Shown: piece by piece, positions 1 through 64,000 of the stretch | How positions within the stretch are numbered: the stretch's first letter is position 1 | Layout: each line of letters begins with the position of its first letter | Assembly (NCBI RefSeq): GCF_014643175.1 | Contig: NZ_BMJH01000004.1 | Coordinates: 124,001-188,000 of the forward strand | Source of the DNA: Hoyosella rhizosphaerae | Lineage (GTDB): Bacteria > Actinomycetota > Actinomycetes > Mycobacteriales > Mycobacteriaceae | DNA: 64,000 nt | Direction of reading: 5' to 3' | Translations under genes and position numbers: made by a program | Notes under the pieces: model-generated | Seen by the model: the letters and a program-made list of their open reading frames with translations, nothing else | Database searches by the model: none | What the model was told of the DNA's origin: nothing

Positions 1-578
1 CAGAGATTGCCCCCACCATTGCGTACCCAGATGCACCGTGGTCAACTCCGTGGCGTGACACCATTCGGATCGTCGGTGACGCGCTTGGGCGCGTGCCAGA
101 AGCGACTCAACTGCTTGCGGACATCGACGCCGAAGTTGCAGAAAAGGCGGAAGCGCACCCAGAGCTTGCAGGAAAATCAGTCGCGCTTGTGTGGGACACC
201 GCTGACGCTTTGTACGTTTACAAACCTGCTGATTCTCGCGTGGCGTTCACCCTTGACCTCGGCCTCGTCAACCCCGACAGCGTTGACGAACTCTCCAACG
301 GTGACTCCACCTTCTACTTCACGCTCAGTCGCGAAAACCTCGGCGAACTGACGAGCGACATTCTTGTTACGTACGCCGACTCAGAACAGCAGTCAACAGA
401 GTTTCTGGAATCGCCCGCTGCACAATTGATGGACCAAGTCCGGCGAGGAACCGTTGCAGAAGTGATTGGAACAGAGTTCATCGCCGCGGTCTCACCACCC
501 ACGGCACTGTCCTTGACCTGGGGTCTAGACGACTATGTCGCTCTGTTGTCCGATGCTGCGGAGAAGGTTGATGGGTAG
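1..578 (+). CDS. Iron-siderophore ABC transporter substrate-binding protein, 5' truncated by window edge
   Basis: The reading frame is open from base 3 to a TAG at 576-578, so only the C-terminal 191 residues are present and the start lies outside the window. The fragment looks like the second lobe of a FecB/FepB-type periplasmic binding protein, with a helix-rich stretch followed by Leu-Val-Trp-Asp-Thr and a closing segment that includes SLTWGLDDYVALLSDAAEK. Members of this family are lipoproteins that bind ferric siderophores outside the membrane and deliver them to a FecCD permease. The signal peptide and lipobox would be in the missing part. Assignment rests on overall pattern, so the ligand is not known. 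An internal GTG at 93 is in frame but is not the real start. Confidence 0.72.
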   Translation, partial: EIAPTIAYPDAPWSTPWRDTIRIVGDALGRVPEATQLLADIDAEVAEKAEAHPELAGKSVALVWDTADALYVYKPADSRVAFTLDLGLVNPDSVDELSNGDSTFYFTLSRENLGELTSDILVTYADSEQQSTEFLESPAAQLMDQVRRGTVAEVIGTEFIAAVSPPTALSLTWGLDDYVALLSDAAEKVDG

Positions 579-581
579 CAG

Positions 582-2906
582 TTACTGACCTTTCGCGACA
601 TCTTGCAGTACGGCGTCAAGCACACGCACGGCGCCGTACTTGTGCAGCGGACTATTCCCGTTGCCGCATTTAGGGGAGTGGACGCACGATGGGCACCCCG
701 TCGTGCAACTACACGAGTTGATGGCTTCGCGTGTGGCGCTCAACCAGCGGGTCAGGTGATCGTGCCCGTGCTCCGCGATCCCAGCGCCGCCGGGATGCCC
801 GTCGTAAATGAACACGGTCGGCAAGGCTGTGTCGGGGTGCAGCGCAGTGGAAACTCCGCCAATGTCGTTGCGGTCGCAACTCGCGAACAGCGGCAGCATC
901 CCAATGGCCGCATGCTCTGCGGCGTGTAAAGCTCCAGGGAAGTTCGCTTCAGGGACGCCACCTTGGATAAGCCTGTCCGCGGTCATGGTCCACATCACGG
1001 CTTTCGTGCGGAGAGTGCTTGTCGGCATGGTCAGTTCGATTGTGTCGATGACCTCGCCGGATGATGCCCGCCGTAGGTAGCTCACCACGTGCTGCGTGAC
1101 TTCCACGTCCACGAATCCAATCCCCGTGGCGCCGTATTGAACATGGCGGTGAACGTGTGTGAGGTGAATATCGCTTTGGCTGCGTGCGGTAGTTGTGTAG
1201 CCGGGGTCGCCAGCGACGACAAGTGCAATACCATCGTCTAGGTCGAGATCCATCACGACGAACACCTCACCCTGATGAAGGTGGACAGCACCGGGGTGGA
1301 CAGTAGCGGGAGCGCGTGCAGAATCGACGGTCCCCAGCAATCTGCCTGAATCGGCCTCAACGATCACAACCTGCCCCGCACCACTGCCGCGAAGAGTGAC
1401 GTGTTGATGTGGGCTCACTCCTGGCGTGGGGAACCAGCCGAGTGGGCGGTGACGCAGAATGTCTTGTTCTGACAGTTCTCGCACAGAGTTTTCGATGCCG
1501 AGCTGCTTAATTTCTGCGTCGGTGAGTGGAATCTCGGTGGCTGCGCACACCACGTGAGGTGCTTCGATGTGCGGATTGTGTGGGTTGGTGATCGTTGATT
1601 CGACCGGTTGCCCGAGAAGGGCGTCGGGGTTGTGGATGAGGTAGGTGTCGAGCGGGTCGTCTCGTGCGACAAACGCGATCAACGCGCCTTGTCCACGCCG
1701 ACCCGCTCGCCCGGCCTGTTGCCAAAAAGATGCGATGGTGCCGGGGAAACCCGTCAGAACTACCGCGTCGAGGCCTGCGATATCTACACCAAGTTCCAGT
1801 GCGTTGGTGCTGCTTACAGCACGGAGGGTTCCGTCAGAGAGGGCTTTTTCGATTCGTCGCCGATCATCGGCGAGGTACCCGGCGCGGTATGCAGCAACGG
1901 TGCTTGCCAACTCGGTGCCGCTGAGATGGTTTTTTACCGCGACGGTCGCGTATTCGGCGCCTGCGCGGGACCGAACGAACATGAGCGTGCGTGCGCCTTC
2001 TTCGACAAGTGCCGCGGTGAGGGAGGCGGCTTCAGCTGGGGCAGACCGTCGGTTCTCCACATCGGCCGAGGTGCCGCCGGTGGATTTAGGTCCTGGTTCC
2101 CACAGAGCGATGGTTCGTGACCCGTGCGGCGCGGAATCGACGGTAATGGGATGGCACGGTGCGCCAATTAAGCGTTGCGCTGCGGCGGCAGGGTTCGCTG
2201 TGGTTGCACTAGCGAGGATAAATGTCGGTGAACTGCCGTAGCGGGCCGCGATGCGGCGGAGACGGCGTAGCACCCAGGCGACATTGGACCCAAAAACTCC
2301 CCGGTAGTGGTGGCATTCGTCGATGATGACGAACTCGAGTCCGCGGAAGAAACGAGACCACTGACTGTGGTTTGGCATCATCCCTACGTGGAGCATGTCG
2401 GGATTGGTGAAGACCCATCGGCTGTTATTGCGGATCCATGGCCGAATATCGGTAGGAGTGTCGCCGTCGTAGAGGTGCGGTTCGGCGGTGTGGAGCGTGG
2501 GAACGAGCCGAGTGATGGTGCGGGCGTGGCCGAGCTGGTCGGCACCTAACGCTTTGGTGGGGGAGAGGTAGAGGGCTGTGGCGCGGGGGCGCTCGGCGAG
2601 CGCTGTCAGTACCGGCAGACTGTAGGCGAGTGATTTACCGGACGCGGTTCCGGTTGCAAGTACGACATTGTTCCCGTGGAATGCGTGATCGGCGGCGTCA
2701 ACCTGGTGTTTGTACGGTTCGGTGATCCCGCGTCCTCGGTACGCTTCGAGCAAAGGTTGATGGACCCACTCTGGCCACGGTGCGTGCTCAGCGGGGGTGC
2801 CGGAGATCACGGTTACGTGTGTGGCGCTGCCAGTGAGTCCATGCCGTCGCTGTGTGAGCAAGGTATTGAGCAACTCTTGCCCGAACGGTTGTCCGTCAGT
2901 CACCAC
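582..2906 (-). CDS. DEAD/DEAH-box helicase with C-terminal zinc-binding (DUF1998/MZB) domain, MrfA/Hrq1-like
   Basis: A superfamily 2 helicase of 774 residues. Walker A is GTASGKS near residues 86-92, the Walker B box is DECH at 196-199, and motif VI is QAGRAGRRG in the second RecA lobe. The C-terminus has a cysteine cluster (Cys 732, 734, 738, 741, 747), matching the zinc domain of Bacillus MrfA and yeast Hrq1, which unwind DNA during crosslink (mitomycin) repair. The M. tuberculosis neighbour of topA, Rv3649, is the same type. Two GTG codons compete as start; the second (2903) is better spaced from GGAG, while 2906 gives a spacing of only two bases. The gene is divergent from the SGNH hydrolase gene and converges on the upstream binding-protein gene, ending 3 bp from it. 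Confidence 0.9.
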   Translation of the reverse strand: MVTDGQPFGQELLNTLLTQRRHGLTGSATHVTVISGTPAEHAPWPEWVHQPLLEAYRGRGITEPYKHQVDAADHAFHGNNVVLATGTASGKSLAYSLPVLTALAERPRATALYLSPTKALGADQLGHARTITRLVPTLHTAEPHLYDGDTPTDIRPWIRNNSRWVFTNPDMLHVGMMPNHSQWSRFFRGLEFVIIDECHHYRGVFGSNVAWVLRRLRRIAARYGSSPTFILASATTANPAAAAQRLIGAPCHPITVDSAPHGSRTIALWEPGPKSTGGTSADVENRRSAPAEAASLTAALVEEGARTLMFVRSRAGAEYATVAVKNHLSGTELASTVAAYRAGYLADDRRRIEKALSDGTLRAVSSTNALELGVDIAGLDAVVLTGFPGTIASFWQQAGRAGRRGQGALIAFVARDDPLDTYLIHNPDALLGQPVESTITNPHNPHIEAPHVVCAATEIPLTDAEIKQLGIENSVRELSEQDILRHRPLGWFPTPGVSPHQHVTLRGSGAGQVVIVEADSGRLLGTVDSARAPATVHPGAVHLHQGEVFVVMDLDLDDGIALVVAGDPGYTTTARSQSDIHLTHVHRHVQYGATGIGFVDVEVTQHVVSYLRRASSGEVIDTIELTMPTSTLRTKAVMWTMTADRLIQGGVPEANFPGALHAAEHAAIGMLPLFASCDRNDIGGVSTALHPDTALPTVFIYDGHPGGAGIAEHGHDHLTRWLSATREAINSCSCTTGCPSCVHSPKCGNGNSPLHKYGAVRVLDAVLQDVAKGQ

Positions 2907-2960
2907 TTCTCCGTATGAATGTGCGCGGTTGGTCAGCGCCTGAGCGTGAGTGTACGGCGT

Positions 2961-2978
2961 ATATCAAAATGGTGATAT
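2961..2978. promoter_or_regulatory. Perfect inverted repeat between divergent genes (candidate operator)
   Basis: ATATCA-aaatgg-TGATAT is a perfect 6-bp-arm inverted repeat in the 81-bp gap between the helicase and SGNH hydrolase genes. It overlaps GATATT, which sits 8 nt before the ATG at 2988 and could be the -10 box of a leaderless SGNH transcript. A dimeric repressor bound here would block that promoter. No regulator is identified. Confidence 0.35.
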
Positions 2979-2987
2979 TGGTCGGCG

Positions 2988-3947
2988 ATGTGTGCAGCTG
3001 TGTGGCACGGTGTGAGGGTGAAAAACTCTTGGATTAGTGCCGCTCGGCGACGTCTATCCCGCCGTTCTTTCGCCGTGGCAGCGGCGTCGATCATGGCGAC
3101 CAGTGTTGTTGTTGTCGGTGGCGGCACTGCCGCAGCGCAGCCAGACGGAAATCGCTACGTGTCGTTGGGGGACAGTTTCACATCCGGTCCTAACTACGAT
3201 CCTTTCGGGGGATGCCCGCAGTTGCCGTACGCGTGGCCCAAGCAGTTTGCTGCACAGTGGGGGCTAGGAAACGACTGGTTCGATGCTTCCTGCTCAGGCG
3301 CGGTTGTTGATGGGCGCGGAACGAATACGTTCGGGCAGCAAATCGATGCGGCTTCGCGGTCCATGGGGTCTCGAACTGAACTTGTCACAATTCAGTTCGC
3401 TGGCAATGAATCGTATGGAGGCTCGGGGCGCAGCGCAGCGTGGTCGGTGGGGTTATGTGTGTTGGACTTCGTCAATGGTTGCGACAACGCCGCAGATCCC
3501 ACCTCGGTTCGGCCGGACGCAATTACGAGTGCTGAACTGCAGCGACGCCTGACTGCTGGTGATAGTGGAAACATTATTGGCCGGATTCGCCAGGAAGCTC
3601 CGAATGCGCGGATCGCGATAGTCGGATACCCAACAGTGCTTCCGAGTGATACCTCGGTGTGCTTGCCGATCAATGGACTGGAGGTTCCTGACTTCCAGCC
3701 ACGAGCCGCATATGCGCGAACGGTTTTGGACAGGATTGAAGTTGCGCAACGCCAGGCGGCTGCCGCTTTGGGGGTCGAGTTTTGGTCGCTCAGGCAAGCA
3801 ACTGCTGGGCACGATGCTTGCCAGCCATTGGGGCAGCGGTGGATCACCCGCATCGGTGATTTCCACGAGGAATTGTTGCCGTTCCACCCCACTCGAACTG
3901 GGTATGGAGCTCAAGCAAACGCCCTTACTGCTTACCGAACCCGATAA
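2988..3947 (+). CDS. Secreted SGNH/GDSL-family hydrolase with Tat-like signal
   Basis: A probable exported esterase or lipase. The N-terminus has SRRSF at residues 24-28, a good twin-arginine motif, then a hydrophobic stretch ending in AAA-Q near residue 50, so Tat export is likely. SGNH blocks are visible: GDSF with the nucleophile Ser63, a Gly in SCSGA, Asn140 in GNES, and a C-terminal His at 300 in FHPTRTGYG. The usual DxxH aspartate is missing (the residues before His are LPF), as in Streptomyces scabies esterase, which uses a Ser-His dyad. The ATG at 2988 is chosen because a GATATT box lies 8 nt upstream. In-frame GTGs at 3012 and 3018 have no usable ribosome binding site. Substrate is unknown. 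Confidence 0.82.
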   Translation: MCAAVWHGVRVKNSWISAARRRLSRRSFAVAAASIMATSVVVVGGGTAAAQPDGNRYVSLGDSFTSGPNYDPFGGCPQLPYAWPKQFAAQWGLGNDWFDASCSGAVVDGRGTNTFGQQIDAASRSMGSRTELVTIQFAGNESYGGSGRSAAWSVGLCVLDFVNGCDNAADPTSVRPDAITSAELQRRLTAGDSGNIIGRIRQEAPNARIAIVGYPTVLPSDTSVCLPINGLEVPDFQPRAAYARTVLDRIEVAQRQAAAALGVEFWSLRQATAGHDACQPLGQRWITRIGDFHEELLPFHPTRTGYGAQANALTAYRTR

Positions 3948-4087
3948 GTGAAGTTCACGCAGTTTTAGTCGAAGACGGGAAAGTTACCCGCACGGTGTGC
4001 GTTGTGGCGCTAACGTGATTTTCTTAAAGCCCGGCACCGTGTGACGAGCAGCGGCGCCGGGGCAGTGCGGGGTTAGCGAGGGTGACG

Positions 4088-4753
4088 ATGCGATCAACTC
4101 AACGAAAAACTGCGGTGAAGGCCGCCGTCGTAGCGGCATGTCTCGCAACGACCGCACCGCTGATGTTGGCGTGTTCAACGGACGACACGCCGCAACTAGA
4201 TGTCGACGGAACGCCTGAACCTGAACCGATCAGCGTCGAGGAATGGCTCGCGCGATACTGTGCGCCATTCATTGCGTTGACAGATGCGTTTCAGTACTAC
4301 GACGTCGTAGTGGCGGACCCTCCCCCTGATGCAGAGGAGGCGAGGCAGGTCTATCTGGACCTGTACTCGCATATGCACACAGTTCTTATTGATTCGTCGC
4401 ATAGTTTTGTGGAACTCGGCGACCCGCCGGTGACAGACATCAGGCCAGGCCTCAGCGAACACCTAGGTGACGCCACTCGGCGAGCGGCCGAAGGGGTTGA
4501 CGAAATGCGGATCGACCTCGAGGAAATGGAACCTGACGACCCCGTGGCGGTTGCTGAGTTCAACGACAGGGTTGAGGAAACACCAAATCCAATTGCCGTC
4601 GCGTTCGAGGACCTAGCAGAGTTTGAGTCTGCGGAACTTGATGGAGCGATTGGTGGGGTACCGGAGTGCTCTGTGCTGGTCCAAGAACCAGAACCAGAAC
4701 CAGACGAGGCCCCAGATGCGGAGTCTGAGAGGGAAGACGACGAGGGCGAGTAG
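4088..4753 (+). CDS. Putative lipoprotein with acidic C-terminal tail
   Basis: I do not recognise a family. The N-terminus is a signal peptide (RSTQRK, then a hydrophobic run) ending in LMLAC, an acceptable though not ideal lipobox, so the mature protein is probably a lipoprotein starting at Cys. The middle is mostly helical with several acidic stretches. The last 25 residues are almost all Glu, Asp and Pro (EPEPEPDEAPDAE). ATG 4088 is preferred over GTG 4082 because GAGG then sits about 6 nt upstream. It lies alone between the hydrolase and topA, with no operon partner. The 207 bp that follow it up to topA contain no gene I can support. Confidence 0.7.
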   Translation: MRSTQRKTAVKAAVVAACLATTAPLMLACSTDDTPQLDVDGTPEPEPISVEEWLARYCAPFIALTDAFQYYDVVVADPPPDAEEARQVYLDLYSHMHTVLIDSSHSFVELGDPPVTDIRPGLSEHLGDATRRAAEGVDEMRIDLEEMEPDDPVAVAEFNDRVEETPNPIAVAFEDLAEFESAELDGAIGGVPECSVLVQEPEPEPDEAPDAESEREDDEGE

Positions 4754-4960
4754 GGCATCATCGTTGCATGAAGTTGTCGCCTGAGCGCTGTGTGTTGCCC
4801 ACCGGTTTGCACACATGTCGGTCGCGTCGTACATACTGACCCGAAGCGGATGGCAAGACCGTACGGCGTGGCAGTGGTAGACATGTTGCAAGGTTTACGG
4901 CACACCGTGTGTCAGTCTTGAGGGACTTCAGAGTAAGCGTCAGAAAGGTGCGAGCGTCAG

Positions 4961-7852
4961 GTGGCAGCACGCGGAAGTGGTACGGCGAGTAGTTCGGCGC
5001 GCTCCGGAAAGTCGACGGCAACACGGCGTCTCGTCATAGTCGAGTCACCAACTAAGGCTAAGAAGATAGCTTCGTATCTCGGCGCGAACTATGTTGTTGA
5101 GTCTTCTCGCGGGCATATCCGCGACCTGCCTAAAGGCGCCGCGGACGTTCCTTTGAAGTACAAGGGCGAGTCGTGGGCGCGCCTTGGTGTCAATGTTGAT
5201 GAGGATTTTGAGCCGCTGTATGTAGTGAGCGCGGACAAGAAATCCACGGTTTCAGAGCTGAAAAGCCTGCTTAAAGACGTGGACGAATTGTATCTAGCCA
5301 CAGACGGTGACCGCGAAGGTGAAGCTATCGCGTGGCACCTGCTCGAGACGCTCAAGCCAAAAATTCCTGTGCGACGCATGGTTTTTCACGAAATTACTGA
5401 GCCAGCGATCAAGGCGGCAGCCGAGAATCCACGCGACCTCGATTCTGACCTGGTTGACGCGCAAGAAACTCGACGCATCGTCGACCGCTTGTATGGGTAT
5501 GAAGTTAGCCCGGTGTTGTGGAAAAAGGTGATGCCGAAGTTGTCGGCAGGCCGCGTCCAGTCGGTCGCTACACGAATCACTGTGCAGCGCGAACGCGAAC
5601 GCATGGCTTTCACGACCGCCGAATACTGGGATATTGCCGCCACGTTGGATGCGGGCGCGGACGCGACACCGCGTACGTTTGGTGCGAAGCTTTCTTCCGT
5701 TGATGGCCGTCGGGTCGCATCGGGTCGCGACTTCGGATCAGACGGCAAACTGAAAAACGCCAGCGACGTCGCACTCCTCGACGAAGCCCGCGCAACGAGC
5801 CTTGCTGACGCGCTCCGTGGCGTAGTACTTGCTGTCACATCGGCTGAGGAAAAGCCGTATACACGCAAGCCTTACGCACCGTTCATGACGTCGACGTTGC
5901 AGCAAGAAGCTGGCCGAAAGTTGCGGTTCTCGGCTGATAGGACGATGCGAACCGCGCAACGACTGTACGAAAACGGTTACATCACTTACATGCGTACCGA
6001 CTCGACGACATTGTCTGAGTCAGCAATCACGGCGGCACGCAATCAAGCCCGAGAATTGTATGGTCCTGAGTTTGTGTCGCCGTCGCCGCGTCAATACACC
6101 CGCAAAGTGAAGAATGCGCAAGAAGCGCACGAGGCGATCCGCCCCGCTGGAGAGACTTTCAAGACCCCAGGCCAGCTGAGTAGGTCACTTGAGCAAGACG
6201 AGTTTCGGCTCTACGAGCTCATCTGGCAGCGCACAGTTGCGTCGCAGATGGCTGACGCCAAGGGCACGACACTGAGCCTTCGCATCAGCGGCACGGCCGG
6301 TACTGGCGAAGTATGTACATTCTCATCGTCGGGTCGCACCATCACATTCCCTGGATTCCTTAGTGCCTACGTCGAGACCGTGGACGACGAATCTGGTGGC
6401 CAAGCAGACGACGAGGAACGGCGTCTTCCCAGGCTGGCCGAGGGGCACACTGTCCACGCGGAGAAACTGCACCCAGACGGCCACAGCACTACTCCGCCAG
6501 CACGCTTTACTGAAGCATCCTTGGTGAAGAGGCTTGAGGACGAAGGTATTGGGCGCCCATCGACGTATGCGTCGATTATTAAGACCATTCAGGACCGCGG
6601 ATACGTCTACAAAAAGGGCAACGCTCTTGTTCCGTCGTGGGTCGCATTCGCTGTCATTGGCTTGCTCGAACGACACTTCGGCCGACTCGTCGACTACGAC
6701 TTCACCGCATCAATGGAAGACGACCTCGACGCAATTGCCGAGGGACGGCAGGGGCGATCCAACTGGTTGTCCGCGTTCTACTTCGGCGATGACAACAGCT
6801 CAGAAGGCACCCTTGCCCGGCTAGGTGGGTTGAAGAAACTCGTCGGCATCAACCTTGAAGGTATTGACGCCAGGGAAATCAACTCGATCCCACTGTTTGA
6901 TGACGCCGAAAAGCGTCCGGTGTGCGTGCGAGTTGGCCGCTTCGGTCCATATCTCGAACGTCATGTTCAGGGCGAATCTGAGGAACCACAATCGCAGCGA
7001 GCGAACTTGCCCGACGATCTTCCCCCTGACGAACTCACCCTTGAGATCGCAGAGAAGCTTTTTGCGACCCCTCAGGAGGGGCGAACCCTTGGAACCGACC
7101 CAGAAACTGGGCACGAAATTGTGGCCAAGGAGGGCCGTTTCGGACCGTACGTCACTGAGGTCCTTCCTGACTCAGACGACGCGGCGGCGAAAAAGCCTAA
7201 ACCGCGAACTGGGTCCCTATTCAAGGGAATGGACGTCGCCACGATCACCCTGGAGGAGGCACTGCCTCTGCTTTCGCTTCCGCGGATCGTTGGTAAAGAC
7301 CCAGAGAGCGGCGATGAGATCACAGCGCAAAACGGTCGCTATGGGCCTTATTTGAAGAAGGGCAGCGACTCGCGGTCCCTCACCACGGAAGATCAGATCT
7401 TCACGATCACCCTGGATGAGGCGCTAAAGATTTACGCGGAACCAAAGCGTCGGGGCCGACAAGCAGCAGCGACTGCACCACTTCGTGAGGTCGGGGATGA
7501 CCCCGCCACCGGCAAACCGATGGTGATCAAGGACGGCCGGTTCGGGCCGTACGTCACGGATGGTGAAACGAACGCTAGCCTCCGAAAAGGCGACGAAGTT
7601 GAGGCACTCACAGTCGAGCGCGCTGCTGAACTTCTCGCTGATCGTCGTGCTCGGGGTCCGGTAAAGCGGACTACCAAGAAAGCCGCAGCGAAGAAAGCGC
7701 CAGCCAAGAAGGCGCCAGCAAAGAAAGCTGCAGCGAAAAAGACGGCCACCAAGACAACGGCAGCGAAGAAGACAGCCGCTAAGAAGACAGCAGCGAAAAA
7801 GACCGTCAAGAAAACCGCTGCGGCAAAAACAACGTCGACTGAGTCTGAATGA
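4961..7852 (+). CDS. topA: DNA topoisomerase I (type IA)
   Basis: Relaxes negatively supercoiled DNA through a covalent tyrosine intermediate. The Toprim domain starts with IVESPTKAKKIASYLG, and its metal-binding DGD is at residues 115-117 within ATDGDREGEA. The catalytic tyrosine is Tyr343 in ITYMRTDST. The C-terminal half has four actinobacterial topo-C repeats, each with a GRFGPY or GRYGPY signature, instead of the zinc fingers of the E. coli enzyme. The last 50 or so residues are a Lys/Ala-rich tail (KKAPAKK and KKTAAKK repeats) that in mycobacterial TopA helps strand passage. Length 963 is slightly above the mycobacterial norm. Start is the GTG at 4961. It converges on the cyclase gene with a shared terminator. 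Confidence 0.98.
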   Translation: MAARGSGTASSSARSGKSTATRRLVIVESPTKAKKIASYLGANYVVESSRGHIRDLPKGAADVPLKYKGESWARLGVNVDEDFEPLYVVSADKKSTVSELKSLLKDVDELYLATDGDREGEAIAWHLLETLKPKIPVRRMVFHEITEPAIKAAAENPRDLDSDLVDAQETRRIVDRLYGYEVSPVLWKKVMPKLSAGRVQSVATRITVQRERERMAFTTAEYWDIAATLDAGADATPRTFGAKLSSVDGRRVASGRDFGSDGKLKNASDVALLDEARATSLADALRGVVLAVTSAEEKPYTRKPYAPFMTSTLQQEAGRKLRFSADRTMRTAQRLYENGYITYMRTDSTTLSESAITAARNQARELYGPEFVSPSPRQYTRKVKNAQEAHEAIRPAGETFKTPGQLSRSLEQDEFRLYELIWQRTVASQMADAKGTTLSLRISGTAGTGEVCTFSSSGRTITFPGFLSAYVETVDDESGGQADDEERRLPRLAEGHTVHAEKLHPDGHSTTPPARFTEASLVKRLEDEGIGRPSTYASIIKTIQDRGYVYKKGNALVPSWVAFAVIGLLERHFGRLVDYDFTASMEDDLDAIAEGRQGRSNWLSAFYFGDDNSSEGTLARLGGLKKLVGINLEGIDAREINSIPLFDDAEKRPVCVRVGRFGPYLERHVQGESEEPQSQRANLPDDLPPDELTLEIAEKLFATPQEGRTLGTDPETGHEIVAKEGRFGPYVTEVLPDSDDAAAKKPKPRTGSLFKGMDVATITLEEALPLLSLPRIVGKDPESGDEITAQNGRYGPYLKKGSDSRSLTTEDQIFTITLDEALKIYAEPKRRGRQAAATAPLREVGDDPATGKPMVIKDGRFGPYVTDGETNASLRKGDEVEALTVERAAELLADRRARGPVKRTTKKAAAKKAPAKKAPAKKAAAKKTATKTTAAKKTAAKKTAAKKTVKKTAAAKTTSTESE

Positions 7853-7856
7853 TGTA

Positions 7857-7892
7857 GGTCAAGCCATCTCGCGGGGTGGCTTGACCGCTGAT
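7857..7892. terminator. Bidirectional hairpin between topA and the cyclase gene
   Basis: GGTCAAGCCA at 7857-7866 pairs perfectly with TGGCTTGACC at 7877-7886 around a 10-nt loop. The hairpin lies in the 43-bp gap between the converging topA and adenylate cyclase genes. It is followed on the plus strand by a weak T-rich stretch (ATTTCTT). It probably ends both transcripts. Confidence 0.75.
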
Positions 7893-7895
7893 TTC

Positions 7896-9485
7896 TTACA
7901 GTGCACCTGAGTTTTTGTGGTGAGGTTGCGTGGGTGCGGCTAGCTCACTTGGCACGCCCCGGCCCCGCAATTCAACCGACCGTACGATGGTCCATTTCGC
8001 TGCCTCATCGTGGTGAGCGCGAGACACAGCGAACGACGATGCAAGCGCACCACCAGGTTCATCTTTGGCCAACTCCGTAATGCGCGCGGCTTCGTTTACA
8101 GGATCGCCGATCACCGTGTACTCCAAGCGATGTGCAGCGCCGATATTGCCCGCCACCACGGGACCGGCCGCCACACCGATACCAAACCCAACTGGCTCGG
8201 TGTCGCTGCCCGCGTGCAGCACGTAGGGGAGTCGTTGAGCGAGTTCCCTCGCTGCCGCCAATGCCGCGCCGGAAGCATCCTGGTGTTCTAGAGGGGCACC
8301 AAACACCGCCAATGCGGCGTCGCCTAAGAACTTGTTGAGCAAACCATCATGGCGGTCAACAACATCGACTACCACGCGGAAAAACTCGTTCAACAGTGCC
8401 ACAATTTCAGCTGGTGGCTGTTTCGTCGCTAAATTGGTGGACCCGACCAGGTCAACAAACAGCACTGAGACAAAGCGATCTTCTCCGCCTAGTTGCACGC
8501 CGTCATTGAGCGCTCGCCGGGCAACATCCGGGCCCACATATCGTCCGAAGACATCCCTGATCTGCTCACGCTCTGCTAGCGCCTGCACCATCTCGTTAAA
8601 CCCGGCCTGCAATTGGCCCAACTCGGTGGCGTCATAAATGCGCACAGGAGTATCGAAGTCGCCTGACTGAACTCGGCGTAGGGCTGAACGCAACTGCGCT
8701 ATGGGGTCAGCAATCGCTGACGCCGTCAGTCTCGTCACCACAAAACTACCGAGTACCAGTGCCGCACACAGCGCGAGAATGGACGTCAGTACGGCATTCG
8801 AATCGGCGGTGAGGCTCCCGGTTAATGCAGCGTTGGTGACCACGAGAATCCCCGCGACAGGGACGAGGACACTCACGACCCAACCGACCTGTAAGCGGCT
8901 CGAGACGCTTGGGGGATGGCGCAGGCTAGCATCCCCCACAGCCATCGCTGACGCATGCACTGGTCGCAGCACACGCTCTGAAAACAGGTATCCCACGGCG
9001 CATGCGGTTGCCCCGCCGATGGCAACAGTTACCGCTGTAATCACTGCCAACTCGACTGTCTGCGCTGTTAACGCTACGAAGATGACACCGCCGACTACCC
9101 ACACCGCGGCATAAACCCACGCCAGCATTTGGGGGATCTTCAGAGCGCGGTCGCGGGCCAACAACCCATGAGGCTCCTTCTGCCAATCCTGTTGCCACAC
9201 AATCACTGGGCGCGCCAACCACCACGCCACCGCGCTACTCACAACCGCGGTGAGCACAAGGTACGCGAGAAAAGGTTCGATCCTGTTCGATGTCAACAAC
9301 TCGTTGATTCGTAGGGCATCTTCACCGGGGAGGAGGAACTGCAAGAAGCCGAAAACAAACACCGCACCAGCAACATTCGCGACTTGCATACCGAATACGT
9401 ACAGCGGCCACGGGCGGGTGAAGGACCCACGCAGTAGCGGTTTCACTGAACCGAACGATTCTGTGCTGCCCGCGCGACCTCTCAT
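7896..9485 (-). CDS. Membrane adenylate/guanylate cyclase with HAMP domain
   Basis: A class III nucleotide cyclase of 529 residues resembling Rv3645. The first 240 residues contain about six hydrophobic segments, forming a membrane anchor. A HAMP linker follows around 245-310 (RLTASAIADPIAQLRSAL). The catalytic domain covers roughly 335-505, with the metal-binding stretch VLFVDLVGSTNLA, the dimer-interface segment NKFLGDAALAVFGAP, and EYTVIGDPVNEAARI. It makes cAMP from ATP at the inner face of the membrane. In M. tuberculosis the homologue also neighbours topA and holB. ATG at 9485 has no strong ribosome binding site. It is divergent from holB. Confidence 0.93.
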   Translation of the reverse strand: MRGRAGSTESFGSVKPLLRGSFTRPWPLYVFGMQVANVAGAVFVFGFLQFLLPGEDALRINELLTSNRIEPFLAYLVLTAVVSSAVAWWLARPVIVWQQDWQKEPHGLLARDRALKIPQMLAWVYAAVWVVGGVIFVALTAQTVELAVITAVTVAIGGATACAVGYLFSERVLRPVHASAMAVGDASLRHPPSVSSRLQVGWVVSVLVPVAGILVVTNAALTGSLTADSNAVLTSILALCAALVLGSFVVTRLTASAIADPIAQLRSALRRVQSGDFDTPVRIYDATELGQLQAGFNEMVQALAEREQIRDVFGRYVGPDVARRALNDGVQLGGEDRFVSVLFVDLVGSTNLATKQPPAEIVALLNEFFRVVVDVVDRHDGLLNKFLGDAALAVFGAPLEHQDASGAALAAARELAQRLPYVLHAGSDTEPVGFGIGVAAGPVVAGNIGAAHRLEYTVIGDPVNEAARITELAKDEPGGALASSFAVSRAHHDEAAKWTIVRSVELRGRGVPSELAAPTQPHHKNSGAL

Positions 9486-9556
9486 ACCTATGATCTTCGC
9501 CTATATGGCGGCGCAACGGTGTTAACTCGGGGCAGACACCGTTACGCTTGTCGATT

Positions 9557-10768
9557 GTGGCACCAGTGTTTGAGCGTCTGATCGGGCAGGACAAGGCAGT
9601 GCGAGCTTTGTCGAACGCAGCCGTTGCCGCTCGCCACATCAATGCGGGGACCCACACCGTTTCCGATAGTTCCGCAATGACGCATGCCTGGCTATTCACA
9701 GGACCACCAGGGTCGGGGCGTTCAGTGGCTGCGCTCAGTCTCGCCGCCGCACTGCAATGCACAAACCCAGACAGGCCTGGTTGTGGGCACTGCGCTGGCT
9801 GTACAGCCGTGATGGACGGAAACCACCCTGACGTACGACGGATCATTCCAACAGGGATCAGCATCGCAGTCGCAGAAATGCGCGCAATCGTCCAGACCGC
9901 GTCACGACGCCCCAGTGTCGGCGCGTGGCACGTTGTCATCATTGAAGACGCCGACCGCCTGACGGAGGGCGCTGCCAACGCGCTGCTCAAAGTCGTTGAA
10001 GAACCGCCAGCGCATACAGTGTTCATGCTGTGCGCGCCGTCCCCGGACCCGCACGATATTGCAGTCACGTTGCGGTCGCGGTGCCGTCATATTGTTCTCG
10101 CCACGCCCAGTGCGCAGGCGATAGCTGACGTCCTCCACCAACAGGATGGGCTCGACGTCGACACCGCACGCTGGGCAGCGGCGATTTCCGCTGGGCACAT
10201 GGGCCGGGCGCGTCGACTGTCTCATGACTCTGAGGCGCGTCAGCGGCGTGAGGCGGTTCTTTCCATCCCCAGCACTATCGCAAGGCCAGCCGCAGCCATT
10301 CAGGCCGCTGACACCCTTGTGAAAACAGCCTTTGACGACGCCAAGACCCTCGGCGCTGAATTGGATGAGAAAGAAACCGACGAGCTCAAGACTGCCCTGG
10401 GCGCTGGTGGAACGGGCAAAGGCGCGATGGGGGCGATGCGTGGTTCCGCAGGAGCGTTAAAAGAACTTGAACGTAAGCAGAAGTCACGTGCGACAAGGAC
10501 TGTCCGAGATGCGCTGGACAGGGCCCTCATTGATTTGCTGGGCTTTTACCGTGACGCGCTTCTCGTCAGCCTTGGGGCTGACTTGCCTCCGATACATCCG
10601 GACAAGATCGAACATGCAACAACCGTGGCGCGCACTACTACCCCGGAAGCGCTCCTTCGCAGCATCGACAGCATTCTCGAATGCCGAGCGGCTATTGAGT
10701 TCAACATCAAACCTGAGCTTGCGGTGACGGCGATGTGTGCGAGTGTGAGCGAGCACCTCCGAGCATGA
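9557..10768 (+). CDS. holB: DNA polymerase III subunit delta'
   Basis: Clamp-loader subunit of the replicative polymerase. The N-terminal AAA+ domain starts with VFERLIGQDKAV. The P-loop is GPPGSGRS at residues 49-56, with Arg in place of the usual Lys, so ATP hydrolysis is unlikely, as in other delta' subunits. A zinc module has Cys 68, 76, 79 and 82 (CGHCAGC). The box VVIIEDADRLTEGAANALLKVVEEPP follows the clamp-loader pattern. I start at GTG 9557 (MAPVFERL); a TTG three codons upstream is in frame but is weak, and neither has a clear ribosome binding site. In M. tuberculosis the equivalent is Rv3644c, beside the cyclase gene, as here. Confidence 0.93.
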   Translation: MAPVFERLIGQDKAVRALSNAAVAARHINAGTHTVSDSSAMTHAWLFTGPPGSGRSVAALSLAAALQCTNPDRPGCGHCAGCTAVMDGNHPDVRRIIPTGISIAVAEMRAIVQTASRRPSVGAWHVVIIEDADRLTEGAANALLKVVEEPPAHTVFMLCAPSPDPHDIAVTLRSRCRHIVLATPSAQAIADVLHQQDGLDVDTARWAAAISAGHMGRARRLSHDSEARQRREAVLSIPSTIARPAAAIQAADTLVKTAFDDAKTLGAELDEKETDELKTALGAGGTGKGAMGAMRGSAGALKELERKQKSRATRTVRDALDRALIDLLGFYRDALLVSLGADLPPIHPDKIEHATTVARTTTPEALLRSIDSILECRAAIEFNIKPELAVTAMCASVSEHLRA

Positions 10769-10807
10769 TTTCGAGGGGCGATGGAGCGCCGAGCATGACG
10801 TGTCGTT

Positions 10808-10836
10808 TTTCAATCCTGGACCCCACCCGCTAGACT
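10808..10836 (+). promoter_or_regulatory. Predicted tRNA-Thr promoter
   Basis: TTTCAA at 10808-10813 and TAGACT at 10831-10836 are separated by exactly 17 bp. The start of transcription would fall near 10843, giving a 5' leader of about 29 nt before the mature tRNA. Spacing and position fit a sigma-A promoter. Confidence 0.5.
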
Positions 10837-10871
10837 GCTGAACGCTGAGTAGTTAGGTATTGCTCGGCGAC

Positions 10872-10944
10872 GCCGCCTTAGCTCAGTCGGTAGAGCGCTT
10901 CACTCGTAATGAAAAGGTCAGGGGTTCGATTCCCCTAGGCGGCT
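10872..10944 (+). tRNA. tRNA-Thr (anticodon CGU)
   Basis: A 73-nt cloverleaf without encoded CCA. The acceptor GCCGCCT pairs with AGGCGGC, the D arm is GCTC-AGTCGGTA-GAGC, the anticodon stem CTTCA/TGAAA carries loop CTCGTAA with anticodon CGT, and the T arm is AGGGG-TTCGATT-CCCCT. The discriminator base is T. It reads ACG threonine codons. Its 3' end marks the left border of an accessory islet. Confidence 0.97.
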
Positions 10945-10950
10945 CAAGTG

Positions 10951-10988
10951 AAACCCCAGGTCAAGTAGTTTTTGACCTGGGGTTTTTG
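10951..10988 (+). terminator. Rho-independent terminator of tRNA-Thr (copy 1 of a duplicated hairpin)
   Basis: A perfect 14-bp stem, AAACCCCAGGTCAA pairing with TTGACCTGGGGTTT, around the loop GTAGTTT, followed by a T run. It starts 6 nt after the tRNA. The same stem with a different loop is found again at 13084-13118. Confidence 0.9.
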
Positions 10989-11016
10989 TTGTGCACGCCC
11001 AGTATAGGCATTCGTT

Positions 11017-11053
11017 TGGAGGTGAAATGCCTCTGGAGGTGAAGGTGGTTTAA
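11017..11053 (+). other. Strong ribosome binding site with an 8-codon mini-ORF
   Basis: GGAGGTGAA stands directly before an ATG at 11027 that opens an eight-residue frame, MPLEVKVV, ending with TAA at 11051-11053. The 10-mer TGGAGGTGAA occurs twice, at 11017 and 11034. It may be a leader peptide, the start of a decayed gene, or chance. It lies between the tRNA terminator and the antitoxin gene. Confidence 0.25.
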
Positions 11054-11156
11054 CTCCTAGTCGAAGGCAACTGCGTCGCCGTGAGGTGGTGTGGGAAGGA
11101 TACTCGGCGGACTCGTGGGGATTCCGTGGAGTGTGCTTACCCCGCCCGAATTATTG

Positions 11157-11174
11157 CCCAACAGTTTCGTTGGG
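11157..11174. promoter_or_regulatory. Inverted repeat before the antitoxin gene (candidate autoregulatory operator)
   Basis: CCCAAC-agtttc-GTTGGG is a perfect 6-bp-arm repeat whose right edge is 18 bp before the antitoxin ATG. Xre-type antitoxins are known to repress their own operons by binding palindromes at the promoter. The left arm overlaps TTGCCC, a possible -35 element. Confidence 0.45.
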
Positions 11175-11192
11175 TGTGTGTATGGTGGGGGT

Positions 11193-11624
11193 ATGACCGG
11201 CAAAGCGACCCCAGCACGGAAGCAGCGGACCACCGTCCGCACCGCTCGCACGGGGCGACCTCACCTCGCAGGTCGGCCTCACCCTCGGACGCATGATGTG
11301 TTCGCCGCAGATCGCGCACAGTATCTCGTCGATGTGTTCGGCACACGCGGGCTAGCTGCAGTTATCGGCGTGTCCGCATCGCAGCCATCCCGGTGGGTCC
11401 GTGGCGAGGAAGTTCCCGGGCCCCAGTCGCTGTCACTGTTGATTGATCTGGAGCATGTGTTAGCGAAAGCGCGCCTCATCTGGGGAGGGTCCGCAGCTGT
11501 TGCCTGGATGGAAGGCTCCAACTCATACCTGAACGGCGCTCGTCCCCTCGAAGTGGTGCGCACCGACGGGGTAGGGAAAGTACTCACCGCGCTGGACGCC
11601 GAAATGTGGGGTGGCGCGGCGTAA
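11193..11624 (+). CDS. Xre/MbcA/ParS-like antitoxin of a RES-type toxin-antitoxin pair
   Basis: A 143-residue protein. The first 35 residues are basic and probably disordered. A helix-turn-helix-like region follows (FGTRGLAAVIGVSASQPSRW, then GEEVPGPQSLSLL). The C-terminal 45 residues fit the Xre/MbcA/ParS toxin-binding domain, with Trp-Met, Tyr-Leu-Asn-Gly-Ala-Arg-Pro-Leu-Glu-Val and a final Val-Leu-Thr-Ala-Leu. Such proteins hold RES toxins inactive and repress the operon. ATG 11193 follows GGTGGGGGT, a good ribosome binding site; the frame is open 34 codons further upstream but without support. Its TAA is immediately followed by the ATG of the RES gene, so translation is coupled. Confidence 0.82.
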   Translation: MTGKATPARKQRTTVRTARTGRPHLAGRPHPRTHDVFAADRAQYLVDVFGTRGLAAVIGVSASQPSRWVRGEEVPGPQSLSLLIDLEHVLAKARLIWGGSAAVAWMEGSNSYLNGARPLEVVRTDGVGKVLTALDAEMWGGAA

Positions 11625-12182
11625 ATGCTGGTGTACCGAGTATTTCCCTACTTGCCGAAAGCTGCACCCGGCGAACCCGGCCATCCGCTTTACCGGCACA
11701 CCCCACAAATCGGTGGTCGTATCGACCATCCCGACTACTACGTGTGGTACTTATCTCGCCATGCTGAGGGTGCCTGCGGAGAGTCGTTTGGAAACCTGCC
11801 GTATTGGGATGATTCGATGTTCGAGTTTCCTGCACTCGCTGGGGCTCGCCGCGCTCTCGGCACGTTCACAGTCCCTGACAGTCTCAGGATTTGCGATCTC
11901 GACGACCCCGACCAACTGTCCCGCCTCGGGTTGCGTCCAACGCAGGTCATCACCCGCAACCTCGCTGTCACATCCAATTGGGGTCATCGAATCTGGTCAG
12001 AAACTCACCTCTCACAGCCAGGTGAGAAACGCTGGGAGGCGGTGCAGTGGTGGTCCTTCCACCGGCCGCTGTGGACCGTACTGGCGAGCTGGGTGCAACC
12101 CGAGCTGGCAGACGTTCAACCGCTCACGCTTGACCACGCCGCCGTTCTCGACGCCGCCCGGGCGCTATACCGGCGAATCTAG
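11625..12182 (+). CDS. RES-domain toxin (predicted NAD-consuming)
   Basis: A 185-residue RES-domain protein. The start reads VYRVF, and the core is GGRIDHPDYYVWYLSRHAEG then ACGESFG, giving the conserved residues Arg32, Tyr42 and Glu53. A serine at 142 (WWSFH) could be the fourth active-site residue. RES toxins such as M. tuberculosis MbcT and Pseudomonas Res degrade NAD+ and stop growth when not bound by their Xre/MbcA antitoxin. The gene starts at the base after the antitoxin stop codon. Its own stop overlaps by 4 bp the stop of the convergent gene at 12179-12574. Confidence 0.84.
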   Translation: MLVYRVFPYLPKAAPGEPGHPLYRHTPQIGGRIDHPDYYVWYLSRHAEGACGESFGNLPYWDDSMFEFPALAGARRALGTFTVPDSLRICDLDDPDQLSRLGLRPTQVITRNLAVTSNWGHRIWSETHLSQPGEKRWEAVQWWSFHRPLWTVLASWVQPELADVQPLTLDHAAVLDAARALYRRI

Positions 12183-12574
12183 CCTGCCCATCCTGCTGCA
12201 TCGTCGCGCGCACACGCGAGCACCCGCTCAATGTCACCTGCTGCCACAGCCTGGACAGCGCTCAAGCCTTCGAAAAGATACGTCTCGGTGCACATCCACG
12301 CCGCACATGTCCATGGATCCGCCGCACCCCGCAAAACACCCCACACGGTCAACAGCGCGGGATGAACAGCACCATGGTCGGTGAACTGCCACTCAGGGAA
12401 AACCCACTGCGCATTCTCAAGCTGACAACCGATGAGGTCACCAGATACTGCCAGCGCCTCCACGTCGTCAACCCCGATGCTGAGCCACTGGGCCACACCG
12501 TCACTATCAAAGAACGGTCCAGCTAAATACTCAAAGTCATGTATCGCAGGTGACATTTCGGCCATACGGAGCAT
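12179..12574 (-). CDS. Second antitoxin-like protein convergent with the RES toxin gene
   Basis: A 131-residue protein with no confident family name. The C-terminal half (HPALLTVWGVLRGAADPWTC, then AAWM, GLSAVQAVAAGDIERVL and AARDDA-like residues) resembles the Xre/MbcA/ParS toxin-binding domain. The N-terminal part (DGVAQWLSIGVDDVEALAVS, then QWVFPEWQF) looks like a small winged or helix-turn-helix reader often found in RES antitoxins. It is tail-to-tail with the toxin gene, with 4 bp overlap. The start is uncertain: ATG at 12574, 12565 or 12556. It may be a partner of the same toxin, or an orphan from another pair. Confidence 0.55.
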   Translation of the reverse strand: MLRMAEMSPAIHDFEYLAGPFFDSDGVAQWLSIGVDDVEALAVSGDLIGCQLENAQWVFPEWQFTDHGAVHPALLTVWGVLRGAADPWTCAAWMCTETYLFEGLSAVQAVAAGDIERVLACARDDAAGWAG

Positions 12575-12763
12575 TATCTCGCATTCACGTCACCGACCTG
12601 AGCGGACCAGTGGACACCGTGGGGTTTGCAGGCTGCAACGGCGATCTGCGTGGTGCTCCTCTCCGCAAACATTCCTTTGCCAGTGGGTGCGGTGGCGGCT
12701 CGTAATGGAACCCCCGGACCTTAATCAGCCGCACTACTTACGGGGCGGTCCTTGCTTGGTGTT

Positions 12764-12994
12764 ATGCCAACCCGAACTCGTACGCGTCGTTCACGTGGCG
12801 AAAGCAAACCCGGCATCGTCGGCTTCTGCATCAGTGGCAGCATCGCTGTAGCCCTGGCCTTCGGAATTGGCTACATCATCTCCGGAGGCCAGACTGAGGG
12901 GAGGTTCCTGCGCCTGAGCCGTTTCCGCCAAAGTTCCTGGACGACGTTGTCTGAGTGGCTCGTAGTCGCGACCCGAAAGCGTTCTTGGAACTAG
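12764..12994 (+). pseudogene. Remnant of a small single-pass membrane protein, 3' end replaced
   Basis: A 76-residue frame from ATG 12764. It has a basic N-terminus (PTRTRTRRSRGESK) and one clear membrane segment (GIVGFCISGSIAVALAFGIG). From about 12898 onward the frame runs out of phase through an IS3 orfA remnant, so its last 32 residues are not original. I read it as a gene cut by an insertion. No family is recognised, and it may not be expressed. Confidence 0.3.
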
Positions 12995-13062
12995 TCACGA
13001 AAGATTCCGTGGTCAACGCTTTGTTTGGCGAGTGTTGTGACGACGCAGAGTTTGATTCCTAG
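12898..13062 (+). mobile_element. Decayed IS3-family orfA transposase fragment
   Basis: In the frame of 12901 the translation reads PFPPKFLDDVV, a TGA at 12952-12954, then VARSRDPKAFLELVTKD and ends AEFDS before TAG at 13060. This follows the IS3 OrfA pattern PFPPEFRDDVVxVARxRxPxxxLEQIAKDFGV...ADID closely over about 50 residues. It has an in-frame stop, no orfB and no recognisable inverted repeats, so the element is dead. It shows that the islet has received transposons. Confidence 0.55.
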
Positions 13063-13083
13063 TTCCTTGGTCAGTGCACGTGA

Positions 13084-13120
13084 AAACCCCAGGTCAAGTG
13101 CATTTTGACCTGGGGTTTCC
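13084..13120. repeat. Second copy of the tRNA-Thr terminator hairpin
   Basis: AAACCCCAGGTCAA and TTGACCTGGGGTTT form the same 14-bp stem as at 10951-10985, with loop GTGCATT in place of GTAGTTT. The bases before it (CACGTGAA) also resemble those of copy 1 (CAAGTGAA). Both arms are identical over 2.1 kb of distance. Here it sits 9 bp after the stop of the minus-strand GlsB-type gene and can terminate it. It marks the right border of the islet. Confidence 0.8.
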
Positions 13121-13128
13121 TCGTTTGG

Positions 13129-13386
13129 TTACTTGCGGATTTTACCGACGATGAAGAGGAGGATGACGGCGCCGAAGAGGCAGGTGAGGAAGCTGAAGAA
13201 CCAGCCGCCGGAGCCTACTTCTACGCCAACGAGGGTGAGGATGAATCCGCCGAGGAGGCCGCCGACGACACCGACGAGGATGTTTAGGGGTATGCCTTGC
13301 TTGTCGTCGGTGCCCATGAATTTGCTGGCGATCCAGCCAGCGAGGCCGCCGATGATGATCCACCCAATGATTCCTAGACCAAGCAT
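13129..13386 (-). CDS. GlsB/YeaQ/YmgE family stress-response membrane protein
   Basis: An 85-residue, Gly-rich membrane protein of the transglycosylase-associated family. Three hydrophobic segments are visible: LGIIGWIIIGGLAGWIASKF, LNILVGVVGGLLGGFILTLV and FFSFLTCLFGAVILLFIVG. The family is induced by stress in many bacteria, but its biochemical role is unknown. The ATG is preceded by AAGGAG 5 nt upstream, and a clear promoter lies at 13418-13447. It is transcribed alone, divergent from the GntR gene. Confidence 0.9.
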   Translation of the reverse strand: MLGLGIIGWIIIGGLAGWIASKFMGTDDKQGIPLNILVGVVGGLLGGFILTLVGVEVGSGGWFFSFLTCLFGAVILLFIVGKIRK

Positions 13387-13417
13387 TTACGTCTCCTTTA
13401 CGTTTGTGAGCAGGGGT

Positions 13418-13447
13418 TTTATAGCTCTGATGGGAGCGTAACGTCAA
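13418..13447 (-). promoter_or_regulatory. Predicted sigma-A promoter of the GlsB-type gene
   Basis: On the minus strand TTGACG (13447-13442) and TATAAA (13423-13418) are 18 bp apart, close to consensus for both boxes. Transcription would start near 13411, giving a leader of about 24 nt that contains AAGGAG. Confidence 0.65.
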
Positions 13448-13480
13448 GATCGAAAACGTGCGCCTTTCACGGCAACCTGT

Positions 13481-13487
13481 TATAAAT
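13481..13487 (+). promoter_or_regulatory. -10 box of a probably leaderless gntR transcript
   Basis: TATAAAT ends 7 nt before the GTG at 13495 and 13 nt before the ATG at 13501. No ribosome binding site is present before either codon. This fits a leaderless mRNA starting at the GTG. No good -35 box is seen, so an activator may be needed. Confidence 0.45.
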
Positions 13488-13494
13488 ACTTCTT

Positions 13495-14163
13495 GTGTCT
13501 ATGTTGTATTCAGCGGCCGATCTTGTGTTCGACACGGTGAAAGAATGCATTCTCACCGGCGAGCTGCAGGGCGGGGAACTCATCAGCGAGGGCGACATCG
13601 CGAAGCGGCTCGAGGTGTCACGCACACCTGTGCGGGAAGGATTCTTGCGTCTGGAGGCTGCCGGTTGGATGCGGTTGTACCCCAAGAAGGGTGCTCTGAT
13701 CTTGCCCATCGCTGACGGCGAAGCGGAAGCAGTCGTGGAGGCCCGCTATCTCGTCGAGACTCATGCCGTGCGACGCATCGTACAAAGTGACAGTGCGACG
13801 GAACGGGTTGTGTCTGAACTGCTTGATTCGGTCGCTCGATTGCAGGCATTGCGCCACAGCAACGACACCGCTGACTTCGCGGCCGAAGACGCCGCATTTC
13901 ACGGAATCATCGTTCAAGCAGGCACCAACCCAATTCTTGCTGACTTCTATAGCACCCTCCGCGATAAGCAACGTCGGATGTCAGCGCTGTCGCTTGCCCG
14001 CAATCCCCGCGCCGTGGGAGCTGACATTCTCAACGATCATGAGGAGCTGGTTGACGCGGTGCGACGCAAAGACGTGGAGGGCTTCGCCGAGGCGATTTGG
14101 CTGCACATGCGTTCCGTTCACGGACTACCACCGCTGCCACAGCCAGATCGTGTGAGGACGTGA
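13495..14163 (+). CDS. GntR-family (FCD subfamily) transcriptional regulator
   Basis: A 222-residue regulator. The N-terminal winged helix (residues 5-70) carries the GntR signature GELQGGELISEGDIAKRLEVSRTPVREGFLRLEAAG. The C-terminal helical FCD domain has candidate metal and ligand residues in EARYLVETHAVR, DAAFHGIIVQAG and NDHEELVDAV. It likely controls the MFS transporter gene whose ATG overlaps its stop (TGATG). Effector is unknown; FCD proteins usually sense organic acids or sugar acids. The start is either GTG 13495, in line with a leaderless transcript, or ATG 13501. Confidence 0.92.
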   Translation: MSMLYSAADLVFDTVKECILTGELQGGELISEGDIAKRLEVSRTPVREGFLRLEAAGWMRLYPKKGALILPIADGEAEAVVEARYLVETHAVRRIVQSDSATERVVSELLDSVARLQALRHSNDTADFAAEDAAFHGIIVQAGTNPILADFYSTLRDKQRRMSALSLARNPRAVGADILNDHEELVDAVRRKDVEGFAEAIWLHMRSVHGLPPLPQPDRVRT

Positions 14164-15407
14164 TGACCAATCCGACACAACGTCGCCACTGGCTGGTTGT
14201 TGCCCTGGCGATGTTTACCGTCGCCTGGGGTGGCAACGAATTCACTCCGCTTCTGACGATGTACAGGCTCGACTACGGGTTTTCGGACGTTGTCGTCGAC
14301 GCGATGCTGTTCGCCTACGTGCTGGGCATCATCCCGGCGTTGCTATTAGGCGGTCCGCTGTCGGATCGATTCGGCCGCCGTGCGCTGATGGTTCCCGCTC
14401 CCGTGATCGCGATCGCCGGTTCGGTGATACTTGCTGTGGGCGCAGATCATGCGGCGTTGCTTATCGGCGGTCGGCTTCTGTCTGGGGTGTCGCTTGGTCT
14501 CGCAATGGCTGTCGGCGGAAGCTGGTTGACGGAACTTTCCACAGCTCCGTGGGATACCCGTGCGTCGACCGGGGCTGGTCCGCGGCGTGTAGCGATGGCA
14601 CTCACCGCGGGCTTCGGGGTCGGTGCCGGGGTAGCAGGGATCCTCGCTGAGTGGGGGCCGTGGCCTAGCGTTTTTCCCTACGTAGTCCACAGCGCACTCA
14701 CGCTGGTCGCTTTCGTTCTTCTCCTGCGCGTTCCGGAAACTCGAGTGAACATCTCGGCGAAGGCACGCACGACCAGGCTGGTTGACGATCTTAAGATCCC
14801 GTCGGCTGGCAAGAAACGATTCTGGTTCCTCATCGTTCCCGTTGCCCCTTGGGTGTTTGGCGCAGCTGCCTCCGCCTACGCGATCCTGCCGAGCCTGATG
14901 ACAGAACGTGCGGCGTCCGCCCCCATCGCGTTTTCAGCGTTCCTGTGTCTGGTGGCATTGGGATTCGGGTTTGGTATCCAAGCCTTCGGTCGGCGGATAG
15001 ACAAGCCAGGCAGCGCACGGGCGATCGTGACCGCGTTTGGGCTGCTCATCGTCGCGTTGCCTCTGGCCGCACTCGCTGCATGCACGCTGTCGTTTCCGAT
15101 AGTTGTGATTGCGGCGGCATTCCTCGGAATGGCGTACGGCATGGCGCTCGTCGGCGGTTTACTTGAGGTGCAGCGAATCGCAACACCTGACGATCTCGCA
15201 GGGTTGAATGCCGTGTTCTACTCGCTCAGCTACATGGGCTTTGCGGTCCCCATGATGATGGCGGTCGGCGTCACCTGGGTTAGCTACCCTGTGATGTTCC
15301 TAGCGGGAACACTCGCTGCGTTGTTCTGCCTTCTGCTCGTTGTTGTGGGAGCACGGGGCACTAGTCCGCGCGCAGTCAAGGCAAATCAGGCAGTGGCTTC
15401 TTCCTGA
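14163..15407 (+). CDS. MFS transporter
   Basis: A 414-residue protein with about twelve membrane segments. The loop 2-3 signature is GGPLSDRFGRRALM near residue 60, and a half-repeat of it lies in the central loop. The central cytosolic loop (PETRVNISAKARTTRLVDDL) is of normal length. The substrate cannot be told from sequence. ATG 14163 overlaps the stop of the GntR gene and follows GAGG 6 nt upstream, so the two form an operon and the regulator probably senses the transported compound. The 3' end overlaps the convergent M1 peptidase gene by 32 bp. Confidence 0.9.
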   Translation: MTNPTQRRHWLVVALAMFTVAWGGNEFTPLLTMYRLDYGFSDVVVDAMLFAYVLGIIPALLLGGPLSDRFGRRALMVPAPVIAIAGSVILAVGADHAALLIGGRLLSGVSLGLAMAVGGSWLTELSTAPWDTRASTGAGPRRVAMALTAGFGVGAGVAGILAEWGPWPSVFPYVVHSALTLVAFVLLLRVPETRVNISAKARTTRLVDDLKIPSAGKKRFWFLIVPVAPWVFGAAASAYAILPSLMTERAASAPIAFSAFLCLVALGFGFGIQAFGRRIDKPGSARAIVTAFGLLIVALPLAALAACTLSFPIVVIAAAFLGMAYGMALVGGLLEVQRIATPDDLAGLNAVFYSLSYMGFAVPMMMAVGVTWVSYPVMFLAGTLAALFCLLLVVVGARGTSPRAVKANQAVASS

Positions 15408-16725
15408 GCCAATCGCTCCACAAATCATCAAGTGGCTGGGCGGTGTAGTGCGTCGCTAGTTCTGTGAAATCGGCGGTGGTAACAGTGGAGTACCTGTACC
15501 GGTTTGTCCAGTCTTGGAGCAGCGAAAAGAATGGGTCGTCGCCAATGCGTGTGCGGAGCGAATGCAAGGTGAGTGCGCCTCGCTTGTAGACGCGGTCGTC
15601 GAACAGGTTTCTTGGCCCCGGATCAGTCAGAATGAGGTCCTTGCTGCTGCGGTTGAGCTTCAACCAATAGTGTTCGGCCCATTCTTTAGCCGCTGGCCCA
15701 TCGCTGTTTTCTGACCACAACCATTCCGCGTAGCAGGCAAACCCTTCGTGCAGCCAGATGTCGCGGTACTGAGCCGCGGTGACGCTATTGCCGAACCATT
15801 GGTGGGCGAGTTCGTGGGCGATGAGTCGCTCAGAGTGTCGCGTGCCGTCGCAGTGGTTGGCTCCGAACACGGACATGCATTGCGCTTCGAGCGGTATCTC
15901 TAGCGCGTCGTCGGTGACAACTACCGTGTAGCTCGGGAAAGGGTAGGGGCCAAACAGTTGCGAGAAGAGCTTCATCATCCTGTTTTGGCGGGCGAAATCG
16001 TGGTCAAAGTTGGTGCGCAACCGTGGTGGGAGTGCGGCTGTGATGGGAACCGGCGTCGTGGCCACGGTGTGCGTGGCATAGTGGCCGATTTGAATGGTCG
16101 CAAGGTAGGGCGACATGGGCTCTGGCTGGTCGTATACCCGTGTGGTGGTGCCCGGGCCTGACTTGGTGCTCTGCAAGGTTCCGTTGGCGAGAGCACGGTA
16201 GACAGATTCCGTTGTCACGGCGATTCGGTAGCTAGCCTTGGCGCTGGGGTGGTCGTTGCACGGGAACCATGTTGAAGCGCCGTTGGGTTGGTTAGCGGTG
16301 AGGGCACCTTCCGTGAGTTCCTCCCAGCCGATTGAGCCAAAGAGATTGTTGACTGGTTGTGGTCGGCCCGCATACTTCACCTCTATACGGATGCGTTCGC
16401 CTTCGCCAATTGAGCCCTGCAGCTTGAGGCGCAGTTTGTTCTCTTTGTGGCTGAACTTTGCCACCCCAGCGCCGTTGACCTTGACCTTGCCTACCTTGAG
16501 CGCTGTAGAGAGGTCGAGGGCAATTCGGTTGAGTGGTTCATCGCAAACTGCGTTGATAATCGCCTGGCCTTCAAGGCGGTTCGTGGCCACTCTGTAGGTG
16601 ATGTCGAGGTCGTAGTGGGTGACACTGTATCCAGTGTTGCCGCTTCCCGGAATGTAAGGATCAATTGCGTTGGGGGTCATAGGTTTGCTCGGTGTCGCGG
16701 TTTCATGGTGAGAGTTGAGTTCCAC
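15376..16725 (-). CDS. M1-family zinc metallopeptidase (aminopeptidase)
   Basis: A 449-residue compact M1 peptidase. The zinc site is HELAH at 304-308 with the third ligand Glu327, spaced 18 residues (WLHEGFACYAEW). The exopeptidase GAMEN motif is replaced by IPLEAQ. The N-terminal beta-saddle domain is present, while the C-terminal helical domain of full-size PepN/ERAP enzymes is missing. No signal peptide is seen. I start at GTG 16725 because AGGAAGG lies 8 nt upstream; the longer frame to 16788 adds a basic stretch without a ribosome binding site. It lies 69 bp downstream of the Pls-type synthetase gene in the same direction. Zinc aminopeptidases are known to degrade epsilon-polylysine in producing Streptomyces, so a linked role is likely but not proven. 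Confidence 0.9.
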   Translation of the reverse strand: MELNSHHETATPSKPMTPNAIDPYIPGSGNTGYSVTHYDLDITYRVATNRLEGQAIINAVCDEPLNRIALDLSTALKVGKVKVNGAGVAKFSHKENKLRLKLQGSIGEGERIRIEVKYAGRPQPVNNLFGSIGWEELTEGALTANQPNGASTWFPCNDHPSAKASYRIAVTTESVYRALANGTLQSTKSGPGTTTRVYDQPEPMSPYLATIQIGHYATHTVATTPVPITAALPPRLRTNFDHDFARQNRMMKLFSQLFGPYPFPSYTVVVTDDALEIPLEAQCMSVFGANHCDGTRHSERLIAHELAHQWFGNSVTAAQYRDIWLHEGFACYAEWLWSENSDGPAAKEWAEHYWLKLNRSSKDLILTDPGPRNLFDDRVYKRGALTLHSLRTRIGDDPFFSLLQDWTNRYRYSTVTTADFTELATHYTAQPLDDLWSDWLRKKPLPDLP

Positions 16726-16794
16726 CGAGGCGTCCTTCCTGAGGTTGCGGGCAGTGCGGCTACTAATACCACGGCTTTTCAGTGCCATGGCTTT

Positions 16795-19700
16795 TCAGTG
16801 CCACGGGGCAATTGGATTTCCTTGCCATCGGCTCGAGGCTGGCACAACGTCACCGCGCATTACGAGCGATGCGGGGCCAACAGTTGAGCCGTCACCGAGT
16901 TCTGCGGCTGGCAGAACAACGCTGTGTGGACCCAGGGTGGCGCCCTTGCCTACCATGACTGGACCCACGCTCATCACTCTGTCGTGGAAGAGGTGAGTTT
17001 GCACGACGCTGCCGCGGTTCACTGTGGAACCGTCACCGAGGTGCACAAGGTCGGCCTCGGGTAGCCAGTACGTCTCACACCACACGCCACGTCCGATATG
17101 GGCCCCCATTCCACGTAGCCACACGTTACCTACGATTGTGCCAATGCAGAGGCGCGAGCACCATGGTGCGGCGACGACTTCTGTGAATGTGTCGGCGAGT
17201 TCGTTTCGCCAGACGAAGCTACTCCACAATGGTGTGTCATGTTCGATGACACTTCCGACCAGGACCTTCTTCGCGCAGATTGTGCTGATGGCGGCGACAC
17301 ACGCGCCGAGTGCAAGCACTGCGCCACTCAAGGCAAGCGTTGCCCACAGCCCGGCCGCGGCCAGCAGTGCGGCAAGCGAACCGAGGATTGCCACCGCAAT
17401 CGCGAATGACAGCATCACCGGTACTAGACGCCCCAATTCGACGATGCCCCGTAAGACTCGCAGCTGCGCGGTCGGAGAGAATGTGCGCTTGCTAGCCGAC
17501 CCTTTATGCGCTTGTCGGCGCAACTTCACCGGCGGGCTGCCAAGCCACGACGAACCACGTTTAGCCTTCGCGGGGACTGCCGAAAGGACAGCAACAAGAC
17601 CATTCTTGGGAACTTTTCGTCCAGGGCTAGCCATTCCGGAGTTGCCGAGAAACGCCCGTTTTCCAATTTTTGTTGGCCCAATTCGAATCCAACCGTGCCC
17701 AAGTTCGTAGGCGGCGACGAGGGTGTCGTCTGCGAGGAATGCGCCGTCAGCGATTGTTGTGAACTTAGGGATCAGCAGAACGGTTGACGCTTCGACGTTC
17801 TTGCCTACTTTGGCGCCGAGGAGCCTTAGCCACACTGGTGTGATGATGCTGGCGTAAAGGGGGAACAGGAATGTTCGGGCCGAGTCGGTAAGCCGCTCTG
17901 TTGCCCACGCTTGCCAACCAATGCGGCTACGAACTGGGTAGGTTCCTGGTCGGAGTCCGATGGCGAACAGTCGCACTGCGATAACGGTCAACAGTGCGAA
18001 TGTTGCCATCCACAGAAGCGCAGCAGCGGGTATCCAAGCGGCTAGCGGTAGCAGGATTTCAGTGGCGGACTCCGTGCCAGAAATGATGCCGACGAGAATC
18101 ACCATGGCCGGGATGAGTGCTACGCCTGGAAGGAGTGCCAGTCCGATGGCGGTGATCCCAAAGATCATTCCCCATCGGCTGCCGCGGGGTGGTGGGGTTG
18201 TTGGCCATTCGTGCGTATCACGGCCCGTGGCGGCTGCGGGAGATCCCGCCCAACGCTGTCCTGCGGGCACACGCATCGTGACAGCAGATCCTGCGTCAAT
18301 GTGCGCACCCTTGCCTACCTTGGTTCCTGGAAGCAGTGTCGATCGTGCACCGATGCTGGCTTTCGCTCCAATGACAGTGCGTCCGATATGCAGTGTGTCG
18401 CCGTCGAGCCAGTGTCCCGTGAGGTCGGTTTCGGGTTCGATCGCGGCGCCGTCACCGACGGTCAGTAGTCCAGTAATGGGCGGGATGGTGTGGAAGCTGA
18501 CATCTTTCCCAACATTCGCACCGAGAGCGCGGGCGTACAGGCTCATCCACGGTGCACTTGCGACTGCTGTGACGTTGGTGGCTTCGGCAATACGCTCGGC
18601 AAGCCATAGCTTGAGGTGTGTTGATCCTCCGCGGCTGTACTGGCCCGGGGTGACGCCGCGCAACAGTAACCGTGCGCTCACTGTTGTGATGGCGATGCGG
18701 CCAGGAGGCGTGAGGAGGGTTAGGGCAAGGAACGCGAGAATGGGCCACGGCACTGATGGAAGCCACGGTGCTCCAGTGAACGACGCAAGAAGGGTGCTGG
18801 CAATAGCTGCCCACGTGGTCCACATCGCGCCGGTGATGCCAAACGGGATCGCAAGGAGTGCGATTTGCAGTGCTTGGCTGCGCCGTGACTGAGGAGTGAC
18901 ATGGCGGGTTGCTGTGCTCAACGTGGGTGCGAGAGCTTCGAGATAGGTAGCTAGATCAGAAAGCTTGTGGTGGGCATATAAGTCGGCGACGGTGAGTACA
19001 GGGAACTTGGTGCGCAGTTGGGACACGAGTTGTGCGGCGGTGAGTGAACTTCCGCCGAGCTCGAAGAAGTCTGCGTCGGCGTAAACCTCGGTACCAAGAA
19101 CGTCGGACCAAACGGATGCGACCCAGGCTTCCATGCCCACTAGGGGCGGTCGTGAGTCATCCACCTCTGTGGCTAGCGGCCATGGTAGGGCCGCGCGGTC
19201 TACTTTGCCTGATGTTCGCGTCGGGAGGTCCGGCAATACGGCGAGCCGCGGGATCAACGATGCGGGAAGGTACGCGCTGAGCGTGGTGCGGGCAGCCGCG
19301 ACATCGAAAGTCTCGCCACTTGTTGTGAGGTATCCGACGAGCACGGGTGTACCAGCCTGCGTGGTTTGCACGGCGGTTGCGGCTGCCGTGACGCCGGGCA
19401 GGTTGTGGAGAAGTGTGTCTATCTCTCCTAGTTCGACGCGACGGCCACCAATCTTGACCTGGTCGTCAGCGCGTCCGAGGAATATGAGTCCGTCGCCGTC
19501 GAAGGAGACCAGGTCCCCGCTGCGGTAGGCGCGCTGCCAGCCCAGCGACGGCAGTGGTGCGTACTTGTGACGATCCTTTTCCGGGTCGAGGTAGCGGGCA
19601 ATTCCGGCGCCGCCGATGACAAGTTCACCAGACTGCCCGGGGGCTACTGGATTTCCGTCTGTGTCGATAATGGCGAGGTCCCAGCCGTCTAACGGAAGAC

Positions 19701-20709
19701 CGATACGGACGGGCTCACCCGGGATGAGCGGTGCCGCGCACGCGACAACAGTGGCCTCAGTCGGGCCGTATGTATTCCACACTTCACGTTGGGGTGCTGC
19801 GAGGCGGCTTACAAGCTCAGGCGGGCATGCTTCGCCGCCGAATATGAGGAGGCGAATCGATTCGAGGTATTCACTGGGCCACAGTGCGGCGAGTGTCGGC
19901 ACGGTGGAGATGGCAGTGATGTCGTGGCTAACTAACCAGGGACCGAGGTCTGCTCCGCTGCGAACTATTGAGCGCGGTGCCGGGACAAGGCAGGCGCCGG
20001 TGCGCCATGCGAGCCACATTTCTTCACAGGAAGCATCGAACGCGACCGAGAGGCCCGCAAGAACACGGTCTCCTGGGCCGAGAGGGCGGTGTTGGAGGAA
20101 GAGTCGCGCCTCGGCGTCAACAAACGCGGCTGCGTTGCTATGTGTGACGGCGACACCTTTGGGTACGCCTGTAGAGCCGGAGGTAAAGATGATCCATGCG
20201 TCGTCGTGCGTCAACGGTGGTCGAGCGGGAGTGGAGTGCATCGGGCGGTGAGTTCGCCGCTTGGTGAATCCTTCATCAGTGACGATCGCCGCGACGTCAG
20301 CTTCACTGAAGACAAGAGTCGCGCGATCTTCTGGGTCGTCAGCGTCGACAGGTACGTAGGCGGCTCCTGCGGCGAGGACTGCGAGGATGCCGATGTACAG
20401 CTCGGCGGTGCCGGACGAGATGCGGATTCCCACCCGGGACCCGGCGCCGATTCCGTGCTGGTTGAGCGCGTCGGCTTGCTTGTGCACTTCGGTGAGAAGT
20501 TGTGCGTAGGTATATATGGTGTCGCCGGTATCGAGGGCAGCGGCGTTGGGGTGCGCTGCGGTCGTTGCCTGCAATATATCGATGAGGGTTCGCGCCCTCG
20601 GCGCCCGGTGAGAGGCTAGTAGTGCGTCGGACGCGTCTGTCGCCACCTGTGTAGCGCGCTCACCGTATGGCTGCGCTGGTGACGTCCCAGTTGTCAGTCC
20701 GGTGGTCAT
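16795..20709 (-). CDS. Pls/PosA-family single-module non-ribosomal peptide synthetase (epsilon-polylysine-synthetase-like)
   Basis: A 1304-residue membrane enzyme. Domains in order: adenylation (about 40-510) with FTSGSTGVPKG at 175-185, NTYGPTE at 312-318, YRSGDL at 395-400 and the catalytic Lys502; a carrier domain (about 525-590) with GGSSL at 552-556; then three repeats of a membrane-segment pair followed by a soluble left-handed beta-helix domain, near 612-830, 848-1060 and 1094-1300. There is no condensation or thioesterase domain. This is the layout of Streptomyces epsilon-poly-L-lysine synthetase, where the tandem C-terminal domains join monomers. The pocket residues read D225 A226 E229 S268 I289 G291 T313 V321 V322 K502, close to known lysine codes. 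ATG 20709 overlaps the stop of the MarR gene. Confidence 0.92.
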   Translation of the reverse strand: MTTGLTTGTSPAQPYGERATQVATDASDALLASHRAPRARTLIDILQATTAAHPNAAALDTGDTIYTYAQLLTEVHKQADALNQHGIGAGSRVGIRISSGTAELYIGILAVLAAGAAYVPVDADDPEDRATLVFSEADVAAIVTDEGFTKRRTHRPMHSTPARPPLTHDDAWIIFTSGSTGVPKGVAVTHSNAAAFVDAEARLFLQHRPLGPGDRVLAGLSVAFDASCEEMWLAWRTGACLVPAPRSIVRSGADLGPWLVSHDITAISTVPTLAALWPSEYLESIRLLIFGGEACPPELVSRLAAPQREVWNTYGPTEATVVACAAPLIPGEPVRIGLPLDGWDLAIIDTDGNPVAPGQSGELVIGGAGIARYLDPEKDRHKYAPLPSLGWQRAYRSGDLVSFDGDGLIFLGRADDQVKIGGRRVELGEIDTLLHNLPGVTAAATAVQTTQAGTPVLVGYLTTSGETFDVAAARTTLSAYLPASLIPRLAVLPDLPTRTSGKVDRAALPWPLATEVDDSRPPLVGMEAWVASVWSDVLGTEVYADADFFELGGSSLTAAQLVSQLRTKFPVLTVADLYAHHKLSDLATYLEALAPTLSTATRHVTPQSRRSQALQIALLAIPFGITGAMWTTWAAIASTLLASFTGAPWLPSVPWPILAFLALTLLTPPGRIAITTVSARLLLRGVTPGQYSRGGSTHLKLWLAERIAEATNVTAVASAPWMSLYARALGANVGKDVSFHTIPPITGLLTVGDGAAIEPETDLTGHWLDGDTLHIGRTVIGAKASIGARSTLLPGTKVGKGAHIDAGSAVTMRVPAGQRWAGSPAAATGRDTHEWPTTPPPRGSRWGMIFGITAIGLALLPGVALIPAMVILVGIISGTESATEILLPLAAWIPAAALLWMATFALLTVIAVRLFAIGLRPGTYPVRSRIGWQAWATERLTDSARTFLFPLYASIITPVWLRLLGAKVGKNVEASTVLLIPKFTTIADGAFLADDTLVAAYELGHGWIRIGPTKIGKRAFLGNSGMASPGRKVPKNGLVAVLSAVPAKAKRGSSWLGSPPVKLRRQAHKGSASKRTFSPTAQLRVLRGIVELGRLVPVMLSFAIAVAILGSLAALLAAAGLWATLALSGAVLALGACVAAISTICAKKVLVGSVIEHDTPLWSSFVWRNELADTFTEVVAAPWCSRLCIGTIVGNVWLRGMGAHIGRGVWCETYWLPEADLVHLGDGSTVNRGSVVQTHLFHDRVMSVGPVMVGKGATLGPHSVVLPAAELGDGSTVGPASLVMRGDVVPASSRWQGNPIAPWH

Positions 20710-21188
20710 TTCTTCCCTTTCCGCGGAGTTCGTTCTCCGAGTCCCAGCGCCTTGCCAGCGAGGTGGTGGAATGTTGTGCGCTCATCGCGCGATAGTGGCT
20801 GCAGCGCGCTGTCGAGCGCATTGTTGACTGCTGCGTCGCATAGTTTCTGTGCCGCGCGCCCGGCCTTTGTTAGGGCGAGGGTGTGCTTGCGGCGGTCTTT
20901 CTTGTCGCGTGTGCGGGTAAGCAGTCCTCGCTCTTCAAGCTCGTCTACTAGTCGCACCATGTCGCTGCGGTCGATGGCGAGCGCATTGCACACTTGCTGC
21001 TGCGATTGCGGTTCTTCGCCGAGGAGGCAGGTGAGAACCCAGTGTGCTTTGAGGCTGAACCCTGCTTCAGCGAGTGGGCCTTCCACGTGATCGCGAACGG
21101 TTCGGTGCAGCCGTGCGATGAGAAAATCGGCGCTACCGAGGGCAGGGGCAGTGGAAGTTGCTTGGTTGGGCACTGAGCAACCGTACAT
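20706..21188 (-). CDS. MarR-family transcriptional regulator
   Basis: A winged-helix regulator of 160 residues. Visible are the dimer helices at both ends, the recognition region (QQQVCNALAIDRSDMVRLVDELEERGL) and the wing (RDKKDRRKHTLALT). It ends with a basic tail (ERTPRKGKK). MarR proteins usually repress by binding a palindrome until a small ligand binds. Its stop codon overlaps the start of the synthetase gene by 4 bp, so it is the first gene of that operon and its most likely target is its own promoter. I take the ATG at 21188; the frame stays open to 21272 but that extension would run through the inverted repeat at 21238-21258. Confidence 0.87.
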   Translation of the reverse strand: MYGCSVPNQATSTAPALGSADFLIARLHRTVRDHVEGPLAEAGFSLKAHWVLTCLLGEEPQSQQQVCNALAIDRSDMVRLVDELEERGLLTRTRDKKDRRKHTLALTKAGRAAQKLCDAAVNNALDSALQPLSRDERTTFHHLAGKALGLGERTPRKGKK

Positions 21189-21237
21189 GATTGTGGGTTT
21201 TGTAGATAGTTGGGCGCGCCAATGGTTGGAAAAATCC

Positions 21238-21258
21238 GACACTTTTCCGTGAAGTGTC
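21238..21258. promoter_or_regulatory. Inverted repeat upstream of the MarR-synthetase operon (candidate operator)
   Basis: GACACTT-ttccgtg-AAGTGTC is a perfect 7-bp-arm repeat about 50 bp before the MarR start and in the gap to the divergent solute-binding lipoprotein gene. Size and place fit a MarR operator. A TTGACA sits at 21272-21267 on the minus strand just upstream, so the repeat would lie inside the promoter. Confidence 0.45.
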
Positions 21259-21438
21259 CCTCTATGTGTCAACGACTACGGACGGGTCGAAACGTGAACA
21301 AGCTCACGAGAGGTATAACCCCTGGTCGCGGTGGGGAAAGATACTAAGCATCACTCAGCAGGTATTCTTCATCTACACAAACCCGGCGCACGCATGCGCT
21401 AGAGCAGCGCAACGTGAAATGAACGGGGGAAGGGAAGC

Positions 21439-22416
21439 ATGAGTGTTCGACACAGCACTAACTGGGTGCGAGCAACCCTTATTGCGTGTTTAGTCCTGGT
21501 TGTAGGGGTGGCAGCATTCGCTACAAGTTGCAGCCAAAGCCGAAACACCCCAGGGACTGCGACGCCCACTGAGTTGTTCGTCGTCAATACCAGCCCCGAA
21601 CAGCAAAGAATCAGAGCAGAAGTGGTCCGTGCGATAGCAGACCGCGTGCCAGATGACATGCGAAAAGCAGGAACCCTCACAGTCGCCACCACTGGCAACG
21701 TGCCCCCGCTATCATTTCGGGCTGATGATGCGATGACGATGATCGGTGTAGAACCAGATCTCGCCCAACTCATAGCTGACGTCCTCGACTTGAATCTCGA
21801 ACTCGTCACCACTGGATGGCACGACCTGTTTGAAGGGGTAGAAGAAGGTCGATTTGATGTTGGTTTCGGCAACATCGTCGCCACTGCAAACCGAATGCAG
21901 CGCTTCGACATGGTCACCTACCAGGAAGAGAACCAAGCCTTCGCTGTGCTCGCGAACTCATCCATCAATTCCATTACGAGGCCGCGCGACATCTCGGGCC
22001 TCAAGATCGGTGTCGGTGCGGGCACTCGAAGCGAAGAGATCCTTCAAACGTGGAACAGCGAACTTGAGAAAGAAGGACTCGTTACTGCAGAGCTGTTGAA
22101 CTTCGTTGACGGCTGGGAGTACTACTCCGCAATGGAACGAGGCGAAATCGACGCTTCATTCGGGCCTATGTCGATACTGAACTTTGAGTCTGTCACCAAA
22201 GGCCTCACAAAAGTTGCGGGGCAGGTACCAGGTGATGGAGATCGACCTGCTCTAGTCTCCGCAATAACGAGTAAGGGCTCCGACGTGTCCAGGCTGGTAT
22301 TCGACGCAATCAATACAGTGATCATGACCGGTAAGTACCAAGCAGTATTCGAACGCTGGGCACTCGAACACGCCACCTTGACGCGTGCGAGACTCAATCC
22401 CGCGCTAGGCGATTAG
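21439..22416 (+). CDS. Solute-binding lipoprotein, amino-acid-binding family 3
   Basis: A 325-residue exported receptor. The signal peptide ends in FATSC, a lipobox with the lipid-anchored Cys at 31. The mature part follows family 3 periplasmic binding proteins: GTLTVATTGNVPPLSFRADD, GVEPDLAQLIADVLDLNLEL, then EGRFDVGFGNIVATANR and SGLKIGVGAGTRSEEIL. The family binds amino acids or opines. No permease or ATPase gene is nearby, so it may pair with a transporter coded elsewhere. ATG 21439 follows GGGAAGGGAAGC. It is divergent from the MarR-synthetase operon across the shared palindrome region, so a link with polymer precursors or products is possible. Confidence 0.83.
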   Translation: MSVRHSTNWVRATLIACLVLVVGVAAFATSCSQSRNTPGTATPTELFVVNTSPEQQRIRAEVVRAIADRVPDDMRKAGTLTVATTGNVPPLSFRADDAMTMIGVEPDLAQLIADVLDLNLELVTTGWHDLFEGVEEGRFDVGFGNIVATANRMQRFDMVTYQEENQAFAVLANSSINSITRPRDISGLKIGVGAGTRSEEILQTWNSELEKEGLVTAELLNFVDGWEYYSAMERGEIDASFGPMSILNFESVTKGLTKVAGQVPGDGDRPALVSAITSKGSDVSRLVFDAINTVIMTGKYQAVFERWALEHATLTRARLNPALGD

Positions 22417-22432
22417 CTCCGCAGAGACTGAA

Positions 22433-22460
22433 GGGGGACCGTTACAACGGTCCCCCTCAA
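22433..22460. terminator. Bidirectional hairpin between the lipoprotein gene and ppa
   Basis: GGGGGACCGTT pairs with AACGGTCCCCC at 22433-22456 around a very short loop. The flanks give a T-poor tail on the plus strand and CTTCAG on the other. It separates two converging genes. Confidence 0.8.
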
Positions 22461-22477
22461 GGTTTAATGCTTGTGTT

Positions 22478-22963
22478 TCAGTGACCGTGCTCGCGGAAAC
22501 GCTCGATCGAACGGTTGATTTCGGCCTCGGCCTCCGCTTTGCCTACCCAATCCGCGCCGTGAACTTCTTTTCCAGGCTCAAGATCCTTGTAACGCTCGAA
22601 GAAGTGCTTGATCTCAGCTAGCTGAAACTCAGGAACGTCAGCGATATCTTGAATGTGATCAAAACGCGGGTCAGTAGGGACGCAAAGCACCTTTTCGTCA
22701 TCCCCAGCTTCATCGCGCATCCGGAACATGGCTACTGGGCGAGCTTCCACAATTACGCCCGGGTACACAGGTTCTGGCAGAAGAACCAGCGCGTCAAGCG
22801 GATCGCCGTCGCCGCCCAAAGTGTCCTCGATGTAGCCGTAATCAGCGGGGTACTGCATTGAAGTAAAGAGGTACCGGTCCAGGCGAATACGCCCGGTTTT
22901 GTGGTCTACCTCGTACTTGTTGCGTTGACCCCTCGGGATCTCGATAGTGACGTCGAATTCCAC
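22478..22963 (-). CDS. ppa: Inorganic pyrophosphatase (family I)
   Basis: Hydrolyses pyrophosphate to two phosphates and so drives biosynthetic reactions. The 161-residue protein matches the actinobacterial family I enzyme, with [31 protein letters not shown] and the metal-binding [11 protein letters not shown]. It ends with [14 protein letters not shown] at 22963 follows GAGGA 5 nt upstream; the frame extends further but starts before the promoter. It stands alone, divergent from dacB. Confidence 0.96.
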
Positions 22964-22994
22964 GCGTCCTCGCTTCGGTTGTTGAGTCCAAATA

Positions 22995-23023
22995 ATTATT
23001 GCTGGTCGCAGTCTGTGAGTTAA
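22995..23023 (-). promoter_or_regulatory. Predicted ppa promoter
   Basis: On the minus strand TTAACT (23023-23018) and AATAAT (23000-22995) are separated by exactly 17 bp. Transcription would start about 25 nt before the GTG, leaving room for the ribosome binding site GAGGA. Confidence 0.6.
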
Positions 23024-23099
23024 TACAGGCAGCGGCTCAAGGATAGTCTGGGGTGCGTAGAACGACACACAAAGCTAGCGAGAATCATGGGGTGCAGTG

Positions 23100-24626
23100 A
23101 TGGCTGACGACGAAGCCACGACAACTGCGACCCCACCAGAGAACCCGGCACCACCGCACAGCGAGCCACCTCAAAGGCAGCCACCTCAAAGGCAATGGGC
23201 GGTCACGGCGAGCATTCTCGTAACGGTCGCCGTCCTCGTGGTCACCGCTCTGCTCGTAACTGGGCAATACGTGCGCAGCATTCATGAAAGCCGCGGGTTC
23301 ACCGTTGACCCAGCGCCAGGGCTTACCGTGCCGACACCAGCGATAGTGGCGAACCCGTTTGACGCGCCCGAGCCAACGAAAGAAGCCGTAGCGGCAGCGC
23401 TCGCTCCGTACCTCAGCGATCCTGACCTCGGATCCCTTGCAGGGCACATCACAGATGCGATCACGGGAACCGTCCTGTGGACACAAGACCCCACCACCGC
23501 GAGAGTCCCAGCGTCGTCGACAAAAATCTTGACCGCAGCCGCGGCGTTGCTAGCTTTACCGCACAACACACGAGTAACCACAAAGGTGGTTCGCGGCGAA
23601 GCGCCAGGTGAAGTGATACTTGTCGGTGGCGGTGACGTCACACTGAGTGCGCAACCCCTCGGCGAATCGACCTACTACTGGGATGCTCCGCGCCTCGACG
23701 ACCTGGTCAATCAGCTTGAAACTGCCGGTACCGAAGTAACAGCGGTGCAGGTGGATTCGTCAGCCTATGACGGACCAAAAATGGCGCGCGAATGGCTTAC
23801 TCAAAGCATCGACGACGGCTTTATTGCACCCATCGAACCCGTGATGCTCGACGGCGGACGACTCATCGCAACAGAACCGGAGTCCCCCCGGTCGACCGAA
23901 CCCGCTCGAGCCGCGGCTCAGACTCTGGCATCGCGGCTCGGACTCGACGCAGCTGCAATCGAAGCCGTGGCTGAACAAACAGCAGCACCGGACGCCGAGG
24001 TCCTAGCGGAGGTTGCATCAGCGCCACTGTTGACCAGAATTAGGCAGTTCATGGTCGAGTCCGACAACGTGCTCGCAGAAGCCGTCGGTCGCGAAATAGC
24101 TATTGCTGCGGGTGAAACCCCGTCTTTCCGCGGAACGTCGCGGGCCATACGGTCAACATTGGCCACGAATGGGCTCCTCACAGACGGAGTGACATTAGAA
24201 GATGCGAGCGGTTTGTCGCGGCGTAACCAGATATCGGTAGCGGTGATTGATTCTGTTATTTCGACGTCCGTCGGAACGGTGCGTTCAGACGAGCAAGGAC
24301 GAGCCACCGTTGCCCCAGCCAATGCCGCGGTGGTGGTGAAGTTGCGGCCTCTGCTCGACACATTTCCCGTCGCCGCAGGGTCGGGGACGCTGGAAACTCG
24401 ATTCGATTCCGACGCCTCCACACCGGGTGTCGGGTGGGTCCGGGCAAAAACGGGCACGTTGGACGGCGTCAGCGCCTTGGCAGGCTACACAGTGACACGG
24501 TCCGAACGAATCCTCACATTCGCCTTTATTTCGAGCGACAGCAACGCCTTTGCTTCTCGCCCTGCACTCGACGCCCTCGCGGCACAACTGCGTACTCTCG
24601 ATGGTGATACCGACGGAGAGAATTAG
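23100..24626 (+). CDS. dacB: D-alanyl-D-alanine carboxypeptidase/endopeptidase, PBP4 family
   Basis: A cell-wall enzyme of family S13 that trims or cleaves peptidoglycan stem peptides outside the membrane. One membrane segment near residues 35-60 anchors it (VTASILVTVAVLVVTALLV). The three penicillin-binding motifs are present: SSTK, SDN (VESDNVLAEAVGREIA) and KTG (VRAKTGTLDG). The N-terminal cytosolic tail has the proline-rich repeat PPQRQ in two copies, coded by a 15-bp tandem duplication. It equals Rv3627c and, as there, lies between ppa and a zinc metalloprotease gene. ATG at 23100 is preferred over the adjoining GTG at 23097. Confidence 0.93.
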   Translation: MADDEATTTATPPENPAPPHSEPPQRQPPQRQWAVTASILVTVAVLVVTALLVTGQYVRSIHESRGFTVDPAPGLTVPTPAIVANPFDAPEPTKEAVAAALAPYLSDPDLGSLAGHITDAITGTVLWTQDPTTARVPASSTKILTAAAALLALPHNTRVTTKVVRGEAPGEVILVGGGDVTLSAQPLGESTYYWDAPRLDDLVNQLETAGTEVTAVQVDSSAYDGPKMAREWLTQSIDDGFIAPIEPVMLDGGRLIATEPESPRSTEPARAAAQTLASRLGLDAAAIEAVAEQTAAPDAEVLAEVASAPLLTRIRQFMVESDNVLAEAVGREIAIAAGETPSFRGTSRAIRSTLATNGLLTDGVTLEDASGLSRRNQISVAVIDSVISTSVGTVRSDEQGRATVAPANAAVVVKLRPLLDTFPVAAGSGTLETRFDSDASTPGVGWVRAKTGTLDGVSALAGYTVTRSERILTFAFISSDSNAFASRPALDALAAQLRTLDGDTDGEN

Positions 24627-25715
24627 GTGGCTGCAAAAATTTCTGCACACGACGAGGTCGAATCGAACCGCCGCGCGCCAACTGCGACCGTGGACTGGCA
24701 CATGGCGGTCCGCACATCGCACAAGTTGATTCGGCCTGAACCTCTGATGTCGTCGTACACGCGCGACCAAGTTCGGCGCGAACTCGTTGAATTGTCGGCG
24801 TTTGCGGAAGGCCCTGTGCGGGAAGTAACTGGGCTCGCCGATGGGCTACCGGTTCCGCAGGCGTCGATTCTTGACCGCGCAGGATGGGCCGCAGCGGCTG
24901 CAGAATCGCTCGCGGATCTCACGGGTGGTTCGTTCCACAAGCGGCCTAAAGGCCTGATAGCCGGTCGAGTGTCAGGTGCCCAAGCAGGGGCAGTCCTGGG
25001 GTTTTTGTCGAACGCGATCCTCGGGCAATATGACCCGTTCGCCGAGGGCGGGGGATCGTTACTTCTCGTCGCCCCCAATATCGTCGCCACAGAACGCGCT
25101 ATGAAGGTCTCTCCGCGAGATTTTCGAACCTGGGTGTGCTTGCACGAAGTAACACACAGAGTGCAATTCTCAGCTACTCCGTGGATGGCTGACTACATGC
25201 GTGAACTCGTCGACGTCATGGGCACCGAGACGAAGCAGCAATGGACCAAGGTCGCGCCCCGACTCGCCGCGGCCGTCCAGAAGAATCGCCGGAACGAACA
25301 AGAAAATGACGACTTGTTTGACCGAGGGATTATTGCGCTTGCTCTCGCAGCCCAGCCACCCGAGCAGCGGGACGCGATGATGAAACTGATCATCCTCGGC
25401 ACTGTGCTCGAAGGGCACGCCGAACACGTCATGGACGCTGCGGGGCCAACCGTTGTGCCGACCGTGGACCACATCAGGCGCGTGTTCGACCAACGCCGTC
25501 AGCGTCAACAGAGCCCACTGCAGTGGATAGTGCGAACGCTGCTTGGTATCGACGCCAAGATGGCGCAGTATGTGCAGGGGAAAAAGTTCGTCGACGCAGT
25601 GGTGTCCGCCGTAGGCATGGACAAATTCAATGCTATTTGGACCAGCCCGGAAACTCTTCCGACGCCTGCAGAAATTCGCGAACCCATGGCGTGGGTTGCA
25701 CGGGTACATGGGTAG
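24627..25715 (+). CDS. Zinc-dependent metalloprotease-like protein, DUF2342 family (Rv3626c type)
   Basis: A 362-residue protein of the DUF2342 family, which is typical of actinobacteria and often annotated as F420-biosynthesis-associated. The putative zinc motif is HEVTH in WVCLHEVTHRVQFSATPW, about residue 174. A second His-Glu pair follows further on (LEGHAEHVMDAAG). No signal peptide is seen. The substrate is unknown. The GTG start follows directly on the dacB stop (TAG-GTG), with GGAG 7 nt upstream, so it is cotranscribed with dacB. tilS follows 9 bp later. Confidence 0.87.
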   Translation: MAAKISAHDEVESNRRAPTATVDWHMAVRTSHKLIRPEPLMSSYTRDQVRRELVELSAFAEGPVREVTGLADGLPVPQASILDRAGWAAAAAESLADLTGGSFHKRPKGLIAGRVSGAQAGAVLGFLSNAILGQYDPFAEGGGSLLLVAPNIVATERAMKVSPRDFRTWVCLHEVTHRVQFSATPWMADYMRELVDVMGTETKQQWTKVAPRLAAAVQKNRRNEQENDDLFDRGIIALALAAQPPEQRDAMMKLIILGTVLEGHAEHVMDAAGPTVVPTVDHIRRVFDQRRQRQQSPLQWIVRTLLGIDAKMAQYVQGKKFVDAVVSAVGMDKFNAIWTSPETLPTPAEIREPMAWVARVHG

Positions 25716-25724
25716 ATTGCGTCA

Positions 25725-26753
25725 ATGACTCGCCGAATCCAACACCAACCTGCGTTCATTCAGGTTCGCGGCGCGGTGCGTGCATGGTTCGCTGAGCATC
25801 GTCCAATTGAAGCAATTTGTGTGGCAATTTCGGGTGGCGCGGATTCTATGGCCTTGTGTGCAGCGACAGTCGCTGAATCGCCGGTTCCTGTGCATGCAAT
25901 CACGGTGGATCACAGGTTGCAGCGGGGATCAGACATAGTTGCGCGTGCCGCGGCCGAGTCCGCTCGCGCACTGGGTTGTTCGACTGCGACGATCTTGCCT
26001 GTCCAGGTATCAAACCGCGGAGGCATGGAAGCCGCAGCCCGCACAGCGCGGTACGAGGCGTTGGGGACCGCACGCCGTGGTAATCCGGTCCTACTGGGGC
26101 ACACTCTCGACGATCAGGCCGAAACTGTGTTGTTGGGGCTAGCGCGGGGATCTGGTACCAGGTCGTTGTCCGGTATGAGGGCTTTCAGCCCGCCGTGGGG
26201 GCGCCCGCTGTTGACGGTTCGACGAGCGACAACCGGCACGGCTTGTGCGGAACTGGGAATCACACCTTTCGATGACCCACACAACAGTGACCCGCGATTT
26301 ACTCGTGTCCGCGTGCGCAACGAAGCATTGCCGCTTCTTGAGTCGATTCTGGGCGGTGGTGTCGTCGAAGCCCTGGGACGTACGGCTACCCAATTACAAG
26401 ATGACGGAGATGTACTCGACAGCTTGGCCTCAGATGTCCTTGCCGGTGCATTAATTGGCAACGATTTGTCAGTGGAACCCTTAATTCAGCTCGCGCCCTC
26501 TATACGCCGTCGCGTCCTCCGCGCTTGGTTGCTTCTTCGTGGCACTGGCGCAGTAACGAGTATTCATCTTGGCATGATTGACGCATTGGTTTCTCGGTGG
26601 AAGGGCCAAGGTCCTGTAGCGGTGCCATCGGCTGATCCCTCCCAACTCCAGGGGGCGCGGTTGGTTGTGCAGCGAAGGCATGGCACTCTGACACTGGGAG
26701 TTCAGCAGCATTCGGGTGCACAACATTCTGAATGCGACGAGAGGGGAACCTAA
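25725..26753 (+). CDS. tilS: tRNA(Ile)-lysidine synthetase
   Basis: Converts the wobble cytidine of tRNA-Ile(CAU) to lysidine, using lysine and ATP, so that AUA is read as isoleucine. The PP-loop is SGGADS in CVAISGGADSMALCAATV near residue 35. A TilS-specific stretch LGHTLDDQAETVLLGLARGSG and a C-terminal substrate-binding extension follow. At 342 residues it has the length of the mycobacterial enzyme and lacks the last domain of the E. coli enzyme. It precedes hpt by 3 bp, the order found in most Gram-positive bacteria. Confidence 0.95.
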   Translation: MTRRIQHQPAFIQVRGAVRAWFAEHRPIEAICVAISGGADSMALCAATVAESPVPVHAITVDHRLQRGSDIVARAAAESARALGCSTATILPVQVSNRGGMEAAARTARYEALGTARRGNPVLLGHTLDDQAETVLLGLARGSGTRSLSGMRAFSPPWGRPLLTVRRATTGTACAELGITPFDDPHNSDPRFTRVRVRNEALPLLESILGGGVVEALGRTATQLQDDGDVLDSLASDVLAGALIGNDLSVEPLIQLAPSIRRRVLRAWLLLRGTGAVTSIHLGMIDALVSRWKGQGPVAVPSADPSQLQGARLVVQRRHGTLTLGVQQHSGAQHSECDERGT

Positions 26754-26756
26754 GTC

Positions 26757-27317
26757 GTGTACGACGGCGATATTGCGTCAGTGGTTATTTCGGAAGAGCA
26801 GATCCGTGCGCGGACTCTTGAGCTTGCCAGCGAACTGGCAGAGCGCTACCAGTCTGCACCTGGCGTGGACCCGGAAGAAGACCTTCTCCTCGTCGGTGTC
26901 CTCAAAGGCGCCATGATGTTTATGACTGATCTTGCTCGCGCACTGCCCATTCCTACCCAAATGGAGTTCATGGCGGTCAGTTCGTACGGATCGTCGACTT
27001 CGTCGTCGGGGGTCGTGCGGATTTTGAAGGACTTGGACCGCGATATCGCCGGGCGCGACGTCTTGATCGTTGAAGACGTCATCGATTCAGGACTGACGCT
27101 GTCGTGGTTGATGCGCAACCTCACATCCCGCAACCCACGTTCGCTTGAGGTGTGCACATTGTTGCGGAAACCTGACGCGGTCTCAGTAGATGTGAAAGTG
27201 GGCCACGTGGGATTCGATATCCCAAACGATTTTGTGGTCGGTTATGGCCTTGATTACGACGAACGGTACCGCGATCTGCCGTATATCGGATTGTTGGACC
27301 CGAAGGTATATGGATAG
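26757..27317 (+). CDS. hpt: Hypoxanthine-guanine phosphoribosyltransferase
   Basis: Purine-salvage enzyme that makes IMP or GMP from base and PRPP. The PRPP-binding motif is [17 protein letters not shown], the catalytic loop includes [18 protein letters not shown], and the base-binding end reads [20 protein letters not shown]. Length (186) is normal. GTG 26757 comes 3 nt after the tilS stop. It is the last gene of the dacB-to-hpt run. The next 227 bp up to ftsH hold no gene or clear terminator. Confidence 0.96.
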
Positions 27318-27544
27318 TTCGCTCCGGGCGTACTACGCGCTGGAAGTGGGCGTTTCGTCACCTCGGCGTACGTATAAGCAGTCACCTTGCATTGAAAAGC
27401 CTTGATAAACGTGTGTCACACGCCTCTTCTCGTTACCGCAGGTGGGCAACGAGCGGTAGCCTGGAATCTCACCGCCAAGTTTCTCGACCGCTAGGCGATT
27501 GTCGGTCCGTGCCCTGGAAGGATAAGCCCCCCGGCTAAATCTGT

Positions 27545-29869
27545 ATGAACCGCAAGACAGTCTTCAGAAACCTCGCCATTATCGCGGCGCTACTGCTCGT
27601 CATCTACGCGTTCACGTACTTTGGCGGCGACTCACGCGACTACCACACAGTCGACACGTCAGTTGCAGTCACGCAACTTGAAGAACGCAATGTGGTTGAA
27701 GCACAGATAGACGACCGCGAACAGCAAATCCGGCTGGAATTGCGTGACGCGATCGAAGAATCCGACGGCAACACGCTCATCATCGCGAAGTACCCCATGC
27801 GTGCTTCTGAGCAAATATATGACCAAGTGCGGGCCGCAGACGTCGACAGATTCGACACCAGGGTGACGCAAGACAGCTGGTTGTCCTCATTGCTGCTGTT
27901 CATGGTCCCGATGCTGCTGCTACTAGGCTTGTTCCTTTTCATCATGATCCGCATGCAAGGTGGTGGGCGCGGCGGCATGATGGGCTTCGGCAAGTCAAAG
28001 GCCAAGCAACTCACCAAAGACATGCCAAAAACCACGTTCGCGGATGTAGCCGGCGCTGACGAGGCCGTCGAAGAACTCCACGAGCTCAAAGATTTCCTGC
28101 AGAACCCTGCTCGCTACCAAGCGGTCGGCGCGAAAATCCCCAAGGGCGTCTTGCTATTTGGCCCACCCGGTACAGGTAAGACTTTGCTCGCCCGCGCTGT
28201 TGCCGGTGAAGCCGGAGTGCCCTTCTTCACGATTTCAGGTTCAGACTTCGTAGAAATGTTCGTCGGTGTAGGCGCATCGCGTGTGCGTGACCTATTCGAA
28301 CAGGCAAAACAAAACGCCCCCTGCATCATCTTCGTGGACGAAATTGATGCCGTCGGACGTCAGCGTGGAGCTGGTGTCGGCGGTGGCCACGATGAGCGTG
28401 AACAGACGCTCAACCAACTGCTGGTGGAAATGGACGGGTTTGGTGCACGCCAAGGCATCATTATGATCGCCGCGACCAACCGCCCCGATATTCTCGACCC
28501 GGCCTTGTTGCGCCCCGGAAGGTTCGATCGCCAGGTTCCGGTAGGAAATCCTGACCTTGCGGGTAGACGATCGATTCTGAAGGTGCACTCCCAGGGCAAG
28601 CCGCTGGCGCCCGGAATCGACCTGGACTCACTGGCCAAACGGACAGTCGGGATGTCCGGTGCAGACTTGGCGAACGTGGTGAACGAGGCGGCGCTGCTCA
28701 CTGCTCGTGAGGCGGCGACCGAAATCACGAACGAAGCCCTTGAAGAGGCAGTGGACCGAGTCATCGGTGGCCCACGGCGCAAGAGCCGCATCATCAGCGA
28801 ACTTGAGAAGAAGATCACCGCTTATCACGAAGGTGGTCACACCCTGGCTGGTTGGGCGATGCCCGACCTCACTCCCGTGTACAAGGTCACCATCCTTGCT
28901 CGAGGCCGGACAGGCGGGCACGCGCTCGCAGTTCCCGAAGACGACAAGTCCATGATGACTCGGTCAGAAATGATCGCTCGCCTTGTATTCGCAATGGGTG
29001 GGCGTGCTGCCGAGGAACTGGTTTTCCAAGAACCCACCACAGGCGCATCTTCAGATATTGATCAAGCAACCAAGATCGCCCGGGCGATGGTTACCGAATA
29101 CGGCATGAGTCCTCGACTCGGGGCAGTGCGATACGGCCAGGAACACGGCGACCCATTCATGGGGCGCACCATGGGAATGGCGCCGGACTACAGCCACGAA
29201 ATTGCCCGCGATATCGACGAAGAAGTGCGACGACTTATCGAAGCTGCGCACACGGAGGCGTGGCAAATTCTTGATGACTACCGGGACGAACTTGACCACC
29301 TGGCCAAGGAGTTGCTGGAAAAAGAAACGCTCAATCGTAAAGACCTTGAGCGCATCCTCGGTGGTGTCGAAAAACGCCCCCGCATCACAGAGTTCAATGA
29401 CTTCGGTAATCGGAAGCCGTCAGCACGGCCCCCGATCAAGACTCCAGGTGAGCTCGCGAAAGAACGCGGTGAGCCTTGGCCACCCGAACCCGAAGTGACC
29501 GAACCCAGAGTGACCGCACCCAAAGTGACCGAAGCTGAGGATGTCGACCCCGAAACGGTTGACTCCCGCAACGGAAGCGACGCGAGCGAACACAGCGACA
29601 ACGGCAATGCTTCCCTCGCCAATGTCGGTGCTCACAACCCGAATGGCACGCCGCCTAGCTACGTGCACGGTGATCCGCGTCCCGCACCCGGTGCGACTAA
29701 GTGGGGTCCCGCAAACCGTGGTACCCCGAGTCGGCCACATTATGGCGAGCCTGAAGGATGGTCGGCCCCCGGCTGGCCACCTCGCCAGAAACGGGACAGC
29801 GAGCAAAACAATAGTGCTCCAGAAAACGACATTGGGCAGCATCAAGCCGACGGGAATCAGCGTGACTGA
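27545..29869 (+). CDS. ftsH: ATP-dependent zinc metalloprotease FtsH
   Basis: Membrane-bound AAA+ protease that removes damaged or regulated membrane proteins. Two membrane segments flank a small extracytoplasmic domain (residues 9-26 and about 114-134). Walker A is GPPGTGKT at 206-213, Walker [16 protein letters not shown], the second region of homology [20 protein letters not shown], and the zinc motif HEGGH at 428-432. The last 130 residues are a low-complexity, probably disordered tail rich in Pro, Glu and Asn, with the near repeats [15 protein letters not shown], as in other Mycobacteriales. No good ribosome binding site precedes ATG 27545. The folE start lies inside its 3' end. Confidence 0.97.
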
Positions 29870-30461
29870 ACGTGAGATCGTTCCTGCTACGGGTAGTTTC
29901 GACCAAGTTCGCGCAGAGGCGGCAGTGCGGGAATTACTCCTCGCCGTAGGGGAGGATCCCACCCGCCCAGGTCTAGCCGACACACCGGCAAGGGTCGCGC
30001 GCGCATACGCCGAGCTTTTTGCCGGACTGCACACCGACCCTGACGCCGTGCTCGACACCACGTTCGACGAGGGCCACGACGAGTTAGTACTCGTCAAAGA
30101 CATCCCGATGTACTCCACCTGCGAACACCACCTCGTTCCCTTCCACGGTGTTGCACACGTGGGTTACATCCCGGGTGCCACAGGACGCGTCACCGGACTG
30201 TCAAAACTTGCCCGCGTAGTCGACCTATATGCCAAACGACCACAGGTGCAGGAACGGCTCACCAGCCAGGTCGCTGACGCAATGATGCGAAAATTAGAGC
30301 CGCGCGGCGCCATTGTTGTTATCGAAGCCGAACACTTGTGCATGGCAATGCGGGGGATTCGTAAACCCGGTGCAACCACCACAACCTCAGCGGTGCGAGG
30401 CATCCTCAAGACCAGTGCTGTGTCACGCGCGGAGGCCCTCGATCTGATTCTGCGGAAGTGA
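29862..30461 (+). CDS. folE: GTP cyclohydrolase I
   Basis: First enzyme of folate synthesis, turning GTP into dihydroneopterin triphosphate. The zinc ligands are in [10 protein letters not shown] and in HLCMAMRG, and the substrate loop is [23 protein letters not shown]. Length 199 is usual for the unimodular enzyme. GTG 29862 lies 8 bp inside the end of ftsH with GGGAA upstream, so translation is coupled to ftsH. The frame is open far upstream but only as an ftsH shadow. Confidence 0.97.
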
Positions 30462-30513
30462 GGGACGAAGTCTGAATCGCACAGAATCGCCGAAGCATCC
30501 CCGCATTCCAGAC

Positions 30514-31365
30514 GTGGGCAGATGCATTGTGATGGGCATCGTAAACGTCACCGCAGACTCATTCTCTGACGGCGGCGAGTATCTCCATCGCGAACGCGCA
30601 GTGAAACGGGGACTCGAACTGCGCAACCTCGGCGTTGACATCATCGACATCGGGGGAGAGTCAACAAGACCGGGTGCCACTCGCGTAGATCCCGGTCTTG
30701 AGGCCGAACGGGTAGTACCAGTCATCCGCGATCTTGCCAGCGAAGGTGTAGTGGTCAGCGTTGACACCATGCGCGCCGAGGTTGCGGAAGCTGCAATCAA
30801 CGCTGGTGCGAGCATCGTCAACGATGTCTCGGGTGGCCAGGCAGATCCACGCATGGCCCATGTTGTCGCTGATGCTGGGGTGCCATGGATATTGATGCAT
30901 TGGCGATCGAATGGCGAGTTCGTCCATCGCGCAAGCGGAGGGAACGATTCGGGCACACGGCGCGACGGCTACCGCGACATCGTGAGCGAAGTGAGCGCAG
31001 AGCTTCTTTCACAGGTGGACTACGCGGTTCATGCGGGAGTAGACCCCACTGCGCTGATCCTTGACCCCGGCATCGGATTCGCCAAAACAGCAGACGAAAA
31101 CTGGGCTCTTCTCAGGGCATTGCCCCACCTTGCTGGGCTCGGTTTCCCCGTCCTCGTTGGGGCATCTCGTAAACGCTTTCTAGGTTCGCTGCTCGCAGCG
31201 GCAGACGGCACCCCGCGGGAAGTGAGCGAACGTGACGTCGCCACAGCAGCGTTGTCAGCATTGGCTGCCGCACACGGAGCGTGGGGAGTGCGTGTGCACG
31301 ACGCGCAATCGACTCTTGACGCCGTCACAGTCGCACAAGCATGGCAACAAGGAGCGCAACCGTGA
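30514..31365 (+). CDS. folP: Dihydropteroate synthase
   Basis: Joins p-aminobenzoate to hydroxymethyl-dihydropterin diphosphate; the target of sulfonamides. Motifs seen: MGIVNVTADSFSDGG near the start, the pterin-binding DIIDIGGESTRPGA, the loop NDVSGGQADPRM and the C-terminal GASRKRFLG. The start is doubtful: GTG 30514 gives only six residues before MGIVNV and has no ribosome binding site. A CTG at 30472 is in frame, is preceded by GAGGGA at the right distance, and would add 14 residues similar to the usual N-terminal arm. The stop overlaps the folB start (GTGA). Confidence 0.95.
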   Translation: MGRCIVMGIVNVTADSFSDGGEYLHRERAVKRGLELRNLGVDIIDIGGESTRPGATRVDPGLEAERVVPVIRDLASEGVVVSVDTMRAEVAEAAINAGASIVNDVSGGQADPRMAHVVADAGVPWILMHWRSNGEFVHRASGGNDSGTRRDGYRDIVSEVSAELLSQVDYAVHAGVDPTALILDPGIGFAKTADENWALLRALPHLAGLGFPVLVGASRKRFLGSLLAAADGTPREVSERDVATAALSALAAAHGAWGVRVHDAQSTLDAVTVAQAWQQGAQP

Positions 31366-31745
31366 CAAGCAGTGACCGCATTGAACTCAAGGGCCTCACT
31401 GTTCGGGGCTTTCACGGCGTGTTCGACCACGAACGCAAGGACGGCCAAGACTTCGTCATAGACCTTGCGGTTTACGCTGACCTCAGTGCTCCAGGTCGTA
31501 CAGATGCGCTAGATGACACGTTGGATTATGGTGCTATCGCGCATACCGTTGCCGAGATCGTCGCAGGTCCGCCCTTTAATCTCATCGAGAAGCTGGCCGC
31601 AGTGATTGCTGAAGCTGTGCTTGAAGACGCGAGGGTCAACCGAGTCGACGTCGTCGTCCACAAGCCGTCAGCTCCGATTCCTCTGGACTTTCGCGATGTT
31701 GCTGTCGCTATTTCTCGCACCCGCCGCGAGGTGGGCACAACGTGA
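31362..31745 (+). CDS. folB: Dihydroneopterin aldolase
   Basis: Cleaves dihydroneopterin to 6-hydroxymethyl-dihydropterin and glycolaldehyde. The family pattern is clear: IELKGLTVRGFHGVFDHERKDGQ, VDYGAI-type segment LDYGAIAHTV, and LIEKLAAVIAEAVLED with the catalytic Lys and Glu neighbours. GTG 31362 lies 7 nt after AAGGAG and overlaps the folP stop. The product feeds FolK coded next. Confidence 0.96.
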   Translation: MTSSDRIELKGLTVRGFHGVFDHERKDGQDFVIDLAVYADLSAPGRTDALDDTLDYGAIAHTVAEIVAGPPFNLIEKLAAVIAEAVLEDARVNRVDVVVHKPSAPIPLDFRDVAVAISRTRREVGTT

Positions 31746-32239
31746 CTGAAGCGGTTCTGTCGATTGGGTCCAACCAAGGTGATCGTCTGGGGCACCTGTC
31801 CAGTGTTGTAGAAAGTTTGGGCGAGCGATGTGTTTCTGTGTCGTCCGTCTACGTAACCCCACCATGGGGCGGGGTGGAACAACCTGATTTTCTCAACGCG
31901 ATCATCATCGCTAGTGACCCAGCGTGGGGACCGTGGGACTGGCTTCGGTTCGGTCAAGAATGTGAGCGACGGGCAGACCGCGTACGAGAGGTTCGCTGGG
32001 GTCCACGGACTCTGGACGTTGATGTCATTGCCTGCACAGCAAATGGACAGGGCGTGGTGAGTGCGCATCCAGATTTAGTGCTGCCTCACCCGCGCGCTCA
32101 CCTGAGGGCTTTCGTTCTTGTGCCGTGGGCAGAGGTGCAACCGACCGCTGAACTTCACGGCCGCACGATTAGTGACGTGCTCGCCGACCTCGAAGATCGC
32201 AACGACGTCCGGCGTTTTAATCGCGATTTGGGGCGATGA
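31742..32239 (+). CDS. folK: 2-amino-4-hydroxy-6-hydroxymethyldihydropteridine pyrophosphokinase
   Basis: Transfers pyrophosphate from ATP to hydroxymethyl-dihydropterin, giving the substrate of FolP. The start reads LSIGSNQGDRLGHL; the middle reads WGGVEQPDFLNAIII; the metal-binding end is VRWGPRTLDVDVI, followed by LPHPRAHLRAFVLVPW. Length 165 is normal. GTG 31742 overlaps the folB stop by 4 bp and its own stop overlaps the DUF3180 gene start. Confidence 0.96.
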   Translation: MTEAVLSIGSNQGDRLGHLSSVVESLGERCVSVSSVYVTPPWGGVEQPDFLNAIIIASDPAWGPWDWLRFGQECERRADRVREVRWGPRTLDVDVIACTANGQGVVSAHPDLVLPHPRAHLRAFVLVPWAEVQPTAELHGRTISDVLADLEDRNDVRRFNRDLGR

Positions 32240-32721
32240 CAGTGCACGTGACCAGATTTCGTGACCTCGTCGTTCTTGGGATTTCGGCCGCGATAGCCGG
32301 CTGGTTGATGACCCGGTCGTTCTACACGAGTCTGCCGCCCTTGCGCTGGTACGTCGGCGCCTCGCTGTACTTTGTCGCAGCAGCAGAGTTAGCGGGCGCT
32401 GTACTCATTAGGAACCGTGTTCGAAGCCGACGAATCGGTATTGGCCCGACTTTGTTGCATCCTCTCGCGGTGGCGCAAGCGGTAGCGCTCGCGAAGGCCT
32501 CGGCGCTTCTCGGCGCTGCCCTAGCTGGCTTGTGGGTCGGTGTGCTGGTCGTTATCGTCCCCGACTTCAATGTCACACGCGCGGCCACCGAAGACCTGCC
32601 GGGTGCGATTATTGGCGCTATTGGTGCTGCGGTTCTCGTCGTAGCTGCGCTGTTGCTCGAACGTGCGTGCCGCACACCGACCGATGATGAGGAAGACCGA
32701 ACGCAAGCGGATAACAGTTAG
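32236..32721 (+). CDS. DUF3180 family membrane protein (Rv3605c type)
   Basis: A 161-residue protein with four membrane segments, near residues 8-25, 38-58, 80-105 and 120-142, and a short acidic tail (TPTDDEEDRTQ). The family is always found beside folK in Mycobacteriales and its role is unknown. ATG 32236 overlaps the folK stop, so it is the last gene of the overlapping folate run. Confidence 0.88.
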   Translation: MTVHVTRFRDLVVLGISAAIAGWLMTRSFYTSLPPLRWYVGASLYFVAAAELAGAVLIRNRVRSRRIGIGPTLLHPLAVAQAVALAKASALLGAALAGLWVGVLVVIVPDFNVTRAATEDLPGAIIGAIGAAVLVVAALLLERACRTPTDDEEDRTQADNS

Positions 32722-32777
32722 TAGACGCGCCGGGATGCTTCACAGCTCAGGTCGGCGGGCGCCGGTATTTTCGGGCT

Positions 32778-33386
32778 ATGCCAGTTGAGGGACAACCAAA
32801 AGTTCGGCGCAGAAGACGAAAAAGCCCGAACAGTGTAATTCTTGGTGTGCTGTTTCTGCTGACACTGGTCGCGAGTGGTTTTCTCGTAGCGAGCAACAGC
32901 GTCGAAGGTCTGCGGATGGGAATTGTCGTAGCACTGTGGGCAGCAATTCTTGGTGCTCTCGCCGTAGCGAAATACCGCAAGGAAGCCGAAGCGGAGCGGA
33001 CTCGAATTCGGGACATGCGCGTGGTGTATGAACTTCAACTATCGCGAGAAATCGCGGCGCGGCGCCGCCACGAAATGACTGTGGAATCCAGGATCCGCCG
33101 CGAACTTGAGTCGGAAAGCCAAGCGGACACAGCGGAACAAGTCGCGGCTCTTCGGCACGAACTCGCATCCATGCGCGGGCACATCGAGTACGCAATCTCC
33201 AACACAGCGGACCCACGCCGTGAACTGACAGCAAAGCCACACGGTGACGTCCGAGAGCTTGTCGTATCTGATAATGCCGTTACTGACGCCGATCCTGGTC
33301 GTACTGAGCAGCAACATGACCAAGACGTTGTGGACGCCGAGTTCGAGACGGAATACCAGCCGTCCGCACACGCGAAGACGAGGTGA
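32778..33386 (+). CDS. Membrane protein with coiled coil (Rv3604c type)
   Basis: A 202-residue protein. The N-terminus is very basic (KVRRRRRKS), then two membrane segments at about 18-38 and 46-63, then a long charged helix (EAEAERTRIRDMRVVYELQLSR onward) that is likely a coiled coil, and a loose acidic tail. This layout matches the M. tuberculosis gene between folK and panC. Function is unknown. It starts 56 bp after the DUF3180 gene and ends about 107 bp before the next gene. Confidence 0.78.
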   Translation: MPVEGQPKVRRRRRKSPNSVILGVLFLLTLVASGFLVASNSVEGLRMGIVVALWAAILGALAVAKYRKEAEAERTRIRDMRVVYELQLSREIAARRRHEMTVESRIRRELESESQADTAEQVAALRHELASMRGHIEYAISNTADPRRELTAKPHGDVRELVVSDNAVTDADPGRTEQQHDQDVVDAEFETEYQPSAHAKTR

Positions 33387-33493
33387 CAAACTTCACCTAG
33401 CTGGACTCTTCTGAAAGAGGCGCATCTCGGCCTATCCTAGGTGGGCACGTCTGGTACCTGCAGGGCAGGACTGGAACGAACGAGAGGACAAAG

Positions 33494-34426
33494 GTGACCT
33501 CGAAAGAGCTCACTCGCGACCCTATGCCTGCGCGGCTAGCGGTCGGAGTTGTATCAGCAGGTCGTGTCGGCACCGCACTCGGTGAGGCGTTAGCCGCCGT
33601 CGGACACTGCGTCGTTGCATGTTCGGCCGTGTCGAAAGACTCGATCGCCCGAGCAGAAACCCGACTTGTCGACGCAAAGATCATGCCGCCGCCCGACATC
33701 GCGGCGATGTCTGAACTTCTCATTCTTGCTGTTCCCGATACTGAACTTCCCGGGCTCGTATCCGGTCTGGCTGCCTGTGAAGCGGTGCGCCCAGGCACGA
33801 TCGTCGCCCATACTTCCGGCGCGCACGGCATCAGCGTGCTGCAGCCTTTGACCGACTGCGGTGCACTTCCCTTGGCGATGCACCCAGCAATGACCTTCAT
33901 GGGAACCTCGGAAGACACCCCCCGACTGTCGAGCGCTTGCTTCGGTATCACTGCAGCAGACGAAATCGGATACGCGATCGCCCAGGGTCTAGTGCTTGAG
34001 CTTGGCGCAGAGCCGGTGTGCATCACAGAGGCTCACCGCGCCCTCTACCACGCAGCGCTCGCACACGGCGCAAACCACCTCGTGACCTTGGTAGCAGACG
34101 CGGTGGAGGCGCTCCGTGAGTCGCTCAAGGGCACCGAACTTGAGGGCCAAGATCCGGTAAGCGAACTTCCACGAGACGTTGCCGAGCGAGTCATCGCCCC
34201 CTTATTGTCCGCGGCGCTCGACAATGTCCTCCGGCGCGGACGCGCGGCGCTCACAGGACCGGTCGCTAGGGACGATGCCGAGACAGTTGCCCGTCATCTA
34301 GATGCCCTTTCAACCACCAGCCCAGAGATTGCCGACGGATATCGCGCGATGGCGCTGAGAACTGCACAGAGCTCGGGTTCTGGTGCTCGCATGTTCGAAA
34401 TCCTCAATGAAAGGTTGCCCGAATGA
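33494..34426 (+). CDS. Rossmann-like/DUF2520 oxidoreductase (Rv3603c type, possible ketopantoate reductase)
   Basis: A 310-residue NAD(P)-binding protein. The nucleotide-binding turn is [16 protein letters not shown] near residue 15. A core follows with [32 protein letters not shown] and [12 protein letters not shown], and the C-terminal all-helical DUF2520 domain. Position directly before panC, with a 4-bp overlap (ATGA), suggests a role in pantothenate synthesis, such as reduction of ketopantoate, since no panE is seen here. That role is inference. GTG 33494 follows GAGAGGACAAAG. Confidence 0.85.
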
Positions 34427-35349
34427 CCGCGACAGCACCATCGGCGATGTACTGCCGGGGCGAACTACGGATTCACCACAGTCCAGAAACGATTGCCCGT
34501 ATTTCCAAGGCCCTACGCCACACAGGCCGCCAGGTCGTGCTCGTTCCAACCATGGGCGCCCTGCACGCGGGCCATATTGAACTTGTTCGCCACGCCAAGC
34601 GGACACCAAACTCCGTGGTCATCGTGTCCATCTTTGTGAACCCATTGCAGTTCGGCGCAAATGAGGACCTAGACAAGTACCCACGTACCTTGGACGCAGA
34701 CGTGGAGATGCTAAGAGACGAAGGCGTCGAACTTGTTTTCGCGCCAACCGTCACCGATATGTACCCAGAGCAGCGTCGGACCACAGTCCACCCCGGGCCC
34801 CTCGGCGACGTACTTGAAGGGCAAAGCCGTCCAGGACACTTTGCAGGCATGCTCACCGTCGTCGCAAAGCTGCTGCTTATCTGCAAACCCAGCGTGGCGT
34901 TCTTCGGCGAGAAGGACTACCAGCAATTAACGCTGATTCGCGAAATGGTGCGAGACCTCAACATGGAAGTCCGGATTGTGGGTGTACCCACAGTGCGTGA
35001 GCCCGATGGTCTTGCCCTGAGTTCACGCAACACGTTTCTGAGTGACGAAGAACGACAGTGTGCGACTGTCCTCTCTGCCGCACTTGTGGCTGGGGCGCAT
35101 GCGGGGCACAGCGGAGCGGAAGCGGTTCTTTCGGCCGCACAGAAAGTGCTCGCTGCTACCCCCATGGTGGAGGTCGACTATCTCGAACTCCGAAGCTCTG
35201 ACTTAACGCAACTACCACCCGATGGGGGACCGGCCCGGTTGCTTATTGCAGCGAAGCTGGGAACAACTCGACTCATCGACAATGTAGGGCTCGTCGTGTC
35301 ACCGACTTTCGCTCATTCATCCACGACATCGGCACCAGTCCACAGCTGA
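34423..35349 (+). CDS. panC: Pantothenate synthetase
   Basis: Condenses pantoate with beta-alanine using ATP. The HIGH-like motif is HAGH in [15 protein letters not shown], the KMSKS-like SSRN is in [13 protein letters not shown], and the substrate stretch [15 protein letters not shown] is conserved. At 308 residues it has the length of the mycobacterial enzyme. Its start overlaps the DUF2520 gene, and panD, whose product supplies beta-alanine, follows 12 bp after its stop. Confidence 0.97.
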
Positions 35350-35361
35350 ACGGAGAAAAAT

Positions 35362-35799
35362 ATGTACCGCACGATGCTTAAATCGAAAATCCACCGCGCA
35401 ACCGTCACCCAAGCCGACCTGCACTACGTTGGCTCAGTAACCGTTGACTCGGACCTACTCGACGCCGCTGATCTCCTGGAGGGCGAAAAAGTCACGATCG
35501 TCGATATCAATAACGGTGCGCGGCTTGAAACTTATGTCATCGCTGGTGAGCGTGGCACTGGTGTCATCGGCATTAATGGCGCTGCGGCGCACCTCGTCCA
35601 CCCCGGCGACCTGGTGATTCTCATTGCGTACGGTGTCATGACCGATGCTGAAGCTCGCGAGTACCAGCCACGCGTGGTGTTTGTCGACGACTCGAACTCA
35701 CAAATCGAAATCGGCGACGACCCTGCTCACGCGCCTGCAGGTTCTGGGTTGAAGTCACCGCGCAAACCAGCTGATCCAGCTGTTCCGAACGTGGCCTGA
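35362..35799 (+). CDS. panD: Aspartate 1-decarboxylase (pyruvoyl-dependent)
   Basis: Makes beta-alanine from aspartate. The proenzyme cuts itself between Gly24 and Ser25 (YVGSVTVD) to form the pyruvoyl group. The conserved [12 protein letters not shown] and [21 protein letters not shown] are present. The C-terminal tail after residue 115 is longer than in E. coli, as in mycobacteria, where it is the site of pyrazinamide-linked degradation. GGAG lies 8 nt before the ATG. coaX starts 2 bp after its stop. Confidence 0.97.
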
Positions 35800-35801
35800 T
35801 C

Positions 35802-36653
35802 GTGCTTCTCGCCATCGATGTCGGAAACTCAAACATAGTTCTCGGTCTATTCGACGGAACTGGTGACAACGCACAAATCGTCGCTGACTGGCGCGTGCGG
35901 ACAGATCCGCAATCCACAGCTGATGAACTTGCGCTGACGGTACGTGGGCTTCTCGGGCCGCTTGCAGGGCGGATAACCGGCATTTCAGGGCTATCGACCG
36001 TGCCATCGGTGCTGAGGCAATTGCGCATTATGGTCGAAAGGTATTGGCCAGAAATTCCGCACATTTTGGTTGAACCCGGTGTGAAAACGGGAGTTCCGCT
36101 TCATGTCGACAACCCGAAAGAAGTGGGCACAGACCGCGTAGTTAACGCACTTGCGGCGCACCGGCTTTACGGAACTGCGGGGCTCGTCGTTGATTTCGGT
36201 ACCTCGACCAGCGTTGACGCAATCTCGGAACGCGGTGAGTTCCTCGGCGGCGCCATAGCGCCAGGCATTGAGATTTCAGTCGACGCACTAGCTGGGAGTG
36301 CTGCAGCTCTACGCAAGGTAGAGATGGTGCGGCCCCGATCCGTCGTCGGAAAGAACACCGTCGAGTGCCTTCAGTCCGGATTCGTCTACGGATTCGCTGG
36401 GCAAGTAGACGGAATTATTCGCCGCATTCGTAAAGAACTTAATTTCACGGACGCAAACAGTTTTGTCATTGCCACTGGTGGGCTCGCGACACTGGTGATC
36501 GACGAATGCGACACCGTGATGACCCACCATCCCCACCTGACCATAAGTGGCTTGCGGATGGTATTCGAACGTAACCAGGCGTCATCGCGCCGCACACAAC
36601 GCGGGAGTTATCCCTCGCGCGTCCCTATCGGTGGCGCTCGCAGTATCAGTTAG
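35802..36653 (+). CDS. coaX: Type III pantothenate kinase
   Basis: Phosphorylates pantothenate, the first step to coenzyme A. The phosphate-binding loop is DVGNSNIVLGLFDG at the start, the GTDRVVNALAAH and VDFGTSTSVDAISERGEFLGG segments are conserved, and the C-terminal IATGGLATLVI closes the fold. GTG 35802 follows the panD stop. Together DUF2520-panC-panD-coaX make one pantothenate-to-CoA operon. The following 188 bp up to the next gene contain no clear terminator. Confidence 0.96.
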   Translation: MLLAIDVGNSNIVLGLFDGTGDNAQIVADWRVRTDPQSTADELALTVRGLLGPLAGRITGISGLSTVPSVLRQLRIMVERYWPEIPHILVEPGVKTGVPLHVDNPKEVGTDRVVNALAAHRLYGTAGLVVDFGTSTSVDAISERGEFLGGAIAPGIEISVDALAGSAAALRKVEMVRPRSVVGKNTVECLQSGFVYGFAGQVDGIIRRIRKELNFTDANSFVIATGGLATLVIDECDTVMTHHPHLTISGLRMVFERNQASSRRTQRGSYPSRVPIGGARSIS

Positions 36654-36841
36654 TGCCGTAACTGAAATTTATGGCCGCCGACACAAATGATTCCGCTTCT
36701 CGGACTGGTGTGGCACACTAATGGCATGTTCTTCGTACACGCACTCGCACCCGCTTCACGGCGTGCAGCGTGTTGTCTTCAGAAGTGTTGTCAGCGCTAA
36801 CTTTCCACGCGCCCACTTTTGTTGACCTAACCGGAGAAAAA

Positions 36842-37696
36842 ATGTCTACCCCTTTGGCTGTTCAGGCCACCAATGCGTCGTCACGTGTGGATTCCTTCTC
36901 GCACGATCTGTCCATAACAAAGCTGACGAAACTCCTAGCCCTCGCCGATGAGTACGCCGACGCTGTCCTCGACGGCGATGCACGCTACTTTCGGGAAGAA
37001 CTAAACGCGCACCATCGCCGCTGGTTGCTCCATGCAGACGACGAAGCCGAAGTGTGGTTGGTGCAATGGCACAATGCGGCCCCGACCTACAGGCAGGCCG
37101 CCTTGCCTGCGGAGGCAATCACATTATTGTCTGGCGCTCTGAGCTTTGAACGCTGGAACCGTGGCGGTCAATTGCAGCGTGAGCTTTCCCCCGGTGCTCA
37201 GGTTTCGTTTGCAGCAGGAAGCATGCGGGCATTTAAGGCTGGCGAGAGTTCGGAGTCGACCTTTGCGGTGCACAGCGTCGCCGTTGGCGGGGCACCCGCA
37301 CAGGACGCACACGCTGACGTAATCCACCCGGTTGATGTTCCGCAGGCCGTGCGCCGGGGAGCCCGTGTGGTGGATGTACGGTCGCAAGAAGAGCGAACAT
37401 CTCAAGGACCGCTGCTCGGAGCCATCGCTATAGATGCGGACCTCGCCATTCACCGCTTGGATCCGGCAAGTGCGCTGAGGCTCAGGAGCGTAGCGAGCAC
37501 CGACGTTGAATGGATCATTGTGAGTTCAGATGGTGCTGTGGCTGCTGAAATCGTTCGCGAATTGCGGCAGCGAGGGCTGGTGTATTCCCGCTCAATGGCA
37601 GGCGGGTTCGCGGCGTTGGCTGAAAATTTAGTGTTCGACGTCATTATCGGCGGCATCCACAATCATCGTGATGCAGCAGTAATGGCCGCTCATTAA
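36842..37696 (+). CDS. Cupin (cysteine-dioxygenase-like) plus rhodanese-like fusion, both active sites lost
   Basis: A 284-residue two-domain protein. Residues 40-148 follow the fold of actinobacterial cysteine dioxygenases (EVWLVQWHNAAPTYRQAALP, then ITLLSGALSFERW and a second cupin half). The iron-binding HDH triad is replaced by Arg-Gln-Ala near 84-86, and the third ligand by Arg129. Residues 160-270 look like a rhodanese domain (RRGARVVDVRSQEERTSQGP), but the catalytic Cys position reads Ser-Ser-Asp-Gly at 228-231. It is thus probably a pseudoenzyme or binding protein. ATG 36842 follows GGAGAA; an in-frame upstream extension has no support. It lies between coaX and lysS. Confidence 0.7.
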   Translation: MSTPLAVQATNASSRVDSFSHDLSITKLTKLLALADEYADAVLDGDARYFREELNAHHRRWLLHADDEAEVWLVQWHNAAPTYRQAALPAEAITLLSGALSFERWNRGGQLQRELSPGAQVSFAAGSMRAFKAGESSESTFAVHSVAVGGAPAQDAHADVIHPVDVPQAVRRGARVVDVRSQEERTSQGPLLGAIAIDADLAIHRLDPASALRLRSVASTDVEWIIVSSDGAVAAEIVRELRQRGLVYSRSMAGGFAALAENLVFDVIIGGIHNHRDAAVMAAH

Positions 37697-37751
37697 GTGA
37701 GTTCGCATTGTGCCTTTAGCGCTCGATGCGGAATGTTCGCGCCTTAGCCAC

Positions 37752-37757
37752 TATCCT
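37752..37757 (+). promoter_or_regulatory. -10 box of a probably leaderless lysS transcript
   Basis: TATCCT is followed by 8 nt and then the lysS GTG at 37766. No ribosome binding site occurs between them. This is the spacing expected if transcription starts at the start codon. Confidence 0.45.
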
Positions 37758-37765
37758 GAACTCTC

Positions 37766-39364
37766 GTGAGTGCTGCCCGAGAATCCGAGAACCTGTCGTC
37801 GGCGCAAAACGCGACCGAATCTACTACTCCCACTTCCGCTGGACCTGTGTCCGACGTGAAAACTCCTGCTGCTGCTGATGAATTTGAGCAGCTGCGGATC
37901 CGGAGAGAGAAGCGTGACCGTCTCCTTGGCTCAGGTCGAGAGGCATACCCAGTATCTGTGGAGCGCACTCATACGCTGAGTGAAATCAGGGAAAAGTACG
38001 CATCCCTTGAAGCAGGGGCGTCCACAGGTGAGGTGGCTGCCATTGTCGGACGTGTCATGTTCATCCGTAATACGGGCAAGCTGTGTTTTGCCGTTCTGCA
38101 AGAGGGCGACGGAACACAGTTGCAGGCAATGCTAAGCCTTGCTGTAGTCGGTGACGAGGCGCTCGCATCTTGGAAATCTGATGTCGACCTTGGTGACATC
38201 GTGTCGCTACGCGGAGAGATCATTAGTTCACGCCGAGGCGAGTTGAGTGTGATGGCTGATCGCTGGGAGATGGCGTCTAAAGCGCTACGACCCCTTCCAG
38301 TGACTTTTAAAGAACTAAATGAAGAATCGCGCATCCGTCAGCGGTACGTGGACTTGATTGTGCGACCAGAAGCTCGTGACATGGCTCGCAAACGTGTGGC
38401 GGTGGTTCGTGAGTTGCGAAACGCGCTTGAGCGTCGCAATTTCCTTGAGGTTGAGACACCTATGCTGCAAACATTGCACGGTGGCGCAGCAGCTCGCCCA
38501 TTCGTAACGCATTCGAACTCGCTGGACATGGACCTCTACCTCCGCATCGCGCCGGAACTTTTCCTGAAGCGTTGTGTTGTTGGTGGTATTGATCGGGTGT
38601 TTGAGATCAACAGGAACTTCCGTAATGAGGGATCAGATTCTTCCCATTCGCCGGAGTTTGCAATGTTGGAGACATATGAGGCATTTGGAACGTATGACGA
38701 TTCTGCCCGTATGATCCGGGAAGTTGTTCAAGAAGTAGCCGACGCCGCTTTCGGTACGCGTCAGATTATTCTGGCTGATGGCTCCACTTACGATATTGAT
38801 GGTGAGTGGCAAACGATGGAAATGTACCCCTCATTATCCGAAAAATTGGGTGAAGAGGTGACGCCGGTTACTTCTGTCGAACAGTTGCGAGCAATCGCGG
38901 CTCGTGTTGGGTTCGAAATCCCAGAAGGTAAAGGGTATGGCCACGGCAAGTTGGTCGAGGAAATATGGGAGCACCTGATTGGTGACCACTTGCACGCCCC
39001 CACATTTGTTCGGAATTTTCCGGTCGAGACGTCGCCGTTGACAAGGCAGCATAGGACCCAGGCCGGAGTGACCGAAAAATGGGACCTCTACGTGCGTGGA
39101 TTCGAGTTGGCCACGGGGTATTCCGAGTTAGTTGATCCAGTAATTCAGCGTGAGCGTTTTGTTGATCAAGCTCGCCTAGCGGCCGCTGGTGATGATGAAG
39201 CGATGGTTCTCGATGAAGATTTCTTGGCCGCAATGGAACACGGCATGCCGCCCACCACTGGTACAGGCATGGGAATCGACCGACTACTAATGGCGTTGAC
39301 TGGACTTGGAATCCGAGAAACAATCCTGTTCCCGATTGTGCGTCCGCTTGGTAAAAAAGGCTAA
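37766..39364 (+). CDS. lysS: Lysyl-tRNA synthetase (class II)
   Basis: Charges tRNA-Lys. The anticodon-binding OB domain (about 80-170) is followed by the class II core: motif 1 around [20 protein letters not shown], motif 2 around [20 protein letters not shown] and motif 3 [15 protein letters not shown]. The first 35 residues are an extra disordered arm. At 532 residues it is slightly longer than the E. coli enzyme. In M. tuberculosis lysS also precedes lsr2 and clpC1. GTG 37766 has no ribosome binding site, consistent with a leaderless mRNA. Confidence 0.97.
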
Positions 39365-39379
39365 TTCACTCTATGATCG

Positions 39380-39401
39380 GATTTGACGCCAAATCTTTTT
39401 T
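39380..39401 (+). terminator. Terminator of lysS
   Basis: GATTTG-acgc-CAAATC at 39380-39395 is a perfect hairpin followed directly by six T residues. It starts 16 bp after the lysS stop codon. The stem is short but the T run is strong. Confidence 0.65.
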
Positions 39402-39484
39402 GTTCGCGAATCAAAACAGATTTAACGGTGCGTAGCACGCGCGGCAGCGTTGCGTGCGACAGACGATGAGAGAGGTAATTACTT

Positions 39485-39829
39485 ATGGCGCAAAAGGTGA
39501 CAGTAACCCTGATAGACGACCTCGATCAGGACGCACCAGCGGATGAGACTGTCGAATTTGGGCTTGATGGTGTGACGTATGAGATCGACCTTTCCTCTGA
39601 CAATGCGGCAAAACTGCGTGAACAGATGGAAGTTTGGGTTTCGCATGCACGACGCCTCGCTGGACGTAAAACTCGTCGCGCGGTGGGCTCTTCGCCCAAA
39701 GCTCGCGCTAATCTCGATCGTGAACAAAGTGCAGCTATCCGTGAATGGGCTCGCAAGAACGGGTACAAAGTTTCAGCCCGCGGGCGCATCTCCGCTGAAG
39801 TGACTGAGGCTTATAACAACGCTAACTGA
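39485..39829 (+). CDS. lsr2: Nucleoid-associated silencer Lsr2
   Basis: A DNA-bridging protein that silences AT-rich and foreign genes, the actinobacterial counterpart of H-NS. The N-terminal dimer domain starts [13 protein letters not shown] and includes [16 protein letters not shown]. The C-terminal DNA-binding domain has [22 protein letters not shown], where RGR is the AT-hook that enters the minor groove. Length 114 is usual. GAGAGG lies before the ATG. It is monocistronic, between two terminators. Confidence 0.97.
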
Positions 39830-40385
39830 TGATCTACGGCAGATTTAATTCTGCGTACTCGGTAGCACACGGGCCGATGCTGTTAAGCATCGGCCCGTGT
39901 GCTATTTGTACGTATTGTCAGCTAAAGCTGACGTAAATCATCTTTATTATTAAAACCGTCATTTACTGGATTGCAAGGTGGTGGCAACTTTCGAGCTTGT
40001 AATCGGGGCCGCTGGAATAAATTTTCCCTGAGAGTCGGTTGCTCAGTTGCGGCCTTGTGTTCAAGTGGACGCAACGTGTTCTCTGTAGGCGTAGCGGCAC
40101 CTGGAACGAACTAGGAGACCACTGCGTTATTGCAGTTAGTAAGGGTAAAACACAAGGTTGAGATGGTGTGCGGTTGTAGTTCCGTCAGTTGTAGGGCGCT
40201 CAAACCGTAGCGTTCGATGGATATGAGTCGGTGCCGATCAACGTAGTGCGACGTCGCGGTTCGCTATCAGCTACTAGAGTGGGGATGCGCGGCAAGGACC
40301 GGAGTGCCGGATTCAGCGACGGCATGCGAAGGCGACAGTCATCGCGGCTAGCGTCCGGGCCTAACGAGGAGTGTGAGGGAGAGCG
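39830..40385. other. 556-bp intergenic region between lsr2 and clpC
   Basis: No gene is supported here. The first 75 bp hold the lsr2 terminator. The stretch about 39925-40030 is AT-rich for this genome. CGCTATCAGC at 40262-40271 partly fits the ClgR box known upstream of clp genes in actinobacteria, with two mismatches to the core, and TACTAG next to it could be a -10 box about 110 bp before clpC. The rest has no structure that I can name. Confidence 0.4.
39864..39907 (+). terminator. Strong terminator of lsr2
   Basis: A perfect 17-bp stem: AGCACACGGGCCGATGC at 39864-39880 pairs with GCATCGGCCCGTGTGCT at 39887-39903 around the loop TGTTAA. A short T-rich stretch (ATTTG) follows. Confidence 0.88.
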
Positions 40386-42944
40386 ATGTTCGAGAGGTTT
40401 ACCGATCGCGCACGGCGCGTTGTCGTCCTGGCTCAAGAAGAAGCCAGGATGCTCAACCACAATTACATTGGCACTGAGCACATCCTGCTTGGCCTCATCC
40501 ATGAGGGTGAAGGCGTTGCTGCCAAGTCTCTGGAGTCTCTCGGGATTTCACTCGAGGCCGTTCGCAACCAAGTTGAAGAAATCATTGGCCAAGGGCAACA
40601 GGCCCCCTCTGGTCATATTCCATTCACCCCGCGCGCCAAAAAGGTTCTGGAACTGAGCCTTCGCGAGGCGCTGCAACTGGGGCATAACTACATTGGCACT
40701 GAGCACATCTTGCTGGGTCTTATCCGCGAGGGTGAAGGCGTAGCGGCGCAAGTGCTCGTCAAGCTTGGCGCTGACCTCAACAGGGTGCGCCAGCAAGTCA
40801 TTCAATTGCTGTCGGGCTACCAAGGGAAAGAACCCGCGGAAGCTGGGGTTGGCCGAGGTGAGGCCGGTACGCCGTCAACCTCACTGGTCCTTGACCAGTT
40901 TGGTCGCAACCTGACGCAGGCGGCGATGGAAGGGAAGCTCGATCCGGTCATCGGCCGTCAAAAAGAGATCGAGCGCGTCATGCAGGTGCTCTCACGGCGC
41001 ACCAAGAACAACCCCGTCCTCATCGGTGAGCCCGGTGTGGGTAAAACGGCTGTTGTTGAAGGCCTAGCTCAGTCCATCGTTAATGGTGAGGTTCCTGAGA
41101 CGCTGAAGGACAAGCAGCTTTACACCCTCGACCTCGGGTCTCTCGTGGCGGGCAGTCGTTACCGTGGTGACTTCGAAGAACGCCTGAAAAAGGTGCTCAA
41201 GGAAATCAACACCCGCGGCGACATCATTCTCTTCATCGACGAACTTCACACACTCGTGGGTGCCGGTGCTGCGGAGGGCGCAATTGATGCCGCATCGATC
41301 TTGAAGCCGAAACTCGCTCGAGGTGAGCTTCAGACCATTGGTGCCACCACACTTGACGAGTACCGTAAATACATCGAAAAGGACGCCGCACTCGAGCGTC
41401 GATTCCAGCCGGTCCAGGTTGGCGAGCCTTCGGTGGAACACACCATCGAAATCCTGAAGGGCCTACGGGATCGCTACGAAGCCCACCACCGGGTTTCAAT
41501 CTCGGATGGGGCACTCGTTGCCGCAGCAACCCTGGCCGATCGTTACATCAACGACAGGTTCTTGCCCGACAAGGCAATCGACTTGATCGATGAGGCCGGT
41601 GCGCGGATGCGTATCCGCCGAATGACTGCTCCACCAGACCTTCGCGAATTCGATGAGCGCATCGCGGATGCTCGCCGTGAAAAAGAGTCGGCGATCGATG
41701 CGCAAGATTTCGAGAAGGCCGCAAACCTTCGCGACAAGGAGAAGCAACTTGTCGCGCAGCGTGCCGAGCGTGAAAAGCAGTGGCGTTCAGGTGATCTAGA
41801 TGTCGTTGCTAGCGTCGACGACGAACAGATCGCTGAGGTGCTATCCAACTGGACAGGCATCCCGGTGTTCAAGCTGACGGAGGAAGAAACCTCACGTTTG
41901 CTGCGCATGGAAGACGAACTTCACAAGCGCATCATTGGGCAAGAAGATGCCGTGAAGGCCGTATCCAAGGCTATCCGTCGTACTCGGGCCGGGCTGAAAG
42001 ATCCACGACGCCCATCCGGTTCATTTATCTTCGCTGGGCCATCCGGTGTGGGTAAAACCGAATTGTCCAAGGCGCTCGCGAACTTCCTGTTCGGCGATGA
42101 CGATGCACTCATCCAGATCGACATGGGTGAGTTCCACGACCGGTTCACCGCTTCGCGACTGTTCGGTGCGCCTCCCGGCTACGTCGGCTACGAAGAAGGC
42201 GGCCAACTCACGGAGAAGGTACGCCGCAAGCCGTTCTCGGTTGTGCTCTTCGACGAAATCGAAAAGGCACACCAGGAGATCTACAACACGCTCCTGCAGG
42301 TGCTCGAAGACGGACGCCTCACCGATGGTCAGGGACGAACAGTGGACTTCAAGAACACTGTTCTCATCTTCACCTCCAACCTCGGTACGTCCGACATTTC
42401 GAAGGCCGTCGGGCTGGGCTTCACATCAGGTACGGGTGAAGAATCCAACTACGAGCGGATGAAACTCAAGGTCAACGACGAGCTCAAGAAGCACTTCCGG
42501 CCAGAGTTCCTCAACCGTATCGACGATGTGATTGTCTTCCACCAGTTGACTCAAGATCAGATCATCCAAATGGTCGACCTCATGACGAACCGCGTGGAAA
42601 CGCAGCTTAAGCAAAAGGACATGACTCTCGAAGTCACGGACCAGGCTAAGTCGCTGCTCGCGAAACGTGGCTTCGACCCAGTGCTTGGTGCACGACCGCT
42701 GCGTCGAACCATCCAGCGTGAGATCGAAGATCAACTGTCGGAGAAGATTCTGTTCGGCGAGATCGAAGCTGGACAGGTCATCCTCGTCGATGTTGAAGGC
42801 TGGGACGGCAAGGGCCTCGGAGAAAATGCTCGCTTCACCTTCACGGCGAAGAAGCGCCCCGTGCCTGTAGTCGACACACCAGAACCGGCAGTCGCCACGG
42901 CAGGCGTTGACAGCGCAACCGCAGCTGACGACTCCACCGAGTAG
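40386..42944 (+). CDS. clpC: ATP-dependent Clp protease ATPase subunit ClpC
   Basis: Hexameric AAA+ unfoldase that feeds proteins to ClpP; essential in mycobacteria. Two N-terminal Clp-N repeats ([20 protein letters not shown] and [13 protein letters not shown], repeated near 80-90) are followed by Walker A of the first ring GEPGVGKT at 214-221, a UVR-like helical middle domain near 420-460, and Walker A of the second ring GPSGVGKT at 551-558. The VGF-type ClpP-binding loop region GLGFTSG is near residue 678. The C-terminus is a loose acidic tail. Length 852 matches ClpC1. It is followed by a strong terminator. Confidence 0.98.
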
Positions 42945-42963
42945 GTTCGGCGACAACACAATG

Positions 42964-43000
42964 AGGGGCTGGACACAGAAATTGTGTCCAGCCCCTTTCG
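42964..43000 (+). terminator. Terminator of clpC
   Basis: GGGGCTGGACACA at 42965-42977 pairs perfectly with TGTGTCCAGCCCC at 42983-42995 around GAAAT, followed by TTTCG. It starts 20 bp after the clpC stop and also faces the convergent gene that ends at 43033. Confidence 0.9.
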
Positions 43001-43032
43001 TGTTTCGCGCAGCCGCTAGAAGCGGTCAAGCG

Positions 43033-43935
43033 TCATAAACTGCCCACATAATTTAGGCCGCCAAGAACCTGATCGATGGTTCCCCATAAACCATGAATCC
43101 GATGACGCGCCTCCACCTCTGTTGGCTGGTGTTGTAACGCAAACCCATGTGCCAACGTCAAGCTGTTATAACCGACATCGGCGATGCGAAGCATTGCTGT
43201 AGTACCCACGCCCTCGCCGACTACAGAGTCAACCGCGTCGCCAATAAAGAAACCACTCCACAACGGACCGAGATCCGCCCCATACGCGGAACGAGTGCTG
43301 TCGATGATTGAGTTTCCGTGCAGCGCTATCTGGTCAACGATGCGAAAGAAGTCGAATGCGTGGTGATCCCGAGTTCCGGCCACACTGACCGAATACGCAA
43401 GATCAACTGTGATGTGCGCGTTGTAGCCGGCCATCGCCGCATGTTCGGGGGACTGTGAGCAGTCCGATGCGAGCTCGAAGAATCGCTGCCACTGCGGTTC
43501 CACCGGCGCACCAGTCATTTCCGCATGCAGATTGGCCAGATACCTGGTGAGAAGGTCGAGGCTTAAGCGCGCTGCCCATTCTTGGTCAACGAACTCATGT
43601 TCGTTTCTTTGCATAGGCATCACGGCAGCGTGCTCAACAGCATCTAGACCGACTGAAAAAAGTCCACGGCGGTCCACGTGATCAACAAGAAGCTCAGTGA
43701 CGGCGGTGTGGCGCTCTACTGCGCTTTCAAGCCGCTCAAGTGTCGTCGATCCCGTAATGCCATCTGGGTCCGCGAGCGTGGCAATGCGAGGGTTCAGATC
43801 AGCGGTGATGCACGGGTTCGTAGAGGGGAGGGGTGCGGTTGTGGTCGCCGCCGTCGTACCGCCACTGACAAGCGCCGTCGTCGCGGTTATCACAACAAGC
43901 AGGGCTACACGATCACGCAATCTCGGTAAAAGCAC
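43033..43935 (-). CDS. Exported protein, DUF5995-like
   Basis: A 300-residue protein with an N-terminal hydrophobic export signal (VALLVVITATTALVSG). The core follows the actinobacterial DUF5995 pattern, with AMAGYNAHITVDLAYSVSV, FFRIVDQIALHGNS and LRIADVGYNSLTLAHG. The function of the family is not known. GTG 43935 lies 6 nt after TAGACT (minus strand 43947-43942), which suggests a leaderless transcript; there is no ribosome binding site. It converges on clpC. Confidence 0.68.
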   Translation of the reverse strand: MLLPRLRDRVALLVVITATTALVSGGTTAATTTAPLPSTNPCITADLNPRIATLADPDGITGSTTLERLESAVERHTAVTELLVDHVDRRGLFSVGLDAVEHAAVMPMQRNEHEFVDQEWAARLSLDLLTRYLANLHAEMTGAPVEPQWQRFFELASDCSQSPEHAAMAGYNAHITVDLAYSVSVAGTRDHHAFDFFRIVDQIALHGNSIIDSTRSAYGADLGPLWSGFFIGDAVDSVVGEGVGTTAMLRIADVGYNSLTLAHGFALQHQPTEVEARHRIHGLWGTIDQVLGGLNYVGSL

Positions 43936-44038
43936 TCCGAAAGTCTAAGCGTTCCGCAAAGCGCAAACATACTGAAAACCTGGAACTCCCTTGCGCTCCC
44001 GAGGGATTGCGCGACACTGGTGTATGTGGCCGCGTTTG

Positions 44039-44080
44039 GTGGCCCAGAAATCGTGGCCCAGAAGTCGTGGCCCGAAAATC
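44039..44080 (+). repeat. Three tandem 14-bp repeats before the OsmC-like gene
   Basis: GTGGCCCAGAAATC (44039-44052), GTGGCCCAGAAGTC (44053-44066) and GTGGCCCGAAAATC (44067-44080) are head-to-tail copies with one or two differences. They end directly before the ribosome binding site AGGAAAGGA. They may be a protein or RNA binding array that sets expression of the gene, or a recent slippage product. Confidence 0.85.
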
Positions 44081-44095
44081 TAGGAAAGGAAACAC

Positions 44096-44533
44096 ATGCC
44101 TACTCGTTCCGCTAGGACCGCATGGAATGGCACTCTGCAAGAAGGCGGCGGAACCGTTGAGCTCACCAGTTCCGGTGTGGGCCGTTTTGATGTGTCGTTC
44201 CCGAAAAGGGCGGCTGATGAAGCTGACGGCACCACTAGTCCTGAAGAGTTGATCGCCGCTGCGCATTCATCATGCTTCGCGATGGCTCTGTCGGCGCAGA
44301 TCGCAGAGGCAGGCGGAACCCCGCAGAATCTTGAAGTTCGTGCAGACGTGAGTTTGGGTCCTGACCCCAGCGGTGGATTTCGGATTACAACAAGCAAGAT
44401 CACCGTCCGCGGTGAAGTTGACGGGCTTAGCGCCGCAGCATTTGAAGAAGCCGCAGCCGCAGCGAAGGCCGGGTGCCCAGTGAGCAAGGCGTTGGCTGGC
44501 GTCGAAATCAGCCTTGAGGCGAAGCTTCACTAG
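44096..44533 (+). CDS. OsmC/Ohr-family peroxiredoxin
   Basis: A 145-residue thiol peroxidase that reduces organic hydroperoxides. The two redox cysteines are in AAAHSSCFAMALSAQI (about Cys60) and AKAGCPVSKALAG (about Cys127). The rest follows the OsmC subgroup with SPEELIAAAHSSC. AGGAAAGGA lies 6 nt before the ATG. It is single, preceded by three tandem repeats, and overlaps the convergent LpqF-like gene by 26 bp. Confidence 0.93.
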   Translation: MPTRSARTAWNGTLQEGGGTVELTSSGVGRFDVSFPKRAADEADGTTSPEELIAAAHSSCFAMALSAQIAEAGGTPQNLEVRADVSLGPDPSGGFRITTSKITVRGEVDGLSAAAFEEAAAAAKAGCPVSKALAGVEISLEAKLH

Positions 44534-45758
44534 TCATTGGCTCGGTAGGTGGGTGTGAGCCGATGTGAACTTGTGTCCTCGGCTCAACACCCAAAATGTC
44601 GCTGGCGACTTTGCTGCTGAACAATTGTTCGACAAGTCCGATTTCGTGTTCAGTTGACTGATGTAGGCCGAAGTACCACATGTCGCCGTCGGTGTCTGTG
44701 AGGACCCAGGTCTCGGTGTAGGTGCCCACAGCCTCGTGGGTTGCATTGTGCATGGTGCGCCAATGGGGGCTCGCCACATCGGAGCTGGTTGTATCGGTGC
44801 TTGGTGTATCGGTGCCGGGTGCGTGGGTGAGGATCGCCGCCATTGCTTCGTCACCACTGAGGAGTCGCGCATACGCGTTGCACAGGTCCACTTGCGATGC
44901 GGGTGCGGTGGCATTATCCGCTTCACCAGCGGTAACTCCGATCCTTTCACACAGCGCTTCGTGTGCCACAGCGTCGTTTGCCGTGACAGTGCGAGTCGCG
45001 GCCTCCCGAATGGTTGCTTTTACCGTTTCCGCATCGCCGTTGTCTTCGTCAGGTGTCACGTCTGGCTGCATCAATGAAGGAAAGTCCAGAGTGTCATCCC
45101 AGTGCACATCATTTGCAGCGATGCTTTCGCTGAGCGCGCTGAGTGTTTGTAGCGCAGGCAATGTAGCTGAAGGAAGAACGGTGTCTGTATGAATGCCGTA
45201 GGTTTTTTCGCAGCTTGTTTCATCGATGCGGGCAGCGAGAACTGAGTAATCGGTCCCGAACATGTCAAGCGTGGACGCCAACTCGTCGAGCTCAACAATG
45301 CGAGGGGTGTGTGGGCGAATGAGCATGCTTTTGAATTCGCCGTCACCTGTGGATTCGATGCGAAGATCAAACCGCACACCAAGCGGACTGATGACTTGCG
45401 CTGTACCTCGAGTCTCGGTGCTTGAGTAGCCCAGCACTTCATAAGGTCCAGTGGTCCGGAGGCGCTCTAGTGTATTGGCGAGAATCTCGGAGATGCTCGG
45501 ATCGGCGGGGGACAGCTCGGCGGCGACAATTTCTACAGTGACGGGCTCATCGGCGTGGATAAGGTGCAGGATGCTCCGTGAAACGTCATCGACAGCGACA
45601 TCGGCGGGAACTTCCGGGAATTGCGCTGCCATGTGCGCTACATGATCGTCAGGTAGGGGCTCGGCAATAGCTGTTGATTGCGTAATTCCGAGAGCGCAGG
45701 CGATGGTTGCACCGCACAGGGCGGCGGCAGCGCGGCGAGAACCTGGATGCTTGCTCAC
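44508..45758 (-). CDS. LpqF-like exported protein, serine-hydrolase fold with degenerate active site
   Basis: A 416-residue exported protein with a signal peptide (SKHPGSRRAAAALCGATIAC then ALGITQSTAIAEP). Position between clpC and the mhuD homologue matches LpqF (Rv3593), a beta-lactamase/transpeptidase-fold lipoprotein. The predicted nucleophile region DTVLPSATLPALQTLSALSE lacks the Lys of the Ser-x-x-Lys motif. A lipobox is also not present: the Cys is too early and not followed by a mature linker. A cleaved, inactive homologue is therefore likely. The C-terminal part, with HNATHEAVGTYTETWVLTDT and MWYFGLHQS, is conserved in style. GTG 45758 follows AGGAGG at 9 nt. A poly-Thr/Asp linker (GTDTPSTDTTSS) is also seen. 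Confidence 0.65.
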   Translation of the reverse strand: MSKHPGSRRAAAALCGATIACALGITQSTAIAEPLPDDHVAHMAAQFPEVPADVAVDDVSRSILHLIHADEPVTVEIVAAELSPADPSISEILANTLERLRTTGPYEVLGYSSTETRGTAQVISPLGVRFDLRIESTGDGEFKSMLIRPHTPRIVELDELASTLDMFGTDYSVLAARIDETSCEKTYGIHTDTVLPSATLPALQTLSALSESIAANDVHWDDTLDFPSLMQPDVTPDEDNGDAETVKATIREAATRTVTANDAVAHEALCERIGVTAGEADNATAPASQVDLCNAYARLLSGDEAMAAILTHAPGTDTPSTDTTSSDVASPHWRTMHNATHEAVGTYTETWVLTDTDGDMWYFGLHQSTEHEIGLVEQLFSSKVASDILGVEPRTQVHIGSHPPTEPMTSEASPQG

Positions 45759-45961
45759 TTCGGCGCCCTCCTGGAGTGCAGGGCGCTGCCGTTTGTGAAC
45801 GGAAATCGTGCCCGCACAGTCTCTACTTCACCTTGAGGGTATGTTGCTAGCGAGAAAAGGCGTGCTTTTGTTTCCGCGTGGTGCGAACTTTCTGCTTAAT
45901 TCGTTATTCAGACGAGCGCCACTGCACCGCGATGTTCACTTTCAGTTTTTGTGGCTAAGAA

Positions 45962-46279
45962 TTAACTCGGCGGCGCAACGTCGAGAACTACCTCAAACTC
46001 AAGCAACGAGGCGCCAGTGGCGACGGGGCGGCGTTGCTCGCCAGGTTTCCCCGCATGGGCGGCCCGAGCTGGCCCTTCGGACCACTCCTTGAATGCCTCC
46101 TCGGATTCCCACTGGGTGACAACGAAGTATCGCGTTTCACCCTTGACGGGGCGAAGGAGTTGAAATCCCAGAAAACCCGGTGAATTTTCCACTGCTCCAG
46201 CGCGTGCGGCAAAACGCTTCTCCAGCTCTGCGCCAGCACCTTCGGGAACTTCAATTGCATTGATCTTCACGACAGCCAT
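45962..46279 (-). CDS. mhuD: Haem-degrading monooxygenase, MhuD type
   Basis: Opens the haem ring to free iron. The sequence follows M. tuberculosis MhuD nearly residue for residue over its first 65 positions (VVKINAIEVPEGAGAELEKR, then SPGFLGFQLLRPVKGETRYF and VVTQWESEEAF). The catalytic Asn7 is in KINAIE, the Trp is in EEAFKEWSEG, and the haem-ligand His is in RAAHAG. The C-terminus reads TGASLLEFEVVLDV. It is next to the alpha/beta hydrolase gene in the opposite direction, as in M. tuberculosis. With the siderophore receptor at the left edge it points to iron scavenging from haem. Confidence 0.95.
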   Translation of the reverse strand: MAVVKINAIEVPEGAGAELEKRFAARAGAVENSPGFLGFQLLRPVKGETRYFVVTQWESEEAFKEWSEGPARAAHAGKPGEQRRPVATGASLLEFEVVLDVAPPS

Positions 46280-46311
46280 GGCGCGATACTACTCGCGTAA
46301 GGTACGAAACT

Positions 46312-47121
46312 GTGCTCTACGACCATGGCGGACACGGAACCCCAATCCTGCTATTGCATGGACTCATGGGGCGAGGAAGAACCTGGGATGCGTGCGTTCC
46401 GTGGTTGCGCTCATACGGCCACGTCTACACATACGACGCACCATTTCACCGTGGTGCGGATACAGGCAGCGAAACGGACGCCGCTGTTGCAACCGAATAC
46501 TTTGTCGACGACATTGCACAACAACTCGCGACCATGGGCGAACCGGCCGTTCTGATCGGCCACTCGATGGGCGGGCTCCATGCGTGGTGCGTGGCTGCCT
46601 GCCATCCCAACAGTGTCAAGGCAGTTGTGGTCGAAGACATGTGCCCCGATTACCGAGGGCGTACAACCCAGCCGTGGGACGCGTGGTTCAACTCGTGGCC
46701 CACGGAGTTCAGCGACGCTGGGGAAGTGTACGACCTGTTCGGACCCGTTGCGGGGGAGTATTTTCTTCACTCTTTCGACAAAACAGAACACGGTTGGCGG
46801 CTTCACGGGCACATCAACACGTGGCGAAACATCGCGCAACATTGGGGTACTCGCGACTACTGGAAACAGTGGAGCTCCACCAGTGCACCAGCGTTGCTGC
46901 TGGAAGGTGAGCACACACTCACCATCCCAGGCCAGATGAAGCAGATGGCATCAATCGAACGCGGTGCGCCCACCTACTATCACAAGGTTCAGGGCGCTGC
47001 GCATCTGATTCACGACGAAGCCCCCGCCCAGTTCCGCGGTGCTGTCGAAGCTTTTCTTGACGGCCTCAGCAGCGACGATCTGGGCAGCGACGATCTAGAC
47101 GATGCCACCCGGCGGCTCTAG
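46312..47121 (+). CDS. Alpha/beta-fold hydrolase (Rv3591c type)
   Basis: A 269-residue hydrolase. The nucleophile elbow is GHSMGG near residue 83, the oxyanion motif is HG in LLHGLMGRGRTWD, and the catalytic His is in VQGAAHLIHDEAP near the end. The Asp is likely in LLEGEHTL. It is in the same place as its M. tuberculosis homologue beside mhuD. Substrate unknown. GTG 46312 starts 32 bp from the mhuD start, so both share a promoter region. Its 3' end overlaps mutY by 4 bp. The end carries a small repeat (SSDDLGSDDLDD). Confidence 0.86.
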   Translation: MLYDHGGHGTPILLLHGLMGRGRTWDACVPWLRSYGHVYTYDAPFHRGADTGSETDAAVATEYFVDDIAQQLATMGEPAVLIGHSMGGLHAWCVAACHPNSVKAVVVEDMCPDYRGRTTQPWDAWFNSWPTEFSDAGEVYDLFGPVAGEYFLHSFDKTEHGWRLHGHINTWRNIAQHWGTRDYWKQWSSTSAPALLLEGEHTLTIPGQMKQMASIERGAPTYYHKVQGAAHLIHDEAPAQFRGAVEAFLDGLSSDDLGSDDLDDATRRL

Positions 47122-48014
47122 CTTTCGCCTTCACCAACGAGGGCGAATTGCCCATCCATTGTTTGCTCGACGAGCCCGTCAGTGAGAAGGGACAGAAGCG
47201 CCCGGTCTCGCTGAGTTGTATCCGTCAACCACGCCGCGTCGATCCGTGAACGATCAACGGGGCCTGAGGCAGTTCGGAGAACGTCCATAATCCGACCCCG
47301 GACTTGACGGTCTGTCCCTGCGAATCCTTGTGTCTTTCGTGGCGGGCCCTCATATGGTGGGCGACCAGCAGCGACCCAGGCGCAATGCGGTAAAGGGCAG
47401 CGAGCACAGTCCGGGTTCCTGGCCGTGCACGTAACAGCGCCGAGTTCCATCAATGCGGCCGAAAATATATCCCCGTCAATCTCTGGGATGAGGGCAGCTG
47501 CATCTCGCAAATCTCGATTGGTTGATGGGTTACCGGGCTCCGCCTGGCCGTGCACTGCGCGGGCAATCACCCGGCGGACGTTGGTGTCCACAACAGGTAC
47601 GGACTGTCCGTAGGCGAAGCACGCCACGGCCCTAGCGGTGTAGGCACCCACCCCAGGAAGCGTGAGAAGTACGTCGATATCGCTCGGAACTTGGTCATCA
47701 AATTCTTCGGCCAAAGTGCGCGCACAATCGTGCAAGCGCAACGCGCGACGGGGGTACCCCAGCTTTCCCCAGGCACGCACCACAGTTGCGGGAGATTCAG
47801 CGGCCATCGTCGACGGCAAAGGCCACCGCGTCACCCACTGTTGCCACACTGGAGCAACTCGCGACACGGGGGTTTGCTGCAACATAATCTCGCTCACCAG
47901 TATGTGCCACGGGCTCACATCAGGCTCGCGCCACGGGAGTTCACGGCCTTCTTTGCGAAACCACGTTACGAGCACCTCAGCGGCAAACCTTGGGGTTGGT
48001 GGTTCCGATTTCAC
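47118..48014 (-). CDS. mutY: A/G-specific adenine glycosylase
   Basis: Removes adenine mispaired with 8-oxoguanine. The helix-hairpin-helix with the catalytic Asp reads LLTLPGVGAYTARAVACFAYGQSVPVVDTNVRRV. The glutamate base is in LVSEIMLQQTPVSRV. The iron-sulfur cluster is ligated by CTARNPDCARCPLPHC (spacing 6-2-4 residues), present in full. The C-terminal NUDIX-like domain of larger MutY enzymes is short here. Length 298 is like Rv3589. The start is a GTG/ATG-type codon at 48014. It is divergent from the carbonic anhydrase gene. Confidence 0.96.
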   Translation of the reverse strand: MKSEPPTPRFAAEVLVTWFRKEGRELPWREPDVSPWHILVSEIMLQQTPVSRVAPVWQQWVTRWPLPSTMAAESPATVVRAWGKLGYPRRALRLHDCARTLAEEFDDQVPSDIDVLLTLPGVGAYTARAVACFAYGQSVPVVDTNVRRVIARAVHGQAEPGNPSTNRDLRDAAALIPEIDGDIFSAALMELGAVTCTARNPDCARCPLPHCAWVAAGRPPYEGPPRKTQGFAGTDRQVRGRIMDVLRTASGPVDRSRIDAAWLTDTTQRDRALLSLLTDGLVEQTMDGQFALVGEGES

Positions 48015-48139
48015 GAACTTTTCACACCTTGTCCTGGGGCAGTTGTTTTACCTGATCAGCAGGGATAAATTTTTTGTGCACCGCGGTTTTCGTCGAGAAC
48101 GTGTGCGAATTGCACGAATGCGCAGTGCACAATGGTCAC

Positions 48140-48793
48140 ATGCCCTCGTCGAACCCGGTATCTGCATGGAAGTCCCTCAAGGAGGGAAACCTTCGTTTTG
48201 TCAGTGGATCACCTATGCACCCTAGCCAGGGTATAGATGATCGCGCGAAACTCGTAGAAGCCCAGCACCCCACAGCGGTGCTGTTTGGTTGTTCCGATTC
48301 GCGAGTGGCCGCTGAGATCATCTTCGATCAAGGTCTGGGCCAGATGTTTGTGATCCGGACCGCCGGACACGTCGTCGACTCCGCAGTCTTAGGGTCGGTT
48401 GAATACGGGGTCGGCGTTCTCGATGTGCCATTGATTGTCGTGCTTGGGCACGATCGGTGCGGGGCGGTTGCTGCAGCACTGCAGGCGCTCGAAGGTGGAG
48501 ACGTACCCCCAGGTTTTGTGCGTGACGTGGTGGAGCGAGTAACGCCGTCGTTGCTGCGGGCTCGGCAGCGAGGCTTTAGTCATATTGACGATTTTGAAGC
48601 ACAGCACGTTCGCGAAACGTCGGAGCTACTGCTTGCGCGGTCGCGGGTGGTCGCTGACCGAGTGGCGGATGGCCGCTGCGCCATTGTTGGTGTGACGTAC
48701 AAACTCGCCGAAGGCCAAGTGAAACTGCGTAGCGTCGTTGGCGATGTCGGTGATACTGACATCGATGACGGAGCACCTGTTTCGTCGGAATAA
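48140..48793 (+). CDS. Beta-class carbonic anhydrase
   Basis: Interconverts CO2 and bicarbonate. Zinc ligands are in FGCSDSRVAAEII (Cys, with Asp and Arg dyad) and VVLGHDRCGAV (His, Cys). The start reads MPSSNPVSAWKSLKEGNLRF, very close to mycobacterial Rv3588c, which supports ATG 48140 rather than the upstream codon at 48074. No ribosome binding site is seen; a CACAAT lies 6 nt before the ATG, so the mRNA may be leaderless. Length 217. Confidence 0.95.
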   Translation: MPSSNPVSAWKSLKEGNLRFVSGSPMHPSQGIDDRAKLVEAQHPTAVLFGCSDSRVAAEIIFDQGLGQMFVIRTAGHVVDSAVLGSVEYGVGVLDVPLIVVLGHDRCGAVAAALQALEGGDVPPGFVRDVVERVTPSLLRARQRGFSHIDDFEAQHVRETSELLLARSRVVADRVADGRCAIVGVTYKLAEGQVKLRSVVGDVGDTDIDDGAPVSSE

Positions 48794-48874
48794 AACAATG
48801 TTGATGTAACTCACAGGGCGACACACCTAGCGCGGTCAACCCGGTGGATCACGTTCGGGCATACGGTAGGTCAC

Positions 48875-49648
48875 GTGTCCGATCCTGGTTACCGCTCACC
48901 TCGGCCGCCTCGGCGTCTTCCTCACCCGCCCGAGGTGTATCGGCGACGCAGAATTGCCGCCGCAGTGATTGTTCTCTTCCTCGTCATCGTTCTTGCTGTG
49001 GGCCTGTTCTTTGCCGTGCGGCTGGTACTAGGCGCCGGATCAGGCGACAACTCCGATCCACAGGCGTTGGTCGAAGCAACTGATGAACCGGACGAAGACG
49101 ATGACGAAAGCGGCGATGACGAAAGTCTTGACGCCGACGACGAGTTTGATGAAGTCCTCGAAGAAGACGATGACTTTGACGACGAACCTAAGATCGCGGA
49201 GGGGCCGTGCCTTGATTCTGCGATGGCGGTGCGTGCCACGGTGGACCGAACTGAGTACCCGGTAGGTGACCAGCCCCGATTCGGGATGGTGATCACCAAC
49301 ATTGGCGATACGACTTGTGCCCGCGACCTCGGACCGGCAGTGAAACAGGTGTCGGTGCGCAGCGTTGAAGGTGACCGCCGAATTTGGGTCAATACTGACT
49401 GTTCTCCCGCGACGGGTCGTGATGTGTGGACTTTGGCTCCGGGGGACCAGGCGGCGTTCGCAATCACATGGTCGGGTACCAATTCTTCCCCAGGTTGTTC
49501 GGGCGCTCGGCAAACCGTTGAGCCCGGCGAATACCGGTTGTTTACCCAGGTGGGTGAGGTATCGGCGGAACCAGTGACGTTCTCGGTTTTTGATCCGAAC
49601 GCACCTGAACCTGAACCTGAAATTGAACCGTCGCCGCCAGGCGAATGA
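48875..49648 (+). CDS. Single-pass membrane protein with acidic linker (Rv3587c type)
   Basis: A 257-residue protein: a short cytosolic Pro/Arg tail, one membrane helix near residues 27-50 (IAAAVIVLFLVIVLAVGLFF), a very acidic linker of about 50 residues made of Asp, Glu and Ser, and a beta-rich extracytoplasmic domain from about 108 to 240. That domain has four Cys and resembles DUF4232-type beta-sandwiches (VGDQPRFGMVITNIGDTTC). The tail is EPEPEIEPSPP. Place next to disA matches M. tuberculosis. Function is unknown. Confidence 0.78.
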   Translation: MSDPGYRSPRPPRRLPHPPEVYRRRRIAAAVIVLFLVIVLAVGLFFAVRLVLGAGSGDNSDPQALVEATDEPDEDDDESGDDESLDADDEFDEVLEEDDDFDDEPKIAEGPCLDSAMAVRATVDRTEYPVGDQPRFGMVITNIGDTTCARDLGPAVKQVSVRSVEGDRRIWVNTDCSPATGRDVWTLAPGDQAAFAITWSGTNSSPGCSGARQTVEPGEYRLFTQVGEVSAEPVTFSVFDPNAPEPEPEIEPSPPGE

Positions 49649-49649
49649 A

Positions 49650-50729
49650 CTAGAACCGTTCTTCGAGAGTTGAACCCGCCAACCGGGTTAGGCCTTCAGC
49701 AAGCATTCGGGCACGGAAAGAGCTAATTCCTTCTACGGAGCGGAATTTTTCTGGGCTAGCGGCAAGCAGGGCTTGAAGGTTCCCGAATGTGCGCACGAGC
49801 TGCTCAACTTGAGTGAATGGAACCTTGGGGAGTTGCGTAAGGAAACGATATCCGCGCGGTGTTACAGAAGTGTCGAGGGTTTCCACAGATCTGCTGTAGC
49901 CGAGTAGGTGAGCCAACTCGGGGAGATCGAGCAGTGCGCCATCAGAAATGCCTTCGAGAGCCGCTAGCGCCTTATCGACGGTCGGCTCGTCTGGATGTTC
50001 TGGAGCGCTTAGGTAGTCGCGAAGCACCATGCGCCGTTGCAGTTCGTTGCCGCCAAGGTATTCCTCTAGTTGTAGGGCGATCTGGCGACCGTCAACCCCA
50101 AGTTCGATGACATCGCGGTCGATTTCTACCGAGATGCGGCGCACCATTTCGAGTCGCTGGATAACCAGTAGTGCGTCGCGGAGGCTGACGAAGTCGTCGA
50201 TTTCCTCTACTGCGAGCGCCCGGGTGACCTCGTCTAGCCGGTGCTTATACCGCTGGAGGGTGGCGATTGCCTGGTTGGCGCGCGAGAGGATGGTGGCGGA
50301 GTCGTCGAGGACATGTCTGGTGCCGCTAGCGTAGACGCTGGCGATGCTCATCGACTGGCTTACCGAGATGACGGGGTAGCCAGTTTGGAGGGCTGTACGT
50401 TCCGCTGTGCGGTGCCGGGTGCCGGATTCTTCGGTGGGGAGAGAAGGATCGGGAACCAGTTGGACATTCGCTCGAACAATCCTGCGGCCGTCTGACGAAA
50501 GAACGACTGCGCCATCCATTTTTGCGAGCTCGCGAAGCCTTGTGGGAGCAAATTCGACATCAAGAACGAAGCCGCCGTCGCATAGCCGTTCAACGGTGTC
50601 GTCGTAGCCGAGAACAATTAGTGCGCCGGTGCGACCGCGAACAATTCGTTCGAGCGCATCCCGAAGCCCAGTTCCGGGAGCGAGTCTTGCAATCGTGGAA
50701 AGCAGTTCGGATGGGTTCTTCTGCGACAC
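49650..50729 (-). CDS. disA: Diadenylate cyclase, DNA integrity scanning protein DisA
   Basis: Makes cyclic di-AMP and scans DNA for branched structures. The N-terminal DAC domain has both catalytic motifs: DGA in [16 protein letters not shown] and RHR in [10 protein letters not shown] helical spine follows, and the C-terminal helix-hairpin-helix DNA-binding domain ends with [21 protein letters not shown]. Length 359 fits. GTG 50729 follows AGAAGG 6 nt upstream. radA, often cotranscribed, starts upstream in the same direction, 46 bp away. Confidence 0.97.
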
Positions 50730-50775
50730 ATCGCACCTTCTACTTCGCCAACGTGGAATATCTATGAAGCCTACT

Positions 50776-52185
50776 TCACTTCTGTTTCGCCTCAGGAGCC
50801 AAGGCGGACAGTGCTTCACCGACGTTGCGTACATGCGTTACTGCGACGTTGTGGGGCATTGCATCGGAGTCTGCCGGAACGATGGCGCGGGTGAAGCCGA
50901 GGCGTGCAGCTTCCTGTACTCGGCGCCCGGCACCCGGTACTCGGCGGACTTCGCCAGCTAGACCCACTTCGCCGATTACGATCGTTCGTTCCGGCAGTAC
51001 AAGATCGCGCGCACCCGATGCGACAGCCACCGCGATAGCGAGGTCAGCCGAAGGCTCCGTCACCCGCATACCACCAACAGTGGCGACATACACCTCAGAA
51101 CCAGTCAGGCTGAGCCCACAGCGACGTTCAAGAACCGCCAAAATCATGGCGACCCGTGAACTGTCGAGTCCACTTACTGCCCTTCGAGGCGACGGAATAC
51201 CGTTGCCCGCCACGAGTGCTTGCACTTCCCCCAGCATCGGGCGTTTGCCGTCCATCGCGACGGTGATCGCTGTACCGGAAACTGTGTGCGAATGATGATG
51301 GAGGAATAACCCAGATGGGTCGGTGATCTCTTTGATGCCGCTTTCGCAGAGTTCAAAACACCCGACTTCATCCGTTGGCCCGAACCTGTTTTTGATTCCG
51401 CGAACCATTCGGAGCGTCGAGTTCTTGTCGCCTTCAAAGTGCAGCACTACATCGACGATGTGCTCCAGCGAGCGTGGTCCGGCGACTGAACCGTCTTTGG
51501 TGACGTGGCCAACGAGAAGTACCGCAAGTCCGGAAGTTTTCGCCAAATTTGTCAACGCATTGGTGACGGCCCGCACCTGGGTGACACCGCCTGTGGTGCC
51601 CTCAACGTCGGCGGCGCGCATCGTTTGAACCGAGTCGACGATAAGCAGGCTTGGTCGAACTTGTTCGACGTGCCCGAGAATGGTGGCGAGTTCAGATTCT
51701 GCGGCGATCATGACGCGCTCGTGTAGGGCATTCGTCCGGTCCGCACGGAGGCGAACCTGACCGGCTGATTCTTCACCCGTGATGTACAAAGCTGTGTCGT
51801 GCTCGGCCCAGCGGCGTACGACTTCGAGGAGCAGAGTCGATTTGCCCACTCCGGGTTCGCCCGCCAACAGGATCATCGCGCCTGGGACAACGCCGCCGCC
51901 GAGCACGCGGTCGAGTTCAGCAATTCCGGTGGAACGAACTGCGGCGTGGCTGCCTTCGACTTCGTTGATTGAGCGAGCAGGACTCGACGGCAGCAATCCG
52001 CCGGTGGTGCTTGCGATACGCGATTCAGGCAGGGCGGATCGTTGGAGTGCTGAAGTCTGCAAAGGCGATAGGGCTGGCGCTTCTTCAACCGAACCCCACG
52101 CGCCGCACTCAGGGCATCGGCCCGCCCATTTGAAAGTCACATATTGGCAGGCCGTGCACCGGAAAGTCGTCTTTGTTCGCACCAC
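50776..52185 (-). CDS. radA: DNA repair protein RadA
   Basis: RecA-like branch migration factor. The N-terminal zinc finger is C-x2-C-x11-C-x2-C in [20 protein letters not shown]. Walker A is GEPGVGKST, the RadA-specific KNRFG motif is in [13 protein letters not shown], and the C-terminal domain is the Lon-like fold (VALSVDVGGM-like [12 protein letters not shown]). GTG 52185 gives the start seen in relatives; the frame reaches a TTG at 52230 with no support. No ribosome binding site is seen, and TAGCCT lies 7 nt upstream, suggesting a leaderless message. It runs with disA. Confidence 0.96.
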
Positions 52186-52289
52186 AGGTAGGAGGCTATC
52201 GCAGAGGGGTGACAATTCCCGTTCCTGCAACGAGCGCTGCGGTTAAGTATCCAAACAGCAACTCAAAGCGCTGCGAGCCTACCGACGTG

Positions 52290-52901
52290 CTAGTGGCTGC
52301 CGTATGGCCTTGGCACGTAAGTACGTGTGGATGCAGCGCCGGGCTCAACGGGGACGTTGAGAACAATTTCCCCGGTTTCCTCAAAGGTGAAAGTGATCGG
52401 CACTGTGAGGCCTGGGCGCACATTGGAGCTCAAGTTACTGAGTTCAACCGTGGGACGATCTTCGTCTGGTTCGAGTTCAAGCACTGCTGTTCCAACGCGC
52501 AATACGCCACCGGCAGGAACTGTCAACTCATCATCGGGGAAGCTGACTTGAGCGTCGAACGACTCAATGCTGGTGAGCACGTCTGGTGTCACGGCGTTGT
52601 TGTTTACCACGGTGAAAACCAACGTGGCGGTGGCAGAAGTCTCAAGCGGGTATGCCTCGGCGTCCTCGAACGCAATATGGGCATTCCGGATCGCAATGTC
52701 GCCAACATCGACGAATGACCCGGTGACGGCTGCCTCTTTGGAGCCAGTTTGTGTCACCTGGCCAGCGCCGCACCCGGTAAGTGCAAGTGCTGCGCCCGCG
52801 CCGAGCGCGATCGTTGCGGCGGCAATTCGGCCTACCCGCGTGCGTGAACGCGGAGTTAACGCACCAGCATTGGAACTGTGCTGCGCAGTTGACGAAGTCA
52901 C
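52290..52901 (-). CDS. lpqE: LpqE-like lipoprotein, possible copper-binding protein
   Basis: A 203-residue lipoprotein. The signal peptide ends in ALTGC, a standard lipobox. The mature part is a beta-sandwich similar to PCu(A)C-type copper chaperones and to M. tuberculosis LpqE (Rv3584), which lies in the copper-responsive RicR regulon. It is placed beside radA as in that species. No His/Met-rich copper site is obvious, so copper binding is uncertain. GTG 52901 follows GGGAGG at 7 nt; upstream codons at 52928 and 52943 lack this. Confidence 0.8.
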   Translation of the reverse strand: MTSSTAQHSSNAGALTPRSRTRVGRIAAATIALGAGAALALTGCGAGQVTQTGSKEAAVTGSFVDVGDIAIRNAHIAFEDAEAYPLETSATATLVFTVVNNNAVTPDVLTSIESFDAQVSFPDDELTVPAGGVLRVGTAVLELEPDEDRPTVELSNLSSNVRPGLTVPITFTFEETGEIVLNVPVEPGAASTRTYVPRPYGSH

Positions 52902-53927
<1,026 letters not shown>

Positions 53928-53949
53928 TGTCGCACCCGTCGTTTCTCGG

Positions 53950-54651
53950 ATGAGCAGGCAGCACCGCCGCATAGCGGCGATCGTTCCTGCTGCGGGAATG
54001 GGTACAAGACTCGGAGGAGCGCTCCCGAAGGCTTATGTCAGCCTCGGTGGGCGCCCTTTGCTGTCGTGGGCTGTAGAGGGCCTCCGGAATTCAGGAGTTG
54101 TGGACAGCATCATTGTCCTTGGCGCACCGGACCGCCTTCAGCAGGCACGAGAAATCGTGGGCAGCGATGTACTGGTTCTTGCTGGCGGGGTCGAGCGCTC
54201 AGATTCCGTTAAAGCAGGACTTGATGCGGTTGGTGACGTCGACTACGTACTAGTTCACGACGCTGCTCGTGCACTAACCCCTCCGTCGATGATTCGGCGA
54301 ATCGCCGACGCGCTCTTTTCCGGCGCCGATGCGGTCATACCAGTGCTCCCTGTCGTCGACACAATCAAAACTGTCGATTCGGACGGTTGCGTCACTGGAA
54401 CTCCGGTACGAGCAACGCTGCGGGCCGTCCAAACCCCTCAGGGATTCCGAGCAGAACTGCTGCGTGCTGCACACGATGCGGCAATACAATCGGGCGCAGA
54501 TGTTACAGACGACGCCATGCTCGTGGAAAAGGTCGGCGCGACTGTTCGAACCGTTGACGGCCATTCGCACGCCTTCAAGGTGACTACGCCGCTTGATCTC
54601 ACCCTTGCAGAGGCGCTCGTTGCCTCCCAGCCCACACTTTTGGCTCAATAG
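53950..54651 (+). CDS. ispD: 2-C-methyl-D-erythritol 4-phosphate cytidylyltransferase
   Basis: Third step of the MEP isoprenoid pathway, joining CMP to methylerythritol phosphate. The CTP-binding loop is IVPAAGMGTRLGGALPKAYV. VLVHDAARALTPPSMI and VQTPQGFRAELLRAAH are conserved. Length 233. It lies 22 bp after carD, in the order known from M. tuberculosis, and ispF follows 16-19 bp later. Confidence 0.97.
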   Translation: MSRQHRRIAAIVPAAGMGTRLGGALPKAYVSLGGRPLLSWAVEGLRNSGVVDSIIVLGAPDRLQQAREIVGSDVLVLAGGVERSDSVKAGLDAVGDVDYVLVHDAARALTPPSMIRRIADALFSGADAVIPVLPVVDTIKTVDSDGCVTGTPVRATLRAVQTPQGFRAELLRAAHDAAIQSGADVTDDAMLVEKVGATVRTVDGHSHAFKVTTPLDLTLAEALVASQPTLLAQ

Positions 54652-54670
54652 CGGATAGAGTCGCCCTGTG

Positions 54671-55138
54671 ATGCGCGTAGGGATTGGCACAGACGTTCAC
54701 CCAATCGAAGCGGGACGACCATGCTGGATAGCTGGCCTGTTGTTTGATGGAGAATCCGGCTGCACGGGCCACTCAGATGGAGATGTTGCTGCGCACGCTT
54801 TGTGCGACGCGTTGCTGTCAGCTGCAGGTATGGGTGATCTAGGTGCAGTTTTCGGAACCGGGCGACCAGAGTTCGACGGCGTGAGTGGCGCCGCACTGCT
54901 CACAGAGGTGCGCAGACTGCTGACTGAAGCTGGAATGACGATCTCCAATGCCGCAGTGCAAGTGATCGGCAACCGACCCAAAATGGGCCCGCGACGTGTT
55001 GAAGCCGAAACGGTGCTCTCAGAAATCGTTGGCGGACCAGTATCTGTGTCGGCAACAACGACTGACGGCCTCGGCTTGACTGGTCGTGGCGAGGGAATTG
55101 CAGCAGTAGCAACGGCACTGATCTCCACCAACGCCTAG
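54671..55138 (+). CDS. ispF: 2-C-methyl-D-erythritol 2,4-cyclodiphosphate synthase
   Basis: Forms the cyclic diphosphate of the MEP pathway. The zinc-binding DVH is in [16 protein letters not shown], and the second metal His is in [19 protein letters not shown]. The end reads [17 protein letters not shown] use ATG 54671; the GTG just before it (54668) is also possible. It has 155 residues and forms a pair with ispD. Confidence 0.97.
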
Positions 55139-55185
55139 CAAAGTAATTCGATCACTAGACCTCCTACCAAGTAGGATGAGGCGTT

Positions 55186-56586
55186 GTGACCCTGCGCCTA
55201 TATGACACCGAGACGCGTACCCTCCGTGACTTCGTTTCCCTCGTGGACGGACAGGTGTCTATTTACCTCTGTGGCGCCACTGTTCAAAGCGAACCGCACA
55301 TCGGCCATGTCCGAAGCGGCGTCGCGTTTGATGTTCTGCGTCGTTGGCTCGCCGCACAGGGCTTTGACGTGCTGTTTGTGCGCAACGTCACCGATATTGA
55401 CGACAAGATCCTCACCAAAGCTGCCGAGGCTGGGCGTCCCTGGTGGGAGTGGGCCGCCCGCTTTGAGCGCGCCTTTGATCGTGCTTACGACAAACTAGGT
55501 GTGCTTCCGCCATCAGTGTCACCCCGCGCCACGGGCCACATAACTCAGATGGTCGAACTCATCGAGACTCTCATTGAGAGGGGTCACGCCTACGCTGCTG
55601 GGGGAGACGTGTACTTCGATGTACGCAGTTTCCCAAACTACGGTGCGCTGTCGGGTCACAAAATTGATGATGTGCACCAAGGTGAAGGCGCGGGACATTT
55701 TAAGCGCGACCAAAGCGACTTCACCCTGTGGAAAGCAGCTAAACCAGGGGAGCCATCGTGGCCAACCCCGTGGGGGGACGGCCGCCCCGGTTGGCACCTA
55801 GAGTGCTCAGCGATGGCCGCAACTTACCTTGGTTCTGATTTTGATATTCACTGCGGCGGTATGGATCTGGTTTTCCCGCACCACGAAAACGAGATTGCGC
55901 AAAGCCGCGCGGCCGGATGCGGTTTTGCACACTATTGGTTGCACAACGGGTGGGTGACGCTCGGCGGCGAAAAGATGTCAAAATCGTTGGGCAACATTTT
56001 GTCGATTCCCGCGGTGCTTGAGCGAGTGCGACCACAAGAACTTCGCTATTACCTTGGCAGCGCCCACTATCGATCCATGCTGGAGTACTCCGAGCATGCA
56101 CTGCAAGAAGCCGCAGCAACATACAGGCGTATCGAAGCGTTCATCGCCCGCGTTGAGCGACGGGTCGGAGCGATTCCGCGTGGCAACTGGACAGACGCTT
56201 TTGCTGCCGCGCTCAACGACGACGTTGGAGTGCCTGCGGCGTTAGCAGAAGTGCACCACACAATTACGGAGGCCAATACTGCGCTTGAGCGTGGTGACGG
56301 TGAACGTGCGCGTAGCCTAGCTGCCCAGGTGCGGGGTATGCTCGCCATTCTCGGTGTTGACCCACTCGACGAGCATTGGCACGAAGTTGGCGCAGATTCG
56401 TCGGCATCGGAACCAGCGATCGCGGCTCTTGAAGGTCTCGTTCGCTCTGAAATGCAACTGCGACAGCAAGCCCGTCAGGATCGCGATTGGGCGAAAGCTG
56501 ACGCGATACGTGACAAATTGGCTGCGCTTGGGATTGACCTCACGGACACCGCTGATGGCCCAGAATGGTCACTACGGAATCAGTGA
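55186..56586 (+). CDS. cysS: Cysteinyl-tRNA synthetase
   Basis: Charges tRNA-Cys. The class I motifs are HIGH at residues 38-41 and KMSKS at 263-267. The zinc site includes Cys29 (YLCGATVQ), a Cys in WHLECSAM and the His-Glu pair of HHENEIAQS. The C-terminal helical anticodon-binding domain is present. Length 466. GTG 55186 is 8 nt after TAGGAT, so a second, leaderless promoter may exist inside the run, though GAGG at 4 nt could serve as a weak ribosome binding site. Confidence 0.97.
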
Positions 56587-56632
56587 GCGGTACATAATTC
56601 CGCGCGACCACCACAATGAAAATGAGGACATA

Positions 56633-57601
56633 ATGGCAGGTAACTCCAGTCGTCGGGGTGCCGTGCGTAAACCCGGTACCAAGAAAGGCCCCGTTGTTGG
56701 TTCAGGGGGACAGAGGCGCCGCGGCCTAGAGCCACGGGGATCCACTCCGCCCGCCGAGATGCGCTACGGGCATGCGGCGTCGAAGAGGGCTGCGGCGAAG
56801 GCGAAGGAGAAGCAGGCTCGCGCGGCTCTCGAAGCTTCGCGCAAGCGTTCCGCTGAGGGCCCCGAACTCGTGCTGGGACGCAATGCGGTCGTCGAATGCT
56901 TACGCGCTGGCGTTCCCGCGACGGCACTTTTCATCGCAGTAGGAACCGAGGCAGACGAAAGGCTTTCTGAAGCGGTTCACTATGCAGGTAATGAAGGGAT
57001 CTCGATTCTTGAGGTCCCACGCACTGACCTCGACAAGATGACGACGAACGGGATGCATCAGGGTGTCGCACTGCAGGTGCCCCCGTATAAATACGCGCAC
57101 CCCGACGATCTCATCCGATTGGGCCGCGAAAGCAAGGCCCCGGGTCTGGTTGTGGCTCTCGACAACATCACGGATCCCCGCAACCTCGGCGCTGTTGTCC
57201 GGTCCGCCGCTGCGTTCGGCGGCAATGGGGTCGTGATCCCGGAACGTCGGTCGGCCAGCGTCACCGCAGTCGCTTGGCGTACCAGTGCAGGCGCGGCGGC
57301 TCGGCTTCCAGTCGCGCGGGCGACAAACCTCACTCGCACGCTGAAGCATTTTCAGGAAAACGGGTACTTTGTTGCCGGGTTGGACACTGAAGGAGCGGTA
57401 TCGCTCGACGAATTCACGTCAACGGATGTGCCGCTGCTGATCGTCGTAGGGTCAGAGGGCAAGGGACTGTCCAGGCTCGTTCGCGAAACATGCGACGTCA
57501 TCGTCAGTGTGCCAATGGCGAAGACCGTTGAGTCTCTGAACGCGTCTGTCGCCGCTGGTGTTGTCCTTGCGGAGATTGCTCGCCAGCGGCGACAGCGCTA
57601 G
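56633..57601 (+). CDS. rlmB: 23S rRNA (guanosine-2'-O-)-methyltransferase, RlmB/TrmH (SpoU) family
   Basis: A SPOUT methyltransferase of 322 residues, equal to Rv3579c. The N-terminal 65 residues are a very basic, disordered arm ([20 protein letters not shown]). Next comes a small substrate-binding domain ([20 protein letters not shown]) and the SPOUT knot with its three motifs: [36 protein letters not shown] and [22 protein letters not shown] 56633 follows GAGG 6 nt upstream; the longer frame is a cysS shadow. It ends 8 bp from the convergent acyl-CoA dehydrogenase gene. Confidence 0.95.
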
Positions 57602-57609
57602 TTAAACCG

Positions 57610-59532
57610 CTATTCGCGTTCGTATACGTTGGCGTCGTTGAGCATGGAGGCACGCAACATGCTCTCGGGCACCCCCATGCCTTCGACTAGCGTGAGGGCA
57701 TGGGGGCGGAGCTTTTCGCAGAGTTCATTGACGCCGCGACGAACAGCCTTCGCTCGTTCGACCGACATGAACCGGTGCATGATGAACCAGTCGCGATCCG
57801 CTTCCACCTCGGAGTAGACGTAGAGGTCGCAGAGAGTTTCGGCGATCTCCCTCGCCTCATCGTCTTGAATGAGGTCGAGGCCATCGATGAACGATTCCAA
57901 GATGAGTCGATCGATGTGTGCGGAACCGGCTTTGATGATGTGGTCCTGGGCGTTGTTGAACGCCGTGAATGGGTCGCCCTCTTTTGCACCATTGCGGAGC
58001 CGCTGTGCTGCTGTGCGAACGAGGTAATCTTCGCGGTCTGCGAAGAGTTGGAGCTGCACAGCTCGCTTCGATAGGTCGCCTTCCTCGACGGTTTCGTCGC
58101 TGCGGTCTTTCAACGTCTGGATCATTTGACGCACGCCTGACCGTTCACGAACCACATCGCGAGCCATGGTGGCGGCGAAACGAATCCAGTCGCTTGCTGC
58201 GTAGTCGCGCACCTCATCGGCGTACGCGGTGAGGAGTTCCTTGGCGACCAACTGGGTGAGAACGTGATTGTCACCTTCGAATGTGGTGAACACATCGGTG
58301 TCGGCTTTCAAGGTGACGATCCGGTTTTCGGATAAGTAGCCGGCGCCGCCGCAAGCTTCGCGTGCCTCTTGGATTGCCCGTGTTGCGTGCCACGTCTGTG
58401 CAGCTTTTAAGCCAGCGGCCTGCTTTTCGAGTGCTCGTTGACCTTCGGGGTCCACATTTTGCCCGGTTTGGATGAGATGCATCTTGCGAACGAGTTCATT
58501 CTGGGCAAAAGCTAGTGCGTAGGACTTTGCGATCAACGGCAGTAGCCGACGCTGGTGCACCAAGTAGTCGAACAGCACATTCTCAGGTTCGTCCTTTGCG
58601 GGCCGGAACTGGCGTCGCTTGAGTGCGTAGCGTGCGGCGATGCTGAGCGCCACGCGAGCCCCTGCGGCTGCCCCTCCACCGACACTAACTCGACCACGGA
58701 CGAGCGTTCCGAGAGTTGTGAAGAAACGGCGGCTGTCGTTCTCGATCTCTGAGCTGTAGGTTCCATCTTCCGCAACATCGGCGTACCGATTAAGCAGGTT
58801 TTCCCGGGGGATACGGACGTTGTCGAACATGATGCGCCCGTTATCGACACCGAGTAGGCCGCCTTTATGCCCGCAATCAGATGTGGTTACGCCGGGTAGG
58901 TCGTTGCCGTTTTCGTCACGTAGCGGCACTACGAAGCAATGCACACCGTGGCCCTCGCCATCGGTGATGAGTTGCGCAAACACTGCGGCAACGGAGGCGT
59001 GCTCAGCAGCGCCGCCGATGTAATCCTTGCGCGACGATGGCGTTGGCGAATTGATGACAAACTCTTGCGTCGCGGGGTCATATGTTGCGGTGGTTTCGAG
59101 TTGCTGTACATCGCTGCCGTGACCAGATTCAGTCATGGCGAAGCAACCGAGCAAATCAAGATTAATGAGTGGCCGAATGTACTTGTCGTGGTGGGTTTTG
59201 GTTCCCAAGTTTTCAACAGCCCCACCGAAGAGGCCCCACTGCACCCCAGCCTTAACGGTTAGGGAGAGGTCTGCATAAGCGAGCATCTCGAACCCGGCGA
59301 CAGCAGCTCCGGCGTCGCCTGTGCCGCCGTTTTCACGACGAAAACCGTGTTGTGGGTAGCCGGTGTCCACGAGGGCTTGCATTTGCTTGAGCGTGCGCGC
59401 TCGGGCCGTTTGCGTGTCGAGTCCGGGTTCGGTAGCGAAGATGTCCGATGCCAAGTATTCGCGGCACTGATCGCGAACTTCTTTCCACGGTCCGTCGAGT
59501 GCGTCGCGTAGGAATTCCCCTGTGGTGGTCAT
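57610..59532 (-). CDS. Acyl-CoA dehydrogenase family protein, long two-part form
   Basis: A 640-residue FAD enzyme of fatty acid beta-oxidation. The N-terminal helical and beta domains carry MTESGHGSDVQQLETTATYD, where FAD and substrate bind. The C-terminal part has the catalytic Glu in FTTFEGDNHVL and CGGAGYLSENRI. An extra 150-residue helical extension makes it like acyl-CoA oxidases and VLCAD in size. ATG 59532 has TATCGT 7 nt upstream and no ribosome binding site, consistent with a leaderless message. The substrate chain length is not known. Confidence 0.93.
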   Translation of the reverse strand: MTTTGEFLRDALDGPWKEVRDQCREYLASDIFATEPGLDTQTARARTLKQMQALVDTGYPQHGFRRENGGTGDAGAAVAGFEMLAYADLSLTVKAGVQWGLFGGAVENLGTKTHHDKYIRPLINLDLLGCFAMTESGHGSDVQQLETTATYDPATQEFVINSPTPSSRKDYIGGAAEHASVAAVFAQLITDGEGHGVHCFVVPLRDENGNDLPGVTTSDCGHKGGLLGVDNGRIMFDNVRIPRENLLNRYADVAEDGTYSSEIENDSRRFFTTLGTLVRGRVSVGGGAAAGARVALSIAARYALKRRQFRPAKDEPENVLFDYLVHQRRLLPLIAKSYALAFAQNELVRKMHLIQTGQNVDPEGQRALEKQAAGLKAAQTWHATRAIQEAREACGGAGYLSENRIVTLKADTDVFTTFEGDNHVLTQLVAKELLTAYADEVRDYAASDWIRFAATMARDVVRERSGVRQMIQTLKDRSDETVEEGDLSKRAVQLQLFADREDYLVRTAAQRLRNGAKEGDPFTAFNNAQDHIIKAGSAHIDRLILESFIDGLDLIQDDEAREIAETLCDLYVYSEVEADRDWFIMHRFMSVERAKAVRRGVNELCEKLRPHALTLVEGMGVPESMLRASMLNDANVYERE

Positions 59533-59615
59533 ACATCTGACGATAACCGTCGATGTTGATGTTGGCACGACGTTCTCAGGAGCGATTAAGGCTTGACTGG
59601 TGCCATGATGGAAGT

Positions 59616-59849
59616 ATGTTGATGCTGCTTCTTGGGCTCATGGCAGTAGCGGTGCTGGTCCTGCTGCTTCTTGTGGTGGCGCGCATGCTTGAGGCGCCGC
59701 CACAAAACCCTGAGTTGCCGCCTTCTCCTCGTCAACGGAGCGCGGCAGAGGAGGAGTTGCGGCGCAGGTTCGCAGCGGGCGAGATAAACGAGATTGAGTT
59801 CATTGAGAAGCAAGCGATTCTTCGGATGGACGACGAGAACCCCGAGTGA
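59616..59849 (+). CDS. Small SHOCT-domain membrane protein
   Basis: A 77-residue protein. One membrane helix at the N-terminus (LMLLLGLMAVAVLVLLLLVV) is followed by a short linker and a SHOCT domain (EEELRRRFAAGEINEIEFIE). SHOCT domains are oligomerisation or binding units often carried by small membrane proteins of unknown role. ATG 59616 is chosen because it begins at the helix; the longer frame from 59553 lacks support. It stands divergent from the acyl-CoA dehydrogenase gene. Confidence 0.72.
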   Translation: MLMLLLGLMAVAVLVLLLLVVARMLEAPPQNPELPPSPRQRSAAEEELRRRFAAGEINEIEFIEKQAILRMDDENPE

Positions 59850-59910
59850 TAACCGAACGTACTACGACCCGTAGTGGACCGATTTGCATTCAACTGGAAC
59901 ACTAGGAGGG

Positions 59911-61245
59911 GTGAACTCTCCACTCGGGTCGTCAGGTGTCCCACTTTCCGCACAACTTTTTGACCGTGCTTCCCTAGTCACCCCAGGTGGAGTGAATTCT
60001 CCCGTTCGTGCCTTCGGCGCGGTAGGAGGGGTTCCACGGTTTATTCGTGAAGCTCGCGGCTGCTGGCTAGTCGACGTCGACGGGAATCGGTACGTTGACC
60101 TAATTTGTTCCTGGGGCCCGATGATCTTGGGGCACGCCCACCCCGCTGTGGTGGAGGCAGTTCGAGAGACTGCGGTTCACGGCCTGTCGTTTGGCGCTCC
60201 CACTGAGGGGGAGGTGCTGCTTGCGGAGGAGATTGTTCGTCGCGTGGCACCTGTGGAGCAGGTTCGGCTTGTGAATTCGGGCACAGAAGCGACTATGAGC
60301 GCGGTGCGATTGGTTCGTGGGTTCACCAACCGAAACAAGATCATCAAGTTCGCTGGTTGCTATCACGGCCATGTCGATTCACTGCTCGCGGACGCGGGCT
60401 CAGGTGTTGCTACGTTCGCACTTCCCACTTCTCCGGGAGTGACGGGCGCACAGGCAAGCGACACTATCGTCCTGCCTTACAACGATCTCAACGCCGTTCG
60501 GGAAGCTTTCGCACAGCACCCAGGGGAGATCGCGGGAATCATCACTGAAGCTGCGGCCGGAAACATGGGCGCAGTACCTCCACTGCCAGGCTTCAACGCC
60601 GGCCTGAAGCAGCTGTGCCACGACAATGGTGCGCTGCTCATCATGGACGAAGTAATGACAGGATTCCGCGTAAGCAACGCAGGCTGGTACGGGATCGATC
60701 AGGTCGCGGGCGATCTATATACCTTCGGGAAGGTCATGAGCGGTGGACTTCCCGCAGCGGCATTCGGTGGACGCCGTGACGTCATGAGTCACCTCGCCCC
60801 ACTCGGCGCCGTCTACCAGGCAGGAACCCTCTCCGGGAACCCTGTGGCAGTAGCAGCAGGGCTCGCGACGTTGCGTAACGCCACCGACGAGGTCTACCAA
60901 GCTCTGCGTCGCAACCACGCCGCACTGCGGGAACTCCTAGCGGACGCATTCGACACCGTCGGAATTCCGCACAGAGTTCAATCAGCCGCATCTATGGTGA
61001 GCGTGTTCTTCACGGAGCATTCCGTGCAAGACTATGCACAGGTGAAAGCGAGCGAAACGTGGCGATACCCGGCGTTCTTCCACGCCCTGCTAGATAGGGG
61101 AGTGTATGCGCCGCCGAGTGCGTTTGAGGCCTGGTTTGTCTCAGCCGCATTGGATGATGAAGCATTCGACGTGATCGCGAATGCGATTCCCGCTGCGGCG
61201 GAGGCTGCGGCGGCGTCGTCACCACCGGAAACTCTGAAAGCCTGA
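59911..61245 (+). CDS. hemL: Glutamate-1-semialdehyde 2,1-aminomutase
   Basis: Makes 5-aminolevulinate for haem synthesis in the C5 pathway. The PLP lysine is in [17 protein letters not shown], and the segments [36 protein letters not shown] and [12 protein letters not shown] are typical. Length 444. The start is not certain: GTG 59911 has AGGAGG only one base away, which is too close, and no better codon is seen downstream. The first residues ([10 protein letters not shown]) resemble the later conserved [11 protein letters not shown]. It heads the run to resB, as Rv0524 does. Confidence 0.95.
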
Positions 61246-61276
61246 CCTGACGACATCCGCTCTAGGAAGGTGAGAC

Positions 61277-61942
61277 GTGACTGACCTCAGCACTGACCGA
61301 TCTAACGCTGCCAATGCTCGGACAATTGTGCACCTCGTGCGCCATGGCGAAGTACACAACCCAAACGGAATCCTTTACGGCCGGTTGCCGGGCTTCAAGC
61401 TATCGGAGAATGGCCAGGAGCAGGCCCGAGCAGTAGCGAAGGCTTTAGAAGGCCACGACATCACTCATGTGGTTGCTTCGCCTCTGCTGCGCGCTCAACA
61501 GACCGCTGCGCCTATTGCGGGCCCACACGGGCTTGCCGTCGCTACCGATGAAGACCTCTTGGAAGCAGAGAATGAGTTCGAGGGTCTGCGCGTATCAGTA
61601 GGTGATGGAGCGCTAGGTCGCCCCCGCCACTGGTGGAAGCTGCGCGACCCATTCACTCCGTCATGGGGTGAGCCATACCTGCAGATTGCGCACCGGATGC
61701 TCGCCGCCGTCAATACCGCACGCGCCGCAGCAGCGGGCCACGAGGCAGTTTGCGTCAGTCACCAGCTTCCAGTGTGGTCACTGCGCCGGTTCCTGCAGGG
61801 ACAGCGCCTGTGGCATGACCCCCGTACACGGCAGTGCTCGTTGGCCTCGTTGACCTCGCTTGTGTACGAAGGCGACGAACTGATTGACATCGTGTACTCC
61901 GAACCGGCTGGGAAGTCGGACCCAACGGTGACGGGTGCATGA
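61277..61942 (+). CDS. Histidine phosphatase family protein (Rv0525 type)
   Basis: A 221-residue phosphoglycerate-mutase-like phosphatase. The catalytic motif is RHGE in VHLVRHGEVHNPNGILYGRL, and the second His is in VCVSHQLPVWSLRRFL. Other residues of the fold are in VASPLLRAQQTAAPIAG. Its target is unknown; the gene always accompanies the resA-ccdA-resB group in Mycobacteriales. GGAAGG precedes the GTG. Its stop overlaps the resA-like start. Confidence 0.92.
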   Translation: MTDLSTDRSNAANARTIVHLVRHGEVHNPNGILYGRLPGFKLSENGQEQARAVAKALEGHDITHVVASPLLRAQQTAAPIAGPHGLAVATDEDLLEAENEFEGLRVSVGDGALGRPRHWWKLRDPFTPSWGEPYLQIAHRMLAAVNTARAAAAGHEAVCVSHQLPVWSLRRFLQGQRLWHDPRTRQCSLASLTSLVYEGDELIDIVYSEPAGKSDPTVTGA

Positions 61943-62538
61943 GAAGTAGACGACTGAGACTAGCAATTGCGGCAGCATGCGCTGCAGTAGTGGGCGTTGC
62001 GTCCACAGCATGTGCCACAGGCGATGACGCCGTGGCTTACGGGGGAACATTCAACTTCGTGTCCCCAGGTGGGCAGACTGAGATTTTCTACGATCCACCT
62101 GAGGAGCGGGGTTCTCTCGGAGCCCTGTCGGGTCCGTCGTTAATGAACCCTGACGAGACCTTGTCGCTTGAGGACTTTGAGGGGCAAGTTGTTGTCATTA
62201 ACGTATGGGGGCAGTGGTGCGCCCCGTGCCGTACAGAGATGCCCGAGTTGCAGCGGATGTACGACAACACCAAAGAGCTTGGGGTTCAACTCGTTGGCAT
62301 TAACGTGCGTGACAACGCTATTTCGAAACCGCAGGATTTCGTCACAGACTACGGTCTAACATTCCCGTCGATTTACGATCCGCCGATGCGAACATTGCTG
62401 TCGATGCGGGGGATCCCGACCAGCGTTGTTCCGATGACATTTGTGCTTGACCGCGAGCATCGGGTCGCGGCTGTGTTCTTACGCGACTTGCTCACAGAGG
62501 ATGTGCAGCCGGTCGTGGAACGGTTGGCAGCTGAATGA
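61939..62538 (+). CDS. TlpA/ResA-like thioredoxin lipoprotein
   Basis: A 199-residue extracytoplasmic thiol reductase that prepares apocytochrome c for haem attachment. The signal peptide ends in STAC, a lipobox. The thioredoxin motif is WCAPC in VWGQWCAPCRTEMPELQRMY, and the cis-Pro is in RGIPTSVVPMTFV. It equals Rv0526. The ATG overlaps the upstream phosphatase stop (ATGA), and its own stop overlaps ccdA. Electrons should come from CcdA, coded next. Confidence 0.94.
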   Translation: MRSRRLRLAIAAACAAVVGVASTACATGDDAVAYGGTFNFVSPGGQTEIFYDPPEERGSLGALSGPSLMNPDETLSLEDFEGQVVVINVWGQWCAPCRTEMPELQRMYDNTKELGVQLVGINVRDNAISKPQDFVTDYGLTFPSIYDPPMRTLLSMRGIPTSVVPMTFVLDREHRVAAVFLRDLLTEDVQPVVERLAAE

Positions 62539-63368
62539 ACACCATGCTCCTCGCGTCGTCTCTTGGCGAAACCTTTAGGTCAACCGCGGTAGACGGACCA
62601 CTTTTTCTCGCATTGGTCGTCGCTGCCCTCGCCGGGCTAGTTTCGTTCGCCTCGCCCTGCGTGATCCCACTAGTGCCAGGCTATTTATCATATTTGGCAG
62701 GGCTTGTCGGTGCGGATCCGCCGCCAGCTACGGTTGCCGAAGCCCAGCGAACTGCGACATTGACGAAGGTGCGCGACCGTACGCGATGGCGAATCGCGGG
62801 TGCAGCTGGCCTCTTCGTTGCCGGTTTTACCGTGGTGTTCGTCCTTGCAACCGCATCCGTATTCGGCATGATCAGTGTGCTCAGCCTCAACCGCGAACTT
62901 TTGCAGCGGGTCGGTGGTGTAGTCACCATCATTATGGGATTGGTCTTCATCGGGCTGATCCCTGCACTCCAGCGTGAAGCCCGTTTCGCCCCCAAAAAGT
63001 TCACCTCACTTGCCGGCGCACCCGTCCTCGGTGGCGTGTTTGGACTTGGGTGGACACCATGTTTGGGTCCCACATTGGCCGGGGTTATTTCCCTCGCGGC
63101 TGGCACAGAAGGTGCTACCGCTGCGCGGGGCGTCATGCTCATCGTGGCGTACTGCCTTGGGCTCGGCTTACCCTTCATCGTGTTGGCGTTTGGTTCAGCG
63201 TCGGCCCTGCGTGGAGTGGGGTGGCTTCGTCGAAATGCTCGCGCGGTACAGATTTTCGGTGGCCTCATGTTGATTGCTGTGGGGATCGCGCTAGTTACTG
63301 GCGCGTGGGAAGTATTTGTCAGTTGGGTGCGTGACGCGTTCATCACCGATACAACTTTGCCGATCTGA
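62535..63368 (+). CDS. ccdA: Cytochrome c biogenesis protein CcdA
   Basis: A 277-residue membrane protein with about six helices that passes reducing power from cytosolic thioredoxin to ResA. The conserved SFASPCVIPLVPGYLSYLAGL with one redox Cys is in the first helix, and the second Cys is in GWTPCLGPTLAGVI. It equals Rv0527. ATG 62535 overlaps the stop of the thioredoxin gene. Confidence 0.95.
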   Translation: MNTMLLASSLGETFRSTAVDGPLFLALVVAALAGLVSFASPCVIPLVPGYLSYLAGLVGADPPPATVAEAQRTATLTKVRDRTRWRIAGAAGLFVAGFTVVFVLATASVFGMISVLSLNRELLQRVGGVVTIIMGLVFIGLIPALQREARFAPKKFTSLAGAPVLGGVFGLGWTPCLGPTLAGVISLAAGTEGATAARGVMLIVAYCLGLGLPFIVLAFGSASALRGVGWLRRNARAVQIFGGLMLIAVGIALVTGAWEVFVSWVRDAFITDTTLPI

Positions 63369-63375
63369 TCGTCGA

Positions 63376-64000
63376 GTGAACACGGGGACAGATGTGCTGG
63401 CGGCAACCAAGCAGAAGGAGACGGTTCTCATCAGGCGTGTCACAAAACCTATGCGGATGGTTTGGCGCAACCTGACGAGCATGGGTACAGCGTTGGTGTT
63501 GCTGTTTCTGCTAGCAGTAGCAGCGATCCCTGGTGCATTGCTTCCGCAGCGCAGCCTCAATACGCAACGGGTCAACGAATATATTGCGGAGCAGCCCACA
63601 ATCGGCCCGATTTTGGATCGATTCGGATTCTTCGATGTCTTCAGTAGCTTTTGGTTCACCGCAATCTATGCGCTGCTGTTCATCTCCCTCATCGGTTGCA
63701 TCGTGCCTCGGGCGGTCGATCATTGGCACGCCCTGCGAGCTCCCGTTGTTCGTGTGCCGCGAAACCTAGCGAGGCTTCCAAAACACCGGGTTGGCACACT
63801 CGAGGGCACTCCTGATGATGTCGCGGCTACCGCTCAGCAGATGTTGCGCAGGTGGAGGGTCAGCGTCCGAAAGAACGGATCCGACGTTGAGATTTCGGCT
63901 GAGCGAGGACACTCACGCGAACTCGGAAACCTGGTCTTTCACGTTGCGCTGGTATTCGTCCTCGCCGCTGTTGCGATAGGAAGGGTGCTTGGCTACGAAG
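63376..64000 (+). CDS. resB: Cytochrome c biogenesis protein ResB, 3' truncated by window edge
   Basis: From GTG 63376 the frame is open to the window end, giving the first 208 residues. They include a first membrane helix (MGTALVLLFLLAVAAIPGAL), the ResB signature LPQRSLNTQRVNEYI, a second helix (WFTAIYALLFISLIGCIVP), and a third starting at the edge (LGNLVFHVALVFVLAAVAIG) with its haem-ligand-type His. ResB and ResC form the system II haem ligation complex. It starts 7 bp after ccdA and continues the operon; the rest, and probably resC, lie to the right. Confidence 0.94.
   Translation, partial: MNTGTDVLAATKQKETVLIRRVTKPMRMVWRNLTSMGTALVLLFLLAVAAIPGALLPQRSLNTQRVNEYIAEQPTIGPILDRFGFFDVFSSFWFTAIYALLFISLIGCIVPRAVDHWHALRAPVVRVPRNLARLPKHRVGTLEGTPDDVAATAQQMLRRWRVSVRKNGSDVEISAERGHSRELGNLVFHVALVFVLAAVAIGRVLGYE

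Follow-up and report, generated by a model that had tools for sequence, protein, structure and literature searches.

Genes and domains at the pls locus

The window (the whole 64,000-nucleotide stretch of Hoyosella rhizosphaerae DNA that was analysed) carries on its minus strand a gene for a MarR-family regulator, a pls-type gene for a predicted ε-poly-L-lysine synthetase and a gene for an M1-type zinc peptidase. The pls gene (16795..20709) is an intact frame from ATG to stop, with the coordinates given in the original prediction, and encodes 1304 amino acids laid out as an adenylation (A) domain, a carrier (T) domain and a membrane-associated region C1-C3, as judged from TIGR02353, Pfam and a match to the PDB entry 7WEW. 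The model TIGR02353 ('Pls/PosA family non-ribosomal peptide synthetase') matches residues 614-1300 with 704.8 bits (cut-off, 423.1), and the general amino-acid adenylation model TIGR01733 is also above its cut-off (330.5 versus 317.4). Pfam places AMP-binding at residues 47-372 (212.8 bits), PP-binding at 529-590 (46.3 bits) and Hexapep at 778-810; none of the four Pfam families matched at E <= 0.001 is a condensation or thioesterase domain. The A-T layout lacking both of these domains, proposed earlier, is thus borne out by the TIGR02353 and Pfam searches. TIGR02353 matches the genome at three places, of which the window pls alone passes the cut-off. On contigs C1 and C5 of this 3.5-Mb genome there are also open frames of great length (4713 to 7378 aa), each encoding several adenylation domains.

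Relatives were collected by a scan of genome contigs that gave at least 591; the best 80, at 56 to 71% identity to the window Pls, were retained, and 20 hand-picked loci of the family were added. A column of the alignment of 81 sequences was called near-invariant when at least 79 of them share the residue. The T domain (residues 529-590; 18940..19125, minus strand) has a serine at position 555 in 81/81 sequences, probably its phosphopantetheine serine.

The C-terminal region (residues 606-1304; 16798..18894, minus strand) combines three hexapeptide-transferase-like soluble parts with hydrophobic segments, on the evidence of TIGR02353, weak PDB matches, conservation and hydropathy. A crude hydropathy scan finds clear pairs of segments before the second soluble part (858-876 and 901-919) and the third (1098-1116 and 1137-1155), and before the first a single segment barely over threshold (657-675), so that of the three membrane pairs in the original prediction two are clear and the first shows one segment only. 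The same scan marked a segment at 101-123, within the A domain, which was taken as false. A PDB sequence search with the C-terminal region returned 29 weak matches (E <= 0.01), to hexapeptide acyltransferases and gamma carbonic anhydrases, falling in the first and third soluble parts; none of the 29 is a polylysine synthetase by name.

Conservation bears on the question of a decayed or inactive copy, which we hold to be highly improbable. Five residues of the window Pls differ from near-invariant columns, namely K700 (R in 80/81), N712 (G in 79/81) and K1148 (W in 79/81) in the C-terminal region and, as milder changes in the A domain, I347 (where 79 have V) and I370 (where 80 have L); these five departures are what speaks for decay. 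Against it stand the intact frame and the retention of every residue found invariant in 81/81 sequences that we list here: Ser555, H740, E1002 and the QTHLFHD stretch at 1237-1243, which contributes H1239, H1242 and D1243. Loss of a conserved catalytic residue from all three C-terminal domains had been named as grounds for dropping the prediction; none of the three departures there falls on H740, E1002, H1239, H1242 or D1243.

Neighbouring genes

The peptidase gene (15376..16788), which the original prediction does not mention, begins 6 bp 3′ of pls on the same strand and encodes 470 amino acids with matches to Pfam Peptidase_M1 and Peptidase_M1_N. Its zinc motif, HELAH-18-E, lies at 325-348, and Tyr401 within YKRG may be the catalytic tyrosine. 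M1 metallopeptidases carry the aminopeptidase motif GXMEN; it was not found in the 470 residues, and the LEAQ stretch at 300-303 may be its counterpart. Inspection of the N-terminus by eye revealed no clear export signal. One other M1-like match occurs in the same genome, at 27% identity. In Streptomyces albulus, pldII adjoins pls and is translationally coupled to it (PMC9223678), and its product is reviewed as an endo-type degrading enzyme that acts on the cell surface (PMC9205021). The window gene is called PldII-like by its family and its place in the gene order.

A peptidase homolog follows pls, 3′ and on its strand, at 79 of the loci of the best 80 relatives; at the lone miss (L067) the contig stops 1 base beyond the pls match. 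The hand-picked loci are more varied: 13/20 have a peptidase no further than about 2.5 kb from pls, and 7/20 have none within that distance. Over all 100 loci, the peptidase is on the same strand with fewer than 300 bases between the aligned parts in 83, on the same strand at a distance of 628 to 2185 bases in nine, and absent from the examined stretch in eight. All five loci picked from g3, a genus of small genomes (L087, L088, L092, L093 and L094), have pls and a MarR gene but lack an M1 peptidase closer than about 2.5 kb, and the pairing of pls with pldII is therefore not universal. One genome (G194) holds two pls copies with the same code (L084 and L085): one has an M1 peptidase and no MarR gene found in its short stretch, the other a MarR gene and no nearby peptidase.

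The MarR-family gene (20706..21272, minus strand; Pfam MarR_2) has 4 bp (ATGA) in common with the start of pls. Its true start is probably the GTG at 21173, judged by eye from a GTG-CC start that it shares with L004 and L005. A marR relative was detected in 14 of the 100 loci (eight of the best 80 and six of the 20 hand-picked), upstream of pls and on its strand in 14/14; the hand-picked stretches reach no more than about 650 bases upstream of pls, making 6/20 a lower bound. Six of the 14 marR-bearing loci have no peptidase within the examined stretch. At ten of the best 80 loci, the longest mechanically called ORFs upstream of pls appear by eye to be mutually unrelated. Among the matches listed in an open-access literature search, titles and the beginnings of abstracts tie no MarR protein to pls, though the word MarR does occur in the text of some of these papers.

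A perfect 7-bp inverted repeat at 21238-21258, upstream of the probable marR start, was considered as an operator. We make no such claim, because the pattern was picked post hoc and 19 of 100 shuffled versions of the window contain it one or more times when up to two mismatches are allowed; nor was the repeat seen by eye at the corresponding place in L004 or L005. A scan for promoters and terminators gave one promoter-like and five terminator-like sites, not above the shuffled level. On the plus strand, 21439-22416 encodes a stand-alone solute-binding protein similar to the StpK7 kinase model in that model's C-terminal half (99 bits over model positions 296-600 of 601; cut-off, 900); the Pfam matches of the protein include no kinase domain.

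Adenylation pocket and predicted substrate

The A domain region (residues 28-513; 19171..20628, minus strand) was aligned to 7WEW, a chain named as the A domain of epsilon-poly-L-lysine synthase, which we take to be from S. albulus. This entry tops the 184 PDB sequences matched (641 bits), with identity at 308 of the 483 aligned residues (63.8%). The specificity code read from the alignment is DAESIGTVVK (residues 225, 226, 229, 268, 289, 291, 313, 321, 322 and 502) and agrees with that of 7WEW at 10/10 positions. The first nine code positions also fit the numbering quoted for the crystal structure of PosA (217, 218, 221, 260, 280, 304, 312 and 313; PMC10522769), once a shift of one residue is allowed between 260 and 280. 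This is the code that the original prediction had read by eye.

The lysine module of bacitracin synthetase has the code DAESIGSVCK. The agreement of eight in ten with this code, on which the original prediction leaned, is confirmed as a count, and 7WEW is the closer reference at ten in ten.

In the PosA structure paper, the Asp and Glu of code positions 1 and 3 are described as binding the two amino groups of the substrate; position 2 is given as Ala in members that activate lysine, PosA having Met there and the PDAP and PDAB synthetases Phe (PMC10522769). The window pocket has Asp, Ala and Glu at positions 1 to 3, and for this reason lysine is the expected substrate. A pocket suited to a non-basic amino acid would have spoken against the prediction; the Glu that accommodates a basic side chain is there. 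Lysine activation gains support from the identity of the code to that of 7WEW and from the adjoining M1-type peptidase gene, and a Pls-type enzyme predicted to activate lysine is the best-supported reading of the gene.

Poly-ornithine, poly-diaminobutyrate, poly-diaminopropionate and ε-poly-β-lysine are all made by members of the same family (PMC10522769), so the window enzyme might instead make one of these cationic homopolymers. Acinetobacter baumannii PosA, the δ-poly-L-ornithine synthetase, shares the family and the general layout; its code, however, is DMEHNGTVSK, with Met at position 2 where the window has Ala, and agrees with the window at only 6/10 positions. For PosA's ornithine A domain (8G95) the score is 197 bits, a value not strictly comparable with the 641 bits of 7WEW as the 8G95 chain has 414 residues and lacks the C-terminal sub-domain. 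Position 2 is also not the Phe of the PDAP and PDAB synthetases (PMC10522769), whose genes are described as lying in a context unlike the pls-peptidase operon (Jiang et al., PMC8117764). On these comparisons, which took in PosA and the PDAP and PDAB synthetases, we regard another homopolymer as improbable, if somewhat less so than an inactive gene.

The window and 80/80 of the best relatives have one and the same code. Among the 20 hand-picked loci the A domain is readable in 19, and 19/19 have the same code; at one locus (L090) the best match spans residues 595-1304 only. Since these loci are near relatives, the uniformity indicates constraint but gives no independent evidence on substrate, and cannot by itself tell L-lysine from a close analogue.

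Proposed function and place in the family

We conclude with high confidence that the gene encodes an ε-poly-L-lysine synthetase (Pls) within a gene row of the marR-pls-pldII type. What is directly observed is the layout of the domains, the identity of the pocket, the order of the genes and the conservation. Following the mechanism reviewed in PMC9205021, the A domain would adenylate L-lysine and load it on the T domain, and C1-C3 would couple the T-bound lysine through its carboxyl to an ε-amino group, supplied either by free lysine or by a growing chain held non-covalently, so that chains of variable length would be released. The predicted product is ε-poly-L-lysine. The M1-type peptidase would probably degrade the polymer, for self-protection or turnover, and the MarR protein would probably control the row. 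Substrate, linkage, iterative mechanism and polymer degradation are carried over by analogy from work on Streptomyces and Corynebacterium variabile. Several points count against this explanation: C. variabile in culture and C. glutamicum carrying its gene gave no polymer (PMC8117764), the uniform code of near relatives does not set L-lysine apart from a close analogue, 7/20 hand-picked loci have no nearby peptidase, and the window peptidase has no evident export signal, compared with the cell-surface PldII of S. albulus (PMC9205021).

The window Pls resembles the Streptomyces enzymes in its A domain (63.8% identity over 483 residues to 7WEW, with the full code), in its A-T plus three-part C-terminal region and in its adjoining peptidase gene (PMC9223678), and differs in belonging to a host in the Mycobacteriales. 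On the window side, marR overlaps the pls start. A second parallel, by description, is the Pls of C. variabile, likewise coryneform and outside Streptomyces, with a pls-peptidase operon of the same kind and a predicted lysine pocket (Jiang et al. 2021, PMC8117764). That enzyme was proven to make ε-poly-L-lysine by expression in S. coelicolor, whereas the activity of the window Pls is predicted. The same report describes pls homologs in Rhodococcus and other genera (PMC8117764). A polylysine maker outside Streptomyces, as the original prediction had it, is hence supported as a reading and is not new; with C. variabile published, the surprise is gone. Open-access literature searches returned nothing joining Hoyosella with poly-L-lysine and nothing for poly-L-lysine synthetase with Mycobacterium and Rhodococcus. 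The window pls is an unexceptional representative of a family whose activity outside Streptomyces had been demonstrated before.

TIGR02353 was found (E <= 1e-50) in 184 of 201 genomes sampled from the host family, the window's genome included, with all 184 over the cut-off and 28 of 31 genera positive; among 14 control genomes it was found in Corynebacterium glutamicum only. With such breadth, it is reasonable to ask what ε-polylysine does in nature. The enzyme might activate lysine and yet have a product that modifies the envelope or serves housekeeping in the family, instead of being exported as a free antimicrobial, an idea that overlaps with the ε-poly-L-lysine synthetase assignment, the latter being about chemistry. 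Besides the breadth, it draws on the partner peptidase kept in 79/80 of the best relatives' loci and on the C. variabile report, in which neither C. variabile in culture nor C. glutamicum carrying the gene gave polymer (PMC8117764). On the other side, the polymer that the C. variabile enzyme made in S. coelicolor, the one host to yield it and with an S. albulus promoter driving the gene, was free ε-polylysine (PMC8117764), and the parts of the family literature drawn on here name no acceptor beyond lysine or its polymer. We consider an envelope or housekeeping product possible and rather unlikely. We are equally tentative about the broader proposal that ε-polylysine synthesis may be a near-core housekeeping trait of the host family, paired in many lineages with a dedicated peptidase and, in part of the family, switched by a MarR protein encoded at the front of the row, and not an occasional antibiotic.

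For the ε-poly-L-lysine synthetase reading itself, the window pls adds one species to the known distribution. The marR gene overlapping the pls start is a modest addition to the known pls-pldII operon, and it offers a concrete candidate regulator for asking why coryneform pls can be silent in culture.
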